From the NCBI RefSeq assembly GCF_900102695.1, contig NZ_FMVW01000001.1, forward strand, positions 434,001 to 498,000: DNA of 64,000 nt, in the 5' to 3' direction. The translations under genes were made by a program, and so were the position numbers. How positions within the stretch are numbered: the first letter of the stretch is position 1; each line of letters begins with the position of its first letter. A model generated the notes under the pieces. It saw only the letters and a list, made by a program, of their open reading frames with translations, was not told where the DNA came from and did no database searches. Shown here piece by piece: positions 1-64,000 of this stretch. Source of the DNA: Afifella marina DSM 2698 (GTDB lineage Bacteria > Pseudomonadota > Alphaproteobacteria > Rhizobiales > Afifellaceae).

Positions 1-410
1 GCCTGCAGCTTCTCTTCGAGCTCAGCCTCGGCCTTGGACCGTTCGTCCTCAACCTCGGCTTTCGCCTTGTCTCGGGCGTCCTGGGCAATGCCGTGAGCGC
101 GCTGCCGGGCTTCGGCAAGCGCCTGCTCGTACGCTGCGATCGCCTCGTCGCTCTCCCGCTTCAGCTTCTCTGCCTCTGCGAGATCGTCGGCGATGCGGTC
201 GTGCCTCTCCTCAAGAATGGTGGCAATGCGTGGCAGCACCATCTTGCTGAGCAGGTAATAGAGCAGGCCAAAGAAGACCGCGAGCCAGATGAGCTGCGAG
301 AGATACGTCGACGGATCGAAAGGCGGAAACGCGCCATGCGCAGAATCCGCGATTTCGGTGTGTTCCGCCGCCGTTTCCGCGGCCGTCTGAGCGAGTGCCG
401 TTGTTACCAC
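1..410 (-). CDS. atpF2: ATP synthase F0 subunit b' (3' end outside window)
   Basis: Second stator-stalk subunit of F1F0-ATP synthase, which links the membrane a/c ring to the F1 head. Reading down from a GTG at 410, the frame gives a short Ala/Thr/Glu-rich start, the motif [16 protein letters not shown], one membrane segment (about residues 30-50), then a long charged Ala/Glu/Lys coiled coil that is still open at base 1. The order a-c-b' fits alphaproteobacteria, where b' precedes b. The GTG start is chosen because GAGGAG lies 8 bases upstream and no in-frame ATG precedes it. The C-terminal part and the expected b gene lie outside the window. The FPPFD start favours b' over b. Confidence 0.88.
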
Positions 411-480
411 GTGCTCTTCTCCTCAAGCCGTTCGGCCGCCGGTGGCGTGTGCCCCCGGCGCGCCGTCTTCGCTGTCTGGC

Positions 481-714
481 TTAGACGGCGAAGATGAGGA
501 GAAGGGCGATCAGGAGCGAAAAGATGCCCAGCGCTTCCGTGACCGCGAAGCCGAAGATGAGGCGGCCGAACTGGCCGTCCGCAGCCGCGGGATTGCGCAA
601 TGCGCCTTCGAGGAAGTGGCCGAAGAGCGAGCCCAGGCCAACGCCGGCCCCGCCCATGCCGATGCAGGCAATGCCCGCGCCAATCAGCTTTGCAGCATCT
701 GCTTCCATGTTCAT
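481..714 (-). CDS. atpE: ATP synthase F0 subunit c
   Basis: Proteolipid that forms the rotating c-ring and carries protons across the inner membrane. The 77 residues make a helical hairpin: a Gly-rich first helix ([17 protein letters not shown]), a polar loop with RNP (residues 40-42), and a second helix carrying the proton-binding carboxylate Glu60 in [11 protein letters not shown]. Length and motifs are standard. It lies 42 bases after atpB and 70 bases before b' on the same strand, in one operon. The protein starts MNME, so Met3 is an alternative start. Confidence 0.96.
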
Positions 715-756
715 GCTCCTTGCGTGTTGGAAGAGGATGGAGAAAAAACCGCGCCG

Positions 757-1536
757 TCAGTGCGAAGGATGCAGCGCGTCATTGAGGTACATGCAGGTCA
801 AAATTGCGAAGACATAGGCCTGCAGGACAGCCACAAGAATTTCAAGGGCCGTGAGCGCCACCACCATCAGGAAAGGCAGGACCGCACCGGCCCAGCCGAT
901 CACGCCGAACGTCGACAGCGAGATGATGAAGCCGGCAAACACCTTGAGGGTGATGTGACCGGCCAGCATGTTGGCGAAAAGACGAATGGAGAGGCTGACG
1001 GGGCGCGAGATGAACGAAAGGATCTCGATCGCGACGATCATCGGCAGGATGAGCCCGGGCACCTCGTCCGGCACGAACAGCTTCAAGAAGCCGAAGCCGT
1101 GCTTGGAAAAGCCGTAGCCGACCACGATCGCCATGACGAGAAGGGCAAGCGCGCCCGTGATCACGATATGCGCCGTCACGGTGAAGAAATACGGCACCAT
1201 GCCGATCAGGTTCGCCACCAGGATGAACGAGAACAGTGTGAAGACGAACGGGAAGAAGCGCATGCCTTCCGATCCGGCGGCTTCGCGCAGCATGTTGGCC
1301 GTGAACTCGTAGAACATCTCAGTGACGTTCTGCATGCGGCCCGGCACGAGGCCGCGGCCCCGCGTCGACAGCATCATAAAGCCGACGATCAGCATCACCG
1401 TAATGGCCATGAACAGCGCCGAATTGGTGAAAGCGAACGTGCTGTGGCCGATCTGGCCGAAATCGACCAGATTGTTGATGTGAAACTGGTGGATCGGATC
1501 CACGGTGTCGGAATGCGTCGCCGCTTCGCTCGCCAC
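757..1536 (-). CDS. atpB: ATP synthase F0 subunit a
   Basis: Integral membrane stator subunit that provides the two proton half-channels against the c-ring. The 259-residue protein is hydrophobic with five or six membrane segments and contains the conserved [12 protein letters not shown] segment, whose Arg is essential for proton translocation. The C-terminal helix ([18 protein letters not shown]) is also typical. The start is a GTG at 1536 with a GGGG-rich ribosome site about 8 bases upstream. It follows atpI by 40 bases and precedes atpE, the usual operon order. Confidence 0.96.
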
Positions 1537-1576
1537 AGCCTACCCCTTGCTTCCCCGGGCCTTAATCGGCCTCGCC

Positions 1577-1981
1577 TCAATCGTGACGGGCAGGCCCGCC
1601 GTCGTTGTCCTTGTCGAGCCTGTCGTAAGGCCCGGCTATTTTACCCGCGGCGCGCATCACATTGAGCACGCCGGCGGCAAATCCCAGCAACAGAAAGCCG
1701 ATAAGCCCCCAGGGGGAGGTCCCTGCGACCTCGTCCAATCCCCATCCCAGGGCCGCTCCGACCAGAACACCTGCGATAAACTCGCTGGCGATGCGTAAAG
1801 CAAGCGCATATCCCGACGAATCGGTGCGCTCAGGCTTATCAGCGGCCTGCCTGACCCGTCTCCCCTTGTCCAGGGTGCGCGAAAGGTCGGCAAAGCGACG
1901 TTCCAGGTCGGTATCGGCAATAGACCCATGTCCGCCGTCCGCCTTCTCCCGGCGCTCCTCGTCGGAGCGTTTGTCAGCCAT
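1577..1981 (-). CDS. atpI: ATP synthase assembly protein AtpI
   Basis: Small membrane protein at the head of the atp operon; the family helps insert or assemble the c-ring and is usually not essential. The 134 residues have a charged, Arg/Asp-rich N-terminus (about 1-55) followed by two membrane segments (about 60-80 and 88-110) with GWGLDEVAGTSPWGL between them, the pattern of the alphaproteobacterial AtpI family. ATG at 1981 follows AGGAAGGAG by 9 bases. The promoter at 2062-2090 lies just upstream, so this is probably the first gene of the F0 operon. Confidence 0.88.
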   Translation of the reverse strand: MADKRSDEERREKADGGHGSIADTDLERRFADLSRTLDKGRRVRQAADKPERTDSSGYALALRIASEFIAGVLVGAALGWGLDEVAGTSPWGLIGFLLLGFAAGVLNVMRAAGKIAGPYDRLDKDNDGGPARHD

Positions 1982-2061
1982 TCACCGGCTCCTTCCTGGA
2001 AGCCTTGATGCGGCGCCATCGTGAAGACGGGGCGGGTCCGGGCCCCTGCGAAACCGGGCGC

Positions 2062-2090
2062 ACCATAATTTTGCCGTCAGGCCAAGTCAA
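2062..2090 (-). promoter_or_regulatory. Probable sigma-70-type promoter of the F0 ATP synthase operon
   Basis: On the minus strand, TTGACT (2090-2085) and TATGGT (2067-2062) are separated by exactly 17 bases, in the otherwise gene-free gap between smc and atpI. The spacing is ideal and the -35 matches five of six consensus bases. Transcription would begin near 2055, about 75 bases before the atpI start. Called by eye. Confidence 0.5.
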
Positions 2091-2174
2091 GAACATCAAA
2101 ATTAGGGATATGCCGTTGAAAAGAAAAGAGAAATAGAACTTGACGGGTTTTCTTGGCCGGGCCTCGCCCACCCT

Positions 2175-5100
2175 TTACCCGGCTTCGCGAAAACGTTCCG
2201 CCGTTTCGAGGTCTACAGAGACGAGTTGTGACACGCCGCGTTCAGCCATGGTGATGCCGAAGAGCCGGTCCATTCGGGCCATGGTGATCGGATTGTGGGT
2301 GACGACGAGAAAGCGGGTTTCCGTCTTCTGGCGCATATCGCCGAGAAGATCGCAGAAACGCTCCGTATTGGCGTCGTCGAGCGGCGCATCGACCTCGTCG
2401 AGGACACAAAGCGGCGAGGGGTTGGTGAGAAAGACGGCGAAGATCAGCGCCATCGTGGTCAACGCCTGCTCGCCACCTGAGAGGAGTGTCATGATCTGCG
2501 GCTTCTTGCCCGGCGGGCGCGCCATGATCTCAAGTCCGGCGTCGAGGGGATCGTCGGATTCCGTCAGCATCAGCTCCGCCGATCCGCCGCCGAAAAGGGT
2601 GTGGAAAAGCTCCTGGAAGTGCCGGTTGACGGTGTCGAAGGCGCCGAGCAACCGTTCGCGGCCTTCCCGATTGAGGGAAAGCACCGCCTGGCGCAGGCGC
2701 TTGATGGCGGCCGTCAGATCGTCGCGTTCGGCCGTCAGCGTGGTGAGACGTTCCTCGACATCCTTGGCCTCTTCCTCTGCCCGGAGATTGACGCCGCCCA
2801 GACGCTCGCGTTCCCGTAACAGACGCTCCAGCCGCTGATCGACGGCGGCAAGCTCCGGCAGCGGGGCCCCCGGCTTCAGTTCGGCCGTTTCGCGCAGCCG
2901 CTCAGGGCGGGTGCGGAAATGCGCGGTGATTTCGGCAACCAGATCTTCCCGTTTCTGGCGGATGGCGGAGGCGCGCTCGTCCTCTCGCGCTTTTGCCTCG
3001 CGGGCCTTGGATAGCCCATCGAGAGTGCGCCTCGCGGCATCGGCGAAGCTGCGATGCGCTGTTTCCGCTTCGGCGAGCCGGTCGGCTTCCGCCTTCGAAT
3101 GGGTATCCGCCTTGTCGATCTCGAAGGCGAATTCGCGCTGGCGCACGGCATAGGTTTCCGGCTCTTCGGCGAGCTTTTCGATTTCTGCGTCGAGGTCTGC
3201 CTGTCGGGCCTGCAATTCTTCGATGCGCCGCGCCGCCCGTTCGATCCGGCCCTGCCAGGCAGTGATCTCCCGGCCAAGCGCCGAAAGACGCTCGTCGCGC
3301 GCCGCGCTTGCATGGCGCAAGGAATCCGCGGCCGCGCGCGCATCGGACGCCTCGCGGCGGGCGGCTTCTACGCTTTTGGCGAGCTTTTCCGCCTTCGCTT
3401 CCGCCTCTCCGCTCGCTTCTGTCTGGCCAAGTGCGGCGCGCGCCTCTTCAAGCCGCGTCGCCTGCGCCTCAGCATCGCTTTCCACGCGGGCGAGGTTCGT
3501 CGCGATCGAAGCGAGGCGCTCCGATTGGCGCGCAAGAACCCGCTCGGCTTCGGACAGAGCCGAAGCCTGACGGTCGCGCTGGCTGCGCGCCTCCTTGAGC
3601 GCCTGGCGCGCCTGACGTTCGGCCTCTTCGCCGTGCCGACGCTTCTCGGTCGCCTTCTCAAGCGCCGCCGTCGCTTTCTCGGCGTCTTTTTCCGCCTTCG
3701 CGACCTTGCCCGAAAGGGCTTCCAGCCGGTTCTTCTGTTCCAGGCGAACGGCCGCCGCCGTCTTGGCGCCACCCTTGATCGTCAGCCCGTCCCATCGCCA
3801 GAGAGCGCCGCTGCGGCTGACGAGACGTTGCCCGACGGCAAGTTTTTGAAAGAGCGCGTGCCCGTCCTCTTCCTCGACGACGCCGATCTGCGAAAGCCGG
3901 GGCACGAGGCGCGGCTCTCCGGAGACGAATTGCGCCAGGGGAGGGACGTTCGGCGGAAGTTTCGGCGCCCGTTCGATCTTCCCCCGCTCCTGCCAGGAGA
4001 AGGGCGCTTGCGGATCCGCCGAGGCGTCGAGATCCTCGCCGAGCGCTGCCGCAAGGGCCGCTTCGTAGCCGGGCTCGACCTTCAACCCCTCGACGACCGG
4101 GACGAAATGGCTGTCCGTCGCCGGACGCAGGAGCTGGGCGAGCGTCTTTTCTTCGGCCTGCAGAGCGGTGAGGGCGCGCAATCCTTCCGCTCTCTTTTCG
4201 CGGGCCTTCGCCTCCGCCTCACGGGCGCGCTGGATCTCCTGCTCTCTCTTCTGGGCGGTCTCTTCCGCCGTTTTCAGCGCCTTTTCCGCAGCTTCCAGAG
4301 CCGCTCTGGCGCTCTCGACCGTGCCTTCGGACCCGGCTTTTTCCGCAAGTGCCGCCTGTTCCGCCTTCAATTTCCGGGCCTCGCCGAGAAGGCGTTCGCG
4401 CGCCGTCTCTGCTTCGCGCACCCGCATCTCCTGCTGGCGGCGTTCGGCGGCTTGCGCCGCAAGCTCGGCCCGGGCTTCAGAAAGTTCCGCCTCGACCTTG
4501 GCGAGCGCCTCGGCTCGATCCTTCGCTGTCGCCGTTGCTTCGGCGAGCCGCTTGACCGCTCCCTCCTTGTCGCGGGTGAGCGTCTTCGCCTCGGCGGAGA
4601 ACGTGGCAAGCGCGGAGCGCGCTTCGCGCCCGTGCTCTTCCTCCCGCGCAACATCCTCGGAGGTCTCCTTGCGCCGGCTCTCGAGTTCGCGCTGCCGGGC
4701 TTCCCGCCGCGCGGCTTCGCGTTTCAGTTCCTCCGATTTGAGCCGCAAATGCTGCACGGCCGCCGAGGCCGCGGCAGCCTTCTCACGAAGTTTCGGCAAA
4801 GACGAGCTCGAAACCGCCTCTTCTCTTGCCGCTTTCGACTGCTCTTCCGCAGCCTTGGCGAGGGCGAGTCCCGCCTGATTGAGGGCCGCTTCCGCCTTGG
4901 CGAGGCGCTCATCCGTCTCGCTGAGCCGGATCAGGGCCTGCTGCGCTTCCATCTTGCGGATGTCGAAGGAGAGATTGCGGTAACGCGCCGCCTGCCGTGC
5001 CTGCCGCTTGAGCGCTTCGAGCTGGCTCGTGATCTCGCCGAGGACGTCTTCCAGACGCTCGAGGTTTTGCTCCGCACCCTTGAGCTTCAACTCGGCCTCG

Positions 5101-5651
5101 TGGCGGCGCGAATGCAGCCCCGAAATGCCGGCGGCATCTTCCAGGATCGAGCGCCGGTCTTTGGGTTTTGCGGCGATCAGCTCGCCGATCTGGCCCTGGC
5201 GGACGAGAGCCGAGGAGCGTGCGCCGGTGGCCGCATCGGCAAACAGGATATGCACGTCGCGGGCGCGCACCTCGCGCCCGTTGACCCGGTAGGTGGAGCC
5301 CGCCTCGCGCTCGATCCGGCGGCTGATCTCAAGTTCGGCGCTGGTCGCCGGTGTCTGGCCGGGCTTCATGACGTGGGCGGCCGCCGCGCCGTCGACGATC
5401 GCCTGCAGGCTCACCTCGGCGGCGTTGCGCGCCGGCCGGTTGGTGGAGCCGGCAAAGATCACATCGTCCATGCCCGAGCCGCGCATGGCTTTGAACGAGC
5501 TCTCGCCCATGACGAAGCGCAGGGCTTCGACGAGGTTCGACTTGCCGCAACCGTTCGGGCCGACGACGCCGGAGAGCCCGGGTTCGATGGACACATCCGT
5601 GGCGTCGACGAATGATTTGAAACCGGCGATCCGCAGCCGCGTGATTTTCAT
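2175..5651 (-). CDS. smc: Chromosome segregation protein SMC
   Basis: Structural maintenance of chromosomes ATPase that compacts and resolves sister chromosomes, normally with ScpA and ScpB. The 1158-residue protein has an N-terminal ABC half with Walker A GPNGCGKS (residues 31-38), a very long Glu/Arg/Ala-rich coiled coil, a hinge near residues 500-640, a second coiled coil, and a C-terminal half with signature LSGGEQALTTMALIF and Walker B CVLDEVDAPLDD. Length is normal. It heads a minus-strand run next to the DsbA-like and DUF721 genes, a grouping I remember from other alphaproteobacteria. No scpAB genes are in this window. Confidence 0.97.
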   Translation of the reverse strand: MKITRLRIAGFKSFVDATDVSIEPGLSGVVGPNGCGKSNLVEALRFVMGESSFKAMRGSGMDDVIFAGSTNRPARNAAEVSLQAIVDGAAAAHVMKPGQTPATSAELEISRRIEREAGSTYRVNGREVRARDVHILFADAATGARSSALVRQGQIGELIAAKPKDRRSILEDAAGISGLHSRRHEAELKLKGAEQNLERLEDVLGEITSQLEALKRQARQAARYRNLSFDIRKMEAQQALIRLSETDERLAKAEAALNQAGLALAKAAEEQSKAAREEAVSSSSLPKLREKAAAASAAVQHLRLKSEELKREAARREARQRELESRRKETSEDVAREEEHGREARSALATFSAEAKTLTRDKEGAVKRLAEATATAKDRAEALAKVEAELSEARAELAAQAAERRQQEMRVREAETARERLLGEARKLKAEQAALAEKAGSEGTVESARAALEAAEKALKTAEETAQKREQEIQRAREAEAKAREKRAEGLRALTALQAEEKTLAQLLRPATDSHFVPVVEGLKVEPGYEAALAAALGEDLDASADPQAPFSWQERGKIERAPKLPPNVPPLAQFVSGEPRLVPRLSQIGVVEEEDGHALFQKLAVGQRLVSRSGALWRWDGLTIKGGAKTAAAVRLEQKNRLEALSGKVAKAEKDAEKATAALEKATEKRRHGEEAERQARQALKEARSQRDRQASALSEAERVLARQSERLASIATNLARVESDAEAQATRLEEARAALGQTEASGEAEAKAEKLAKSVEAARREASDARAAADSLRHASAARDERLSALGREITAWQGRIERAARRIEELQARQADLDAEIEKLAEEPETYAVRQREFAFEIDKADTHSKAEADRLAEAETAHRSFADAARRTLDGLSKAREAKAREDERASAIRQKREDLVAEITAHFRTRPERLRETAELKPGAPLPELAAVDQRLERLLRERERLGGVNLRAEEEAKDVEERLTTLTAERDDLTAAIKRLRQAVLSLNREGRERLLGAFDTVNRHFQELFHTLFGGGSAELMLTESDDPLDAGLEIMARPPGKKPQIMTLLSGGEQALTTMALIFAVFLTNPSPLCVLDEVDAPLDDANTERFCDLLGDMRQKTETRFLVVTHNPITMARMDRLFGITMAERGVSQLVSVDLETAERFREAG

Positions 5652-5720
5652 CCGCGGCCGCCGTTGATGTCACAAGACCTGGTGAGGCCGGAATCGGACG
5701 CAGCCCTCTCGCAGGAGGGC

Positions 5721-6362
5721 TTAAAGCGCCGCCTCGATCTTGGCCTTGATCTCATCAAATGATCGCGCTCCGACCAGCTTCTCGCCGTTGATGAAGAAAG
5801 TCGGAGTACCGTGAACGCCGAATTCCTTCGAAGCCTTGTCTCGTCTCGCGGTTAGTCCATCGAACAATTCCTGATTTTGCAAGCATGCCTCAAAGCTTTC
5901 CTCAGAAAAACCGGCCTGCTTGGCGAGATCGAGGATGGCTCCGTAATGGTCCTCGGCGCGGATCCAGTCGAGTTGATGCTCGAAGAACAGATCGATGATA
6001 TCGAAATAGCGATCTTCCGGTGCGCAGCGCGCCGTCATGGCGATCGCGAATGCAGCAGCATCGATCGGGAATTCGCGGAAGACGAAGCGAACCTTGCCGG
6101 TGTCGATATACTGCTCTTTCAGCTTGGGATAGGTCTCGTTGTGGAAGTCCGCGCAATGCGAACACGACATGGACGCGTATTCGACGATCGTGACGGGCGC
6201 GTCCTCTGAGCCGAGAGCGTGATCGGGGATCGGCCCCGGTGCCATCAGCTGGTCCATCGGCACTTCGGACGGGCCTTCGTCCTGCGCAAAGGCCGGGGCT
6301 GCGGCGAAAAGCCCGGCAATGAGGGCGGTGGCGGCGAATTGTCGGCGGGTGAACAACGGCAA
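5721..6362 (-). CDS. DsbA-family thiol:disulfide oxidoreductase, Tat-like signal
   Basis: Periplasmic thioredoxin-fold oxidoreductase, probably acting on protein disulfides. It has a signal region with a twin-arginine-like FTRRQF motif, a hydrophobic stretch and an AFAQ cleavage site, then the active site CSHC in YASMSCSHCADFH and the cis-proline loop GTPTFF near the C-terminus. The reading frame stays open upstream to a TTG at 6470 and an ATG at 6389. I prefer the TTG at 6362, because a perfect AGGAGG sits 7 bases before it and translation then begins right at the signal peptide (213 residues). It lies between smc and DUF721 on the same strand. The substrate is not identifiable. Confidence 0.85.
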   Translation of the reverse strand: MPLFTRRQFAATALIAGLFAAAPAFAQDEGPSEVPMDQLMAPGPIPDHALGSEDAPVTIVEYASMSCSHCADFHNETYPKLKEQYIDTGKVRFVFREFPIDAAAFAIAMTARCAPEDRYFDIIDLFFEHQLDWIRAEDHYGAILDLAKQAGFSEESFEACLQNQELFDGLTARRDKASKEFGVHGTPTFFINGEKLVGARSFDEIKAKIEAAL

Positions 6363-6516
6363 AGGGAAACCTCCTGAGGGAGCCGCCATCCTCCCGAGGG
6401 CGCATGAAGGCGGCATGAACAATTTAACAGCGCTCAGGCGCGTGTTTAGGGCGGATGAATGTGGCCGCAAAGAGCCGCCTCTGTCTCACTGGGTCACGAG
6501 ACCGCGAGAATGACGT

Positions 6517-6987
6517 TCATGAGCGCGCCAGGATGGCACGTCCGAGCGCCCGCAGCGAATCGCGAAGCGGGCCGTCGACGGTCGCGAGTTTGGTCTCAAG
6601 CCGTTCATTGGTCTGCGTGCTCTTGGGCCGCGGTGCGTTCTTGGGTTCGTGCGCGAAGGGGCGCTGCACCAGTTTGACGAGGCCGACGGCGCGAAAGCCG
6701 AGAAAGGCGTTGAGCCTGTCGCGCACGCCTTCAAGTTCATAAGAGAGCGGCAGAGCCACGCTGGGGTCGGCATGGACGATCAAGGTGGCCGCACGTTCGT
6801 CGTCGTTGCGCGGCCAGCGGATTCGTTCAGGCGCCGTCAGACCGGCATAGCGGCTGCCGACGATCTCGGGCCACCAGCGCAGGATGTCCGCCTTGGCGAG
6901 CCCGCGCTTGCGCATCAAGGGATCGAGCGTGCCGCCAATGAGTTCGGCGATCGGTTTTGCTTTGGTCCGAACGGGCCCCGTCAACAT
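6517..6987 (-). CDS. DUF721 / DciA-like protein
   Basis: Member of the DUF721 family, related to DciA, the factor that helps load the replicative helicase in bacteria lacking DnaC. The 156 residues show the family pattern: IAELIGGTLDPLMRKRG and WWPEIVG near the N-terminus, a LIVHADPSVALPLSYE strand-helix core, then a variable Pro/Lys-rich linker and a basic C-terminus. It is divergent from mutY and upstream of the DsbA-like and smc genes. ATG at 6987 has AGGAGG only 3 bases before it, so a slightly later start is possible. The replication role is inferred from the family. Confidence 0.82.
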   Translation of the reverse strand: MLTGPVRTKAKPIAELIGGTLDPLMRKRGLAKADILRWWPEIVGSRYAGLTAPERIRWPRNDDERAATLIVHADPSVALPLSYELEGVRDRLNAFLGFRAVGLVKLVQRPFAHEPKNAPRPKSTQTNERLETKLATVDGPLRDSLRALGRAILARS

Positions 6988-7071
6988 TTGCCTCCTTGAC
7001 TACGACCTGCCGCGACAGAAAATCTCACCGGCACACTTGCAATAGCCATTTTCTCAAGCTCCATGGCCTGA

Positions 7072-8223
7072 ATGATTCAGTCTAGACCGGCCAGCTTCCC
7101 CTCGGAAGAGGGGCTTTCCTTGGAAAATGGGAGGGAAGCGTCCTTTGAGGGCGTGCTCGCCCAGGCTTTGCTGGCCTGGTACGAGCGCCATGCGCGCACC
7201 TTGCCCTGGCGCATCGGGCCGAAATGGCGCCGTGCCGGGGTCAAGCCGGACCCTTATCGCGTCTGGCTCTCCGAAGTCATGCTGCAGCAAACCACCGTGA
7301 AGGCCGTCGGTGAGTACTTTGCCGCCTTCACGGCCCGCTGGCCGGACATGATGGCGTTCGCCGCCGCTCCGGAAGAGGAGGTGATGGCCGCCTGGGCCGG
7401 GCTCGGCTATTATTCGCGCGCCCGCAATCTCGTCGCCTGCGCCCGCCGCGTCGCCGAAGATTACGGAGGCGTGATGCCCCGCAAGGCGGACGAACTCGTT
7501 AAATTGCCGGGCATCGGCCCCTATACCTCCGCCTCGATCGCGGCGATTGCCTTCGACGAGCCGGTGCCGGTCGTCGACGGCAATGTCGAGCGCGTCGTGT
7601 CCCGGCTTTTCGCCATCGACCGGCCGCTGCCGCAGGCAAAGTCGGAGATCCGGGAGACGCTCCGCCCGCTCGTGCCGCAGGATCGCCCGGGCGAATTCGC
7701 CGAAGCCATGATGGATCTCGGCGCCACGATCTGCTCGCCGAAACGTCCCGCCTGCGCGCTCTGCCCGCTCAATATGATGTGCCGTGCCCATGGCGAGCAG
7801 CGCGAGGAGGCCTACCCTGTCAAGGCGCCGAAGCGGGCCAAGGCGAAGAAGTTCGCCGGCGCCTTCGTGGCTTTGCGCGATGATCAAAAGATCTTGCTGT
7901 CGCGACGCCCTCCGAAAGGGCTCCTCGGCGGGATGAGCGAAGTGCCGACGGGGCCGTGGCAGGAATCGCCCGTGGCGCGGATGCCGGCCCCGCCGCTCTC
8001 CGCGCCCTGGCGCAAGATCACGCCGCAGGTCTCGCATATCTTCACCCATATCGATTTGAAAGTGACGATCTGGCAGGCCGCTTTGCCCCCCGAGACGCCG
8101 GCGCCCGAAGGCTTCTGGTGGCACGACCTTGAAAACCTGAAGGACGCCGGCCTGCCGACGGTCATGGCGAAAATCGTCGAGGCGGCGATCCCGGGAGCAA
8201 CGAAGGCGCGGGCGAAAAGGTGA
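7072..8223 (+). CDS. mutY: A/G-specific adenine glycosylase MutY
   Basis: Base-excision repair glycosylase that removes adenine paired with 8-oxoguanine. The 383-residue protein has the HhH-GPD core with LSEVMLQQT (catalytic Glu), the LPGIGPYTSASI hairpin, the catalytic Asp in PVVDGNVERV, and the four-cysteine [4Fe-4S] loop CSPKRPACALCPLNMMC. A C-terminal NUDIX-like domain (about 265-370) recognises 8-oxoG; it includes LLSRRPPKGLLGGMSEVP. The first 30 residues are weakly conserved and no clear ribosome site precedes the ATG, so a downstream start is possible. Confidence 0.95.
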   Translation: MIQSRPASFPSEEGLSLENGREASFEGVLAQALLAWYERHARTLPWRIGPKWRRAGVKPDPYRVWLSEVMLQQTTVKAVGEYFAAFTARWPDMMAFAAAPEEEVMAAWAGLGYYSRARNLVACARRVAEDYGGVMPRKADELVKLPGIGPYTSASIAAIAFDEPVPVVDGNVERVVSRLFAIDRPLPQAKSEIRETLRPLVPQDRPGEFAEAMMDLGATICSPKRPACALCPLNMMCRAHGEQREEAYPVKAPKRAKAKKFAGAFVALRDDQKILLSRRPPKGLLGGMSEVPTGPWQESPVARMPAPPLSAPWRKITPQVSHIFTHIDLKVTIWQAALPPETPAPEGFWWHDLENLKDAGLPTVMAKIVEAAIPGATKARAKR

Positions 8224-8328
8224 GGGGCGGGTGATCCTGCTGGCGCGCCCGCCGGCGGCGTCTCGCGCATTCGCCGCACCGAACTCCGCGTCATGGATTT
8301 GCGATCATTCGCCGGCTATGGGGACGCC

Positions 8329-8970
8329 ATGCAACCGATCCGTCACATCGTCTTCGACATCGGCAAGGTGCTTCTGCATTACGACCCGCACCTTGCTTAC
8401 AAAGAGCTTATTCCCGACGAGGCGGACCGCCGCTTCTTCCTGGAGGAGGTGTGCTCCAACGACTGGAACCTGGAACAGGACCGCGGCCGGCCCTGGGCCG
8501 ATGCGGAAGCGGAAGCGATCGCCCGTCATCCCGACAAGGCGGAGCTGATCCGAGCGTTTCGCCAGCGCTGGTCGATGATGGTGCCGCACGCCTATGAGGA
8601 CAGCGTCGCCGTGTTCCGGGAGACGCTGGCGTCCGGCCACGACGTCACGCTCTTGACGAACTTCGCCCCGGACACGTTCGTGGAGGCCCGAAAGCGGTTC
8701 CCGTTTCTCAACGAGACACGTGGCGTGACGGTGTCTGGCGAGCTCGGCCTGGTGAAGCCGGACCTTGCGATCTATCGCCACCACGCGGCGACCTTCGATC
8801 TCGATCCGGCCGCGACCCTCTTCCTCGATGACAGCGAGCCGAACGTGGAAGGCGCGCTAAAGGCCGGCTGGCGAGCGCTGCATTTCACCGGCGCCGACAA
8901 GCTTCGCGCCGATCTCGCTTCAGAGGGCGTGAAGCTCGATCGGGCGAAGCCGCGGCTTGCAAAGGCCTGA
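8329..8970 (+). CDS. HAD-family hydrolase, YihX-like
   Basis: Haloacid-dehalogenase superfamily phosphatase. It has motif I FDIGKVLLHYD, motif II LLTNF, a conserved Lys in GLVKPDLAIY, and the acidic motif LFLDDSEPNVEGA. The DxG form of motif I and the DD...NVEGA ending resemble YihX-type sugar-phosphate phosphatases rather than classical DxD enzymes. The 213-residue start at 8329 is chosen over an in-frame ATG at 8293 because GGGGA lies 5 bases upstream and the protein then begins just before motif I. It converges on ccrM with only 6 bases between stops. The substrate is unknown. Confidence 0.83.
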   Translation: MQPIRHIVFDIGKVLLHYDPHLAYKELIPDEADRRFFLEEVCSNDWNLEQDRGRPWADAEAEAIARHPDKAELIRAFRQRWSMMVPHAYEDSVAVFRETLASGHDVTLLTNFAPDTFVEARKRFPFLNETRGVTVSGELGLVKPDLAIYRHHAATFDLDPAATLFLDDSEPNVEGALKAGWRALHFTGADKLRADLASEGVKLDRAKPRLAKA

Positions 8971-8976
8971 GATCGC

Positions 8977-10188
<1,212 letters not shown>

Positions 10189-10269
10189 TTAACGTTTCCT
10201 GAAGCCTTAATTTCTGCCGCCGGGACTGCTATAGAGCCGGCCGCTCCTGAGCCAATTCATAGGTTTGCC

Positions 10270-10860
10270 GTGCGTCCCTCCTTTCCCATCCCTGCCGTCT
10301 CGCTCCTTGCCGCACTGTCCATGTCGTTCCTGCTCGCCGGCTGTCTCGGCGGTTTGGGCTTCGGCGGAGGTGCTGAGGAAACCGTGCCCGTCGAGCCCGG
10401 CACCGCCCAGAAAGGCTCCAACGAGATCGACCTCCGCCGTTATCTCGGACCGAGCTATTGCCCGGATCTGCGCATCAAGGCCGACACACAGACCCTGCGG
10501 CGCTACAAGCGCGGCGCCGAAGAAAGCGACGAAAATCTCGTCTGGCAGGGCAGTCTCGGAGAGACCGCGCGCGAATGCCTTTACGATGCGTCCGGCAATC
10601 TGACGCTCAGGATCGGCGTGTCCGGGCGGGTTCTCGCAGGCCCGCAGGGCGGGCAGACGACGGTCGATCTGCCGATTCGCATCGTGGTCGTGAAGCACGA
10701 TGAGGCGGTGCTCACCTCCGAGCTGAAGAAGGTCTCCGTCACCATCGGACCGGAGCTTTCGAGCGTGTTTTCACAGGTTTACGAGGTGACGGTGCCGTCG
10801 CCCGGCAACGACCGCGATTACATCATCTATGTCGGCTTCGACGAGGACTCCAAGCGCTGA
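10270..10860 (+). CDS. Hypothetical lipoprotein
   Basis: Probable secreted, lipid-anchored protein of 196 residues. The start is a GTG; a hydrophobic segment is followed by a lipobox LLAGC at about residues 21-25, then a Gly-rich spacer and a soluble beta-rich domain with two cysteines (YCPDLRI and ARECLYD). The middle contains LRRYKRGAEES and a strand-rich region ending IIYVGFDE. I recognise no enzyme motif. It is transcribed away from ccrM and stands upstream of the glycine riboswitch. Envelope location is inferred from the lipobox; function is unknown. Confidence 0.75.
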   Translation: MRPSFPIPAVSLLAALSMSFLLAGCLGGLGFGGGAEETVPVEPGTAQKGSNEIDLRRYLGPSYCPDLRIKADTQTLRRYKRGAEESDENLVWQGSLGETARECLYDASGNLTLRIGVSGRVLAGPQGGQTTVDLPIRIVVVKHDEAVLTSELKKVSVTIGPELSSVFSQVYEVTVPSPGNDRDYIIYVGFDEDSKR

Positions 10861-10998
10861 GCCAAGCGCATTTTGTTGCGCGTGGCGGCAAAAGGGTGCT
10901 GACAAACGGGTTGGACGCGCGTTGTGCGTTGACTCCGTCGCAGCGATGCCGATGATAAGCGGGGCAGGTCCAGTCGCGGCCTGCCCTGACGATACGCC

Positions 10999-11225
10999 GC
11001 ACGGGAGAGTTTCATCTCAGGCTTCAGGCTTGGTTTGAAACGCCGAAGGAGCAACCGCCCCGGAAACTCTCAGGCCACGGGACCGTGCCGGCGAGCGACA
11101 CTCTGGAAAGCAGCACCGGCTCTCTAATTGTAGGGAGAGTCGGCGGCTCACCGACGGAGTAACCGGCAGAGGTCCATGGCCTCAGATCGGGAATCTCTCA
11201 GGTCCTGCGACAGAGGGGGCGCGGA
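10999..11225 (+). promoter_or_regulatory. Tandem glycine riboswitch
   Basis: Two consecutive glycine aptamers lie ahead of gcvT. Aptamer I (about 10999-11118) contains CGGGAGAG, GCCGAAGGAGCAA, GGAAACTCTCAGG and a closing CTCTGGA. A short linker leads to aptamer II (about 11125-11225) with GGGAGAGT, CCGACGGAGTAACC, AATCTCTCAGGTCC and a closing CAGAGGGGG. These are the conserved blocks of the family. Together with the gcv operon downstream, this is expected to switch expression on when glycine is plentiful. No clear intrinsic terminator follows aptamer II, so control may act on translation of gcvT. Confidence 0.93.
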
Positions 11226-11271
11226 AGGGTCGAAGGTCCGACTGCGTTCGAAGTCTGTTGCGGGAGGTCGT

Positions 11272-12438
11272 GTGGCGACTGATATCAGTGATTTGAAGCG
11301 CACCCCTTTGTTTGAGCTCCATCAGGAGCTGGGCGGGCGCATCGTGCCATTCGCCGGCTATGCCATGCCGGTTCAATACGATGGCATCATCGGCGAGCAC
11401 CATTGGACGCGCGATCGCGCCGGGCTTTTCGATGTCTCCCATATGGGCCAGCGGATCCTGAAGGGCCCCCACCATGAGACCACTGCCAAGGCGCTGGAAC
11501 GTCTGACCCCCGGCGATTTCCAGGGGCTGAAACCCGGCCGGCAGCGCTACACCTTCCTGCTTCTCGACAATGGCGGCATCGTCGACGATTTCATGGCCGC
11601 CCGCCTCGCCGGCGAGGAGGACGAGGGCCGTCTCTTCATGGTCTTCAACGCCTCCCGCAAGGAGATCGACGACGATTATGTGCGCGAGCGTCTGCCGGAC
11701 GGAGTGACGCTCGAGGCGGTCGAAGATCGCGCGCTCCTCGCCCTTCAGGGGCCTGCTGCCGCGGAGGTCTTGAGCGGCCTCTGCTCCGAAGTTGCGGATC
11801 TCACCTTCATGCAGGCCGCACGTGCCGAAATCAGGCTTGGCGATGGCCGTTCCGCAAAAGTGCATCTCTCGCGCTCCGGTTATACCGGCGAGGACGGGTT
11901 TGAAATTTCCGTCGCTGCCGACGAGGCCGAGGCGCTGGCGAGAGCCTTCCTCGCACATGAGGCGGTGAAGCCCATCGGCCTTGGCGCACGCGATTCACTC
12001 CGGCTCGAGGCCGGACTGCCGCTCTACGGTCACGACATCGATGAAACCACGTCTCCGGTCGAGGCGGGGCTGCGCTTTGCCATCGCCAAGGCACGCCGCG
12101 AACGTGGCGACTTTCCCGGTGCCGGCCGCATCCTGGCCGAGCTTTCCGATGGTCCCTCGCGCCGTCTCGTGGGCCTGAAGCCCTCCGGTCGCGCCCCGGT
12201 GCGCGAAGGCGCTCAGATCCTCGGTGCAAGTGATGCCGTCATCGGTGAAGTGACGTCAGGCGGCTTCGGTCCGACCGTCGGAGGCCCCGTTGCGATGGGG
12301 TATGTCGACCGTGCCTATGCCGATCCCGGCACCGAATTGCATCTCGCCGGCCGGCGCGGCGCCGAGCCCGCCGAGGTCGTGCCTCTTCCCTTTGTTCCCC
12401 ACTGCTACCACCGCCCGAAATCAGGAGCCAAGCAATGA
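11272..12438 (+). CDS. gcvT: Glycine cleavage system T protein (aminomethyltransferase)
   Basis: Transfers the methylene group of glycine from lipoyl-H protein to tetrahydrofolate and releases ammonia. The 388-residue protein begins [20 protein letters not shown], has [19 protein letters not shown], the [14 protein letters not shown] block, [12 protein letters not shown], and [20 protein letters not shown], all standard GcvT motifs. The frame is open back to 11176 inside the riboswitch; the GTG at 11272 is chosen because GGGAGG stands 4 bases upstream and the extra residues would be riboswitch RNA. First gene of the glycine-induced operon; it overlaps gcvH by 4 bases. Confidence 0.96.
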
Positions 12439-12806
12439 CGACCCGCTACAGCAAGGAGCACGAATGGGTGCGCCTGGATGGCGACACGGCCACCATCGGC
12501 ATCACCCCCTTTGCCGCCGAGCAATTGGGAGACGTCGTTTTCGTAGAGCTTCCCGAGAAGGGCAAGACGATCGCCAAGGGCGACGAGGTGGCGGTCGTGG
12601 AATCGGTGAAGGCTGCCAGCGAGGTCTATGCGCCGGTTTCTGGCGAGGTGACGGACGCCAATGCCGCATTGGAGGACGCGCCGCAGACGGTCAATGAGGC
12701 GCCGGAGGGTGATGGCTGGTTCTTCCGCGTCAAGCTCTCCGACAAAAGCGAACTCGACGGTCTCATGGACGAGGCCGCCTACAAGGCTTTCTGCGAGGAA
12801 TTATGA
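12435..12806 (+). CDS. gcvH: Glycine cleavage system H protein
   Basis: Lipoyl carrier that shuttles the aminomethyl intermediate between the P, T and L proteins. The 123-residue protein has the signature EHEWV at the N-terminus and the lipoylation site Lys59 in [20 protein letters not shown]; the C-terminus is the usual [10 protein letters not shown] and [17 protein letters not shown] overlap with gcvT and another 4-base overlap with the OsmC gene indicate translational coupling. Confidence 0.97.
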
Positions 12807-13264
12807 GCAGCTACTACGCAACGATCGAATGGAAGGGCGATGCCGAGGCGGTGCGCGCCAACAAGCATAGCCGTGTTCATGAATGGCATCTCGATGCGGG
12901 CCTCGTCGTTCCGGCCTCGCCGGGACCTGCCGTGTTGCCGGCGGCCGTGATCAAGGAAGATGCCGTGGATCCGGAAGAGGGGCTCGTCGCGTCTCTGTCG
13001 AGCTGCCACATGCTCTTCTTCATCGATCTGATCCGCAAGCACGGCTTCACGCCGGTCGCCTACGAGGACAAGGCCGAGGGCATCCTCGGCGTCTTCGAGC
13101 CGCGCAAGAAGGGTCTGACGAAGATCATCCTGCGTCCGAAGGTGACCTTCGACGGCGACCAGCCGGATCACGCAATGCTCGAAAAAGTGCACGAGCAGGC
13201 ACACGAGCTCTGCTTCATCGGCAATTCTCTGAAGTCGGAAATCGTCGTCGATTTCCGCGAGTGA
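12803..13264 (+). CDS. OsmC/Ohr-family peroxide-reducing protein
   Basis: Thiol-dependent peroxidase family protein that usually reduces organic hydroperoxides. The 153 residues contain the two family cysteines, Cys68 in [10 protein letters not shown] and Cys137 in [10 protein letters not shown], and the ALVASLSSC-type helix start that forms the active site. The start codon overlaps the gcvH stop by 4 bases, so it is translated as part of the glycine cleavage operon, sitting between gcvH and gcvPA. That location is unexpected for a peroxide defence enzyme. A link to lipoyl redox chemistry is possible (OsmC/Ohr enzymes can use lipoylated partners as reductant) but is only an inference here. 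Confidence 0.87.
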
Positions 13265-13296
13265 GGCGTCGTTGACGTCACGCTTCCACGCCTTGT

Positions 13297-13316
13297 CCCG
13301 CCCCTTCTGGGGCGGG
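13297..13316 (+). other. GC-rich perfect hairpin inside the gcv operon
   Basis: CCCGCCCC and GGGGCGGG form a perfect 8-bp stem around a TTCT loop between the OsmC gene and gcvPA. No T-run follows, so it is not a standard terminator. It could protect or process the mRNA and uncouple the T-H-OsmC half from the P half. Confidence 0.5.
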
Positions 13317-13354
13317 CTCTCTGGCTCTCCCCGCCACTAAGTTTCGGGTTCCAT

Positions 13355-14695
13355 ATGCGCTATCTCCCCCATACCGATCAGGACCGCGCCGACATGCTGC
13401 GCGTGATCGGCGTCGAAACCATCGACGAATTGTTTCGCGATGTTCCGGCCGACAAGCTTTTGAAAGAGGCTGTCGATCTGCCGCGACACAAGAGCGAGAT
13501 GGAAGTCGCCCGGCTGATGCGCCGGCTTGCCGCAAAAAATCGTGCAGCCGGTGACGGACCCTTTTTCCTCGGCGCAGGCGCCTATCACCATCACGTGCCG
13601 GCGAGCGTCGATCACATCATCCAGCGCTCGGAATATCTGACCTCCTACACGCCCTATCAGCCGGAGATCAGCCAGGGCACGCTGCAGACCCTGTTCGAAT
13701 TCCAGACCCAGGTTGCCGAATTGACCGGCACCGAGGTCGCCAACGCCTCCATGTATGATGGCTCCACGGCGACGGCTGAGGCCGTGCTGATGGCCTGCCG
13801 CGTGACGAAGCGCTCCAAGGCGGTTCTTTCCGGCGGTTTGCATCCGCAATATCGCGAGGTCGTCGAGACGCTCGCCAATATGGAAGACGACGAATGCATC
13901 TCGCTGCCGCCTGACCCGAAGGGAGGCGAGGATCTCCTTGCCGAGATCAGCGAAGATGTCGCCTGCGTCGTGGTTCAGTCGCCGTCTTTCTACGGCCAGC
14001 TCATCGACCTGAAGCCGCTTGCTGTGCGCTGCCGCGAAAAGGGCGTGCTTCTCATCTCCGTCTTCACCGAGGTCGTGTCTCTCGGTCTGATCGAGCCGCC
14101 GGGCGCACAGGGCGCCGACATTGTCGTCGGCGAGGGACAGTCGATCGGCAACGCGCTTTCCTTCGGCGGGCCTTATGTCGGTCTCTTTGCGACGAAGCAG
14201 AAATACATCCGCCAGATGCCCGGTCGTCTCTGCGGTGAGACCCGTGACCGGGAAGGCAAGCGCGGTTATGTGCTGACGCTCAACACCCGCGAGCAGCATA
14301 TCCGCCGCGACAAGGCGACATCCAATATCTGCACCAATTCCGGCCTCTGTGCTCTCGCTTTCACGGCGCATATGACGCTGCTCGGCGGCGATGGCTTGAG
14401 GAAGCTCGCTCTGCGCAACCATGAGCGCGCCTGCCGTCTCGCCGATGCGCTCGGTGCCATTTCGGGCGTCGAGGTCGTCAACGAGAGCTTCTTCAACGAG
14501 TTTAGCATCCGTGTCCCGGGCGATGCGGCCGCTCTCGTGGAAAAGCTCGCCGATGCCGGCATCGTCGCGGGCCTGCCCGTGTCGCGGCTCGAACCCGATT
14601 GCGGCCTCGACGATCTCATCGTCGTCGCCGCGACCGAGACAGCCACGGACGATGACATCGCCGCCTACGCCTCGGCCCTCGCGGCGGCGCTTTGA
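13355..14695 (+). CDS. gcvPA: Glycine dehydrogenase (decarboxylating) subunit 1
   Basis: N-terminal half of the split P protein, the PLP enzyme that decarboxylates glycine and passes the aminomethyl group to GcvH. The 446-residue protein starts [11 protein letters not shown] and contains the [14 protein letters not shown] block, [32 protein letters not shown] and [11 protein letters not shown] segments typical of GcvPA. The PLP lysine is in the partner subunit. The split form is read directly from two separate genes here; gcvPB follows after 64 bases. Confidence 0.96.
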
Positions 14696-14759
14696 ACCCC
14701 ATGCGCTGCCTGCTCAGCCGTTGTTTTTCATCGCCGCGCGCGATTTTGGAGACACCTTC

Positions 14760-16334
14760 ATGGTGAATGACGATCATCTTGCCCCGAGCCTCGCGACCCT
14801 GAAGCCGAAGCGGCCGACCTTTTCCGGCAACAAAGCGCTCGAGATTTCCGAGCCGCTCTTGTTCGAGCTCGGCCGCGACGGCGTCTCAGGCGTCGATATC
14901 GAAGAATCTGAGGCCTTCACGCCGCGTCTCGGTGGGCAGGAGCGGCAGGCAGCGCTCGATTTGCCGGCCCTGTCGGAGCCCGAAGCGATGCGCCATTACG
15001 TGCGCCTGTCGCAGAAGAATTACGCCATCGATATGGGGATCTATCCCCTCGGCTCCTGCACCATGAAGCACAATCCGCGCCTCAACGAAGAGATGGCGCG
15101 GCTGCCGGGTTTTGCCGACATTCATCCGTTGCAGCCGGTCGACACCGTGCAAGGCGCGCTCGAGCTCATCCACGAATGCGGCCGCTATCTTTGCACTTTG
15201 ACGGGCATGGCCTCCGTCGCGATGAGTCCGAAAGCCGGCGCCCATGGCGAACTTTGCGGCATGATGTCGGTGAAGGCGGCGCTTGCCGCCCGCGGCGAGG
15301 ATCGTCGCACCGTCCTGGTGCCGGCCTCCGCGCACGGTACCAATCCGGCGACGGCCGCGCTTCTCGGCTTCAAGGTCGTCACCGTTCCTGCCGGCGAGGA
15401 CGGAACCGTGGCCGCCGAGATGGTGCGTGAGATTTGCGCCAAGCATGAAGGCGATGTCGCTGCCTTGATGCTGACCAACCCCAACACCTGCGGGCTGTTC
15501 GAGCCGCAGATCGTGGCGATCGCCGAAGCGATCCACGAGGCGGGGGGCTATTTCTACTGCGATGGCGCCAATCTGAATGCGATTTTGGGCAAGGTGCGGC
15601 CGGGAGATCTCGGCGTCGATGCCATGCACATCAATCTGCACAAGACCTTCTCCACCCCGCATGGCGGTGGCGGCCCGGGGGCCGGCCCGACGGTCCTGTC
15701 GGAGGCGCTCGCGCCGTTCGCGCCGCTGCCGCTGATCGCCAAAACAGAGGCCGGCTACCGTCTCGTCGAGACGGCGGAAGACTGCGAAGAAAAGCCGTTC
15801 GGGCGCATGACAGCCTTCCACGGCCAGATGGGCATGTTCGTGCGCGCCTTCGCCTGGATGCTGTCCCACGGAGCTGACGGCATGCGCCAGGTGGCCGAGG
15901 ACGCGGTGCTCAATGCCAATTACGTGCGGGCCCGCCTTCAGGATCTCATGTCGCTGCCTTTCCCCGATCATCCTTCCATGCACGAAGTTCTTTTCGATGA
16001 GAGCTTCCTGGAGGAGACGGAGGTCACGACGCTCGATTTCGCCAAGGCGATGATCGACGAGGGTTTCCATCCGATGACCATGTATTTCCCCTTGGTGGTC
16101 AAGGGCGCGATGCTGATCGAGCCGACGGAATCGGAAAGCCGCGCCTCGCTCGATCTCTTTACGGCGACGCTGCGCGATCTCGTCATGGCCGCGACTGCGG
16201 GTGACACGTCCCGCTTCGTCGATGCCCCCCGGTTTGCGCCGCGTCGCAGGCTCGACGAGACGAGTGCAGCCCGAAAGCCGGTGCTGCGCTGGACGCCGCC
16301 TTCGGGCGAGGCAGACGCCGAGGCGGCCGAGTAA
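14760..16334 (+). CDS. gcvPB: Glycine dehydrogenase (decarboxylating) subunit 2
   Basis: C-terminal, PLP-binding half of the split P protein. It contains YPLGSCTMKHNPRLNEEMA, VLVPASAHGTNPATAALLGF, MLTNPNTCGLFE, and the PLP lysine in NLHKTFSTPHGGGGPGAGP. The frame stays open far upstream (to 14421) over gcvPA. I place the start at ATG 14760, because TTGGAG lies 8 bases before it and the 524-residue product has the normal family length. The Glu/Ala-rich tail ends 7 bases from the stop of the opposite-strand exporter gene. Confidence 0.96.
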   Translation: MVNDDHLAPSLATLKPKRPTFSGNKALEISEPLLFELGRDGVSGVDIEESEAFTPRLGGQERQAALDLPALSEPEAMRHYVRLSQKNYAIDMGIYPLGSCTMKHNPRLNEEMARLPGFADIHPLQPVDTVQGALELIHECGRYLCTLTGMASVAMSPKAGAHGELCGMMSVKAALAARGEDRRTVLVPASAHGTNPATAALLGFKVVTVPAGEDGTVAAEMVREICAKHEGDVAALMLTNPNTCGLFEPQIVAIAEAIHEAGGYFYCDGANLNAILGKVRPGDLGVDAMHINLHKTFSTPHGGGGPGAGPTVLSEALAPFAPLPLIAKTEAGYRLVETAEDCEEKPFGRMTAFHGQMGMFVRAFAWMLSHGADGMRQVAEDAVLNANYVRARLQDLMSLPFPDHPSMHEVLFDESFLEETEVTTLDFAKAMIDEGFHPMTMYFPLVVKGAMLIEPTESESRASLDLFTATLRDLVMAATAGDTSRFVDAPRFAPRRRLDETSAARKPVLRWTPPSGEADAEAAE

Positions 16335-16341
16335 GGCCGTC

Positions 16342-17115
16342 TCAGGCGAAGAGGAGCGTCGCGCCGCGGCGCAGAAGATCGAGCGCCAGAAGCGATACGG
16401 CCAGGCGGAAGCCAAGGCGGAAGTTCTCCTCCTTGAGCCCCTTGAGGATGCGCGTGCCGAGCGCCGTGCCGATGAAGCCTGCCACGACCATTGCGACGAG
16501 GAACGCCAGCCAGTCGGCAAAGGCGAAGCCGACGGCGACGAACGCCACCACCTTGAAGAGATGCTGCGCCGTCATCATCACGGCATGCGTGCCGATCACC
16601 TGCCTTCGCTCGGCAAGAGCAGGGCCCACGAAAGTGGCGACGAAGGGTCCGGTCGCGCCGAAGAACATGGTGAGGAACGTCGAGAAAAGCCCGACGAAGC
16701 CGAACAGCAGGCGTTGCGCGCCGAGCTTCATGGCCGGCATCTTCGTCCAGATCATGATCAGGATGAAGAGCCCGAGCCCGGTTTTCAAAAGGGCTTCCGG
16801 CAGGGCGACAACGAAGCGGGCGCCGAGGGCCGCCCCGAGAACGCTGCCAGCGAGAAACGGCCAGATCAGGCGCCACTCGGCGTGCCGTCTTTGCAGCAAG
16901 GCCCGACCGGCATTGGAGCCGAGCTGGACAACGCCGTGAACAGGGATAAGTGCAGGCACCGGGAGAGCAAGCCCAAGGGCAGCAAGCATGGCTATGCCGC
17001 CTCCAAGACCGAGAGCCGCTGTCAGGGCTGAGGTGAGGACGCTCGCTGCGATGAGCAGGAGAGCCGGGAGGATGCCGAGACTGTCAGGAATCAGGGCGGA
17101 GAGAAAAGCGTCCAT
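16342..17115 (-). CDS. TauE/SafE-family sulfite exporter-like membrane protein
   Basis: Multi-pass inner membrane protein of the TauE/SafE (DUF81) family, whose characterised members export sulfite or sulfur-containing organic anions. The 257 residues show about eight hydrophobic segments, a GLGGGIAMLAALGLALPVPALIPVH repeat start with the conserved small-residue/Pro pattern, the paired basic loop LLQRRHAEW, and GTHAVMMTAQHLFKV in the second half. It converges on gcvPB and is divergent from pfkB. The substrate cannot be told from sequence. Confidence 0.85.
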   Translation of the reverse strand: MDAFLSALIPDSLGILPALLLIAASVLTSALTAALGLGGGIAMLAALGLALPVPALIPVHGVVQLGSNAGRALLQRRHAEWRLIWPFLAGSVLGAALGARFVVALPEALLKTGLGLFILIMIWTKMPAMKLGAQRLLFGFVGLFSTFLTMFFGATGPFVATFVGPALAERRQVIGTHAVMMTAQHLFKVVAFVAVGFAFADWLAFLVAMVVAGFIGTALGTRILKGLKEENFRLGFRLAVSLLALDLLRRGATLLFA

Positions 17116-17363
17116 TCCACGGGGTCATGAATCTCTGGTCGGCATGCTGTCGTCTCAATGCTTGAGGACGTAAAGTCAGGCCGGGGGATGAAGCTGCGGC
17201 GGCATGCCGCAGAGGACCGGAAGGCCCCGATCCCGCCTTCTTACGGGCTTCAGGCTTTGCCGTCTCCTTAGTGGCGCCGAATTTGCATGGCGGCGACACA
17301 GCTGGTTCAAGGATGCGTGATAAGGCGGCTCGCCGAATCGCGCGGTCTCATGTTGGGGAACTC

Positions 17364-18344
17364 ATGCCTTCAATTGTCACGCTCACCGTCAATCCGACCA
17401 TCGATGACACAAGCGAAGCCGAGCTCGTTCGGCCGGTGCATAAGATCCGCACGCATCGCGGCCGCATCGATCCGGGCGGCGGTGGTGTCAACGTGGCGCG
17501 CGTCGTGCATCGTCTGGGAGGCGACGTCGAAGCAATCGTCTGTCTCGGCGGCGTCACCGGTGCTCTCTTGGACGAGCTTCTGGAGCGCGAGGGGGTCAAG
17601 CGCTCGGTCGTCTCCATCTCCGGTGCGACGCGCATGGCCCATGTCGTTTTCGAGACTGCGACCGGACAAGAATACCGCTTCGTACCCGAGGGCCCGACCC
17701 TGTCGGAGGAGGAGCAGAACGCCTGCTTCAAGCGTGTCGAAGAGACGGAATGCGACTATTTCGTTGCAAGCGGCAGCCTCGCGCCCGGCGTGTCGGAGGA
17801 TTTCTATCCGCGCATCGCCGAGATGGTGACGAAGAAGGGCGCGAAATTCGTGCTCGACACGTCGGGATTGCATCTCAGCCGCACGCTCGCCCGCAACAAC
17901 GTGCTTCTTGCCAAGCCGAGCCTTGGCGAGCTCGGCAGCATCGTTGGCCAGGATCTGCACGGGCCCAAGGCGGCTGCCGTTGCTGCCCGCGAATATGTCC
18001 AGCACGACGGCGTCGGCATGCTCGCTGTGACGCTTGGGAGACATGGTGCTCTTCTGGTGACACCCGAAGAGACGCATTTCTGTCGTCCCCCTGAGGTGAA
18101 GACGCGCTCCGCGTCCGGCGCCGGCGACAGCTTCCTCGCCGCGATGGTGCTTGCCATTTCGCAAGGCAAGGCGCCGGAGGACGCGTTGCGTCTGGCGACG
18201 GCATCCGGTGCGGCCACCGCACTGACGCCCGGCACGGCGCTTTGCTATCCCGAGGACGTGGAGGGCCTTTACGAGGAAATCGCCACGCAGCGCATTTGGC
18301 CCGCCGACGCCCAAAAAGGCGGGCGCCGACGTTCTGTCGCCTGA
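17364..18344 (+). CDS. pfkB: PfkB-type sugar-phosphate kinase (6-phosphofructokinase 2-like)
   Basis: PfkB-family kinase, probably phosphorylating fructose 6-phosphate or a related ketose phosphate. It has the TLTVNPTIDD start, PGGGGVNVARVVHRLGG, EYRFVPEGPTL (compare PfkB of E. coli), ASGSLAPGV, and the catalytic loop TRSASGAGDSFLAAM with the anion-hole GAGD. An in-frame upstream extension to 17271 is rejected: the ATG at 17364 follows GGGGA and gives the usual N-terminus (326 residues). It stands alone, without a PTS or fructose gene. Tagatose-6-phosphate kinase or 1-phosphofructokinase are possible alternatives. Confidence 0.85.
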   Translation: MPSIVTLTVNPTIDDTSEAELVRPVHKIRTHRGRIDPGGGGVNVARVVHRLGGDVEAIVCLGGVTGALLDELLEREGVKRSVVSISGATRMAHVVFETATGQEYRFVPEGPTLSEEEQNACFKRVEETECDYFVASGSLAPGVSEDFYPRIAEMVTKKGAKFVLDTSGLHLSRTLARNNVLLAKPSLGELGSIVGQDLHGPKAAAVAAREYVQHDGVGMLAVTLGRHGALLVTPEETHFCRPPEVKTRSASGAGDSFLAAMVLAISQGKAPEDALRLATASGAATALTPGTALCYPEDVEGLYEEIATQRIWPADAQKGGRRRSVA

Positions 18345-18482
18345 TTAACAGCCCGAAAGCGGACACAAAAAGGAACCAATTGCCTCTTTCCGGACTTGTG
18401 CTGAGGAATGCGGCGCTGCCTCTGTCGCTCAGACAGATCGCCGCGCCCCCCGAGGTTCAAGTTCATTCAAGGAGAGAGGTAC

Positions 18483-18800
18483 ATGTCGCAGGATAAGCTC
18501 GTTTCGAAAGCGTTTGTTTCGGCAGGCTGCATCGGGCTCGCCGCTTTCATGACGATCGCTTATTCTACGATGGGCGAAGCGACCATGGGCGAGGCGGCGG
18601 TCGATCGGACAGCGGCCGCCTCCGTCTCCGAACTGTCGCCCAAGACGCGCGTCGCCAGGGCTTTGGATACGGCTTGCGCCCACGACACATGGCCCAATAT
18701 CACGCCGGGCTGCGAGGCTGGGGAGACGCGCATCAAGGCCGATCGCACCGTCCGCTTCACGCGTCCAAGCGACGTGCGTCTCGCCACCTCGCTCCAGTAA
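18483..18800 (+). CDS. Small secreted protein with a CxxxTWPxxxxxC motif
   Basis: A 105-residue protein with an N-terminal hydrophobic segment (about 10-27) that could be a signal peptide or anchor, then an Ala/Ser-rich linker and the compact motif CAHDTWPNITPGC, whose two cysteines could form a disulfide. The ATG at 18483 is chosen because AGGAGAGAGG precedes it. Proteins with this Cys-x4-Trp-Pro-x-Cys layout are common, uncharacterised small envelope proteins in Hyphomicrobiales, as far as I recall. It follows pfkB and precedes the SleB-like gene. Function unknown. Confidence 0.68.
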   Translation: MSQDKLVSKAFVSAGCIGLAAFMTIAYSTMGEATMGEAAVDRTAAASVSELSPKTRVARALDTACAHDTWPNITPGCEAGETRIKADRTVRFTRPSDVRLATSLQ

Positions 18801-18942
18801 GCGAAGGCACTTGCGCGCCTACGGCGTTCTCGCAAGCCGGGGGCGTTTTTTGCGGGAAAATGTCTTGATCCTAAGCCTTTGTTTACCGCTTTCTGGACAA
18901 TGCGACCATTGAGGCGGCTCGGCGTCGCCTACCGGGTCGCGA

Positions 18943-19674
18943 ATGTTTGTATCTCGTCGTCTTCGCCTGATTTCCTCGTTTTTCTCTCTGGGCGCCGTGC
19001 TGGCCCTGGCCGGCTGCGGTCACTCGCCGCGACGTATGAGCGATTTCGAATGCATGCAGCGCGTCATGTATTTCGAATCCAACCGCTCCAGCCCTGACGG
19101 CATGCTGGCCGTCGGTACGGTGGTGATGAACCGGGTGAAATCGAAGGATTTTCCGAATTCGGTCTGTGCCGTCGTCGGCCAGAAGAAGCAGTTTGCGCCG
19201 GGCGTTCTATCCAAGCCCATGACCGACAGCGGCAAACCGCTTGCGGCCAAGATGGCGAAGAAGGTCCTGCGCGGCGCGCGCCATCCCGGCGTCGGCAAGG
19301 CGCGCTTTTTCCATACCGCCGGCTACAATTTCCCCTACACCAACATGCATTACGTCGTGCTGGCAGGGGGCAACTCCTTCTACGAGAAGCGCAAGGCTTT
19401 GCCTGGCCGGCCGAACCGGCCGCAGGCGGAAGTGATTCTGGCAGCAAAGTTCAACAAGCCGGTTCGTCCTGTGCGCGAAGAATCCCCGGCGCTTCCGGAG
19501 GTGCGGCCCGATCGTCCGATCATGGTCGCCTCGGCGCGACCCGTGGTGGCGCCGCGTATGCCGGTGCCGAGCCAGTCGACGCTGTTTGCTCCCGCTGGTG
19601 GCCCGACCATGGCGCCGGGTGCCCCAGCACCGCGCGCACCGGCGTCGATCGAAGAGCTGATCGCTTTCAACTGA
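18943..19674 (+). CDS. SleB-like cell wall hydrolase, lipoprotein
   Basis: Probable peptidoglycan hydrolase of the Hydrolase_2 (SleB) family. After a signal region the lipobox LALAGC (Cys about residue 25) suggests a lipid anchor. The catalytic domain (about 33-150) has FECMQRVMYFESNRSSPDGM, with the conserved Glu of the YFE motif, VGTVVMNRVKS and ARFFHTAGYNFPY. The C-terminal third is Pro/Ala-rich and probably disordered, perhaps reaching through the wall. In spore formers SleB degrades cortex; in alphaproteobacteria the role is more likely wall remodelling. Confidence 0.82.
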   Translation: MFVSRRLRLISSFFSLGAVLALAGCGHSPRRMSDFECMQRVMYFESNRSSPDGMLAVGTVVMNRVKSKDFPNSVCAVVGQKKQFAPGVLSKPMTDSGKPLAAKMAKKVLRGARHPGVGKARFFHTAGYNFPYTNMHYVVLAGGNSFYEKRKALPGRPNRPQAEVILAAKFNKPVRPVREESPALPEVRPDRPIMVASARPVVAPRMPVPSQSTLFAPAGGPTMAPGAPAPRAPASIEELIAFN

Positions 19675-19908
19675 CGGCGCCTGGTGACAGGGACGCGAGT
19701 CCCACCCCGCGCGAGACCTTTCCTTAATGATACCGACTCGCGCGAGGTCTTAAGCTCTCCGGTGATCCTGGTTGCCAGCTGGATCTAGCAGTCCCGCGGC
19801 GGCTCGGACCGGAGGCCAACTGAGATCGGTTCGCGGCTCGCGCCACCGCCTGTGGCTGTTTCTGAGCCGGCGGCAAGCGCGCTCCGTACGAAGATTGGGT
19901 CGCCTGGC

Positions 19909-20469
19909 TCAGGCGTTCGGCATCTCCGACAGCATCTGCCGATGCTCCTTCAGCGTCGGCAGGGTCTTGGACGCGAACTCCTTCACGGGCCCGTCTTCGC
20001 CATTTTCAGAATAGTATTGGAAGAGCTGGACTGCCTGCTCATGCGCCTGCACCTGCATTTGACGGTAGGTCTGGTCGAAGCTGTTGCCTGAGGCACCCTG
20101 CAGCTTCTGCATCATCTGCTGGTGTTTCTGATCGAGTTCGGTCGGCACCTGGACCTCGCCGTCGACATTTTGAAGCGCTTCCTTCAACTGGTTGCCGGCT
20201 TTCGTGTGGTCGGCCACCATGCGCGTGGCAAACTGTTGGATATCCTCGTTGTCGGACTGCTTCATCGCAAGCTGGCTCGACTGGATCTCGAACATGTTGG
20301 AGACGACAGCCATCTTCACGAAGCCCTGAACGTCTTTCGGCATCTGCTGCTGAGACGTCTGGCTTTGCCCCTGGGCCTGAGTCTGATTGGCGGTGTTGGA
20401 TTGGGTCTGCGCGATGGCACAGGGTGCACTCATCGCTGCGACCGTCGCCAAGAGAATTAGTCGTTTCAT
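19909..20469 (-). CDS. DUF4142 periplasmic protein, stress-type
   Basis: Secreted protein of 186 residues with a clear signal peptide (MKRLILLATVAAMSAPCAIAQ), a Gln/Ser/Thr-rich low-complexity linker, then the DUF4142 helical bundle: FVKMAVVSNMFEIQSSQLAM, QFATRMVADHTKAGNQL and the C-terminal LKEHRQML. Family members resemble ferritin-like bundles and are often part of the general stress response. The EcfG-like promoter about 50 bases upstream supports that. The molecular function is unknown. Confidence 0.84.
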   Translation of the reverse strand: MKRLILLATVAAMSAPCAIAQTQSNTANQTQAQGQSQTSQQQMPKDVQGFVKMAVVSNMFEIQSSQLAMKQSDNEDIQQFATRMVADHTKAGNQLKEALQNVDGEVQVPTELDQKHQQMMQKLQGASGNSFDQTYRQMQVQAHEQAVQLFQYYSENGEDGPVKEFASKTLPTLKEHRQMLSEMPNA

Positions 20470-20526
20470 GTAGGATGAACCTCTGCATTTTCGGCTCGGC
20501 CGGAAAGTGCCGACCTCATGACGCTG

Positions 20527-20552
20527 AACACCCGTTCTAAAAACAATGTTCC
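20527..20552 (-). promoter_or_regulatory. EcfG (general stress sigma factor)-type promoter
   Basis: On the minus strand, GGAAC (20552-20548) and TGTT (20530-20527) are separated by 17 bases, close to the alphaproteobacterial EcfG consensus GGAAC-N16/17-cGTT. It lies 58 bases before the DUF4142 start codon. The remaining bases up to the chemoreceptor start (20856) hold no recognisable gene. Confidence 0.6.
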
Positions 20553-20855
20553 CCGAAAAATACTTTGCCGACGCCGCACTCTAAAGGTTTTATGTCTTCA
20601 AATAAATAAGATGAGAAAAAGAAGCGAATACATGGATGGGATCTCTCATGGTTGTTGCCGGCTCGGTCAAACGCTTTGTTCCGCCCGGGATGCGCGCCCT
20701 GTCGGGTTCTGTCTGAGAGACCGCAAACGGACGGAAAGCCTGCCTTACCGTCTGGCCTGTCTGTGTTTGAAGGTTGCCGATTAGAACGGATGCAAGCTCC
20801 ACGCGAGCCTCTCGCCTTAACCGATGGCCAAACCGGTCAGGCAGGAGAGCCTTTC

Positions 20856-23048
20856 GTGAACATCCACTCCGTCAAGTTCAGAATCACTGCGTTATCCGCG
20901 GCATGCGTCATCGTTTTGACGGCTGTGCTTCTGGGCTTCGGGATTTACGCCGCGCGCGACACGTCGCGCTACGTCAATGAAAACGTGGATGAACTCCTCG
21001 ACCGCACGAGCAAGCAGTCGCTGCAGCGGCTGGCAAATGCCCAGGCCGGCACGATCCGTGCGGAAGTGGATACGGCGTTCGATGCCGCCCGCAATATGGC
21101 TCGCACCTTCGAGGTAATGGCGGGCAGTGATGGGACCGGGACCCCGATCTATCAGCGCCGCGATCAGCTGAATGCCGTTCTTCTGAGCGTGTTGAAGGAC
21201 AATCCGCGCTTCAACGGGACGTACAGCGCCTGGCTGCCGAATGCGCTCGATGGTCGCGATGATATGTATGGCGATCGCAAAGACGTGGGCTCGGATGCCA
21301 CCGGACGCGTCCTTCCTTACTGGACGCGCGATGCGGACGGAAAGATCGCGCTTCAGCCGCTGGTCGAATACGACAGCGAGGCCTTGCATCCGAACGGCGT
21401 CATGAAGGGCGGCTGGTTCCTCGGTCCTCAGAAGACCGGCGAGGAGAGCATCCTCGCCCCGCTTCCTTACATCGTTCAGGGCAAGTCGGTTTATCTCGCC
21501 ACCATGTCTGTCCCGATCATGGTCGACGGCAAATTCGCGGGCGTGGCCGGTGCCGATTTCGATCTCGCCTTCCTGCAGAAACTGGCCGAGCAGGTGAATG
21601 CCGACACATACGAAGGCAAGGGCGCGGTCAGGATCGTCTCTGGCGCCGGTCTCGTCGTCGCGGCGAGCGACGCTCCGCAGGCCATAGGGGGCTCTTATGA
21701 GGCCATTGCGGCCAGTGCCTCCGATGATATGGATATCCTGACAGAAGGGCGCGCCGCGGTGAAAACCGACGAGGCGAGCGACACCCTCAAAGTTTTCGCA
21801 CCTGTAACGCTCGGACGTACGGATCAGGTCTGGTCCGTCGTGATCACCGTGCCGCGTCAGGTCGTTCTGGCCGAGGCCGACAAGCTCGCCGATTCGCTCG
21901 CAGAACGTGGTCGCGAAGATCTCATGTCGCAGGTGCTCGTCGGCCTTGCCGTGGTTTTCGCCGCGCTCGTTGCCATGGCCGTCGTCGCGTCCGGCATCTC
22001 GCGCCCGATCACGCAGCTCACGGGGGCCCTTCGGCGTCTGGCCTCCGGCGAGGCGGTGGACGAGATCGCGGGCGCTGAGCGTCGCGATGAGATCGGCGAT
22101 ATCTCTCGTGCCGTCGATCAGATCCGTGTGCGCATTGAAGAAGAGGCGCGCCAGAAGGCTGCCGAAGAGGAACAGAACCGCATCAAGCAGGAAGACGAGC
22201 GCCGCCGCACCATGCACGCCCTCGCCGACGAGTTCGAAGAGGCGATGGGCGGTGTCGTCCGCGGCGTCGTTGCCGCGACCGATCAGTTGCAGGGCGCGTC
22301 CGCGACGATGAGCTCGGCGACGGAAAAGGTCGCGCGGCAGTCGCAGACGGCGGCCGGCGCCTCGGCCGATGCGTCCTCCAATGTCCAGACGGTGGCCTCT
22401 GCCGCCGAAGAGCTTGCCTCCTCGATTGCCGAGATCAAACGTCAGGTCGATGAATCGGCCCGGATCGCCGGCGCCGCCGTCGGTGATGCGAATGGCACGG
22501 CCGGCAAGGTGCGCGAGCTGTCGGCTTCCGCGAGCCGCATCGGACAGGTGGTCGATCTCATCAAGGATATCGCCGAGCAGACGAACCTTCTCGCCCTCAA
22601 CGCCACCATCGAAGCGGCGCGGGCCGGGGAGGCGGGCAAAGGCTTTGCCGTCGTGGCGGCGGAGGTCAAGCAGCTCGCCGATCAGACATCGCGGGCCACC
22701 TCGGAGATTGCCGCGCAGATCTCGGAGATCCAGAACTCCACCACCGATTCGGCCACGGCGATCGTCGGCATCACCGAGGTCATCGAGCAGATCAACCAGA
22801 TCGCAACGGTCATTGCCACTTCGGTCGACGAGCAGGGCGAGGCGACCCGCGAGATCGCGGGCAGCGTCTCTCAGGCATCTATGGGAGCGAAGACCGTCGC
22901 CGACAACATCGAGGGCATCAACGAGGCGGCTGCCGATACGACCGCCGTCGCCGGCCAGGTCGAAAATGCCGCCACGACGCTCGGGCAGCAATCGGAGACG
23001 CTGAAGGCGGTCATGGATCGCTTCCTCAGCACGGTGCGGGCCGCATGA
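20856..23048 (+). CDS. Methyl-accepting chemotaxis protein with a Cache-type sensor
   Basis: Transmembrane chemoreceptor that signals to CheA/CheW. The 730-residue protein has a first membrane helix (about 7-32), a large periplasmic dCache-like sensor (about 35-345, including [20 protein letters not shown]), a second membrane helix ([19 protein letters not shown]), a HAMP domain ([20 protein letters not shown]), and a cytoplasmic signalling domain with the hairpin tip [20 protein letters not shown]. No C-terminal CheR/CheB pentapeptide is evident. The GTG at 20856 is preferred: AGGAGAG lies 6 bases upstream and the membrane helix follows immediately. The ligand is unknown; family sensors bind small organic acids or amino acids. 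Confidence 0.92.
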
Positions 23049-23308
23049 CCTGCCGGACTTTGTCTTTCGCCGGCGCCGCCTCCGAGCGCCATCTTCGACG
23101 CGCCCGCGCCTTTCGCCCGGCTTTCTCCTCGCGGACGGGCAGGCCGTCTTGCCCAGGCTTCCCGAGCCACGAGCATCTCGTTCGTTCGGGATTCCACGCG
23201 AATTTCAGAGACAATCGCCTCGGATGCGGCCGAGGAAATCACAACTTTTAGTAGTGAATCGCATGCCGTTCGCGTAAGCTTTCCCCGTGCACAATTGGGG
23301 AGGCCATT

Positions 23309-24091
23309 ATGCGCACAGCATCGATCACATTGTTTGCATGCGGCCTGGTTTTTGCCGCAAGCGAAGCCGGGGCGGCCTGCGGCTGCACCGGCATGAGTGT
23401 CGCCCGCACCACCGGCAACACGCAGATCATCTGCAGTTCGAGGGACTTCGGTGACCTTAAAGAATGCGCCAAACGGTCCGGCGGAACGCGCACCGTTTGC
23501 ACGAGCACTTACGAATATGTCTGCCCGGTCGGGGTCAACAGTAAGAAATGGGGCGCAAGCAAGCCCGAGCAGAAAACCGGTTTCGGCGTTACGGCGACGC
23601 TGACGGGCACCGCCTCGCAATGCACGTCCGGGCAGCTCTTGGCGCTGACGATCACGGGTGATGGGAAGACCGAGCAGAATCCACCTATCAATCCGACGAA
23701 CTCGACCGGCGGGACGGGCGCCCTCGTCGCGGGCGTGACCTTCGATGTCGATAACGACCCGACGCAAGCCTTTCCCGCTTATCCGATCGGCGGCGGCACG
23801 GCGACGAATCCAAAGTTTGGCGGTGACAATTACCGTTGGGCCGACAACGCGAAGGTTCTGATCGAGCGTGAGGATGGTCTCTTCCGCTGGTGGGACAATA
23901 CCGATCAGGGCAAAGCCAAGAAATCCGAAGACGCCTCCTGGCGCTACAAATTCGTTTCTTGGGTGAAGGGGAGTAGCGGTCAGCCGAGCTGCGCTTGCAG
24001 TTTCGATATTTCGGTGGATTGGGGACCGGGTGCCGATCCCAACACGACTTACACGCAGGACGCCGCCTACAGCTCGAACTGCAATTGGTAA
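23309..24091 (+). CDS. Secreted Cys-rich protein of unknown function
   Basis: A 260-residue protein with a signal peptide (about residues 1-23, cleavage near SEAGAA), so probably exported. The mature part has ten cysteines (24, 26, 42, 53, 64, 72, 105, 228, 230, 258), grouped at both ends and suited to disulfide bonds, around a Gly/Thr/Asn-rich middle. Aromatic runs FRWWDN and WRYKFVSWVKG occur near the C-terminus, which ends NCNW. GGGGAGG precedes the ATG by 5 bases. No family is recognised. Codon choice looks somewhat more A/T-rich than its neighbours, which could mean recent acquisition. Confidence 0.68.
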   Translation: MRTASITLFACGLVFAASEAGAACGCTGMSVARTTGNTQIICSSRDFGDLKECAKRSGGTRTVCTSTYEYVCPVGVNSKKWGASKPEQKTGFGVTATLTGTASQCTSGQLLALTITGDGKTEQNPPINPTNSTGGTGALVAGVTFDVDNDPTQAFPAYPIGGGTATNPKFGGDNYRWADNAKVLIEREDGLFRWWDNTDQGKAKKSEDASWRYKFVSWVKGSSGQPSCACSFDISVDWGPGADPNTTYTQDAAYSSNCNW

Positions 24092-24435
24092 AACTAAACG
24101 CCTGATAACAGCGCGCGCCGTCTTCGGGCGGCTGCGCATACCGTGAGAGGCGAACAGGGCCGGATGGCTCTTGTCTCATACGCCACGGGAGGCGCTGTGT
24201 CCGATTTGCCTCTCGTCGCAGCAAGTGCGATCGACCGCATTGCACTTTCCCGGCGCTTATGGCAGAGGCCATGCCATGATCCGCTCTGCCCGACCACAGA
24301 CTTTTGGTTACTGGCGCTTCCGTTAGGAAGCGGCAGGGCGCAATCATTGTGTGACCATGCCGCCGTGTCTGGGCGGAAAGGTCATTTCAAGCGACACCAA
24401 TCCCTGTCACGGCGGCCCTTCGAAGGGGAAGGCCC
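24092..24435 (+). other. Gene-free stretch between the Cys-rich gene and the isochorismatase gene
   Basis: I see no credible gene here. It holds an imperfect GC-rich inverted repeat just after the upstream stop (about 24113-24136), which may end that transcript, and a perfect 7-bp hairpin CGCTTCC-GTTA-GGAAGCG at 24315-24332 with no T-run. A 98-codon open frame at 24143-24439 has no family features and is not called. Confidence 0.4.
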
Positions 24436-25095
24436 GTGAATGTGATCAACAAGGTCGATTGGACGATCCGTGCCGAGCGATCGGCGCTTCTAATCCACGA
24501 TATGCAGCCGCATTACTGCGAGGCTCTTGACGAGACGGTACGCACCGACCTCGCCGATCAGATCTCGCGGCTTGCGAGGCTCTGCGCGGCGCGTGCGATG
24601 CCGATCTTCGTCTCGCAGGTGCCACCGGCCCGGCTCGATTGCGAGCGCGGCCTGATGCGCGACATGTGGGGAAGGGGACCGGCCGACGGCGTCTCTGCCG
24701 AGAATGCGGGGCGGATGACGAATGCGCCCGCCCTCGACCCGGCGCTCGATCTTCATGGGCTGTCGTTGATCCCGGTGACGAAGCGCAGCTATTCGGCCTT
24801 CTACGGTAACGATTTCGAGGTCATGCTTCGGCGCCTCGGGCGGGACAACGTGATCATCACCGGCATCTACACGTCGATCGGCTGCCTTTCGACGGCGATG
24901 GACGCTTTCATGCGCGACATCCGCCCATTCATGGTCGCCGATGCGCTTGCCGACTTTTCCGAGGCCGAACACGAGGCCGGCCTCAAGAAGGCGGCACAGA
25001 CTTGCGCGCGCATCGTGGAGGCGACGGAAGCGGTCGAACATCTGCAGGCACGACGCCCGCAACGGCCGTCCACCTGGGCGTTTGATGTTTGCTGA
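24436..25095 (+). CDS. Isochorismatase (EntB/PhzD-like), stand-alone
   Basis: Isochorismatase-family hydrolase. The 219 residues match the true isochorismatases better than generic cysteine hydrolases: ALLIHDMQPHY (Asp22), VTKRSYSAFYG (Lys116), and ITGIYTSIGCLSTAMDAFMRDI followed by PFMVADALADFSEAEH. The position of the nucleophilic cysteine in cysteine hydrolases is Gly149, as in EntB and PhzD, which cleave the vinyl ether of isochorismate or ADIC without a cysteine. There is no C-terminal aryl-carrier domain and no entA, entC, phz or siderophore gene nearby. The start is a GTG. Its physiological substrate is therefore open. Confidence 0.85.
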   Translation: MNVINKVDWTIRAERSALLIHDMQPHYCEALDETVRTDLADQISRLARLCAARAMPIFVSQVPPARLDCERGLMRDMWGRGPADGVSAENAGRMTNAPALDPALDLHGLSLIPVTKRSYSAFYGNDFEVMLRRLGRDNVIITGIYTSIGCLSTAMDAFMRDIRPFMVADALADFSEAEHEAGLKKAAQTCARIVEATEAVEHLQARRPQRPSTWAFDVC

Positions 25096-25158
25096 GGGGA
25101 TGGCGCGTCTTGATGCCGATGGGTGCATCGCCGCAAGACGCGCCTCCGCTTGGGGCGC

Positions 25159-25650
25159 CTACGACGAGCCGAGACGCGCGGCGAGCGCGTCGATCTCGTG
25201 ATCGGCAAAGACCTCGATGCCGTTTGCCCGCAACAATGCGCTCGTCACGCCTATGGCGGCATGTTTCCGGCCGTCGAAGCTGCCGTCGTAGATGAGGCTG
25301 CTGCCGCAGGAAGGGCTGCCGTCGATGAGGAGTGCGAAGTGGCAGTTTTGCGCGCGCGCGATCCGAAGCGCGGCTCTTGCTCCGGCGAGAAATCCTTCTG
25401 TCACGTCGGCTCCGGAGGTGTCGACGACCCTGGCTCGCCCGGCAAGAACGTCTTCGCCGCTGCGCCCGTCCGCGATCTCGGCGGGTCTTCGCGGCACGCA
25501 AAACCCGCCGATGAGTTCCGGGCAGACGGCGACGACCCGCCCTTCGGCCTGCCATCTGGCCAGCGCTGAATGACAAAGGGGCCGTGCCCCGCCATCATAG
25601 CGAACGGCTTCGCCCAGAAGGCAGGCACTGACCAGAATACGCGAGGGCAT
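25159..25650 (-). CDS. DUF523 family protein
   Basis: Member of the DUF523 (YbbK-like) family, of unknown function. The 163 residues begin ILVSACLLGEAVRYDGG, then CPELIGGFCVPRRPAEI and the Cys-containing SPSCGSSLIYDGSF loop; the conserved cysteines at ACLLG, CPE and SCGS suggest metal or cofactor binding. It begins 7 bases after the betC stop on the same strand, so the two are probably co-transcribed. No known link connects DUF523 with choline sulfate. Confidence 0.85.
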   Translation of the reverse strand: MPSRILVSACLLGEAVRYDGGARPLCHSALARWQAEGRVVAVCPELIGGFCVPRRPAEIADGRSGEDVLAGRARVVDTSGADVTEGFLAGARAALRIARAQNCHFALLIDGSPSCGSSLIYDGSFDGRKHAAIGVTSALLRANGIEVFADHEIDALAARLGSS

Positions 25651-25657
25651 CGGGGCC

Positions 25658-27172
25658 TCATTCGCCGCGCGGAAAGCGTTGCGCGTCTTCCAGAATGTTC
25701 AAATCCATATGGTTGCGCATATAGCGCTCCGACGCCCGCTGCAGCGGCTGATAATCCCACGGGAAATAAGCGCCGTTCCTGAGCGCTTCGTAGACCACCC
25801 AGCGCCGCGCCTGGCTCTCGCGCACCTCGGCGTCAAAGGCCTTGAGGTTCCACTTCTCGCGCACAAGCGCCATGAAGCGGCCGATCTCGTCCTGGCAGGC
25901 GGGATCTTCCGCGAGGTTCGTCATCTCGTCGGGATCGCGCTCAAGATCAAAGAGGAGCGGCGGATCGACCTCGCAAAAGACGAACTTCCATTTGCCCTCG
26001 CGGACGCCGACGAGCGGGGCGATCGATCCCTCGGCCGCATATTCCATGAGGATCGGACCATGCTGCGCACCGCTCGAAGCGAGTGACAGCAGGCTGCGCC
26101 CGTCCGTCCAGGGCGTTATCTCCGACAGATCGATGCCGGCAAGATCGGCGAGTGTCGGCACGACATCGAGGGTGGAGACGGGGGTCTCGATGAGGCCCGG
26201 TGCGAGGCCGGGCGCGGCGACCATCAAAGGGACCCGTGCCGAGCCTTCGAAAAAGCTCATTTTGAACCAGAGGCCGCGCTCGCCCAGCATATCGCCATGG
26301 TCGGAGAGGAAGAGAATGATGGTGTTTTCCGCCATGCGGCAGCGCTCGAGGGTATCGAGGATTTCGCCGATCTTGTCGTCGAGATAGGAGATGTTGGCGA
26401 AATAGGCGCGCCTTGAGCGGCGGATATCCTCGTGGCTGATGTCGAACTTGAGATAGTCGCAGGCCTCCAGGAGGCGTTTGGAATGCGCATCCTGCGCGCC
26501 GAAGGGGATCTCTCCGATCCTCGGGGAAAGCTCCTCGCAATCCGCATAGCGATCCCAGTATTTCCGCCGCGCCACATAGGGGTCGTGCGGATGGGTGAAG
26601 GAAACGGTGAGGCACCAGGGCTTTGAGACATGCCCCCGCGCCAGATCGTAGAGCTTGCGGTTGGCGTGGTAGGCGACCTCGTCGTCGTATTCGAGCTGGT
26701 TGGTGATCTCCGCCACGCCCGCGCCGGTGACGGAACCGAGATTGTGGTACCACCAATCGATGCGCTCGCCGGGTTTGCGATAATCCGGGGTCCAGCCGAA
26801 ATCCGCCGGATAGACGTCGGTCGTCAGCCGCTCTTCAAACCCGTGCAGCTGGTCCGGGCCGACGAAGTGCATTTTTCCGGAAAGCGCCGTCTGGTAGCCG
26901 GATCGGCGCAGATGATGGGCGTAGGTCGGGATCGAGGAGACGAATTCGGCTGCGTTGTCGTAGACGCCGGTGCGCCGCGGCAATTGCCCGCTCATGAAGG
27001 AGGCGCGCGCCGGCGCGCACAGCGGGCTCGCCGTATAGCAGTTCTGAAAACGCAGCGATCGTTCGGCGAGCTTGCGCAGTGCCGGCGTCTTCAGGAAGCC
27101 CGCGGGTCCGTCCGGAAACAGCGTCCCGTTGAGCTGGTCGACCATGAAGATCAGGATGTTGGGACGGCTCAT
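25658..27172 (-). CDS. betC: Choline-sulfatase
   Basis: Cytoplasmic sulfatase that releases choline from choline-O-sulfate, feeding the glycine betaine osmoprotectant pathway. The 504-residue protein has NILIFMVDQLNGTLFPDGP at the start, the formylglycine site in SPLCAPARASFMSGQ (Cys is the modified residue), YDNAAEFVSSIPTYAHHLR, the betC-specific GFEERLTTDVYPADFGW and YHNLGSVTGAGVAEITNQ segments, and the C-terminal family end QRASERYMRNHM. The start at 27172 is preferred to an upstream extension to 27265. No betA, betB, betI or choline transporter gene is adjacent. Confidence 0.95.
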   Translation of the reverse strand: MSRPNILIFMVDQLNGTLFPDGPAGFLKTPALRKLAERSLRFQNCYTASPLCAPARASFMSGQLPRRTGVYDNAAEFVSSIPTYAHHLRRSGYQTALSGKMHFVGPDQLHGFEERLTTDVYPADFGWTPDYRKPGERIDWWYHNLGSVTGAGVAEITNQLEYDDEVAYHANRKLYDLARGHVSKPWCLTVSFTHPHDPYVARRKYWDRYADCEELSPRIGEIPFGAQDAHSKRLLEACDYLKFDISHEDIRRSRRAYFANISYLDDKIGEILDTLERCRMAENTIILFLSDHGDMLGERGLWFKMSFFEGSARVPLMVAAPGLAPGLIETPVSTLDVVPTLADLAGIDLSEITPWTDGRSLLSLASSGAQHGPILMEYAAEGSIAPLVGVREGKWKFVFCEVDPPLLFDLERDPDEMTNLAEDPACQDEIGRFMALVREKWNLKAFDAEVRESQARRWVVYEALRNGAYFPWDYQPLQRASERYMRNHMDLNILEDAQRFPRGE

Positions 27173-27393
27173 GCGGGCAATTCCTTGAGGATCGGCGTGG
27201 CGAGAAGGAGGGCTGAAACGGCGCGCACTCCGCGCAGACACTGCGTCAGCCGGCATCCGCAACACAAGAGCGCGTCAAACGAGGGCACCGGATGTCGGGC
27301 GTGGCCGCAGCGCCACACTGCCCGCTCACGAACGTCCGAGAACCCGACGAAGGCTTGTCAAATCGGCGAAAGAGGGGCATAAGCCGCGCCATT

Positions 27394-27441
27394 ATGACCA
27401 GCTTCGCTCTCTATCATCGCATGACCTCGGTCCGTTCGTAA
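27394..27441 (+). CDS. Possible 15-codon leader peptide (uORF)
   Basis: ATG at 27394 opens a 15-residue frame, MTSFALYHRMTSVRS, that stops with TAA at 27439-27441, exactly in the loop of the first of five hairpins leading to the ABC transporter gene. A purine-rich AGAGGGG lies 16 bases upstream, which is further than usual. A stop codon inside a regulatory hairpin is the layout of a leader-peptide attenuator, but translation is unproven and an open frame of this size can occur by chance. Confidence 0.35.
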   Translation: MTSFALYHRMTSVRS

Positions 27442-27533
27442 CGGACCGCGTCCGTAAGACGGACGCCTGAAGGGGCCGATTGCCCCGAGGTTAATGCCGG
27501 TCCCGCCGCGGCGGGACAATCGGTTCACCGATT
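27428..27533 (+). promoter_or_regulatory. Array of five perfect hairpins leading the ABC transporter gene
   Basis: Five perfect inverted repeats follow one another in about 105 bases. H1 27429-27447 is GGTCCGTTCGTAACGGACC. H2 27448-27466 is GCGTCCGTAAGACGGACGC. H3 27472-27486 has GGGGC/GCCCC arms. H4 27500-27517 is GTCCCGCCGCGGCGGGAC. H5 27518-27533 is AATCGGTTCACCGATT, then TTC. The 3' arm of H1 can also pair with the 5' arm of H2 (ACGGAC with GTCCGT), so alternative folds are possible. The transporter ATG is 17 bases after H5. The rest of the 27173-27549 gap holds only the possible leader peptide. Confidence 0.7.
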
Positions 27534-27549
27534 TTCTTGAGAGCTTTCC

Positions 27550-29481
27550 ATGTCTACCGCAGGCGCTTTGAGGCGCGGGCTTCGTGCCCTTCATTTCCGC
27601 AATTTCGTTCCGCTTCGGCATGCTGGCCACAGGTGGCCGGCTTGGCGTGCAGCCAACGGTCGGGTGGGATTGGCCGGCATCGGGCGCGTGAAGTTCAATC
27701 TTCGCGGCGATGTGTTCTCCGCGGTTCTGGGTTTTGCCTTCGCGCGCTGGCGCGAGCAGCCGGGGCGTGTCGCGCTGATTGCCGGTATGGTGACCCTCGC
27801 CACCTTGGCGGAAGTCTTCACGCCGCTTTTCGCTGGCCGCATCGTCGATGCAATCGCCGCAGGCGCCGCCGATCCAGACGCGAGGCATTCGGCGATCGTG
27901 GCGTTTCTCACGGTGACGGCTCTCGGCCTTGCCGCGGTCGGGCTCCGCCAGTTCGTCTTCTTCCAGATCATCACGCTGACCTTGAAGATGATCCGAGAGG
28001 TGGCTGAGGACGCCTTCCATCGCATCCAGCGCTTTTCGACCGATTGGCACGCCAACGCCTTTGCCGGTTCCACCGTGCGCAAGATGACGCGCGGCATGTG
28101 GGCGCTCGATCTGTTGAACGACACGCTTCTGATCGCGCTTCTGCCGTCCTTCGTGGTGCTTGTCGGCGCAACCGCGCTTCTCGGCGCCTTCTGGCCGGTG
28201 ATGGGTCTCGTCATCGGGTTGGGCGCGCTCGCCTATCTCGCCGTCACCGTCATCCTGTCGGTGGGCTGGGTCGCACCTGCGGCGACGCTCGCCAATGCCT
28301 GGGACACGCGGCTCGGCGGAGCGCTCGCCGATGCGGTGAGCTGCAATGCCGTCGTCAAGGCGTTTGGCGCGGAGGATCGCGAGGAGGCGGGTCTCACGCG
28401 CATCCTGGCGAAATGGCAGCACCGCACCAGGCGCACCTGGCGGCGCGGCACGGTCGGCGCGGGTGCCCAGGGCCTGATGATGGTCCTCATCCAGGCGGGC
28501 ATTCTGGGCGTTGCTCTCGTTCTCTGGCAGCGGGGCGCGGCGAGCGCCGGCGATGTCGCCTTCGTCCTCACCATGTTTTTCGTGGTGCAGGGGCATCTGC
28601 GCGATATCGGCATGCACATCCGCAACCTGCAGCGCTCCGTCAACGATCTCGAAGAGCTCGTCGCGCTGAACCGCGTGCCGATCGCGATCGCCGACCGGCC
28701 GGGCGCGGGTGAGGCGAAGATCGCCGCGGGGGAAATCGTCTTCGACCATGTCGATTTCCACTACGGCAATCACACGACGCCGCTTTACCGCGATTTCTCG
28801 GTAAAGATCGCGGCAGGCGAACGCGTCGGTCTCGTCGGTCATTCCGGATCGGGCAAGACGACCTTCGTCAAGCTGATTCAGCGGCTTTACGACGTGACGG
28901 GCGGCCAGATTCTGATCGACGGCGAGGATATCGCCGCCGTCAGGCAGGCCTCGCTTCGCCGGAAGATCGCCATCGTGCAGCAGGAGCCGGTGCTCTTTCA
29001 CCGCTCGCTCGCCGACAACATCGCCTATGGCCGCCCCGGCGCGTCGCAGGCGGAGATCGAGCAGGCGGCGCGGCTCGCCCATGCCGACGAGTTCATCTCG
29101 CGGCTGCCGGAGGGCTACCGCACCATGGTGGGCGAGCGCGGCATCAAGCTGTCGGGCGGCGAACGCCAGAGGGTGGCGCTGGCGCGCGCCTTCCTGGTCG
29201 ATGCGCCGATCCTGATCCTGGACGAGGCGACCTCGGCACTCGATTCCGAGAGCGAAGTGCTGATCCAGGACGCGATGGAGCATCTGATGGTCGGGCGCAC
29301 GACGCTCGTCATCGCCCATCGTCTGTCGACGGTGCGCGCACTCGATCGCATCCTGGTCTTCGACCGGGGGCAGATCGTGGAGGAGGGCGACCACGCCGCC
29401 CTCATCGGCCGCGAGGGGGGCATCTATCGCCGCCTTTTCGAACGCCAGGCGCTGGAGCTGACGAAAGGCCTCGTCATGTAA
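27550..29481 (+). CDS. ABC exporter half-transporter (membrane domain fused to ATPase)
   Basis: Type I ABC exporter that would work as a dimer, moving a lipid, drug or peptide out of the cytoplasm. The 643 residues hold about six membrane helices (roughly 65-340) and then the nucleotide-binding domain with Walker A GHSGSGKTT, Q-loop VQQEPVLF, signature LSGGERQRVALARAF, Walker B ILILDEATSALD and H-loop IAHRLSTV. The first 45 residues are poorly conserved and Arg-rich; a GTG around 27688 is an alternative start. Two SAM-fold genes follow. The unusual upstream hairpins suggest regulated expression. Substrate unknown. Confidence 0.9.
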   Translation: MSTAGALRRGLRALHFRNFVPLRHAGHRWPAWRAANGRVGLAGIGRVKFNLRGDVFSAVLGFAFARWREQPGRVALIAGMVTLATLAEVFTPLFAGRIVDAIAAGAADPDARHSAIVAFLTVTALGLAAVGLRQFVFFQIITLTLKMIREVAEDAFHRIQRFSTDWHANAFAGSTVRKMTRGMWALDLLNDTLLIALLPSFVVLVGATALLGAFWPVMGLVIGLGALAYLAVTVILSVGWVAPAATLANAWDTRLGGALADAVSCNAVVKAFGAEDREEAGLTRILAKWQHRTRRTWRRGTVGAGAQGLMMVLIQAGILGVALVLWQRGAASAGDVAFVLTMFFVVQGHLRDIGMHIRNLQRSVNDLEELVALNRVPIAIADRPGAGEAKIAAGEIVFDHVDFHYGNHTTPLYRDFSVKIAAGERVGLVGHSGSGKTTFVKLIQRLYDVTGGQILIDGEDIAAVRQASLRRKIAIVQQEPVLFHRSLADNIAYGRPGASQAEIEQAARLAHADEFISRLPEGYRTMVGERGIKLSGGERQRVALARAFLVDAPILILDEATSALDSESEVLIQDAMEHLMVGRTTLVIAHRLSTVRALDRILVFDRGQIVEEGDHAALIGREGGIYRRLFERQALELTKGLVM

Positions 29482-29599
29482 TCAGCGAGGGGGCTATAAT
29501 CCCCCTCGCACCACACTTCGCTGTGTCACGGCGACTTTGTTGCGCGCCGGTGCCACAGCAACGCCTTCCCTCGGCGGCCGGTTTGTGTTCGATGGGGCA

Positions 29600-30337
29600 A
29601 TGAGTGCTCTTTTTGCCGAACTCGACTACCGCCCGACCCCGATCGGTCCGATCAGCCTGCGCCGCCGGCGCGAGTTGAAGCTCGGCGTCGATATCTTCGA
29701 AATCAAGCTCGGCGAGGAATTCCTCATGTCGAGCCTTTTCACCGCCTCCGAGATTGCGCTTGCGCGTCTCGGCATTGCGGCGCTTGTCGGCACCGACCAC
29801 GACATTCTCGTGGGCGGGCTCGGCCTCGGCTACACCGCCTGCGAAGTGCTTCGCCACGATACCGTCGGCTCGCTCCTGGTCGTAGAATTCCTGGATCCCG
29901 TTATCGAATGGCACCGCACGGGGCTCCTGCCGAACGGCGCGACGATGGAGGCGGATCGCCGCTGTCGGATCGTCAGCGGCGATTTTTTCGCCGGCGCCGC
30001 CAGTGCTGCAGGGTTCGACCCTGAGAGGGAGGCCCGCCGTTTCGACGCGATCCTCCTCGATATCGACCATTCGCCGGAAGCGCTGCTCGACGCGCGCAGC
30101 ACGAGCTTTTATCACCCCGACGGGCTTGCAGCCCTTGGCGCCCATCTGAAGCCCAACGGCATTTTCGCGCTCTGGTCCGACGCCTTGCCGGATGACAGCT
30201 TCGTTGAACGTCTTGCCGACGTCTTTGCCGAGGCATGGGTGGAACCGGTCACCTTCCACAATCCCTTGCAGGACCGCCCCTTCACGCAAAGCGTCTATCT
30301 GGCGCGCAAAGCGGCCGGTTCTTCCGCCGCGGCGTGA
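29600..30337 (+). CDS. Spermidine synthase-like protein
   Basis: Protein with the polyamine synthase / class I SAM fold. It contains DILVGGLGLGYTACEVL (the nucleotide-binding glycine loop), LLVVEFLDPVIEW and FDAILLDIDHSPEALL, the usual positions of SpeE-type binding motifs. The polyamine-binding YHE/DHP-type residues are not obvious, so it may be an aminopropyltransferase-like protein of other function. ATG at 29600 follows ATGGGG; a 63-base longer frame is not used. Eight bases separate it from the methyltransferase gene, which suggests one transcript. Confidence 0.75.
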   Translation: MSALFAELDYRPTPIGPISLRRRRELKLGVDIFEIKLGEEFLMSSLFTASEIALARLGIAALVGTDHDILVGGLGLGYTACEVLRHDTVGSLLVVEFLDPVIEWHRTGLLPNGATMEADRRCRIVSGDFFAGAASAAGFDPEREARRFDAILLDIDHSPEALLDARSTSFYHPDGLAALGAHLKPNGIFALWSDALPDDSFVERLADVFAEAWVEPVTFHNPLQDRPFTQSVYLARKAAGSSAAA

Positions 30338-30345
30338 GGAAGGCG

Positions 30346-30999
30346 ATGGCGGAGAAGCGTGCTCAATCCTGTCCGGTCTGTCGGGGAGGGGATGTCGAAC
30401 TCTTTCTCACCGTCAACGGCAGAGATTACTGGCGCTGCTCGACCTGCGCTGCACGCTATCTCGATCCCGCTCAGCGCCCGTCGCCGGCCGAAGAGCGGGA
30501 GCATTATCTGACGCATGAGAACGACGAGGACGACCCGGGCTATCGCCTGTGGCTTTCGAGGCTGACGCGTCCGCTCCTTGAACGGCTTTCGCCCGGCGCG
30601 AAAGGTCTCGACTACGGCTGCGGTCCGGGCCCCGCGCTTGCGAAGATGTTCGAAGAGGCCGGGCATCATATGGCGGTCTATGATCCGATTTTCGCGCCAG
30701 ACCCCGGGCCGCTGTCAGAACGCTACGATGTCATCACGTGCACGGAGACGGCCGAGCATTTTCACGATCCGTCGGCCGAGTTCGATCGTCTGGCAGAGCT
30801 CTTGAAGCCCGGCGGTCTTCTCGGTGTGATGACTATCTTTCAGACGGACGATGCCCGCTTTGCCAACTGGCGCTATCGCCGCGACCCGACCCATGTCGTC
30901 TTCTACCGTGCCGACACCTTCCGCCTGATCGCCGCCCGCCGCGGCCTCACCTGTGAGATCGCCGAGAAGGACGTGGTGCTGATGCAAAAGGGCAGGTGA
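30346..30999 (+). CDS. Class I SAM methyltransferase with an N-terminal zinc ribbon
   Basis: Probable methyltransferase of 217 residues. The N-terminus has CPVCRGG and, about 20 residues on, CSTCAARYLD, a four-cysteine zinc ribbon like those of the Methyltransf_23 family. The SAM-binding site is GLDYGCGPGPALAKMF, followed by VITCTETAEHFHDP and the LLKPGGLLGVMT strand. GAGGAAGG precedes the ATG at 30346; a frame extending back into the upstream gene is rejected. Substrate unknown. Confidence 0.82.
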   Translation: MAEKRAQSCPVCRGGDVELFLTVNGRDYWRCSTCAARYLDPAQRPSPAEEREHYLTHENDEDDPGYRLWLSRLTRPLLERLSPGAKGLDYGCGPGPALAKMFEEAGHHMAVYDPIFAPDPGPLSERYDVITCTETAEHFHDPSAEFDRLAELLKPGGLLGVMTIFQTDDARFANWRYRRDPTHVVFYRADTFRLIAARRGLTCEIAEKDVVLMQKGR

Positions 31000-31007
31000 G
31001 GCAGAAC

Positions 31008-31038
31008 TCGACAACTATCAAGTAGATGTATAAATACA
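31008..31038 (+). promoter_or_regulatory. hicAB promoter with overlapping palindromic operator
   Basis: TCGACA (31008-31013) and TAAATA (31031-31036) are 17 bases apart and would start transcription at about 31043, which is the hicA ATG itself. TGTAT-AA-ATACA (31027-31038), a 5-bp-arm dyad, covers the -10 box and is a good candidate operator for HicB. No ribosome site precedes hicA. Confidence 0.5.
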
Positions 31039-31042
31039 CACC

Positions 31043-31231
31043 ATGGATAGTGGGGCTGTCCTCAAACTTCTGAAGCTGGACGGCTGGTACGAAGTTACCC
31101 GTCGTGGAAGCCATCTTCAGATGAAACACCCTGAGAAGGCTGGCCGGGTGACACTCCCGCATCCGAAGCGCGACATCCCGCTCGGAACGCTGAAAAGCAT
31201 CGAAAAACAGTCGGGGCTGAAGCTGAAATGA
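31043..31231 (+). CDS. hicA: HicA toxin (mRNA interferase)
   Basis: Small double-stranded-RNA-binding-fold toxin that cleaves mRNA. The 62 residues have the family pattern LLKLDGWYEVTRRGSHLQMK, with the catalytic His24 in GSHLQMKHP, and the closing TLPHPKRDIPLGTLKSI. It overlaps hicB by 4 bases. The ATG directly follows the -10 box with no Shine-Dalgarno, so the message may be leaderless. Confidence 0.92.
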   Translation: MDSGAVLKLLKLDGWYEVTRRGSHLQMKHPEKAGRVTLPHPKRDIPLGTLKSIEKQSGLKLK

Positions 31232-31629
31232 CCATGCATGAATATATCGGCCTGATCCACAAGGAGGAGGGGAGCGATTACGGCGTCTCCTTTCCGGATT
31301 TCCCGGGCGTGGCGACGGCCGGCACCTCCCTCGACGACGCGCGTGCCATGGCCGAGGAAGCGCTGGCGTTGCATGTCGACGGGCTTCTTGAAGAGGGCGA
31401 GCCGATCCCTGTCCCCTCCAGCCTTGAGGAGGTGATGGCTGCTCCTGAGCATCGTGATGGCGTGGCCATTCTCGTCGCTCTGAAGGCTGAACCGAAGAAG
31501 GCGGTGCGCGTCAACGTCACGCTGCCAGAGGATGTCCTGGCTGAGATCGATGCCTTCGCCGCGTCCCACGGCTTCACGCGCTCCGGCTTTCTCGCTGCTG
31601 CGGCGAAGAAGGTTATGGCCGCGGAATAG
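31228..31629 (+). CDS. hicB: HicB antitoxin with C-terminal DNA-binding domain
   Basis: Antitoxin that neutralises HicA and represses the operon. The N-terminal degenerate RNase-H-like domain (about 1-75) has IGLIHKEEGSDYGVSFPDFPGVATAG and the ALALHVDGLLEEGEPIP helix. The C-terminus (about 95-133) is a ribbon-helix-helix unit, RVNVTLPEDVLAEIDAFAA and GFTRSGFLAAAAKKV. At 133 residues it is the RHH form of HicB. Met3 is an alternative start. Confidence 0.92.
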   Translation: MTMHEYIGLIHKEEGSDYGVSFPDFPGVATAGTSLDDARAMAEEALALHVDGLLEEGEPIPVPSSLEEVMAAPEHRDGVAILVALKAEPKKAVRVNVTLPEDVLAEIDAFAASHGFTRSGFLAAAAKKVMAAE

Positions 31630-31747
31630 GGGCTAGCATCGCCTGTTCTCTCCGCGTCGCGCGAAGGGGCGAGGGGGCGCATCTCTTCTGGATGCTGGGT
31701 AACTGCAGGGACGGACGCGCAGATACCAATCCGCGGCACAGCCCTTT

Positions 31748-31882
31748 CTTCTCCCCTCTGGGGAGAAGGTGGCGGGCGAAGCCCGCCGGATGAGGGGTGG
31801 CTTCACATCCCACGCTGATGCTGGTTTGTCCTCCACCCCTCACCGCCCGCTTCGCGGGCACCTCTCCCCAGAAGGGGAGAGG
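31748..31882. repeat. Inverted pair of REP-like intergenic palindromes
   Basis: Arm 1 (31748-31800) reads TTCTCCCCTCTGGGGAGAA, then GCGGGCGAAGCCCGC, then GATGAGGGGTGG. Arm 2 (31833-31882) is nearly its reverse complement, with GCCCGCTTCGCGGGC and CTCTCCCCAGAAGGGGAGAG. Each arm carries two internal hairpins. This is the style of intergenic palindrome common in Hyphomicrobiales. The rest of the 31630-32097 gap shows no gene. Confidence 0.75.
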
Positions 31883-32097
31883 AACGGAGCGTGCAGCAAT
31901 CGCTCCGAGAAGAATGGCGATGATGCGGTCCCGAGCGGCTTTTCGTCGACGCCATAGTCCAGAGCGAACGCCAGGGGTGCGGGGCCGCAAAGAAGGCGAA
32001 AGGGTCTCGAAGCCGCGCGGGGGTGCGATATGTTGGGCTGTGGGCTGTGTTTCGCGTCTGCCGTTCGGCCTTCCCCGCATTCTCGAAAGGGCATTTT

Positions 32098-33309
32098 TTG
32101 ACACAACGAGGCCATGGCAGCCTGGCGGTCTATTTCGGCGCCGTCTTCGCCTTTGCCGTCACCATGGTGGGCACCACCATGCCGACGCCGCTTTATCCTC
32201 TCTATCGCGGTCTTTTCGGGTTTTCCGAGCTGACGATCACGGTGATTTTCGCCGTCTATGCGCTCGGCGTCATGGCGGCGCTCATCATCACCGGGCGCTG
32301 GTCCGACCAGCTCGGCCGCCGGCCGCTGCTCTTTGCGGGTCTTGCCGCTTCGGCGCTGAGCGATCTCGTCTTCTGGAATGCCGGCGGGCTCGGCATGATC
32401 CTTTTCGGCCGCGTTCTTTCAGGGATTTCGGCCGGTATCTTCACCGGCACCGCGACCGTGGCGCTCATCGAACTCGCGCCGGAGCGCATCAAGCGCTGGG
32501 GTACGTTCTTTGCGACATCCGCCAATATGGGCGGTCTCGGGCTCGGGCCGATGTTTGCCGGCGGCCTGGCGGAGTATCTGCCGGCGCCCCTCGTCTTGCC
32601 CTATGCGCTGCATTTCCTGCTGGCGCTTCTTGCCGTCCTCTGCGTCTGGCGTGCGCCGGAAACCGTTGTGCGGCCGGACAAGGTGCGGCTGAAGCTTCAG
32701 CGCCTTGCCGTCCCGCGCGAGGTGCGGGCAGCCTTCGTGCCGGCCGGTATCGCCGCCTTTGCGGGCTTCATGGTCTGCGGTTTCTTCACCGCCGTGGCGC
32801 CGGCTTTTCTCGGCGAAGAGCTTGGCTACGACAACCACCTCGTCATCGGCTTCGTCTCGGGCATTTTGTTCATCGCCTCGACCGTCGGGCAGCTTCTGCA
32901 AAGCAATCTGCCGAGCGGGAGGCGGCTACCGATCGGTTGCGCCATTCTTTTGGCAGGCGTCGTCATCATCGCTCTTGGCCTCGGCAGCGAGATGCTGTCG
33001 GCGATCATTGCGGGCGTGTTGATCGCCGGCTTCGGTCACGGCGTCGCGTTTCGGGCGGGGCTGGGCGCCGTCGCGGATGCGAGCCCGCCCGACGAGCGGG
33101 CGAGCGTCGTCTCGACCTTCTTCATCGTCGCCTATGTGGCGATCTCGTTTCCCGTCATCTGCATCGGGCTCGCCGGGGCCTCGCTCGGCCTCAAGACGGC
33201 AAGCCTCGCATTCTCCGCGATCGCGGCCGTCTTGTGCTGCCTCGCCCTCGTTTTCCTGTTACGGGGCGGCGGCACGCAGCATCAAAAGGCTTCCACGGCC
33301 CGCGAATGA
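32098..33309 (+). CDS. MFS transporter
   Basis: Major facilitator superfamily transporter with about twelve membrane helices over 403 residues. It has MVGTTMPTPLYPLY in helix 1 and the MFS loop signature GRWSDQLGRRPLLFAG between helices 2 and 3; the second-half loop has LPSGRRLPIG. I place the start at the TTG 32098, because AAGGG lies 7 bases upstream and residues before it read like intergenic sequence. Its stop is near the atoC stop on the other strand. Substrate unknown; drug or metabolite efflux is the usual role. Confidence 0.85.
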   Translation: MTQRGHGSLAVYFGAVFAFAVTMVGTTMPTPLYPLYRGLFGFSELTITVIFAVYALGVMAALIITGRWSDQLGRRPLLFAGLAASALSDLVFWNAGGLGMILFGRVLSGISAGIFTGTATVALIELAPERIKRWGTFFATSANMGGLGLGPMFAGGLAEYLPAPLVLPYALHFLLALLAVLCVWRAPETVVRPDKVRLKLQRLAVPREVRAAFVPAGIAAFAGFMVCGFFTAVAPAFLGEELGYDNHLVIGFVSGILFIASTVGQLLQSNLPSGRRLPIGCAILLAGVVIIALGLGSEMLSAIIAGVLIAGFGHGVAFRAGLGAVADASPPDERASVVSTFFIVAYVAISFPVICIGLAGASLGLKTASLAFSAIAAVLCCLALVFLLRGGGTQHQKASTARE

Positions 33310-33391
33310 GCGGAGAGGGATGGCGACGAGACTGCACGGATTGCTCTCAAAAAGACACTTCTCGGCGCAGCGGATGCCGGCCGGCCGCGGT

Positions 33392-34798
33392 TCAGCTCTC
33401 GGCGTCTCCGGAGGCTGAAGCGAGGCCGTATTCCTGCAGCTTGTAGAGGAGCGTGCGTCGGCTGATGCCGAGCTCGACGGCGGTATGGCTGCGATTGCCC
33501 GCGTTGCGCGTCAGCGCGTTGCGGATGACCTGGCTTTCGAACTCGTTGACGAGTTCGCGCAAGGAGCCCTTGCGCATGGTCGCGTCGAGGTTGCCGGTGT
33601 CGGCAAGCCCCTCGCTCGCCCCGGTGATGGAGGCGGGAAGGTCCTCGACCGTGATGACATTGGTCGTGCACATGACGACGGCATGTTCGATGGCATTGGC
33701 GAGTTCACGCACATTGCCGGGCCACGGCCAGGCGAGGAGGCAGTCCATCGCCGACGTATCGAAGCCGCGGATGACAAAATTGTTTTCCGCGCAGAAGCGC
33801 TCCAGAAAATGCTCCGAAAGCAGCCGCACATCTTCCGGCCGGTCGCGCAGCGGGATGGTCTCGAGCGTGACGACATTGAGGCGGAAATAGAGATCCTGCC
33901 GGAATGTCCCCTCCCGCACCATCTCCTGAAGGTTGCGGTTGGTTGCCGCCACGATGCGCACATCGGCTTTGATCGGCGTGCCGCCGCCGACGCGCTCGAA
34001 TTCGTGCTCCTGCAGAACCCGCAGCAGCTTCGCCTGCAGCCCCGGAGAAATCTCGCCGATCTCATCGAGGAAGAGGGTACCGTGTTCGGCCTGCTCGAAG
34101 CGGCCGCGATGCCGGCTTGCGGCGCCGGTAAAGGAACCCTTTTCGTGGCCGAAGAACTCGCTTTCGTGCAGCCCTTCCGGGATCGCGGCGCAATTCACCT
34201 TGACGAAGGGATGTGCCGCGCGGGCGCTGCCGTAATGGATGGCGGCGGCGACGAGCTCCTTGCCGGTGCCGCTCTCGCCCTGGATGAGCACGGTCGCATT
34301 GCTGCGCGCGACCTTGGCGATCGTCTGCCGCTGCTCGATCATGCGCGGATTGTTGGTCAAAATGCCTTCCGCGCCGTAGCGCTCGGACAATTCGCGGCGC
34401 AGCGAGACGATGTCGCGACGCATCGCCCGGATCTCCAGGATCCGACGCACCAGCATGCGGATCTCGTCGAGATCGAAGGGTTTCAGGACGTAATCGAAGG
34501 CGCCGTCCTTCATCGCCTGCACGGCGGTGCCGACTTCGGCGAAGGCCGTCATCAGTACGATCTGGGCGGTGCGGTCGATCTCCACGATGGCTTTGAGCGC
34601 ATCGAGGCCGTTCATGCGCGGCATGCGGATGTCGAGCAGCACCACATCCGCATGTCGGCGCCGAAAAGTCTCGACACCCTCCAGCCCATCCTTGGCCACG
34701 ACGACCTCAAGCCCTTCCTTCTGGAGGACGGCCTTGAGCATGTGGCAGATGGCCTGGTCGTCGTCGACGACGAGAGCAACGGGTGTGGAATTGGTCAT
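33392..34798 (-). CDS. atoC: Sigma-54-dependent response regulator (AtoC-like)
   Basis: NtrC-family activator. The 468 residues are a receiver (about 5-120; phospho-acceptor Asp56 in VVLLDIRMPRMNG), an AAA+ domain (about 145-380; Walker A GESGTGKE, Walker B TLFLDEIGEI, and the sigma-54-contacting loop as GSFTGA rather than GAFTGA), and a C-terminal Fis-type helix-turn-helix ending NRSHTAVELGISRRTLLYKL. It overlaps atoS by 4 bases and is divergent from the atoDAEB genes, which carry a sigma-54 promoter. It should therefore be their activator. The AtoC name rests on that context. Confidence 0.92.
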   Translation of the reverse strand: MTNSTPVALVVDDDQAICHMLKAVLQKEGLEVVVAKDGLEGVETFRRRHADVVLLDIRMPRMNGLDALKAIVEIDRTAQIVLMTAFAEVGTAVQAMKDGAFDYVLKPFDLDEIRMLVRRILEIRAMRRDIVSLRRELSERYGAEGILTNNPRMIEQRQTIAKVARSNATVLIQGESGTGKELVAAAIHYGSARAAHPFVKVNCAAIPEGLHESEFFGHEKGSFTGAASRHRGRFEQAEHGTLFLDEIGEISPGLQAKLLRVLQEHEFERVGGGTPIKADVRIVAATNRNLQEMVREGTFRQDLYFRLNVVTLETIPLRDRPEDVRLLSEHFLERFCAENNFVIRGFDTSAMDCLLAWPWPGNVRELANAIEHAVVMCTTNVITVEDLPASITGASEGLADTGNLDATMRKGSLRELVNEFESQVIRNALTRNAGNRSHTAVELGISRRTLLYKLQEYGLASASGDAES

Positions 34799-36645
34799 TC
34801 TGTTTTTTCTGATACCGGAGCGACAATCGGAATGCGAATCCGAACAACGGTCCCGTGCCCGGCCCGGCTGTCGAAACTGATGACGCCGTGATGCGCATCG
34901 ATGATGCGGTGGACCATGGCGAGGCCGAGCCCCGTCCCGCTGGGCTTGGTGGAGAAGAAGGGATCGAAGACTTTGCCGACGTGATGTGGCTCCACGCCGA
35001 CGCCGTCGTCGCGCACTTCGATGGCAATGTCGTCCGGACCTTCGCGGGCCGCGGTGACGACCACGCGGCCATCGTTGGTGATTGCCTGCAGCGCGTTGAT
35101 GAGGAGATTGAGGAGCGCCTGTTTCAGCGCCTCGGCATCGGCGTCGATGTCCGGCAGATCATCCTCGAACCGGAGGTCGATCTGCACGTTCCCCTGGCCC
35201 TTGGCGAGGAAACTCACGTCTTCGATGAGATTGGTGACGTCGATCTTGCTGATCTTCGGCGGCCTGAGCCGGCCGAAGGCGAGAAGCTTGCCGATGGTGT
35301 CGTTGAGGACGTCGACCTCGTGGATGATGATCGTTGAATAGCGCCGCCACTCCTCCGGATCGTCGCAATCGGCGAGATATTGCACGAAGCCGCGGATTGA
35401 GGTGAGGGGGTTGCGGATCTCGTGCGCGATGCTGGCCGTCAGCTCGCCGAGCGCGGCCAGACGGTCGGCGCGCATCACCTGCACCATGAGCCGGTCGCGT
35501 TCGCTGACGTCCTTGAGGACGACCACGGCCCCGATGCGTCGGTTCTCCGCATCGTGCAGGACACTCGACGTGGCCGTCAGGCGCCAGACGGAATCCTTGC
35601 GCGGGATTTCGAGCGTCACTCCGATATGCGGGCGCCCGGTATCGAGCGTGTCGAGAAGGGCGCTCGCCACATGCATGTGATCGGCAAAGAGCGACCGGTA
35701 GGACTGGCCGATGACCTCCGTCGCCGGCACGTCGTACATCTGTTCTGCGGCGGGATTGAAGGCGGTGATCCGGCCGTCGACGTCGACCGCCACGACCCCG
35801 TCGGCGATGCTGGTGAGAATGTTTTCCGTGAGCGTGCGGGCGTCGAGAAGCGCCATCGCCATGTTGTTGACGGCATCGACGATCTCGCCGAGCTCGCCGC
35901 GCAAGGGGGCGATCGGTCGTCTGAGATCGTCCTTGAGGCTTGCGAGACCGCCGACGATCATGTCGACTTCGCGCGACAACCGCTTCGACATCAAATGAAT
36001 GACGATGCCGGCGACCAGGATGCCGCCGAGGGTGATGGCGAGGACGGTGCGGTCGACCGTCTGTTCCTGGCGCTCGATCGCGTCGGTAAATTCGTTTGCC
36101 CAGATATAGCCGATGACGTTCCCGTTGCGGCGGATCGGCCACATCGCATTCATCACCGACCCGCGCACGAGCGAGCCGAACTCCACATCGGGCTGGCCCG
36201 CGCGCATCACCGAACGGCCGGGATGGTCGGGGGCGATCGCCTTGCCGACCGTGTGTCCATAGCTGGCGCTCGGCCCGTAGGTGATGATGGCGTCGAGCCG
36301 GCGCGAATAATAGCCGACGCCGACGCCAGGATCTGATGCGGCGATCTTGTCCGTAATCGGGGCGAGCTTGGCATTGAGATGCTGGATAGCGACCTGGCGG
36401 TCCTGCCAGCCGGACGGCAGATCGGCGAGAAGCGCATCGAAGCCCGTGCCGAGTTCGGCATCGAGGATGCGCGCCAATGAGAACAGCTTCTCCTGCTTTT
36501 CCTGCAGGAGCGCCTCGCGGCCTTCATATTGCAGGATGACGCCGAGGATGATGATCGGCAGCACGACCATGATGAAGGATGTCAGCATCAGCCGCTGACG
36601 CATCTTCTCCGGCAGGACCCTCCGGCTCAGCCATCTCAGCCCCAT
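34795..36645 (-). CDS. atoS: Membrane sensor histidine kinase (AtoS-like)
   Basis: Sensor of the pair. The 616 residues have a membrane helix (about 18-40), a periplasmic domain of about 150 residues, a second membrane helix (VLAITLGGILVAGIVIHLMS), a HAMP segment, a PAS domain (ILTSIADGVVAVDVDGRITA), the dimerisation/H-box SIAHEIRNPLTSIRG, and the ATPase with N-box ALLNLLINALQA, DDGVGV and GTGLGLAMVHRII. The start at 36645 is chosen over 36726 because GGAG lies 6 bases upstream. It is co-translated with atoC. The signal is probably acetoacetate or another short-chain acid, by analogy with E. coli. Confidence 0.9.
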   Translation of the reverse strand: MGLRWLSRRVLPEKMRQRLMLTSFIMVVLPIIILGVILQYEGREALLQEKQEKLFSLARILDAELGTGFDALLADLPSGWQDRQVAIQHLNAKLAPITDKIAASDPGVGVGYYSRRLDAIITYGPSASYGHTVGKAIAPDHPGRSVMRAGQPDVEFGSLVRGSVMNAMWPIRRNGNVIGYIWANEFTDAIERQEQTVDRTVLAITLGGILVAGIVIHLMSKRLSREVDMIVGGLASLKDDLRRPIAPLRGELGEIVDAVNNMAMALLDARTLTENILTSIADGVVAVDVDGRITAFNPAAEQMYDVPATEVIGQSYRSLFADHMHVASALLDTLDTGRPHIGVTLEIPRKDSVWRLTATSSVLHDAENRRIGAVVVLKDVSERDRLMVQVMRADRLAALGELTASIAHEIRNPLTSIRGFVQYLADCDDPEEWRRYSTIIIHEVDVLNDTIGKLLAFGRLRPPKISKIDVTNLIEDVSFLAKGQGNVQIDLRFEDDLPDIDADAEALKQALLNLLINALQAITNDGRVVVTAAREGPDDIAIEVRDDGVGVEPHHVGKVFDPFFSTKPSGTGLGLAMVHRIIDAHHGVISFDSRAGHGTVVRIRIPIVAPVSEKTE

Positions 36646-36804
36646 CCGACGCTCCGTGAGATCGTGCGGGTGAGCGGTTCTGCCCGCTTTAGGCGGTCGT
36701 CTGCTGTGAATCCCAGACTCGAACATGATTGGCGCCTTCGGCCGTCGGGGGAGGCGAGAGCTTTCCGCGCCGGCTGCCGGAAAGCTCTTGCGGCGCCGGA
36801 TTTA

Positions 36805-36856
36805 TCTGCGCAGAGAGAAGTAAAGTCCATGTGAAAAATTTTGCGCATTGCGCAAA
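36805..36856 (+). promoter_or_regulatory. Two palindromic sites, likely AtoC upstream activator sites
   Basis: TCTGCGCAGA (36805-36814) is a perfect palindrome and TTTGCGCATTGCGCAAA (36840-36856) a perfect dyad with 8-bp arms; both share TGCGCA. They lie about 105-155 bases upstream of the expected sigma-54 start site, the usual distance for an NtrC-type activator. They could also act on atoS. Confidence 0.55.
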
Positions 36857-36933
36857 TACCTGCACAAGAATGAGAGTGCTGTTTTGTCGCAGAAATATTC
36901 CTAAGTTCGCAAGAAATAAGGCTTCATGAAAGC

Positions 36934-36950
36934 TGGCACGGTCTGTGCAT
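36934..36950 (+). promoter_or_regulatory. Sigma-54 promoter of the ato operon
   Basis: TGGCACGGTCTGTGCAT has the invariant GG (36935-36936) and GC (36947-36948) with the required 12-base offset, close to the consensus TGGCAC-N5-TTGCW. Transcription should start near 36960, about 47 bases before atoD. The sigma-54 activator atoC is the divergent neighbour. Confidence 0.8.
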
Positions 36951-37006
36951 TACAACCCCCGCAAGCCATCGCGTCGATGGGAAACGACGTAGATGAGGGA
37001 GAATAA

Positions 37007-37660
37007 ATGTCAAAGCTATGCAGTTGTTCATGCGCTGTCGAAAGTATTGCTGACGGGTCGTCGGTGATGATCGGCGGTTTCATGGGTGGCGGGTCTCCGC
37101 ATCGACTGATCGATGAACTGGTCCGTCAGGGCAAGAAGGATCTCACGATCATCGCCAACGACACGGCACGCCCGGGGATCGGGATCGGCAAGTTGATCGA
37201 TGCCGGCGCGGTGAAGCGTTTGGTCGCCTCGCACATCGGGCTCAACCCCGAAACGCAAAAGCGGATGATCGCCAACGAAATAGAAGTTGAATTGGTCCCG
37301 CAGGGCACGCTTGCGGAGCGTATCCGCGCCGGCGGCACGGGTCTCGGCGGCGTCTTGACGGCGACGGGCGTCGGTACGGTCGTCGCAGAGGGCAAGCAGA
37401 CGGTCGAGATCGAAGGCGAGGATTATCTGGTCGAAACGCCTTTGAAGGCGGATTTCGCTCTCATCCACGCTCTGCGCTCCGACATGTTCGGCAACCTTCA
37501 GTACCTTTTGACCTCGCGGAACTTCAATCCGTCGATGGCACTCGCGGGCGAGACGGTCATCGCCGAGGCGAGTGAGGTCGTGCCGGTCGGCATGATCCCT
37601 CCGGACCACGTCGAAACCGTCGGTGTCCTCGTCGATCACCTCGTTTCCTGGGAGGCATAA
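37007..37660 (+). CDS. atoD: 3-oxoacid CoA-transferase subunit A
   Basis: Alpha subunit of the acetoacetate/short-chain-acid CoA-transferase, which moves CoA from acetyl-CoA or succinyl-CoA onto the imported acid. The 217 residues have the CoA-binding loop SVMIGGFMGGGSPHRLIDEL, LVASHIGLNPETQKRM and the ELVPQGTLAERIRAGG motif of the family. GAGGGAG lies before the ATG. First gene after the sigma-54 promoter; its stop touches the atoA start. Confidence 0.94.
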   Translation: MSKLCSCSCAVESIADGSSVMIGGFMGGGSPHRLIDELVRQGKKDLTIIANDTARPGIGIGKLIDAGAVKRLVASHIGLNPETQKRMIANEIEVELVPQGTLAERIRAGGTGLGGVLTATGVGTVVAEGKQTVEIEGEDYLVETPLKADFALIHALRSDMFGNLQYLLTSRNFNPSMALAGETVIAEASEVVPVGMIPPDHVETVGVLVDHLVSWEA

Positions 37661-38317
37661 ATGGAAGCCAAAACGCTCATCGCCAAACGTGTCGCTCAGG
37701 AAATGGTCGACGGCGATCTCGTCAATCTCGGCATCGGCCTGCCGACTTTGGTCACGAATTATCTGCCGGAGGGCGTGCGCGTCTTCTTCCAGTCCGAGAA
37801 CGGTCTGATCGGCATGCAGGCCCTGCCGGAGAAGGCGGCTGCCTTTGAGGATCTGACGGATGCCGGCGGCACCCCGGCGAGCTTCATCCCCGGTGCTGCG
37901 GCCTTCGACAGCGTCGCCTCTTTTGGCTTCATCCGCGGCGGACATCTCGACGTCACGGTGCTCGGCGGCCTTCAGGTCGACGAAGGTGGTCAGCTCGCCA
38001 ACTGGATGGTGCCCGGCAAGATGGTTCCCGGAATGGGCGGTGCGATGGATCTCGTGACCGGCGCCAAGAAGGTGATCGTCGCCATGACCCATACCGCCAA
38101 AGGTTCGCCGAAGATCATCAAGAAGTGCAATCTGCCGCTCACCTCGGTGCGTCGGGTCGATCTCATCGTCACGGAGATGGCGGTCATCGAGCCGAGCGAT
38201 GCCGGTCTCGTGCTCAAGGAGCTCGCTCCTGGTGTCTCCCTTGATGAGGTCAAGGCGGCAACCGAGGCCGAGCTTCTCGTGCCTGACGATCTCAAAGAGA
38301 TGGCGCTCGCCGCCTGA
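37661..38317 (+). CDS. atoA: 3-oxoacid CoA-transferase subunit B
   Basis: Beta subunit with the catalytic glutamate. The 218 residues start with IAKRVAQEMVDGDLVNLGIG, then the active-site motif FFQSENGLIG (Glu forms the CoA thioester), RGGHLDVTVLGGLQVDEGG, and KMVPGMGGAMDLVTGAKKV. It starts directly after atoD, which suits equal expression of both subunits. Confidence 0.95.
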   Translation: MEAKTLIAKRVAQEMVDGDLVNLGIGLPTLVTNYLPEGVRVFFQSENGLIGMQALPEKAAAFEDLTDAGGTPASFIPGAAAFDSVASFGFIRGGHLDVTVLGGLQVDEGGQLANWMVPGKMVPGMGGAMDLVTGAKKVIVAMTHTAKGSPKIIKKCNLPLTSVRRVDLIVTEMAVIEPSDAGLVLKELAPGVSLDEVKAATEAELLVPDDLKEMALAA

Positions 38318-38453
38318 CGGTCGCGTCACGCCCTTACCCTCGACCGGCCTCCCTTCTCCGCGTCCAACCCCTTTGCAACCGCTCGGATTGAGCGGCTGAG
38401 AGCGGCCGCGCGCGGGGACGGGCAGGGCCTCAAATCCTCAGAGAGGAAAGTTC

Positions 38454-39890
38454 ATGTCAAGCACCTACGCCAGCGCTCCGGCGCCCGTAGAAGGCGACGC
38501 GCCCGGCGGCCGTGGCCTTGCTCGTCTCGCCTACCGCTTCACCGCCATTTCGGAGAAGTGGTTCCCGGACGCCTTCGTCTTCGTGGCGCTGGCTCTTGTC
38601 GTCGTCGTCGTCGCCAATCTCGCCACGGGCGCACAGCCACTCGAGATCGCCGACGCTTTCGGTAAGGGCTTCTGGACGCTCATCCCCTTCACCATGCAGA
38701 TGGCCCTCGTTGCCATCACCGGTTATGTGGTCGCGACGTCCGGCCCGTGCACGCGTCTCATCGCGCGTCTCGCCTCGGTGCCGACTTCAAGCCGCGGAGC
38801 GGTCGCCTGGGTCGCCTTCATCACCATGTCGGCATCCTACCTCAACTGGGCGCTGAGCCTGGTTCTGGGCGGCCTTCTGGTGCGGGCAATCGCGCGCCGC
38901 ACCGACATCAAAGTGGATTATCGTGCAGCGGGTGCTGCCGCCTATCTCGGCCTCGGGGCCACCTGGGCGCTCGGCCTGTCGTCGTCGGCGGCCATGCTGC
39001 AGGCGAACCCGGCCTCCCTGCCGAAGTCGATCTCCGACATCAGCGGTGTCATCCCGCTCAGCCAGACGATCTTTCTCTGGCAGTCGATTGTCATGCTTCT
39101 GATCATCGCCGCCATGGCCATCACCATCGCCTATTTCTCCGCTCCCCAGGGCGCGCAGATCAAGACGGCGGAGGACATGGGTTGCGATGTGACGGAAGCC
39201 AACACCAAGGAGCAGAAGCAGACGCGCCCGGGTGAGTGGCTGGAGTTCAACTTCATCCTGCCGGCGCTCGTCGTGCTTCTTGCCGCTGGCTACGCCTATG
39301 TCGAGTTCAGCACCAACGGCGTGCTGGCGACGATCTCCAACCTCAACAACTACAACTTCTTCTTCCTGATGATCGGCCTCCTGCTGCATGGCAACATCCG
39401 CAGCTTCCTGACCGCCGTCACGAAGGCCGTGCCGACGACGGCCGGCGTCATCATCCAGTTCCCGTTCTATGCGGCGATCGCCGCCCTGCTCACGCAGGTT
39501 CCGGGCTCCGACGGCGTCACGATCTCGCACCACATCTCGCATCTCTTCGTGTCGATCGCCAATACCAGCATCTTCCCGGTGGTGATCGGCGTCTATTCCT
39601 CGATCCTCGGCTTCCTCGTCCCCTCGGGCGGCGGCAAGTGGATCATCGAAGCGCCTTATGTGTTGCAGACGGCGGCCGATCTGAACGCCCATATGGGCTG
39701 GGCGATCGAGGTCTATAACGCAGCCGAAGCTCTGCCGAACCTCATCAACCCCTTCTGGATGCTGCCTCTTCTGGGCGTCCTCGGCCTCCGCGCCAAGGAT
39801 CTGGTCGGCTTCTGCTTCACCCAGCTGATCTTCGCCTTCCCGCTCGTGATGTTCCTCCTGTGGGTCCTGGCTCCTGCGGCCAATCCGTGA
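38454..39890 (+). CDS. atoE: Short-chain fatty acid transporter AtoE
   Basis: Inner membrane carrier for acetoacetate or butyrate-type acids. The 478-residue protein has about a dozen membrane segments. Family blocks include ISEKWFPDAFVFVALAL at the first helix, MSASYLNWALSLVLGGLL, the LSSSAAMLQANPASLP loop and VPSGGGKWIIEAPYVL in the C-terminal half, all matching AtoE/TRAP-like SCFA permeases. It has a GAGAGGAAAG ribosome site and sits between atoA and atoB. Confidence 0.92.
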   Translation: MSSTYASAPAPVEGDAPGGRGLARLAYRFTAISEKWFPDAFVFVALALVVVVVANLATGAQPLEIADAFGKGFWTLIPFTMQMALVAITGYVVATSGPCTRLIARLASVPTSSRGAVAWVAFITMSASYLNWALSLVLGGLLVRAIARRTDIKVDYRAAGAAAYLGLGATWALGLSSSAAMLQANPASLPKSISDISGVIPLSQTIFLWQSIVMLLIIAAMAITIAYFSAPQGAQIKTAEDMGCDVTEANTKEQKQTRPGEWLEFNFILPALVVLLAAGYAYVEFSTNGVLATISNLNNYNFFFLMIGLLLHGNIRSFLTAVTKAVPTTAGVIIQFPFYAAIAALLTQVPGSDGVTISHHISHLFVSIANTSIFPVVIGVYSSILGFLVPSGGGKWIIEAPYVLQTAADLNAHMGWAIEVYNAAEALPNLINPFWMLPLLGVLGLRAKDLVGFCFTQLIFAFPLVMFLLWVLAPAANP

Positions 39891-40024
39891 TCCCAGCCTG
39901 CCGGCCGTGCCCATCCCGGTGCGGCCGGCCCCCAGATCCCTCGCGAATACGGCAATCGCCTGAATGTCTCACCGGCGCCACCTCCCGAATTCGCGCAACG
40001 CTCAAGTTCAATTAGGAGATTAAA

Positions 40025-41206
<1,182 letters not shown>

Positions 41207-41357
41207 CCTTCTGGTCTGAGCTCTCGCTCCCCCTCTCCAGCCTGACCGCTCACTCCCAATCACGATCAGGTCGGAGCCACGCCTCCCGCCGTCCACACTT
41301 CCGGGCGGGGGGCGCGCGGGGATCTTCTTTTCATTTTAGACGCAGGATCATCCCCCA

Positions 41358-42299
41358 ATGACCGTGTTTTCGCCGATTTCCGAAGCGGGCTCGCAGCTTG
41401 CCCATCTGAAAGAGCTGTGCGCACATCTGCCGCCGCTGCCGACCTCCGTCATCTTCCCGTGCGACGAGACCTCGTTGCGCAGCGCCACCGATGGCGCCCG
41501 CGAAGGTCTGATCGATCCCGTGCTGGTCGGCCCGAGCGAGCGCATCCAGAATGTCGCGCTCACCCATGAGATCGATATCGCCGGCTTGCGCCTCGTCGAT
41601 GCGGCCAATGCCAAGGCCGCCGCCGCCAAGGGTATCGAGCTTGCCCATCTGGGCGAGGTCGGCGCCGTGATGAAAGGCGCGCTGCATTCCGATGAATTGA
41701 TGGGTGCCGTCGTCAAGCGCGATGTCGGCCTGCGCACCTCCAAGCGCATCAGCCACGTCTTCATGATGCGCGCCCCGACCTATCCGAAATCGCTGATGAT
41801 CACCGACGCGGTGGTCAACATCGCGCCTGCGCTCGAAGACAAGCTGCACATTGCGCAAAACGCCATCGATCTCGCCCGCGCGCTCGGCATCGATCTGCCA
41901 CGCCTTGCGGTACTCTCAGCCGTGGAGACGGTGAACCCCAAGATCCCCTCGACCGTCGATGCGGCGGCTTTGTGCAAGATGGCCGATCGCGGCCAGATCC
42001 GCGGCGGCATCATCGACGGGCCGCTCGCCTTCGACAATGCGATCTCGGCCGAGGCGGCGCAAACCAAGGGCATCGTCTCGGAGGTGGCCGGCCGTCCCGA
42101 CATTCTCCTGGTCCCGGATCTCGCCGCTGGCAACATGCTCGTCAAGGAACTGACCTTCCTCGGCCGGGCGGAGGTTGCGGGTATCGTTCTCGGCACCTCA
42201 GTCCCGGTCATTTTGACGAGCCGCGCCGACAGTCTGGAATCGCGCATCTCCTCCTGCGCGCTCGCGGCCCTTCTCGCCAACCAGACGGCCCGGAACTGA
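41358..42299 (+). CDS. Phosphate acetyl/butyryltransferase
   Basis: Phosphotransacylase that converts an acyl-CoA and phosphate to acyl phosphate and CoA. The 313 residues cover only the PTA/PTB catalytic domain: PVLVGPSERI, VGAVMKGALHSDELMGAVV, RISHVFMMRAPTYPKSLMITDAVVN, and the C-terminal ADSLESRISSCALAALL. The MKGALHTD-type loop and the length suit butyryl or acetyl substrates. It sits between atoB and the acyl kinase, an addition not found in the E. coli ato operon. Confidence 0.88.
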   Translation: MTVFSPISEAGSQLAHLKELCAHLPPLPTSVIFPCDETSLRSATDGAREGLIDPVLVGPSERIQNVALTHEIDIAGLRLVDAANAKAAAAKGIELAHLGEVGAVMKGALHSDELMGAVVKRDVGLRTSKRISHVFMMRAPTYPKSLMITDAVVNIAPALEDKLHIAQNAIDLARALGIDLPRLAVLSAVETVNPKIPSTVDAAALCKMADRGQIRGGIIDGPLAFDNAISAEAAQTKGIVSEVAGRPDILLVPDLAAGNMLVKELTFLGRAEVAGIVLGTSVPVILTSRADSLESRISSCALAALLANQTARN

Positions 42300-42368
42300 T
42301 CCGGGCCACCGACCTCCCGCGTGTGCCCCCACGCCATCGACCCTCATTAATCGCCAAGGATCTTCCAC

Positions 42369-43583
42369 ATGGACCCGCGCTTGTCGCACGACGGAGCGCT
42401 GTTGGTTCTCAACAGCGGCTCCTCCAGCATCAAGTTCACCGTCTTTCAGGTCGCAGATGCCGGGAAGGACATTTCTCCCCTTTTCTCCGGCCAGGTGACC
42501 GGCATCGGCACGGCGGCGGAATTCTCCGTCAAGGATGTGTCAGGTGTTTCGCTTGCCCGCGAATCCTGGGCGGAGCGGGATACGGGCGGCGTCGCGCCTC
42601 TCTTGCGCGATCTCATCGCCTGGATCCGTACCCGCCTGCCGGATCTGCCGCTCCTGGCCGCCGGGCACCGCGTCGTCCACGGAGGTGCGGGTTTCCATCA
42701 TCCGGTTCGCGTGACCAACCGGGTGCTCGACGAATTGGAATCTCTCATCCCGCTCGCGCCGCTGCATCAGCCGCAGAACGTGTCTGCGATCCGGGTGCTG
42801 GCGGAAAGTTTCGACGGCCTGCCGCAGATCGCCTGTTTCGACACAGCCTTCCACCATTCGCAGCCGTTTGTGGCCAAGACCTATGGGCTGCCGCGTCAAT
42901 TGAGCGAGAAGGGCGTGCAGCGCTACGGCTTTCACGGCCTCTCCTACGAGTTCATCGCGCAAAGACTGCGCGAAACCGTGCCGGAGGTGGCCGAGGGCAG
43001 GGTGGTGGTCGCCCATCTCGGCAACGGTTCGAGCCTCTGCGGTCTCAAGGACGGGCGCAGCATCGACACGACGATGGGTTTTTCGGCGCTCGAAGGCGTG
43101 CCGATGGGGACGCGTTCCGGCAGCCTCGATCCCGGCATCCTGATCTATCTGATGCGCGAGATGGGCATGGACGCCGATGCGCTGGAACATCTTCTCTATC
43201 AGGAATCGGGGCTCCTCGGCGTCTCCGGCATTTCCAACGACATGCGCGTGCTTCTGGAAAGCGACCGGCCGGAGGCGAAAGAGGCGGTCGATCTCTTCTG
43301 CTATCATGTGGCCAAGGAGATCGGCGGCTTGAGTTGCGCGCTGGGCGGGCTCGACGCGCTCGTCTTCACGGCCGGCATCGGCGAGCATTCCGCGCCGGTG
43401 CGCAGCCGCGTTTGCAGCTATCTCCGCTTTCTCGGCATCACCCTCGACGAGGACGCCAACGACCGCGGCGACACGGCCATTGCCGCGGACGGCTCACTGC
43501 CGGTCTACATCATCCCGACGAACGAGGAGTTCATGATCGCGCGCCATGCCGTCGATCTCATGAACCTCAGAAACGCCGCGTAG
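42369..43583 (+). CDS. ackA: Acetate/short-chain acyl kinase
   Basis: Acyl kinase that makes ATP and acid from an acyl phosphate. The 404-residue protein has LVLNSGSSSIKFTVF (phosphate loop), AAGHRVVHGGAGFHHPV, FDTAFHHSQPF, RYGFHGLSYE, VVVAHLGNGSSLCGLKDGRS, TTMGFSALEGVPMGTRSG and FTAGIGEHSAPVR, the full acetate kinase set. As last gene of the ato operon, with the phosphotransacylase before it and a strong terminator after it, it probably recovers the thioester energy as ATP. Propionate or butyrate may also be accepted. Confidence 0.93.
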   Translation: MDPRLSHDGALLVLNSGSSSIKFTVFQVADAGKDISPLFSGQVTGIGTAAEFSVKDVSGVSLARESWAERDTGGVAPLLRDLIAWIRTRLPDLPLLAAGHRVVHGGAGFHHPVRVTNRVLDELESLIPLAPLHQPQNVSAIRVLAESFDGLPQIACFDTAFHHSQPFVAKTYGLPRQLSEKGVQRYGFHGLSYEFIAQRLRETVPEVAEGRVVVAHLGNGSSLCGLKDGRSIDTTMGFSALEGVPMGTRSGSLDPGILIYLMREMGMDADALEHLLYQESGLLGVSGISNDMRVLLESDRPEAKEAVDLFCYHVAKEIGGLSCALGGLDALVFTAGIGEHSAPVRSRVCSYLRFLGITLDEDANDRGDTAIAADGSLPVYIIPTNEEFMIARHAVDLMNLRNAA

Positions 43584-43597
43584 ACGGCCGTGAGACA

Positions 43598-43640
43598 GGC
43601 GCAGGCGTGCCCGCTCCCGCACGCCTGCGCCGCTTTTTTT
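43598..43640 (+). terminator. Strong intrinsic terminator of the ato operon
   Basis: GGCGCAGGCGTG and CACGCCTGCGCC form a perfect 12-bp stem around a 10-base loop, followed by GC and seven Ts (43634-43640), just after the ackA stop. Confidence 0.93.
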
Positions 43641-43763
43641 GAGGGATGGGGATCGTGGTGGTCGGCTTGCCCGCATGCACGAGATTCCCCTTGGATTCGT
43701 GCGCCGTGGATGTTGCTGGCTGTCTAGCTCTTGGTCATCCTGACGTAGATCGAGGAGGAAACG

Positions 43764-44822
43764 ATGACACGACAGATGCCCCCAGAACCGACAGCTGAGA
43801 TGATTGCTAATGGCCAGATTTTTGAAAACCAGCAGTATGAGTTCAAGGGCGAGGTCGATTTCTCCAACCCTCGAAAGAAGTCGGATTTTGTCGACGATGT
43901 AGTCGCCTTCCTCAACGCCGGATCGGGCTATCTCGTCATTGGAGTTGAGGAGGATAAGAAGAAAGGATTCAAAGGGTTTCATCCTCTCAACGGCAGCCGC
44001 GATGAGGAGTGCCGAGCGATCCTAAGTAGGCTCCAGGACACAATTCTCCCTGTCCCTCTTAATCTGCGGGTGGACACCATCAACGTGGATGGTGGATTTC
44101 TGCTTCGGCTGGCGATCCCCGAGCATCGGATGCGTCCGTACCAGAACAGACTGAACGGCGCCTTCTATATCCGGACGGGGCAGAAGAACACGCCGCTGTC
44201 CCGTGATCAGGTCCGCGCTTTGTTCAAGTCGCACGAGGATTTTGCCGAGGACCTAGGACGCCTCTTGGAGAGGGAAACCGCAACGGTCGAGACGCGGGAC
44301 TTCATGCAGAACAAAGGGGCGATGCTCCACCTTGGGATACTACCCCGGGAGTTCTACGAACTCGACCGCCCATCATTTGACACCGGCGGGATGAGACCGA
44401 AGTGCTTCCCGAGCTTTCACTACGGTTCTCATATGCTGTTCAAGGCTTGCGAGAACGGCGTGGAGGCGAAGGATGCGACCTTCGATGAGAATCGCTCCCT
44501 CACCCGGCTCTTCGTCGGCGACGACTGGTTCATCCATTGTGCCGTGGCTCATCCTGTGAGGTACGACGAGGGTGAGGGTCGGCCGCGCATTTTCGAGTTC
44601 AAGGAAGATCTCACGCGATACATGAGGCGGCTCTCCGAGATGCTCGACGAAGAGGGCATCTTCGGGTGCTTCTGTGTCGCGCTCTCAATCCGTCATATCG
44701 GGCGTAGCGGCTGGTCCTGGAAACTCCCGGGCGTAGACAAGGTGACTACGCGGCCAGCGCTCGTTGAGCGGGTGGACGATCCGTCGATGCTGGATGCGTT
44801 CTTCGGAAAGCTGGAGAGGTGA
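43764..44822 (+). CDS. AlbA_2 (Schlafen-like) domain protein
   Basis: Protein of 352 residues with an N-terminal AlbA_2 domain (about 15-125): EFKGEVDFSNP, DFVDDVVAFLNAGSGYLVIGVEED, then LRLAIPEH and the closing AFYIRTGQKNTPLSRDQV. The remaining 220 residues are unassigned, with a Phe/Cys-rich stretch EGIFGCFCVALSIRH. AlbA_2 domains occur in putative transcription regulators, Schlafen-like nucleases and phage-defence proteins. GGAGGAAACG precedes the ATG. Codon use looks less GC-rich than the flanking ato and nrdJ genes, and the gene faces two unknowns, so the island was probably acquired by transfer. Confidence 0.75.
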   Translation: MTRQMPPEPTAEMIANGQIFENQQYEFKGEVDFSNPRKKSDFVDDVVAFLNAGSGYLVIGVEEDKKKGFKGFHPLNGSRDEECRAILSRLQDTILPVPLNLRVDTINVDGGFLLRLAIPEHRMRPYQNRLNGAFYIRTGQKNTPLSRDQVRALFKSHEDFAEDLGRLLERETATVETRDFMQNKGAMLHLGILPREFYELDRPSFDTGGMRPKCFPSFHYGSHMLFKACENGVEAKDATFDENRSLTRLFVGDDWFIHCAVAHPVRYDEGEGRPRIFEFKEDLTRYMRRLSEMLDEEGIFGCFCVALSIRHIGRSGWSWKLPGVDKVTTRPALVERVDDPSMLDAFFGKLER

Positions 44823-44848
44823 CGATCACGAGTCGGCTTTGTTCACCG

Positions 44849-45301
44849 TCACCGTTCGCCCGACGGTGAGATGGCTTTGATCGCCCTCTCGTTCCTCTGG
44901 AAGAATTTTCGGATCTCGGAGAACGTCTCGGCCGTCTGCATTTCCCGATCCAGTCGTTCTCGCATAGCTGGGATGCTCCTGAAAAACGCGAGATCTTTGA
45001 CGAGGCGATCGACCGCGACTCTCCTGGCGACGGGGCCAAAGAGATCGTCGTTCACGGCTGCCGCGAGGACTTCGAGCAGATTGAGGTAGTTCGCGATCTC
45101 CGCATCAAGCCGCGGAGGCTCGTTCTGCGCTGCGCGGAGACGCATCTCTGCGTCCCGGATGGATGTGACAATGTCGAAGAGGGAACGGAGATCGTTCGAG
45201 CGGGTGTTCTGTCGGATTGAGAGAACTGTCGCAATGAGTCCACCGGCGGCGAGGAACGTCCCCGCCACCGCTGCTAACTGAGTGAAGGCCGCTTCGGTCA
45301 C
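44849..45301 (-). CDS. Unknown protein with one N-terminal membrane helix
   Basis: 150-residue protein of no recognised family. It opens with a membrane helix (LAAVAGTFLAAGGLIATVLSI, about residues 8-28) and continues as a charged, mostly helical cytoplasmic domain (LFDIVTSIRDAEMRL, AEIANYLNLLEVLAAAV). The frame is open to 45427, but the GTG at 45301 overlaps the stop of the preceding small gene as GTGA, so coupling supports this start. It faces the AlbA_2 gene with 26 bases between stops. The single anchor plus helical domain resembles effector-like proteins of small defence loci, but that is only a guess. Confidence 0.62.
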   Translation of the reverse strand: MTEAAFTQLAAVAGTFLAAGGLIATVLSIRQNTRSNDLRSLFDIVTSIRDAEMRLRAAQNEPPRLDAEIANYLNLLEVLAAAVNDDLFGPVARRVAVDRLVKDLAFFRSIPAMRERLDREMQTAETFSEIRKFFQRNERAIKAISPSGER

Positions 45302-45492
45302 TTCTTGCGGATGCTCTCCGTCCGAAGAACCCGCTGGGCGCCCCCGTCGCTTCCGGGCTTCGTACCCCCGAGTCCTTGCAGGGCCTGCTGCAGATTGAAA
45401 TTCGTTAGACCTCGTTCCCCGCTCCACGGTTTTGGCCGGGATAGGGGGCCGATACCGCTCGGCCGGACGGATGGACGCCTGTCGTCTGCCAT
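45298..45492 (-). CDS. Small unknown protein, 64 residues
   Basis: Basic, Pro/Arg/Gly-rich protein with no recognised family; the centre reads GLTNFNLQQALQGLGGTKPG. It is called because AGGAGAG stands 5 bases before the ATG and its stop overlaps the GTG of the membrane-helix gene (GTGA), so the two look like one coupled operon. A frame reaching 45558 exists but lacks a ribosome site. Confidence 0.55.
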   Translation of the reverse strand: MADDRRPSVRPSGIGPLSRPKPWSGERGLTNFNLQQALQGLGGTKPGSDGGAQRVLRTESIRKK

Positions 45493-45563
45493 CGTGTCTC
45501 TCCTAATTCGTCCGCACGCCTTCTCGATCTCAGGTTGCAATATTCGTCGGCGCCTCACGACGA

Positions 45564-45616
45564 TCTTATGGGGTCATGCGAACCGAGATATGGGATAGAT
45601 GTCGGTCTTATGGGGT
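45564..45616. repeat. 11-bp direct repeats TCTTATGGGGT
   Basis: TCTTATGGGGT occurs at 45564-45574 and 45606-45616, 42 bases apart (four helical turns), in the gap between the small gene's start and the nrdJ stop. They may be operator half-sites for the small operon or the flank of an insertion. Confidence 0.45.
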
Positions 45617-45636
45617 AAGCAACAATCCTCCTCAGC

Positions 45637-48600
45637 TCAACTGCACCCGCTCGTCGACCCGCACGTGTCGCATTTCAGGCACGTGCCGTTGCGGACCATG
45701 GTGAAGTTGCCGCATTCGGTGCAGGCCTCGCCCTCGTAGCCCTTCATCCGGGCCATCGCGACCTGCGTCGCCTTGTCGGGGCTTGCGGCCGTCTCCGGCT
45801 CTGGCTCGTTGATGTCGAGCGGCGCCACATGAGCGTGTTGTTCCGCCTCCGGGGCGAGATCCCGCTTGAAGGCGAGGTTGCCCTTGGCCATCGGCTGGCC
45901 TGAGGAGATCGCCGTCACGTTGGAGCTTGCGGGCTTTGCCGGAGCCGTGTCGGCGGAGCCTTTCGGCTCGTTGCCGGCAAACACCCGGAACCGGCTCGTC
46001 TGGCCGCGCACCAGCCCGTGCGAGACGGGGGCAGGCGCCGGGCGATCACCTTCCACGCCACGTCCGATCGAGGTGGAGCGGATATCCTCCGGGGAGACAT
46101 GCGCGAGATCGTGGCGGCCGAGATAGGAGATGGCGAGCTCGCGGAAGACGTAGTCGAGGATCGAGGTGGCGTTCTTGATCGCCTCGTTGCCGGTCACCAT
46201 GCCCGCCGGTTCGAAGCGGGTGAAGGTGAAGGCGTCGACATATTCCTCAAGCGGCACACCGTATTGCAGGCCGAGCGAGATGGCGATGGCGAAATTGTTC
46301 ATCATGGCGCGGAAGGCGGCGCCTTCCTTGTGCATGTCGATGAAGATCTCGCCGATGCGTCCGTCGTCGAACTCGCCGGTCCTGAGATAAACCTTGTGGC
46401 CGCCGATGATCGCCTTCTGGGTATAGCCCTTGCGGCGGTTCGGCAGTTTTTCGCGCTCGCGCACATGCACTTCGCGCTCCACGATCCGCTCGACGATCTT
46501 CTCCGCCGCGATCGCCGCCTTCTGCGGCGTGTTGGCGGCGGCGATCTCTTCCACGAGATCCTCCGCCTCGTCCTCGTCGTCGGAGAGAAGCTGGGAGTTG
46601 AGAGGCTGCGAGAGTTTTGAGCCGTCGCGGTAGAGCGCATTGGCTTTGAGGCCGAGCTTCCAGGACAGCATATAGGCGTTCTTGCAATCCTCGACGGCCG
46701 CATCGTTCGGCATGTTGATCGTCTTGGAGATGGCGCCGGAGATAAAGGGCTGAGCCGCCGCCATCATGCGGATATGGCTTTCCACCGACAGATAGCGCTT
46801 GCCGAGCCGCCCGCAGGCATTGGCGCAATCGAAGACCGGCAGATGCTCGTCCTTGAGGTGCGGCGCGCCTTCAAGTGTCATCGCCCCGCAGCAGAAGGTG
46901 TTGGCGGCCTCGATCTCGCTCTTGGAAAAGCCGAGATGGGCGAGAACGTCAAAGGCGGGATCGGCCATCGCTTCGGCCGAGACGCCGAGAGACGTCATTT
47001 CCTCGTCGCCGAGCGTCCAGCGGTTGAAGACGAACTTGATGTCGAAGGCGGAGGCAAGAGCTGCCTTCACCTTGGCGATCGCCGCATCCGACATGCCCTT
47101 CTCCTGAAGGGCCGCAATATTCACGCCCGGGGCATCGTCGAGCGAGCCGTGACCGACGGCATAATCGGCGATGTCGGACATCTGTTCGGCCGTATAGCCG
47201 AGCCGCTTCAGCGCCTCCGGCACCGCCCGGTTGATGATCTTGAAATAGCCGCCGCCGGCGAGCTTCTTGAATTTCACCAGGGCGAAATCGGGCTCGATGC
47301 CGGTCGTGTCGCAATCCATGACGAGGCCGATCGTGCCGGTCGGGGCGAGCACCGTCGCCTGGGCGTTGCGATAGCCGTGCTTCTCGCCGAGATCGAGCGC
47401 CCGATCCCATGCCGCCTTTGCGTGCTCCGACAAGGCCTTGCCGTCCTCGCCGAGGCGAACGCAGATGTCATGATCGAGCGGCACCGGATTGGTGTTGAGC
47501 CCGTCATAGCCCGTGGCCTCGCCATGCGCGGCCTGCCGATGGTTGCGGATGACGCGCAGCATATGCGCCCGGTTCGGCGGAAAGCCCTGGAAGGCGCCGA
47601 GTTCGGCGGCCATTTCCGCCGACGTGGCATAGGCGGTGCCCGTCATAATGGCGCTGATCGCGCCGCAGATGGCACGGCCTTCCTCGCTGTCATAGGGGAT
47701 GGCCGAGCTCATCAGAAGGCCGCCGATATTGGCGAATCCAAGACCCAGCGTGCGGAACTTGTAGGAAAGCTGTGCGATCTCCTTCGACGGGAACTGCGCC
47801 ATCAGGACGGAGATCTCAAGCACGACCGTCCACAGCCGCACGGCATGCTCGAAGGCTTCCACGTCGAAGGCGCGGTGACCGCTCTCATCGGCCTCCTTCA
47901 GGAACTGCAGAAGGTTGAGCGAGGCGAGATTGCAGGCCGTGTCGTCGAGGAACATGTACTCCGAGCACGGATTGGAGGCGTTGATGCGCCCCGAGGCCGG
48001 GCAGGTGTGCCAGTCGTTCATCGTCGAGTTGAAGTGGAGGCCGGGATCCGCCGAGGCCCAGGCGGCAAAGCCGATCTGGTCCCACAATTCGCGGGCCCGC
48101 ACACGCTTGGCGACCTTGCCGTCGATGCGGTTGATGAGATCCCATGTGCCGTCGGATTCCACCGCGCGCAGAAAGTCGTCGCGGATCGACACGGAATTGT
48201 TGGAGTTCTGCCCCGAAACGGTGAGGTAGGCCTCCGAATCCCAATCGGTGTTGTAGGTCGGGAATTCGATGTCGGTGTAGCCCTGGCGCGCGAACTGGAT
48301 GACGCGGCGGATATAGGCCTCCGGCACCTGCGCCTTCTTGGCGGCGCGCACTTCGCGCTTCAAGGCCGGGTTCTTGGCGGGCTCGAAGCAATCGCCGCCC
48401 GGGCCCTCGCAATTCACGCAGGCGCGCATCACGGCTTTGAGATGCTGCGAGACGATTTTCGAGCCGGTGACGAGGGCGGCCACCTTCTGCTCTTCGCGCA
48501 CCTTCCAGTCGATGTACTGCTCGATATCGGGATGGTCGATGTCGACGATCACCATCTTCGCCGCGCGCCGCGTCGTGCCGCCCGACTTGATGGCGCCCGC

Positions 48601-49392
48601 TGCACGGTCGCCGATCTTGAGGAAGCTCATCAGGCCCGACGACTTGCCGCCGCCCGACAGCTTTTCTCCTTCGCCGCGCAAGTTCGAAAAGTTCGAGCCG
48701 GTGCCCGAGCCGTATTTGAACAGGCGCGCCTCACGCACCCACAGATCCATGATGCCGCCCTCGTTGACGAGGTCGTCGGCGACCGACTGGATGAAGCAGG
48801 CATGCGGCTGCGGGTGCTCGTAGGAGCTCTTCGACTTGACGAGTTTTCCAGTTTGGAAATCGACGTAATAATGGCCCTGGCTCGGCCCATCGATGCCATA
48901 GGCCCAGAACAGGCCCGTATTGAACCATTGCGGAGAGTTTGGCGCCGCCTTCTGGGTGGCGAGCATGTAGCGCATCTCGTCGAAGAAGGCTTCCGCGTCC
49001 TCTTCGCCGTCGAAATAGCCGCCCTTCCAGCCCCAATAGGTCCAGGCGCCGGCGAGCCGGTCGAAGACCTGGCGCGCGTCGCTCTCAGAACCGGTGCGCT
49101 CTTCCTCGGGCAGGTCGGCAAGTGCCTCCGAATCGGCGACGGAGCGCCACAGGAAGGAGGGGATAGAATTCTCTTCGACGCGGGTCAGCCGCGCCGGCAC
49201 GCCCGCCTTGCGGAAATATTTCTGCGCCAGGATGTCGGCCGCCACCTGGCTGAACTGCGCCGGCACCTCGAAATTCTCCAGCCGGAAGACGACAGATCCG
49301 TCCGGATTGCGGATCTCGCTGGTGGCTGTACGAAATTCGATGGACGCGTAGGGCGACTGCCCCGTCTGCGTGTAGTGGCGCGCGATCCGCAT
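45637..49392 (-). CDS. nrdJ: Adenosylcobalamin-dependent ribonucleotide reductase (class II)
   Basis: Makes deoxyribonucleotides with a B12-generated radical, independent of oxygen. The 1251-residue protein has [70 protein letters not shown] (active-site Cys), the [17 protein letters not shown] finger loop, and a C-terminal zinc-type cysteine cluster CTECGNFTM...CDTCGSTSG that may recycle the active site. The length is that of the large alphaproteobacterial class II enzymes. NrdR boxes lie upstream. The organism must make or import cobalamin unless another RNR is present. Confidence 0.97.
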
Positions 49393-49515
49393 AATCTCTC
49401 CTCATCCCAAGGGTCGGCCATGCTGGCCGCCCTTTGCCTGGAGTCCGTTTGAAAGGACTGCCGCTTTTGTCCCAGAGAATGGCTCGCCCCCGATGTGGCG
49501 GGGTCGCAAGCCGAT

Positions 49516-49563
49516 CCTCCATATATAGTGTAAACAAACCCCTAAATCCACCATATATTGCGG
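49516..49563 (-). promoter_or_regulatory. Pair of NrdR boxes upstream of nrdJ
   Basis: CCTCCATATATAGTGT (49516-49531) and CCACCATATATTGCGG (49548-49563) both fit the NrdR consensus ACACWATATATWGTGT in the core. Their centres are exactly 32 bases apart, three helical turns, the spacing known for NrdR box pairs. They lie about 125 bases before the nrdJ start, so NrdR probably represses nrdJ when ATP/dATP is high. Confidence 0.85.
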
Positions 49564-49877
49564 TTGTGTGACGGCGGGGTTCGTTTGATCAAGGCACAGC
49601 TAAGGGCCGAGCGCGGGCCCGGACTCTCACTCGAAAACTGTGATTTTACGCTGACTTAAGACGGCGACGCCGTGGGCGCCTGTCGTTGTCCGGAAGCTAT
49701 GTGCTTCGGCGCCGTCTCGTCAATCCCTTGTGGGCATCACAAGCGATGAATCGAGATGTTGTGGAGGAAGCGGAGATATGTGGGGAAAAGAGTGCACGCT
49801 GCCTTCGTTGCCGGCCCCTTGCATCGAGGCGATTCGCTCAAGCCAGCAAAGGCTTTGCCGGCGGTTTTTCGGGCTTT
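49564..49877. other. Gene-free stretch between nrdJ and the GGDEF-EAL gene
   Basis: No credible gene is seen. It contains the region upstream of the NrdR boxes and the downstream end of the cyclic-di-GMP gene. Short open frames at 49686-50006 and 49730-49987 run into that gene on the opposite strand and have no family features. Confidence 0.4.
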
Positions 49878-52052
49878 CTAGGGGCGCTGCCGGCCCGGCC
49901 AGCCAAGCACGCGGCCGTGCAGATCGAGAAGCGGCATCGCCATGCCGAAGAGCCGCCCCTGGCCTTCAGGACAGCCATGCGTTTTGAGCCATTGCGCCTG
50001 TTCTGATGTCTCCACCCCTTCAGCCGTCACCCCGAGGCCGAGGCTCTTGGCAAGCGACAAGATCGCCTCGACGATCGCCGCATGGGTGTCGTCAGCACAG
50101 ACCGAGGTGATGAAGCTCTGCTCGATCTTGAGGCGCGTCACCGGATAGCGGGTGAGCATGGAGAGTGAGGCGTAGCCGGTGCCGTAATCGTCGAAGGCGA
50201 GGGAGCAGCCGAGCTCGGTGATTCGGTCGAGCCTGGCGAGGGTCGCCTCGTCGTTGGACAGAATCACGTGCTCGGTGATTTCGATCTCGAGGAGATGTGC
50301 CGGCAGACCGCTTTCCGCGAGGCAACGCTCGATCGTGCGGTCGAGTGCGCCGCTCTGCAGCTGCGCTGAAAACAGATTGACCGCGACGCGCAAAGGTTCG
50401 CCTTGGGCCGCCAGTTTTGCCGCGTCGAGACAGGCTCGCCGCAGCACCCAGTCTCCGGTCGGCCGCGCCCAACGACTCTGGGCGAGGATCGTCAGAAAGT
50501 CTTTCGGCTCGAGCAGGCCCCGATCCGGATGACGCCAGCGCAAGAGCGCCTCGGCGCCGATGATGTTTCCATCCTGCAGCGCGACCTGCGGCTGATAGAA
50601 GAGGTCGAATTCGTCCTCTTTGAGCGCCCGCTCGAATTCATCGCAAAGCTGCTGCCGTCGGTGCAGGCGCTCACGCAGCGCCGGCGCGAAGAACGCCGTT
50701 TCGCCGGGGCCGGCCCGCTTTGCCTCGGCAACGGCAAGATCGGCTTCAACGAGAACCGTGCCCACGCCGTCGCGGTGCTCCTTGGCAAAAGCAATGCCGA
50801 TGCCGGCCGAAAGATGCACGCTGCGTTCGGGGGCCGGGAAGGGGAAGGCGAAAGCCTCGTGGATCTGTTGTGCTATGGCGAGCGCCTGACCGTTGTGATC
50901 CAACCCGGGAAGGAGCACGCCGAATTCGTCGCTGCCGAGGCGGGCGATGGGCGCCTCGTCGGGGATCACATCGCGCAGCCGCCGCGCCACGGCGCGCAGA
51001 ACCTCGTCGCCGATCGCATGGCCGAATCGGTCGTTGGTATCTTTGAAATTGTCGATGTCGACGATCAGAAAGCCCATGCTCGTTGCATGCGCCCCATGCT
51101 CTTTAAAGAGTTGTGTGAGCCGCCGCCGGTTCGGGAGACCTGTGAGGTGGTCGTAATGCGCCAGTCGGAAGAGCGTTTCCTGTTGCCAGCGCCTCTCGGT
51201 GATATCGCCCAGCGTGCCGATGATGCGCGAAAGCGTGCCGTTCGCACGAAAGACGAGGCGGGCGGAACATGTGGCCCAGATCGTTTCGGCAGGGTTCCCG
51301 CGGCGGATGCGAAACTCGGTCTCGAAGCGCTCTTGCGTGCGCCGTGCCACCGCATCACGGAAAAGAACCATCAAAGCCTGGCGGTCATCCGGATGGAGAA
51401 CGGCATAGCGCTCCTTGCGCGTCAGGCGAAGGCCGGGGCGCTGCAGGAGTTGAGCCGCGGTTTTCGACAGCCAGGTGACGCCTGTTGCAACGTCATATTC
51501 CCAGATGCCGAGGCCGGTGCTTTCCAGAGCAAGCCGCAAACGTCCCTCGCTCAGACTGAGCGCGGCTTCCATCGTGACATGCTCATGGATGTCGCTGACT
51601 GTGCCGACCCATTCCTGCACGCCGCCCTCGGGAGCACTCAGCGGAATGCCGCGCCCACGTGTCCAGCGATACGAGCCGTCGGCCTGACGGAGGCGATAAT
51701 GCATGTCAAAGGGGTGCACCTCGGCGAGGCAGCGATGCCACTGTGCGAGCATCGGCTCCCGGTCGTCTGGATGCACGAGCGCGACGCAGGCAAACGGCAG
51801 GGACCTCGGAACCTCTATCTGGCGCGTATCCGCGAGCGCCGCCAAAGGCGTTCCATCGGGCGCTGCGCGCCAGATCAAAAGCGCGCCCGTCTCTGCGACG
51901 GCGCGAGCGCTCTCTTCCGGCGAATAGCGCTGCATCTCGCTGCTCGTTGCGGACACCGTGCCTGCCTGCCTTTCCCGTGCTTTGTTCAGCTTGTTTTTGG
52001 CAAGATTGACGAGGAGATGGACCGGCGAAGGCCTTTGCTGCGATGCACCCAT
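49878..52052 (-). CDS. PAS-GGDEF-EAL cyclic-di-GMP signalling protein
   Basis: Cytoplasmic protein of 724 residues with two PAS/PAC units (about 45-165 and 170-290), a GGDEF domain (about 295-450) and an EAL domain (about 465-715). GGDEF is written GSDEF in ARLGSDEFGVLL and no RxxD inhibition site precedes it. EAL keeps EALLRWRHP, VAVNLF, EIEITEHV, FDDYGTGYASLSML and AEGVET, but the usual KIDRSF is KIEQSF. It may be a phosphodiesterase with a regulatory GGDEF half; activity is uncertain on both sides. It stands alone. Confidence 0.92.
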   Translation of the reverse strand: MGASQQRPSPVHLLVNLAKNKLNKARERQAGTVSATSSEMQRYSPEESARAVAETGALLIWRAAPDGTPLAALADTRQIEVPRSLPFACVALVHPDDREPMLAQWHRCLAEVHPFDMHYRLRQADGSYRWTRGRGIPLSAPEGGVQEWVGTVSDIHEHVTMEAALSLSEGRLRLALESTGLGIWEYDVATGVTWLSKTAAQLLQRPGLRLTRKERYAVLHPDDRQALMVLFRDAVARRTQERFETEFRIRRGNPAETIWATCSARLVFRANGTLSRIIGTLGDITERRWQQETLFRLAHYDHLTGLPNRRRLTQLFKEHGAHATSMGFLIVDIDNFKDTNDRFGHAIGDEVLRAVARRLRDVIPDEAPIARLGSDEFGVLLPGLDHNGQALAIAQQIHEAFAFPFPAPERSVHLSAGIGIAFAKEHRDGVGTVLVEADLAVAEAKRAGPGETAFFAPALRERLHRRQQLCDEFERALKEDEFDLFYQPQVALQDGNIIGAEALLRWRHPDRGLLEPKDFLTILAQSRWARPTGDWVLRRACLDAAKLAAQGEPLRVAVNLFSAQLQSGALDRTIERCLAESGLPAHLLEIEITEHVILSNDEATLARLDRITELGCSLAFDDYGTGYASLSMLTRYPVTRLKIEQSFITSVCADDTHAAIVEAILSLAKSLGLGVTAEGVETSEQAQWLKTHGCPEGQGRLFGMAMPLLDLHGRVLGWPGRQRP

Positions 52053-52209
52053 ACGGCCCTTATTCGCCGTGGGGTAGAAATCGGTCGGGCCGTTCGCCTG
52101 GACGAATCACTTACCCGGAGATTATCGCTTTTTTATGCGGTGTCTGGAATGAGGCGAAACGTACAAACTGTCGAAAAGCTATGTCTTTTTCGCGCTTTGT
52201 GTGAAGCCC

Positions 52210-53082
52210 TCACATCGTCGGAACGGCTTCTCGAACAGGCTCCCGCGAGGGCGTTGGCGGTTGCGAATACGCCTCGATGAAGTCACCCAAATCGGCGAGC
52301 AGAGGTGCTTTGCGCTGCAGCAATGGCAGCAGGGTTCCGATCAGATCCGCATGGCCGATTTTCGGATAGGTGACATGCGTGACGTCCTCGTTGCCGAAGC
52401 TGCGCAGCTTTCTGGCGAGGCGTTCCGAATTGGCCGGATCGACGGTCCGGTCGGCATTTCCGGTGGCTAGAAAGATCGGCGGTGTCGGCCCGTCAACGAA
52501 AGCGATCGGTTGGCTTGCCGCCCGCGTCTCCAGGGGAAAGACGCGTTTGTAGCGCTCCTCTTCGAGCGGCAGGAAATCGTAAGGACCGGCGAGGCCGATC
52601 GCGCCTTCCACAACCGTCTCCACCGAGCTGCCGGCTTTTGCGAGATAGCGGCGGTCGAGGGTCAGAAGGAAAGCGATCTGGGCTCCGGCCGAATGCCCGG
52701 CGAGAAAGACCGGGCGGCGGACCCCGTCGGCTTTGCCTGAGGCGAGGAAAGCGACGGCCTTCGCCCCGTCTTCGACGAACTGCGGAAAGTGCACGTCCGG
52801 ATAGAGGCGGTAATCGGGGATTGCGACGTCGCAGCCGAGCATCGTGAGCGCCTGGGCGATGAAACGATAATCCGCCTTTTTGCCGCTGTCCCATCCGCCG
52901 CCATAGAAAAACACCACCAGCGGTGTGTTCTCGCGCGGTGATTCGCTCTTGTAGAGATCGAGCTTGTGGCGCGGTCCCACGCCGTAGGCGATGTCGGATA
53001 TCCGCTGATAGCCCCGCTTCGGGGAGGTGAGGTCGGCAAACCGCAAGGCGGCGTCCTGCCAGAGATAGGAAAGTGACAACAT
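52210..53082 (-). CDS. Alpha/beta hydrolase (HSL/carboxylesterase type)
   Basis: Probable esterase or lipase. The 290 residues hold the oxyanion motif FFYGGGWDSG, the nucleophile elbow FLAGHSAGAQIAF, an acid residue probably in TGNADRTVDP, and the His in IGHADLIG. The N-terminus YGVGPRHKLDLYKSES and the overall order match the BD-FAE/HSL group. No signal peptide is evident, so it is probably cytoplasmic. It is divergent from aroQ; substrate unknown. Confidence 0.85.
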   Translation of the reverse strand: MLSLSYLWQDAALRFADLTSPKRGYQRISDIAYGVGPRHKLDLYKSESPRENTPLVVFFYGGGWDSGKKADYRFIAQALTMLGCDVAIPDYRLYPDVHFPQFVEDGAKAVAFLASGKADGVRRPVFLAGHSAGAQIAFLLTLDRRYLAKAGSSVETVVEGAIGLAGPYDFLPLEEERYKRVFPLETRAASQPIAFVDGPTPPIFLATGNADRTVDPANSERLARKLRSFGNEDVTHVTYPKIGHADLIGTLLPLLQRKAPLLADLGDFIEAYSQPPTPSREPVREAVPTM

Positions 53083-53219
53083 GGTGAAGAAGTTGGTGGG
53101 AACCTGGCCTCTATTATGGCTGCCGCGGCGAAATGGTTGCGGGAAACCGGCCGCGTTCGTTTGACCCGCTCGTCAAAACGTCTAAAACACGCCCAATTGC
53201 CCACCTCCTTAATGGCTGC

Positions 53220-53672
53220 ATGGCGCCCGTCCTCCATATCCTCAACGGTCCAAATCTCAACCGCCTCGGTGTCCGGGAACCGTCGATCTATGGGATGGCT
53301 ACGCTTGCCGATATCGAAGCGATGTTGCGCGACCGCCTTCAGGAGCGGGGATACGATTTGATTTTTCGTCAGACCAACCATGAAGGCGAACTTGTCGAGT
53401 TCGTCCATGCGGCGGATGGCGCGAACGGTGTGGTGCTCAATGCGGGCGCCTACACCCATACTTCCGTGGCGCTTGCCGATGCGGTGCGTTCCATCGCTGC
53501 GCCCGTCATTGAAGTGCATTTGTCGAACGTCTTCGCTCGCGAAGCGTTCAGACACCATTCTTATATCGCGCCGGTGGCGCAGGGTGTGGTCTGTGGCTTC
53601 GGCGCGCAGTCCTACTGGCTGGCAGCCGAGGCGCTGATCGAGATGAACGAGGCCGGGAGGCTTGAGACTTAG
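53220..53672 (+). CDS. aroQ: Type II 3-dehydroquinate dehydratase
   Basis: Third step of the shikimate pathway: 3-dehydroquinate to 3-dehydroshikimate. The 150-residue protein has VLHILNGPNLNRLGVREPSIYG (catalytic Tyr in SIYG), FRQTNHEGELVEFVH, NAGAYTHTSVAL, and VHLSNVFAREAFRHHSYI with the catalytic His. The start at 53220 is the standard family start; a frame open to 53133 is not used. The gene lies 2 bases before accB, in an aroQ-accB-accC-aat run. Confidence 0.96.
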   Translation: MAPVLHILNGPNLNRLGVREPSIYGMATLADIEAMLRDRLQERGYDLIFRQTNHEGELVEFVHAADGANGVVLNAGAYTHTSVALADAVRSIAAPVIEVHLSNVFAREAFRHHSYIAPVAQGVVCGFGAQSYWLAAEALIEMNEAGRLET

Positions 53673-53674
53673 GC

Positions 53675-54145
53675 ATGGCTGAAAAGAAGCGTGCGATCGA
53701 CAAGGAGCTGGTGCGTGAGCTGGCTGAGCTCCTGAAGGAAACTGAGCTTTCCGAGATCGAAATCGAAAACGAAGATTTGCGCATCCGCGTGGCGCGCAAT
53801 CTGGGTCCGGCACCGGCGGCGAATTATGCCGTCTCCGTTCCGGCGGAAGCTTCACCCTCCGCACGCGACGCGGCGGACGCATCAGAGGCGATCGACGATC
53901 CGAGCCGGCATCCGGGCTGCGTTCCTTCGCCCATGGTGGGCACGGTCTACCGTGCGCCCGCGCCAGGCGCGCGGCCTTTCGTCGAAATCGGCGATACGGT
54001 GCGCGAAGGCCAGACGGTCCTCATCGTGGAAGCGATGAAGCACATGAACGAAGTCGCGGCTCCGCATTCCGGACGCGTCAGCGCCGTCCTCGTCGAGGAT
54101 GGCCAGCCGGTGGAATACGGCGAGCCCCTGTTGATCATCGAATGA
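53675..54145 (+). CDS. accB: Biotin carboxyl carrier protein of acetyl-CoA carboxylase
   Basis: Carries CO2 on biotin between AccC and AccAD for malonyl-CoA synthesis. The 156 residues have an N-terminal helical region with [21 protein letters not shown], a Pro/Ala-rich linker, and the biotinyl domain (about 80-156) with the biotinylated Lys122 in [10 protein letters not shown] (AMKHM in place of AMKMM, within the family range). It is spaced 2 bases after aroQ and precedes accC. Confidence 0.96.
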
Positions 54146-54162
54146 GACGAACAGGCGGGCCG

Positions 54163-55527
54163 ATGTTTTCCAAGGTTCTGATCGCCAATCGCGGGGAAAT
54201 CGCACTCAGGATCCTGCGTGCCTGCAAGGAGCTGGGCGTGCAGACCGTGGCTGTGCACTCAACCGCCGATGCGGACGCCATGCATGTGCGTCTCGCCGAC
54301 GAGAGCGTGTGTATCGGTCCACCCTCGGCGTCCCAGAGTTATCTCAACATTCCGACGATCGTCTCCGCCTGCGAGATCACCGGCGCAGATGCCGTGCATC
54401 CGGGCTACGGCTTCCTGTCGGAAAACGCGCGCTTTGCCGATATTCTCGCCGCCCACGGCATCACCTTCATCGGCCCGACGGCCGAGCATATCCGCCTCAT
54501 GGGCGACAAGGTGCAGGCCAAGGAAACGGCGATGGCGCTCGGGATCCCGGTCGTTCCGGGGTCCAAGGGCGCAATCACCGATGCCGCAGAAGCCTCCCGG
54601 ATCGCTGCCGAAGTCGGCTATCCCGTGCTTTTGAAGGCCGCAGCCGGTGGCGGTGGTCGCGGTATGAAGGTGGCCAACGGACCGGATGAAGTGGCGTCGG
54701 CGCTCGCAACGGCCAAAGCCGAAGCGATGGCCGCCTTCGGCGACGATTCCATGTATGTGGAAAAATACCTCGCCAATCCGCGCCATATCGAAGTGCAGGT
54801 CATGGGCGACGGCGAGGGGACAGCGATTCATCTCGGCGAGCGCGATTGTTCGCTGCAGCGCCGCCACCAGAAGGTCTGGGAAGAGGCGCCGTCTCCCGCC
54901 CTCAACGAGGAAGAGCGCAGCCGCATCGGCGAAACCGTTGCCAATGCCATGGCCAATCTCGGCTATCGCGGCGCCGGCACCGTCGAATTCCTTTACGAGA
55001 ACGGCGAGTTCTATTTCATCGAAATGAACACCCGCCTGCAGGTGGAGCACCCGGTGACGGAGGCGGTGACTGGCATCGATCTCGTCGTCGAACAGCTTCG
55101 CGTGGCGGCCGGTTCGCCTCTCTCCGTGCGCCAGGAAGACGTGGTCATCAGGGGCCACGCCATCGAATGCCGCATCAACGCGGAAAACCCGGAGACCTTT
55201 TCGCCCTCTCCGGGCCGCATCAGCTATTATCACCCGCCGGGCGGCCTCGGCGTGCGTGTCGATTCGGCCGTCTATCAGGGCTACCGGGTGCCGCCGCACT
55301 ACGACAGCCTGATCGGCAAGCTGATCGTCTATGGGCGCACGCGGGTGGAATGCATGATGCGCCTGCGCCGCGCCCTCGACGAATTCGTTGTCGATGGGAT
55401 CGAGACGACGCTGCCGCTCTTTCGTGATCTTGTCGCGAACGCCGATATCGCCAATGGCGCCTATGATATCCGCTGGCTCGAGAAGTTCCTGGCCGACACG
55501 CGCTCGCGCGACAAGCTGATCGCCTGA
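54163..55527 (+). CDS. accC: Biotin carboxylase subunit of acetyl-CoA carboxylase
   Basis: ATP-dependent carboxylation of the biotin on AccB. The 454-residue protein has [20 protein letters not shown], the ATP-grasp glycine loop [28 protein letters not shown], and the catalytic/bicarbonate region [14 protein letters not shown]. The ATG at 54163 gives the normal N-terminus; an in-frame ATG at 54142 overlapping the accB stop is possible. The gene is 4 bases before aat. Confidence 0.96.
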
Positions 55528-55531
55528 GCCG

Positions 55532-56209
55532 ATGCGCGGCGAAGACGCATTCGCCATTACGCCCGATATTCTGCTCAAGGCCTATGCCTGCGGCATCTTT
55601 CCGATGGCCGATTCGGCCGACGACCCGAATCTGTTTTGGGTCGAGCCACATGAGCGGGGCATCATCCCGCTCGACACGTTCCATGTGCCGCGCCGGCTAA
55701 GGCGAACCATGCGCTCCGGGCTTTTAGAGATCCGCGTCGACACCGATTTCGACGCGGTGATCGGCGGCTGTGCCAGGCGGCGTCCAGGTCGCCGCTCGAC
55801 ATGGATCAACGGCGAGATCCGTCGTCTCTTCGGGGCGCTCTTCAGGCGCGGCTATGTGCATACGGTCGAGGCCTGGCAGGAGGGAAGGCTGGTCGGCGGC
55901 CTCTATGGCCTGTCGCTCGGCGGCGCTTTCTTCGGCGAGAGCATGTTCTCAGACGTGCGCGATGCCTCGAAGGTGGCCCTCGTCTCCCTCGTCGAACGTC
56001 TCCGCACGGGCGGCTACGTGCTCCTCGACACCCAATTCACCACAACGCATCTCGAGACCTTCGGCGCCGTATCGGTGTCGCGCGCGAGCTACCAGGAGAT
56101 GCTGGAAGAGGCGCTTCAGGTGGAGGCCGACTTCTTCCGCCTCGACAAAATAGATCAGGGTTCCGCCGAAGAGACCGAAGACGAGGGCGACCCGGCGGGC
56201 CGCGCTTAG
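55532..56209 (+). CDS. aat: Leucyl/phenylalanyl-tRNA--protein transferase
   Basis: Adds Leu or Phe to proteins with N-terminal Arg or Lys, marking them for ClpAP degradation (N-degron pathway). The 225 residues show [28 protein letters not shown], the [20 protein letters not shown] core, [18 protein letters not shown], and [21 protein letters not shown], the family motifs. Its stop overlaps the stop of the opposite-strand DUF2155 gene by a few bases. Confidence 0.95.
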
Positions 56210-56673
56210 TCTTCCGGCGGGGCTTCTTCCTCGGTTCCCTGACTGCTGTCGGGTGCCAGCTCGGGCAGAGCATCGGGCCCGCGCGGCTCTTCGCTCATCT
56301 CGTCGACGCTCGCCTTACAATTGATGAGCCACACGTCATAGACCGGATGCTCAACAGCGTGCAGGCCGGGGCTCGAGGCGAACATCCAACCGGTGAAGAT
56401 GCGCTGCACTTCGTTGGAAAGCGTGATTTCGTCGATCTCGACGAACGACGTCGTCTGCTCCGGCTCCGTCGGCGGGCGCGTATCGCACACCCGCGGCGTC
56501 ACCTGCAGCGCGCCGAATTGTACGGTCTCGTCGATCCGCACATCGAAGGTGATGATCCGGCCGGTGATCTTGTCGAGGCCGCGAAACACGGCCACGGGAT
56601 TCTTAATGGGCTCTGCCGCAGCACCCTGGATCGACATGGCGATCGCAAGAGCGGCGAGAAAAATCCGCGTCAT
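56206..56673 (-). CDS. DUF2155 periplasmic protein
   Basis: Exported protein of 155 residues with a signal peptide ([20 protein letters not shown]), the DUF2155 core [67 protein letters not shown], and an acidic Glu/Pro tail. The two core cysteines could pair. The start at 56673 begins at the signal peptide. In my memory this family is often next to the NDUFA12-type gene, as here; function unknown. Confidence 0.85.
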
Positions 56674-56761
56674 AAAAGCTATCCGTTCAAAGGGAACGCG
56701 ATCCGAAGAGTTCCGCTTGGCGCCTAGGGCGCTGTGCAAAGACACCCTTTGTGCGGCAGGA

Positions 56762-57142
56762 TCAGGGCGTCCACGGCTCGTAATCGCCGGTGACGTTGGG
56801 GCGCGTTTCCGGCGTCGTGAGGGAGCCCGGCGGGTGATAGGCGCCGGCGGTGCCGGTCATGTTCGGCCGATGCGGCTTCTCCCAGGCTGGCGCAGTGTAG
56901 CTCTCGTCTGTCGGAGGGATGTCCGTGCGATAATGCAGCCAGCCGTACCATCCCGGCGGCACGCGTGATGCCTCCGGGTCGCCGTTGTAAAGCACCCAGC
57001 GAGAATTGGTCTTCCGGTGCCGGTAATAGCGGTTCCCGGCATCGTCCTCCCCGACGAAGATGCCTTTGCGCCATGTGAAGACGCGCGTGTTGAGGGTCGC
57101 GTCGTGCCACCAGGTGAAAAGATGCAGGAAAAACTTCTTCAT
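56762..57142 (-). CDS. NADH:ubiquinone oxidoreductase 17.2 kDa subunit (NDUFA12-type)
   Basis: Supernumerary complex I subunit shared by alphaproteobacteria and mitochondria; it sits on the matrix/cytoplasmic arm and helps stabilise it. The 126 residues have FTWWHDATLNTRVFTWRKG, FVGEDDAGNRYYRH, RWVLYNGDPEASRVPPGWYG, WLHYRTDIPP and a Pro-rich tail with RPNMTGT and RPNVTGDY. The main nuo operon is not in this window. Length is normal. Confidence 0.94.
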   Translation of the reverse strand: MKKFFLHLFTWWHDATLNTRVFTWRKGIFVGEDDAGNRYYRHRKTNSRWVLYNGDPEASRVPPGWYGWLHYRTDIPPTDESYTAPAWEKPHRPNMTGTAGAYHPPGSLTTPETRPNVTGDYEPWTP

Positions 57143-57224
57143 ACGGCCGCTACCCTTTGTTCAAACTCGCGCTCTGACATCAACGCCTCGTTCCCGTCTG
57201 TGCCTCTCGCTCGGCGCCTCTCGC

Positions 57225-58043
57225 TCAGCAACTGAGCGTGTTGCCACCGCATTTGCGCGCAGCGGAAACCTTCTGCTGCAATTGGTCGAAACCGACCGCG
57301 CCCGGAATGGCCTCATCGGCGATGATGTAGGACGGCGTGCCCGAAATATCGAGAGCGCGAGCCATAGTCTGCACCTCGGTCAGGTTTTCGTCGACGGAGC
57401 TCTCGCCGGCCTTGGCCTCGATCGCTGCGACGTCGAGATTGAGATCGCGCACGACATCAAGCGCTTTGGCACGGTCCGCTTGACCACCGCGCGTCATCAT
57501 TTCCCGGTGAAAATCGCTATAGCTATCCGGAGCGACGGCGTCGACGGCAACGGCGATCCTGGCGGCCTGCACCGAGCCTTCGGAGAGGATCGGGAACTCC
57601 TTCAACACCATCTTGAGGTCAGGATTGTTGTCGATGAGCGCCATCATGTCGGGATAGGCGCGGCGGCAATAGCCGCAATTGTAATCGAAGAATTCCACGA
57701 GCGTGACCGCACCGTCCGGATTGCCGAGCACGACCTGGTTCTTGGAATTGAACAGCTGGTCCTGCATGCGCGTGATCGTCTCGCTCTGCTGGCTCCGGGC
57801 CTCCTGGACGCGCTTGTTCTGCAGCGCCATGAGCGCCTCTTCGATGACCTCTGGATTGGAGACCAGATAATCGCGCACCAGTTGTTGTGTCGCGCTGGTG
57901 CTGTCCTCGGAGAGTGCTCCTTGCTCGGTCGCTGCGGGCGATGTCTCAGATCCGCTCGTCTGGCTGATCACATAACCGACCGAAACGGCAAGGATCAAAG
58001 CCGTAGCGACGATCGAGGCGTAGAAGATACGAAGCGCGTTCAT
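57225..58043 (-). CDS. DsbA-family (ScsC/Com1-like) periplasmic disulfide protein
   Basis: Thioredoxin-fold thiol-disulfide enzyme, anchored or secreted through the N-terminal hydrophobic segment (about residues 7-27). A helical region (QLVRDYLVSNPEVIEEALMA) precedes the redox domain, as in ScsC and Com1-like proteins. The active site is CGYC in FFDYNCGYCRRAYPD, and the cis-Pro loop is GTPSYIIAD. The extra C-terminal Cys pair (ARKCGGNTLSC) is unusual. It follows the M48 gene by 35 bases on the same strand, so protein quality control is a likely theme. Confidence 0.87.
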   Translation of the reverse strand: MNALRIFYASIVATALILAVSVGYVISQTSGSETSPAATEQGALSEDSTSATQQLVRDYLVSNPEVIEEALMALQNKRVQEARSQQSETITRMQDQLFNSKNQVVLGNPDGAVTLVEFFDYNCGYCRRAYPDMMALIDNNPDLKMVLKEFPILSEGSVQAARIAVAVDAVAPDSYSDFHREMMTRGGQADRAKALDVVRDLNLDVAAIEAKAGESSVDENLTEVQTMARALDISGTPSYIIADEAIPGAVGFDQLQQKVSAARKCGGNTLSC

Positions 58044-58078
58044 ACGGAATACCTGGCTGTGTTCTGTTCCATCAGGAC

Positions 58079-59482
58079 TTAGCGTTGGGTGTCAGGCGGC
58101 TTATAGGTGAGGATGTCATCGGCCTGCAGCCATTCCGGCGAGCCGCGCTTCACCTTCGCTTGAACCCGTTTGGCGTAGCTCTGCGCTGTCCTGACGTCGC
58201 CGTCAATGAGAAGGCCGTTGGCCGTGGCAAGTTCAGCCTGCGGGATATGGCCCTGACGGGCATAAGCCATCGCGAGATAGCGATATCCGAGTGAGGAAAG
58301 CGGCTCGCTCGTGACACCCGCCCGCAAATGCCCGATCGCCTCGCTCAGAAGATTGTCGCGGCCGGTCTCCAGGATCGCATGACCGAGCAGGATGCGGATG
58401 AGGCCGGCATCCGGCGCCAGCGCATAGGCTTGCCGCAACGGGCCTACGGCGGCATCGGCCTTGCCGGATTCCAAAAGCGCCTGCCCCTTCAATTCGTAGA
58501 AATAAGGATTTTTCGGATCGCTCCTGATGAGGGCGTCGATCTGGCCGATCGCGTTGCGCACGCCGCCCGTGCGGTAGGCGAGGATCGCATGGGCATAGGC
58601 CGAAGGCAGGGTCTTTTGTGAGCGGGGAAAGCGCTGCTCCACCCGCGCTGGCGACTCCGTATAGCCGGAGAGCTTCGCCCGCATCATGTCGTGACGAAGC
58701 TGCAGCGAAGGGGGATCCTTCGCATCCCAATACTGGCTCTTGGCTGCAATCGTCTCCAGCTGCGCGATGCGCTCTGCCGGCATCGGGTGCGATTGCACGT
58801 AGGGATCGACGTATTGCGCCGAAAACAGCGACTGGTCGGCGAATCGGCGGAAGGTCTTGATCATGCCCTTCGCCGATTGATGGGTGGCATTGAGATAGGT
58901 GAGGGCCGCACGATCGGCCGAGATTTCCTGAGCCCGCCGATAGCTGAGGACGGAGCGCATGGCCATGCCCGGTCCAGCCGTCATCGCCGCCGCGCCCCCG
59001 CGCCCGATGCTGCTTGAGCCGGCGGCGGCACCGGCCACCATCGCGCCGGCGCTCAGGATGGAGGCGATGGCGCCGATCGCCTGGGCGCGGGCCATTTCGT
59101 TGCGAAGATTCTGAAGGTGTCCGCCGGCAAGATGTCCCGTTTCGTGGGCAATGACACCGATGATCTCGTTGGGGGTCTCCGCCTCCAAAAGCGCTCCCGA
59201 ATTGATGTACATCCGCCGGCCGCTCGCCACGAAGGCGTTGAAGTCGCGATCGTTGATGATGACGATCTGCGCGCCTGACGAACCGATGCCGGCTGCCCGA
59301 AAGATCGGTCGGGCATAATCCATCAAGAGGGCCTCGATCTCCGCATCGCGGATGATCTTCATCTGCCGCTGCTGCGCTGAGGCTGTCTCGGGCTGGGCGG
59401 CGAAGGCGAGACTTGCAGCGAGGCCGAGACTGAAGACGGCCTTTGCGGTGTGGCGGAAGCGGCGCAGGAGGATCGAGGTCAT
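58079..59482 (-). CDS. M48 metallopeptidase with TPR-like C-terminus (BepA-like)
   Basis: Exported zinc peptidase, probably for outer-membrane protein quality control. After a signal peptide (about 1-38 from this start) the catalytic domain has the zinc motif HETGH in IIGVIAHETGHLAGGHL and the third ligand in RAQEISADRAAL. The C-terminal half (about 300-467) is Ala-rich helical repeats like those of BepA. The start at 59482 is chosen over 59524 as nearer the signal peptide. It precedes the DsbA-like gene on the same strand. Confidence 0.88.
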   Translation of the reverse strand: MTSILLRRFRHTAKAVFSLGLAASLAFAAQPETASAQQRQMKIIRDAEIEALLMDYARPIFRAAGIGSSGAQIVIINDRDFNAFVASGRRMYINSGALLEAETPNEIIGVIAHETGHLAGGHLQNLRNEMARAQAIGAIASILSAGAMVAGAAAGSSSIGRGGAAAMTAGPGMAMRSVLSYRRAQEISADRAALTYLNATHQSAKGMIKTFRRFADQSLFSAQYVDPYVQSHPMPAERIAQLETIAAKSQYWDAKDPPSLQLRHDMMRAKLSGYTESPARVEQRFPRSQKTLPSAYAHAILAYRTGGVRNAIGQIDALIRSDPKNPYFYELKGQALLESGKADAAVGPLRQAYALAPDAGLIRILLGHAILETGRDNLLSEAIGHLRAGVTSEPLSSLGYRYLAMAYARQGHIPQAELATANGLLIDGDVRTAQSYAKRVQAKVKRGSPEWLQADDILTYKPPDTQR

Positions 59483-59611
59483 GGCGCGGAAAGAGGGACG
59501 CAGATGGCCGGTGATGCTGTTCACGGGTGCAACTTCACGCTAGGAATTGCGGATCGGCCGGTCAATCGTTCTCAGGCTTGGTCCAAGATTAGCATCGACA
59601 AAGGGCAAACA

Positions 59612-60799
59612 ATGTGGCGTGCAGATGACGCAGGCGGACGCGTATTCCCGCGCAAGCCGTCCCTGCGCAGCGCGGTGGAACCGTTCATCGCAATGGATGT
59701 GCTCTCCGCGGCCGCAAAACTCGAGAGCGAAGGCCGCGACATCGTTCATATGGAAGTGGGCCAGCCCGGCGCGCCGGCGCCTGCGGGTGTCCTGGAAGCT
59801 GCCCGCCTGGCGCTCAAGGACGGGCGTCTCGGCTATACGGAAGCGCTCGGCATTCGCGCGTTGAGGCAGAGGATCGCCCGCCATTACGGCGAAACCTATG
59901 GCATCGACCTCGATCCGCAGCGGGTGGCGGTGACGACGGGCTCATCGGCCGGCTTCATGCTCGCCTTCCTGGGTGCTTTCGATGCCGGAGCACGCATCGC
60001 AATGGCTGCGCCCGGCTATCCAGCCTACCGCAACATTCTCTCCGTGCTCGGGCTTGAGGCCGTCGAAATCCCGGTCGGTCCCGATACGCACTGGATCCTG
60101 ACGCCCGACCATTTGCGGCGCGCACATCGCGAAACGCCGCTGTCAGGCCTTTTGATCGCAAGTCCGGCCAATCCGACCGGCACGATGACGCCGCCTGAAG
60201 AGCTTGAGGCGCTGATCGCCACCTGCAACGAACTCGGTATCCGGTTCATCTCCGACGAGATCTATCACGGCCTCGATTTCGCCGGCCGCGCGGAGACCGC
60301 GCTGACGTTCTCCGACGAAGCGATCGTGATCAATTCGTTCTCGAAATATTACTGCATGACCGGCTGGCGCATCGGCTGGATGGTGCTGCCCGAATATCTC
60401 GTGCGGCCGATGGAGTGTCTGGCCCAGTCACTCTACATTTCCGTGCCGGATCTGTCGCAGCGCGCAGCCATTGCTGCCTTCGATTGCACCCAGGAACTCG
60501 AAGAGATCAAGGCCGGTTACGCACGCAATCGCGCGCTTCTTCTGGAGCGAATGCCGAAACTCGGCTTTGAGGCGATACCGCCGGCCGACGGCGCCTTCTA
60601 CGTCTACGCCTCGGTCGCCCGCTTCACCAACGATTCGACGAGCTTTGCCCGTCGCATGCTGGAAGAGGCAGGCGTCGCTGCCACGCCCGGCGCCGATTTC
60701 GATCCGGCGCGCGGCCACCTGACCATGCGCTTCTCCTTCGCGGGCGCGGAGGAGGCGATGCAGGAAGGCTTGAGCCGCTTGCAGCGGTGGCTGGCCTGA
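59612..60799 (+). CDS. Class I PLP aminotransferase
   Basis: Fold-type I aminotransferase. The 395-residue protein has MEVGQPGAPAP, the GYTEALGIRALRQRIARHYG block, VTTGSSAGFMLAFLGAF, ASPANPTGTM, SDEIYHGLDF (PLP Asp/Tyr), the PLP Lys in NSFSKYYCMTGWRIGWMV and LTMRFSFAG at the C-terminus. The frame is open to 59450, but ATG 59612 begins the normal domain. The substrate amino acid cannot be told; the gene is divergent from the M48 gene. Confidence 0.9.
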   Translation: MWRADDAGGRVFPRKPSLRSAVEPFIAMDVLSAAAKLESEGRDIVHMEVGQPGAPAPAGVLEAARLALKDGRLGYTEALGIRALRQRIARHYGETYGIDLDPQRVAVTTGSSAGFMLAFLGAFDAGARIAMAAPGYPAYRNILSVLGLEAVEIPVGPDTHWILTPDHLRRAHRETPLSGLLIASPANPTGTMTPPEELEALIATCNELGIRFISDEIYHGLDFAGRAETALTFSDEAIVINSFSKYYCMTGWRIGWMVLPEYLVRPMECLAQSLYISVPDLSQRAAIAAFDCTQELEEIKAGYARNRALLLERMPKLGFEAIPPADGAFYVYASVARFTNDSTSFARRMLEEAGVAATPGADFDPARGHLTMRFSFAGAEEAMQEGLSRLQRWLA

Positions 60800-60955
60800 T
60801 CAGCGCTTCTGAGCCGCCTTGGCCTGAGCGCTCTTCATCGCGGCAGCGGCCCGCACGGCCGGAATGCCGATCTGTTGATAGCGCTGACGAAGCCGCTCTG
60901 CGACTTGTTGATCGTGATGTTGCGACTGGAAAGCAGTCTCTTTTCGGTCGTGCAT
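60800..60955 (-). CDS. Small Gln/Arg-rich protein, 51 residues
   Basis: A 51-residue frame on the minus strand with QHHDQQVAERLRQRYQQIG and IPAVRAAAAMKSAQAKAA. The RYQQIGIPAV pattern is like small uncharacterised proteins I recall in Hyphomicrobiales. The stop is at 60800-60802, next to the aminotransferase stop. Support is modest: no strong ribosome site is seen, and the family call is from memory. Confidence 0.5.
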   Translation of the reverse strand: MHDRKETAFQSQHHDQQVAERLRQRYQQIGIPAVRAAAAMKSAQAKAAQKR

Positions 60956-61068
60956 CTTGAAGGTCCATTCCGCAGTTGCGGTGTTGAAAGTGTGGGCCTC
61001 GTAGACTTAAAGCGCTCTTAACAGCAATCCGAAATCGCTACCTGCGGCGCTTCGCGCAACACTTTGTT

Positions 61069-61485
61069 TTAGTTCTCGGTTTCGACGAGAGGTGAAACGA
61101 TCTGGGCGTCGGATTGCATGCGCCTCAAAACGTCAATCGAGGCGTGCGCGAAGTCCTTCAATTCCTCGTCGATCGCCGCCTCGGCCTCATAATGGAAGCC
61201 GTCATCGTCGTGGCTGACGGCGATGAGGACATCGCTCTCTCCGTCGGGCAGACGCACCATCGCCTTCTCCGTGGCCTCTCCGTCGCCGGAAAAACTCGGC
61301 AGCACGAAAAGGAGATCGCCACCTGACGTCTCGGCTGCGTGGCGCACGAGATCGATCCACGAGGCGGTGTCGCCGTCGGCCATGTCGAGAGCCATTTCGA
61401 AATCCAATTGCGGCAGAGAGAAACTGTCTTCGCGTTTGTCTTTGCCGTTGCCGGCTTCGATGCCGGCGAGGTTTTCTTGAGCCAT
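61069..61485 (-). CDS. Acidic hypothetical protein
   Basis: 138-residue, strongly acidic soluble protein with no recognised family. It includes LPQLDFEMALDMADGDTASW and DLLFVLPSFSGDGEATEKAM; the C-terminal part is DELKDFAHASIDVLRRMQ. It has no signal or membrane segment. Two small genes of unknown function lie here between the aminotransferase and the acyl-CoA ligase. Confidence 0.6.
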   Translation of the reverse strand: MAQENLAGIEAGNGKDKREDSFSLPQLDFEMALDMADGDTASWIDLVRHAAETSGGDLLFVLPSFSGDGEATEKAMVRLPDGESDVLIAVSHDDDGFHYEAEAAIDEELKDFAHASIDVLRRMQSDAQIVSPLVETEN

Positions 61486-61626
61486 ACGAAGCGCCTAACG
61501 CCTGTCTTGGGAAAGAGTTCGACGTGATTGCGGCTTTTTGCGAGCCGAGTGACAATGGGCTCACGCTGCAGCGCTCAATTGTGCTGGGCGATGACATAAC
61601 GCCGAAAGGCGAAAGGGAGGAACAAC

Positions 61627-63255
61627 ATGCACGGTCTTATGCAAGACTGGCCCTTGAACTGCCATCGCATCCTCGATCATGCCGCGGCCTATCATGGCGA
61701 TCGCGAGGTGGTGTCGCGGCTCGTGGAAGGGGAAATCCACCGCACAACTTACCGTGAGATCAGGCGACGGGCGCTGAAGCTGTCGCAGCAATTGACGGCC
61801 CACGGCATCCGGCTCGGAGACCGGGTGGCGACGCTCGGCTGGAACACGATGCGCCATCTCGAAGTCTGGTACGGCGTGATGGGCATCGGCGCGATCTGCC
61901 ACACCGTCAATCCGCGCCTCTTTGCCGAGCAGATCACCTACATCATCAACCACGCGGAAGACCGGCTTCTCTTCACCGATCTCACCTTCGTGCCGATCGT
62001 TGAGAAGCTGAAGGATGCTCTGCCGACCCTGGAGAAGGTGATCGTGATGAGCGATCGGGCGCACCTGCCGTCTTCCTCGCTCGATCTCGTCCCTTATGAC
62101 GAATGGCTGGACGAGGTGGACGTGGATTTTGCCTGGGAGAGCCTCGACGAGAACACCGCTGCCGGCATGTGCTACACCTCCGGTACGACGGGCGTTCCGA
62201 AGGGGGTGATCTATTCGCACCGCTCCAACGTCCTACACGCGATGGTCGCAAGCCTCCCGGACATGATCGATCTGTCGAGCAGTGACCGGATCATGCCGGT
62301 CGTGCCGATGTTCCATGCCAATTGCTGGGCGATTTGTTTTGCCGCCCCGATGGTGGGCGCCGGAATGGTGATGCCGGGGCCGAAAATGGATGGCGCGTCC
62401 ATTTACCAGCTTCTCGACGAGGAGAAGGTGACGGTGACCGCCGCCGTGCCGACGGTATGGCTGATGCTTCTGTCATACCTGGAAGAGACGGGCAGCAAGC
62501 TTCCGCATCTCGAGCGCGTGGTCATCGGCGGTTCGGCCTGTCCCCGTGCGGTCATCGAGAAATTCCAGAACAATTACGATGTGGAGGTCATCCACGCCTG
62601 GGGCATGACGGAGACGAGCCCGCTTGGAACGGTGTGCACGCTGACGCCGGAATATCAGGGGCTCAAGGGTGAAGCGCGCCTCGACGTGCTGCAGAAACAG
62701 GGACACCCGCCCTTCACGGTCGAGATGAAGGTGACCGATGATGCCGGCGAACCGCTGCCCTGGGACGGCAAGACTTTCGGGCGCCTGAAGGTTCGCGGGC
62801 CGGCCGTCGCGAAAGCCTATTTCAAAGGCGAGGGCGGTCCGCTTCTCGACGAGGAAGGCTTCTTCGACACGGGCGATGTCGCCCATATCGATCCTTACGG
62901 CTATATGCAGATCACCGACCGCTCCAAGGACGTGATCAAATCGGGCGGCGAATGGATCTCCTCGATCGAGCTCGAAAATGCGGCGGTCGCGCATCCCGAT
63001 GTTGCCGAAGCCGCCGTGATCGGCGTGGCCAACGAGAAATGGGGCGAGCGCCCGCTCCTCATCATCGTGCCGAAAAAGGATGTGCGGCCCGACAGGGAAG
63101 ACATTCTTGACTTCGTTCGTCAGAGAGTGGCCAAGTGGGCCGCTCCCGACGATGTTGCCTTCGTTGAGGAAATTCCACATACGGCGACCGGCAAGATCCA
63201 GAAGATGGCGCTGCGCGACCAGTTCCGAGATTACCGTCCGGCCGTCGAAGCCTAG
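61627..63255 (+). CDS. Medium/long-chain acyl-CoA ligase, DmdB-like
   Basis: AMP-forming acyl-CoA synthetase. The 542 residues have the P-loop-like [87 protein letters not shown], and the catalytic Lys in TATGKIQKM. The [21 protein letters not shown] segment resembles the methylmercaptopropionate-CoA ligases (DmdB) and FadD-like ligases. AGGGAGG precedes the ATG. No dmd or fatty-acid gene is adjacent, so the substrate is open. Confidence 0.9.
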
Positions 63256-63268
63256 GAAACAACGATAA

Positions 63269-64000
63269 GTGGCTGCGCGTCCGCCGATCCGACATTCCCG
63301 ATCTGCAAAGTGGGCGCGCAGGCTCGCTGTCCTGTCGTTGCCGGTTCTGGTCCTGACGGGGCTTGGCAACCGCTTCGGCTTGATGCCGACGGAAGCCGTG
63401 GCGCCGACCGTTGCGCTCGGCTATGGCCTGGCGCTGGTCGCCTTCGCGTTGGCCGTGTTTGCTCTGGTGCGCATCTGGAACGCCAGCGACGAAGGCGCCG
63501 GAGAAGCCTTTTCCGCGCTCTTCTTCGCAGCCCCGGCTCTCGTCCTTTTCGGCCTCGCGATGGTGGCGCTCGTCATCTATCCGCCGCTCAACGACATCGC
63601 CACGGATGTGGACGATCCGCCACGCTTTTGGACCCATCCCCGTGAGGCGATCTCGGTGGCGGATGCACAGCGCCAGACCGCCGCCTATCCGCGGCTTGCC
63701 GCGCGCTTTTATCCGCTTTCGGTGGAAAGGGTGTTTGCCGCCGCGCAGGCTGTCGTGAAGGATCGCGGCTGGAAAGTCGAAGAAAGCCTCAACCCGGTTG
63801 AGGGCGAAGGCATCGCGACGATCGAAGCGGTCGCCCGTACCATTCTCTTTGCCTTCCCGGATGACGTGGTGATCCGCATCGCTCCGACGACCGACGGCGA
63901 CATCGACGGCGCTATCGTCGATATGCGGTCCGCCTCGCGCTTCGGGCGCCACGATCTCGGCAAGAACGCGCGCCGCATCAAGGATTTTCTGCGTGACCTC
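63269..64000 (+). CDS. DUF1499 membrane protein (3' end outside window)
   Basis: 244 codons read from a GTG at 63269 and open at the window end. The N-terminus has three likely membrane helices (about 20-37, 44-67, 82-105), followed by a soluble DUF1499 domain with DIATDVDDPPRFW, the SVERVFAAAQAVVKDRGWKV segment, and the RMRSASRFGRHDLG-type pattern (here VDMRSASRFGRHDLGKNARR). AGGA lies before the GTG. Function unknown. Confidence 0.82.
   Translation, partial: MAARPPIRHSRSAKWARRLAVLSLPVLVLTGLGNRFGLMPTEAVAPTVALGYGLALVAFALAVFALVRIWNASDEGAGEAFSALFFAAPALVLFGLAMVALVIYPPLNDIATDVDDPPRFWTHPREAISVADAQRQTAAYPRLAARFYPLSVERVFAAAQAVVKDRGWKVEESLNPVEGEGIATIEAVARTILFAFPDDVVIRIAPTTDGDIDGAIVDMRSASRFGRHDLGKNARRIKDFLRDL

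Follow-up and report, generated by a model that had tools for sequence, protein, structure and literature searches.

An ABC exporter of 643 amino acids (ABC_membrane and ABC_tran domain matches) is encoded at 27550-29481 on the plus strand of the window, the whole 64,000-nucleotide stretch of DNA analysed here; among the best 60 of 260 PDB sequence matches, its closest relatives are general ABCB-type exporters. Directly upstream lies an element (27391-27549, plus strand) that folding and a three-species comparison mark out as a candidate structured mRNA leader. Five congeneric genomes were compared, including the window's own (G000), and the exporter is carried by three of them (G000, G001 and G003).

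The hairpin array and its computed fold

The element contains five hairpins on the plus strand within 105 nt, with stems of 5-8 bp and loops of 3-5: H1 (27429-27447, 8 bp), H2 (27448-27466, 8 bp), H3 (27472-27486, 5 bp), H4 (27500-27517, 7 bp) and H5 (27518-27533, 6 bp). All five stems are perfect; H5, which is weak, ends 16 nt before the exporter ATG at 27550. A sequence-only reading of this DNA had described five perfect inverted repeats at 27429-27533, 16 bases before the ATG, and all of the stems lie where it placed them. Dinucleotide shuffles of this segment (n = 3000) produced at most three such hairpins, against the five observed, and a scan of 3195 positions across the window, in steps of 20 bases, reached a maximum of four hairpins per 105 nt at 27441, which overlaps the leader element itself.

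Folding z-scores for the leader were -6.0 (200 shuffles), -6.2 (100 shuffles) and -7.3 (40 shuffles, start at 27391). When 639 evenly spaced grid windows were ranked, the one nearest to the leader (27401, z -5.4) came fourth, behind those at 31701, 61001 and 34601, so the leader is among the most structured stretches without being clearly the top one. The minus strand folds about equally well (z -5.7), and folding alone therefore cannot assign the strand.

A palindromic intergenic repeat occupies 31690-31870 (grid window 31701, z -6.2), and about seven places in its own genome, on both strands, account for nine more match rows (E up to 0.001). The strongly folded stretch at 61001-61160 (z -6.0) is single-copy in the genome, and another strongly folded stretch lies at 34601-34760 (z -5.6).

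Two helices beyond H1-H5, both absent from the sequence-only reading, appear in the minimum-energy fold of the leader. The first, P1, pairs 27419-27428 with 27487-27497 on the plus strand and encloses H1, H2 and H3. The second, P0, pairs GCUCUC (27406-27411, plus strand) with GAGAGC (27539-27544, plus strand; -11 to -6 relative to the exporter start), and so closes the whole leader by joining the exporter start region to the 5′ part of the RNA, while the exporter AUG itself stays mostly open. Both arms of P0 are invariant in the three species, with a pairing probability of 0.99-1.00 in each and a seventh pair in G003; the helix is only moderately unusual, as in 83 of 1000 cases a shuffled version of the 5′ 28 nt pairs no less strongly with this region. 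Flanking P0, 15 nt at the 5′ end and 8 nt at the 3′ end (UUUCCAUG) are unpaired in the computed folds of all three species.

An Rfam search of the leader returned no family at the gathering cut-off, in agreement with the view that it corresponds to no described motif, and a lax search gave weak matches only (top score 20.6 bits against a cut-off of 50; best E 1.1). A literature search likewise found no title or abstract opening that describes the leader. Elsewhere in the window, tandem glycine riboswitch aptamers at 10992-11217 (plus strand) score above the Rfam cut-off, the only such family in the window.

A probable leader common to three congeners

Leader and exporter coincide in their distribution: the three genomes that carry the exporter also carry the leader (3/3), beside the same neighbour genes, with exporter identities of 98% and 95% between G000 and the other two carriers (G001 and G003) and leaders 92% identical to that of the window. 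The remaining congeners, G002 and G004, have no exporter ortholog (best-scoring matches 40% and 38%) and no leader, and their covariance-model matches are at chance level only (E 3.3 and 9.2).

One common fold was computed for all three leaders, so that the conservation of stems anticipated in relatives is indeed found, in three close sequences only. In their alignment 149 of 149 pair cells are standard, and one further cell is a gap. One P1 pair has changed on both sides (U-A, U-G and C-G across the three species) and another P1 pair appears as C-G or U-G; beyond the two-sided change, three pairs have changed on one side and still pair, and the remaining 46 are invariant in letters. Variable columns are scarcer in paired positions (6 of 100, including the gap) than in unpaired ones (17 of 62; Fisher p = 3e-4); a shuffle control on three rows is without power, with 333 of 500 shuffles reaching the observed values. 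As the pairs of P0, H2, H3 and H4 are all invariant, only P1, H1 and H5 are tested by change. H4 is a perfect DNA palindrome in G000 and not in G001 or G003, where the changes sit in its loop.

The cells that can tell the strands apart comprise eight G-U cells (in five pairs) and no A-C cell on the plus strand, which favours a plus-strand RNA; among these, the single G-U pair of G000 is not independent, because the structure was derived from the plus-strand fold of G000. Since the stems are spared from change, the pairs are standard and the strand-telling cells are all G-U, the element very probably forms a structured leader on the plus-strand mRNA of the ABC exporter, common to three related species, and a regulatory role is likely. 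Of the structured-leader attenuator originally proposed ahead of the exporter, the structured leader is thus borne out by the three-species comparison, and the details of attenuation, taken up below, are not. Even without a switch, this would be a conserved structured leader below every Rfam cut-off.

As far as searched, the leader appears restricted to three species of one genus. A covariance model run under stricter filters against 297 genomes of the order, an even sample of a larger group, gave only three matches, all in congeners. Among 11 family genomes, with E up to 10, some match appeared in eight; the best outside the three leaders (G008, 20.8 bits, E 0.05) has many broken pairs and lies inside a coding frame, which we take to be PrmA-like. 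In the same genome, the two halves of a presumably PrmA-like frame at positions 965-1771 of L142 (G008:C94) appear on opposite, facing strands, perhaps an assembly fold-back.

No covariance-model match was found upstream of 12 more distant exporter relatives (L031-L041 and L109), which share 60-70% exporter identity in the best segment; this search drew on 15 sources, of which three were overlapping stretches from G006, G010 and G007. The two matches in the relatives' sources (E 2.9 and 6.3) both lie below the gene, and the upstream z-scores range from +0.06 to -2.76 (for L039, in which no start was found, the match edge was used). Apart from the three leaders, no BLASTN match covers more than 38 nt of the query, and the 19-base H1 pattern has no exact match in viral contigs. 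Three of the relatives (L037, L038 and L040; two Microvirga and one Ancylobacter) carry upstream of the exporter relative, as seen by eye, AGGAGAGG followed by a GC-rich hairpin a short way ahead of the start, an element different from the window's leader.

The distribution of the leader is paralleled by that of the exporter's N-terminus, whose first ~46 residues match well only in the three congeners among the 11 family genomes. Nucleotide differences within codons 1-46 favour third positions in the three comparisons (8/12, 6/11 and 6/7), and on this ground the ATG at 27550 is the likely exporter start; a GTG start at codon 47 (27688) was rejected, the codon being GTA in G003. Because the leader and the N-terminal ~46 residues are both limited to the three congeners, they look like a single lineage-specific new 5′ end. 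Matches to more distant relatives begin at about residue 38-60, and 27550-27687 would thus encode a genus-specific N-terminal extension. Within it, a hairpin in the 5′ coding region of the exporter (27625-27638) reads GGCCAC/GTGGCC in G000 and GGCCGC/GCGGCC in G001 and G003; its changes are clustered and keep the palindrome, which could reflect a template-switch mutation or RNA structure.

The presumed RNA 5′ end, the candidate uORF and simulated ribosome occupancy

A promoter-like site on the plus strand, TTGTCA-N17-CATAAG (27355-27360 and 27378-27383), was recognised by eye; its two hexamers are both identical in all three congeners, and conservation to G003 rises at this site. CATAAG ends 7 bases before 27391, a base that reads A, G and A in the three species, and from this promoter-like site, recognised by eye and not by scanner, we infer an RNA start near 27391, three bases before the ATG of a candidate uORF. 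A consensus promoter scanner, whose rule requires a T at position 6 of the -10 hexamer, lists no promoter here; for S. meliloti, the sigma-70 -10 region is described as poorly conserved (PMC3616915).

The candidate uORF (27394-27441, plus strand) comprises 15 codons, MTSFALYHRMTSVRS, with its ATG, frame and TAA present in all three species. It would be near-leaderless, its ATG at about +4, if the RNA starts at 27391; in PMC3616915 leaderless denotes a transcript starting exactly at the AUG, and 171 such transcripts were mapped in S. meliloti. The peptide is identical in G003 and reads MTRFALYLSMIPVRS in G001, where 5 of 15 residues differ; this speaks against an arrest peptide that depends on its sequence. 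Conservation of the uORF thus holds for start, frame and stop in all three species and for the peptide only between G000 and G003. The frame contains no Trp codon and no run of codons for one amino acid. It had been described as ending with its TAA in the loop of H1: the frame is as described, but only the first T of the stop codon is in the loop, and the two A are in the 3′ arm. Only one of 24 columns varies across the three species at 27392-27415, and none of the three columns in the H1 loop, which holds that first base of the stop, against 9 of 16 in the loops of H2-H5, a comparison of few columns.

The effect of a ribosome was mimicked by holding stretches unpaired in the computed ensemble, in eight states for each of three species (24 in total). 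When the first 21 nt were kept single-stranded, the P0 3′ arm was on average paired at only 0.29 in G000, 0.65 in G001 and 0.20 in G003, down from 1.00. Other 5′ blocks freed the start region less evenly, because alternative pairings step in: blocking the first 18 nt gave 0.62/0.65/0.53, and the first 33 nt 0.45/0.28/0.43, while a block over columns 10-40 gave 0.29/0.30/0.37 and one over columns 16-46 gave 0.73/0.25/0.70. With 27424-27452 or 27426-27453 held, as by a ribosome at the uORF stop, the 3′ arm stayed at 1.00 in all three species. Given that 5′ blocks open P0 in this computation and a stop-site block does not, the uORF, if relevant, more likely acts by way of its opening codons and P0 than by way of its stop and H1.

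We tentatively favour, at rather low confidence, a model in which the leader would set exporter translation through P0, gated by a ribosome on the near-leaderless uORF. Transcription would start near 27391, and in the default fold P0 would pair the stretch immediately before the exporter AUG with the mRNA 5′ end, resulting in low initiation. A ribosome loading at the near-leaderless uORF AUG (27394), above all one held in the first codons, would cover the P0 5′ arm (uORF codons 5-6), whereupon P0 would open and the exporter start would be exposed; slow or stalled early uORF translation would accordingly give more exporter synthesis, and no induction would be expected from a ribosome that has reached the stop. 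Several observations count against this model. The uORF peptide is changed in G001, and the uORF ATG would lie at about +4 and not exactly at the RNA start. The Shine-Dalgarno match is poor: anti-Shine-Dalgarno pairing before the exporter AUG is -2.7, -2.7 and -3.7 kcal/mol in the three species, whereas random 22-mers have a median of -4.6 and seven other start sites, taken from the ORF list, range from -5.2 to -11.0. The shuffle result for P0 and the uneven opening under other 5′ blocks also weigh against it.

If true, the P0 model would describe a peptide-sequence-independent sensor of early translation within the exporter mRNA, and would offer a direct test of downstream gene control by near-leaderless uORFs in Alphaproteobacteria. 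That it represents a new class of translational switch, in which the first codons of a near-leaderless uORF form one strand of P0 and so mask the exporter start, slowing of the first ribosome induces whatever the peptide, and the hairpin domain is a spacer holding the two ends together, is rather unlikely.

Several known systems resemble parts of this arrangement. The msrD gene encodes an ABC-F translation factor, whereas the gene in the window encodes an exporter. In macrolide-type translation attenuators, stalling of a ribosome on a short leader ORF releases expression of the downstream gene, much as would happen here; the present leader differs in its fold and in having no conserved arrest peptide. 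One such attenuator is that of msrD (PMC10314930). In mycobacteria, leaderless uORFs are reported to regulate the genes below them (Canestrari et al., as described in PMC9031893). Like these, the window's leader has a candidate short ORF close to the RNA 5′ end, and its early translation would set expression of the following gene. Unlike in those attenuators, the uORF here has no run of codons for a single amino acid, and the link to the gene would be the long-range helix P0. Closer in phylogeny, S. meliloti trpL/rnTrpL provides a leaderless leader-peptide ORF in an alphaproteobacterium, like the candidate uORF; trpL belongs to a tryptophan attenuator (PMC10117765), while the leader here has no conserved terminator that could be found and a uORF without a Trp codon. 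The trpL peptide of S. meliloti, peTrpL, acts on a multidrug resistance operon (PMC7298713).

Alternative readings of the leader

Instead of responding to translation of the uORF, which would then be irrelevant, the leader could sense a ligand or protein, as a riboswitch or through protein-binding hairpins, with the folded domain opening or closing P0. We consider this possible, if unlikely. The compact multi-branch fold common to the three species would suit it, as would the near-identity of H1 and H2, which could form a doubled binding site, and the difference of the uORF peptide in G001. The absence of any Rfam match at the gathering cut-off (best E 1.1 in the lax search) and the confinement to one genus speak against it, as does the variation in 9 of 16 loop columns of H2-H5, which is unlike the cores of known riboswitches.

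It is unlikely, too, that the leader is a constitutive structural bypass, whose fold would bring the single-stranded 5′ end to the exporter AUG and serve as a standby site and mRNA stabiliser without any switch. This would fit the unpaired 15 nt and 8 nt beside P0 in all three computed folds, the near-invariance of 27392-27415 and the weak Shine-Dalgarno sequence before the exporter; in S. meliloti, moreover, translation of metA starts 74 nt below a needed Shine-Dalgarno sequence (PMC9373788). However, standby loading is here a prediction of the model, and P0 would cover bases that a 30S subunit presumably contacts.

The sequence-only reading had itself proposed a classic leader-peptide attenuator, in which a ribosome sitting at the uORF stop prevents H1 from forming, the 3′ arm of H1 pairs with the 5′ arm of H2, and H5 acts as a terminator or hides the start; this now appears very improbable. 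The uORF stop does overlap H1 in all three species, and the H1 and H2 arms (ACGGAC/GTCCGT) are complementary, but the mutually exclusive folds expected of them did not materialise: the alternative hairpin has a probability of at most 0.04 in all 24 states, including those with a ribosome parked at the stop, in which P0 and the start region remain paired. H5 is itself weak, with a computed energy of only -5.1 to -5.5 kcal/mol, and the sequence of its U run, UUUUCUU in the window, reads UUUCAAG in G003, which together make a conserved terminator unlikely; a terminator scan lists none at H5, its sole terminator-like site being at 27572, inside the coding region.

ROSE-type RNA thermometers have several stem-loops in a row and the start region in a helix, as here. 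The leader has no Rfam match at the cut-off, its gene is not a heat-shock gene, and a thermometer was rejected on P0 pairing, which by computation only is still 0.97-0.99 at 55 °C.

Lastly, it is hard to credit that this is merely palindrome-rich intergenic DNA without RNA function (a mobile palindromic repeat or template-switch hairpins): the clustered, palindrome-keeping changes in the nearby coding-region hairpin are as template switching could give, and another palindromic repeat is present in the genome, but in the leader loops diverge while stems stay, G-U cells occur without A-C, similarity to G003 increases where the promoter-like site lies, and, contrary to a dispersed repeat family, the genome holds a single full copy, its 11 other-site matches being at most 24 nt long. 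The possibility, raised with the sequence-only reading, that the leader belongs to a repeat scattered in the genome is thereby set aside.

At the other end of the gene, just past the exporter stop, a 9-bp hairpin without a U run (GCGAGGGGG/CCCCCTCGC; 29485-29509) was recognised by eye.
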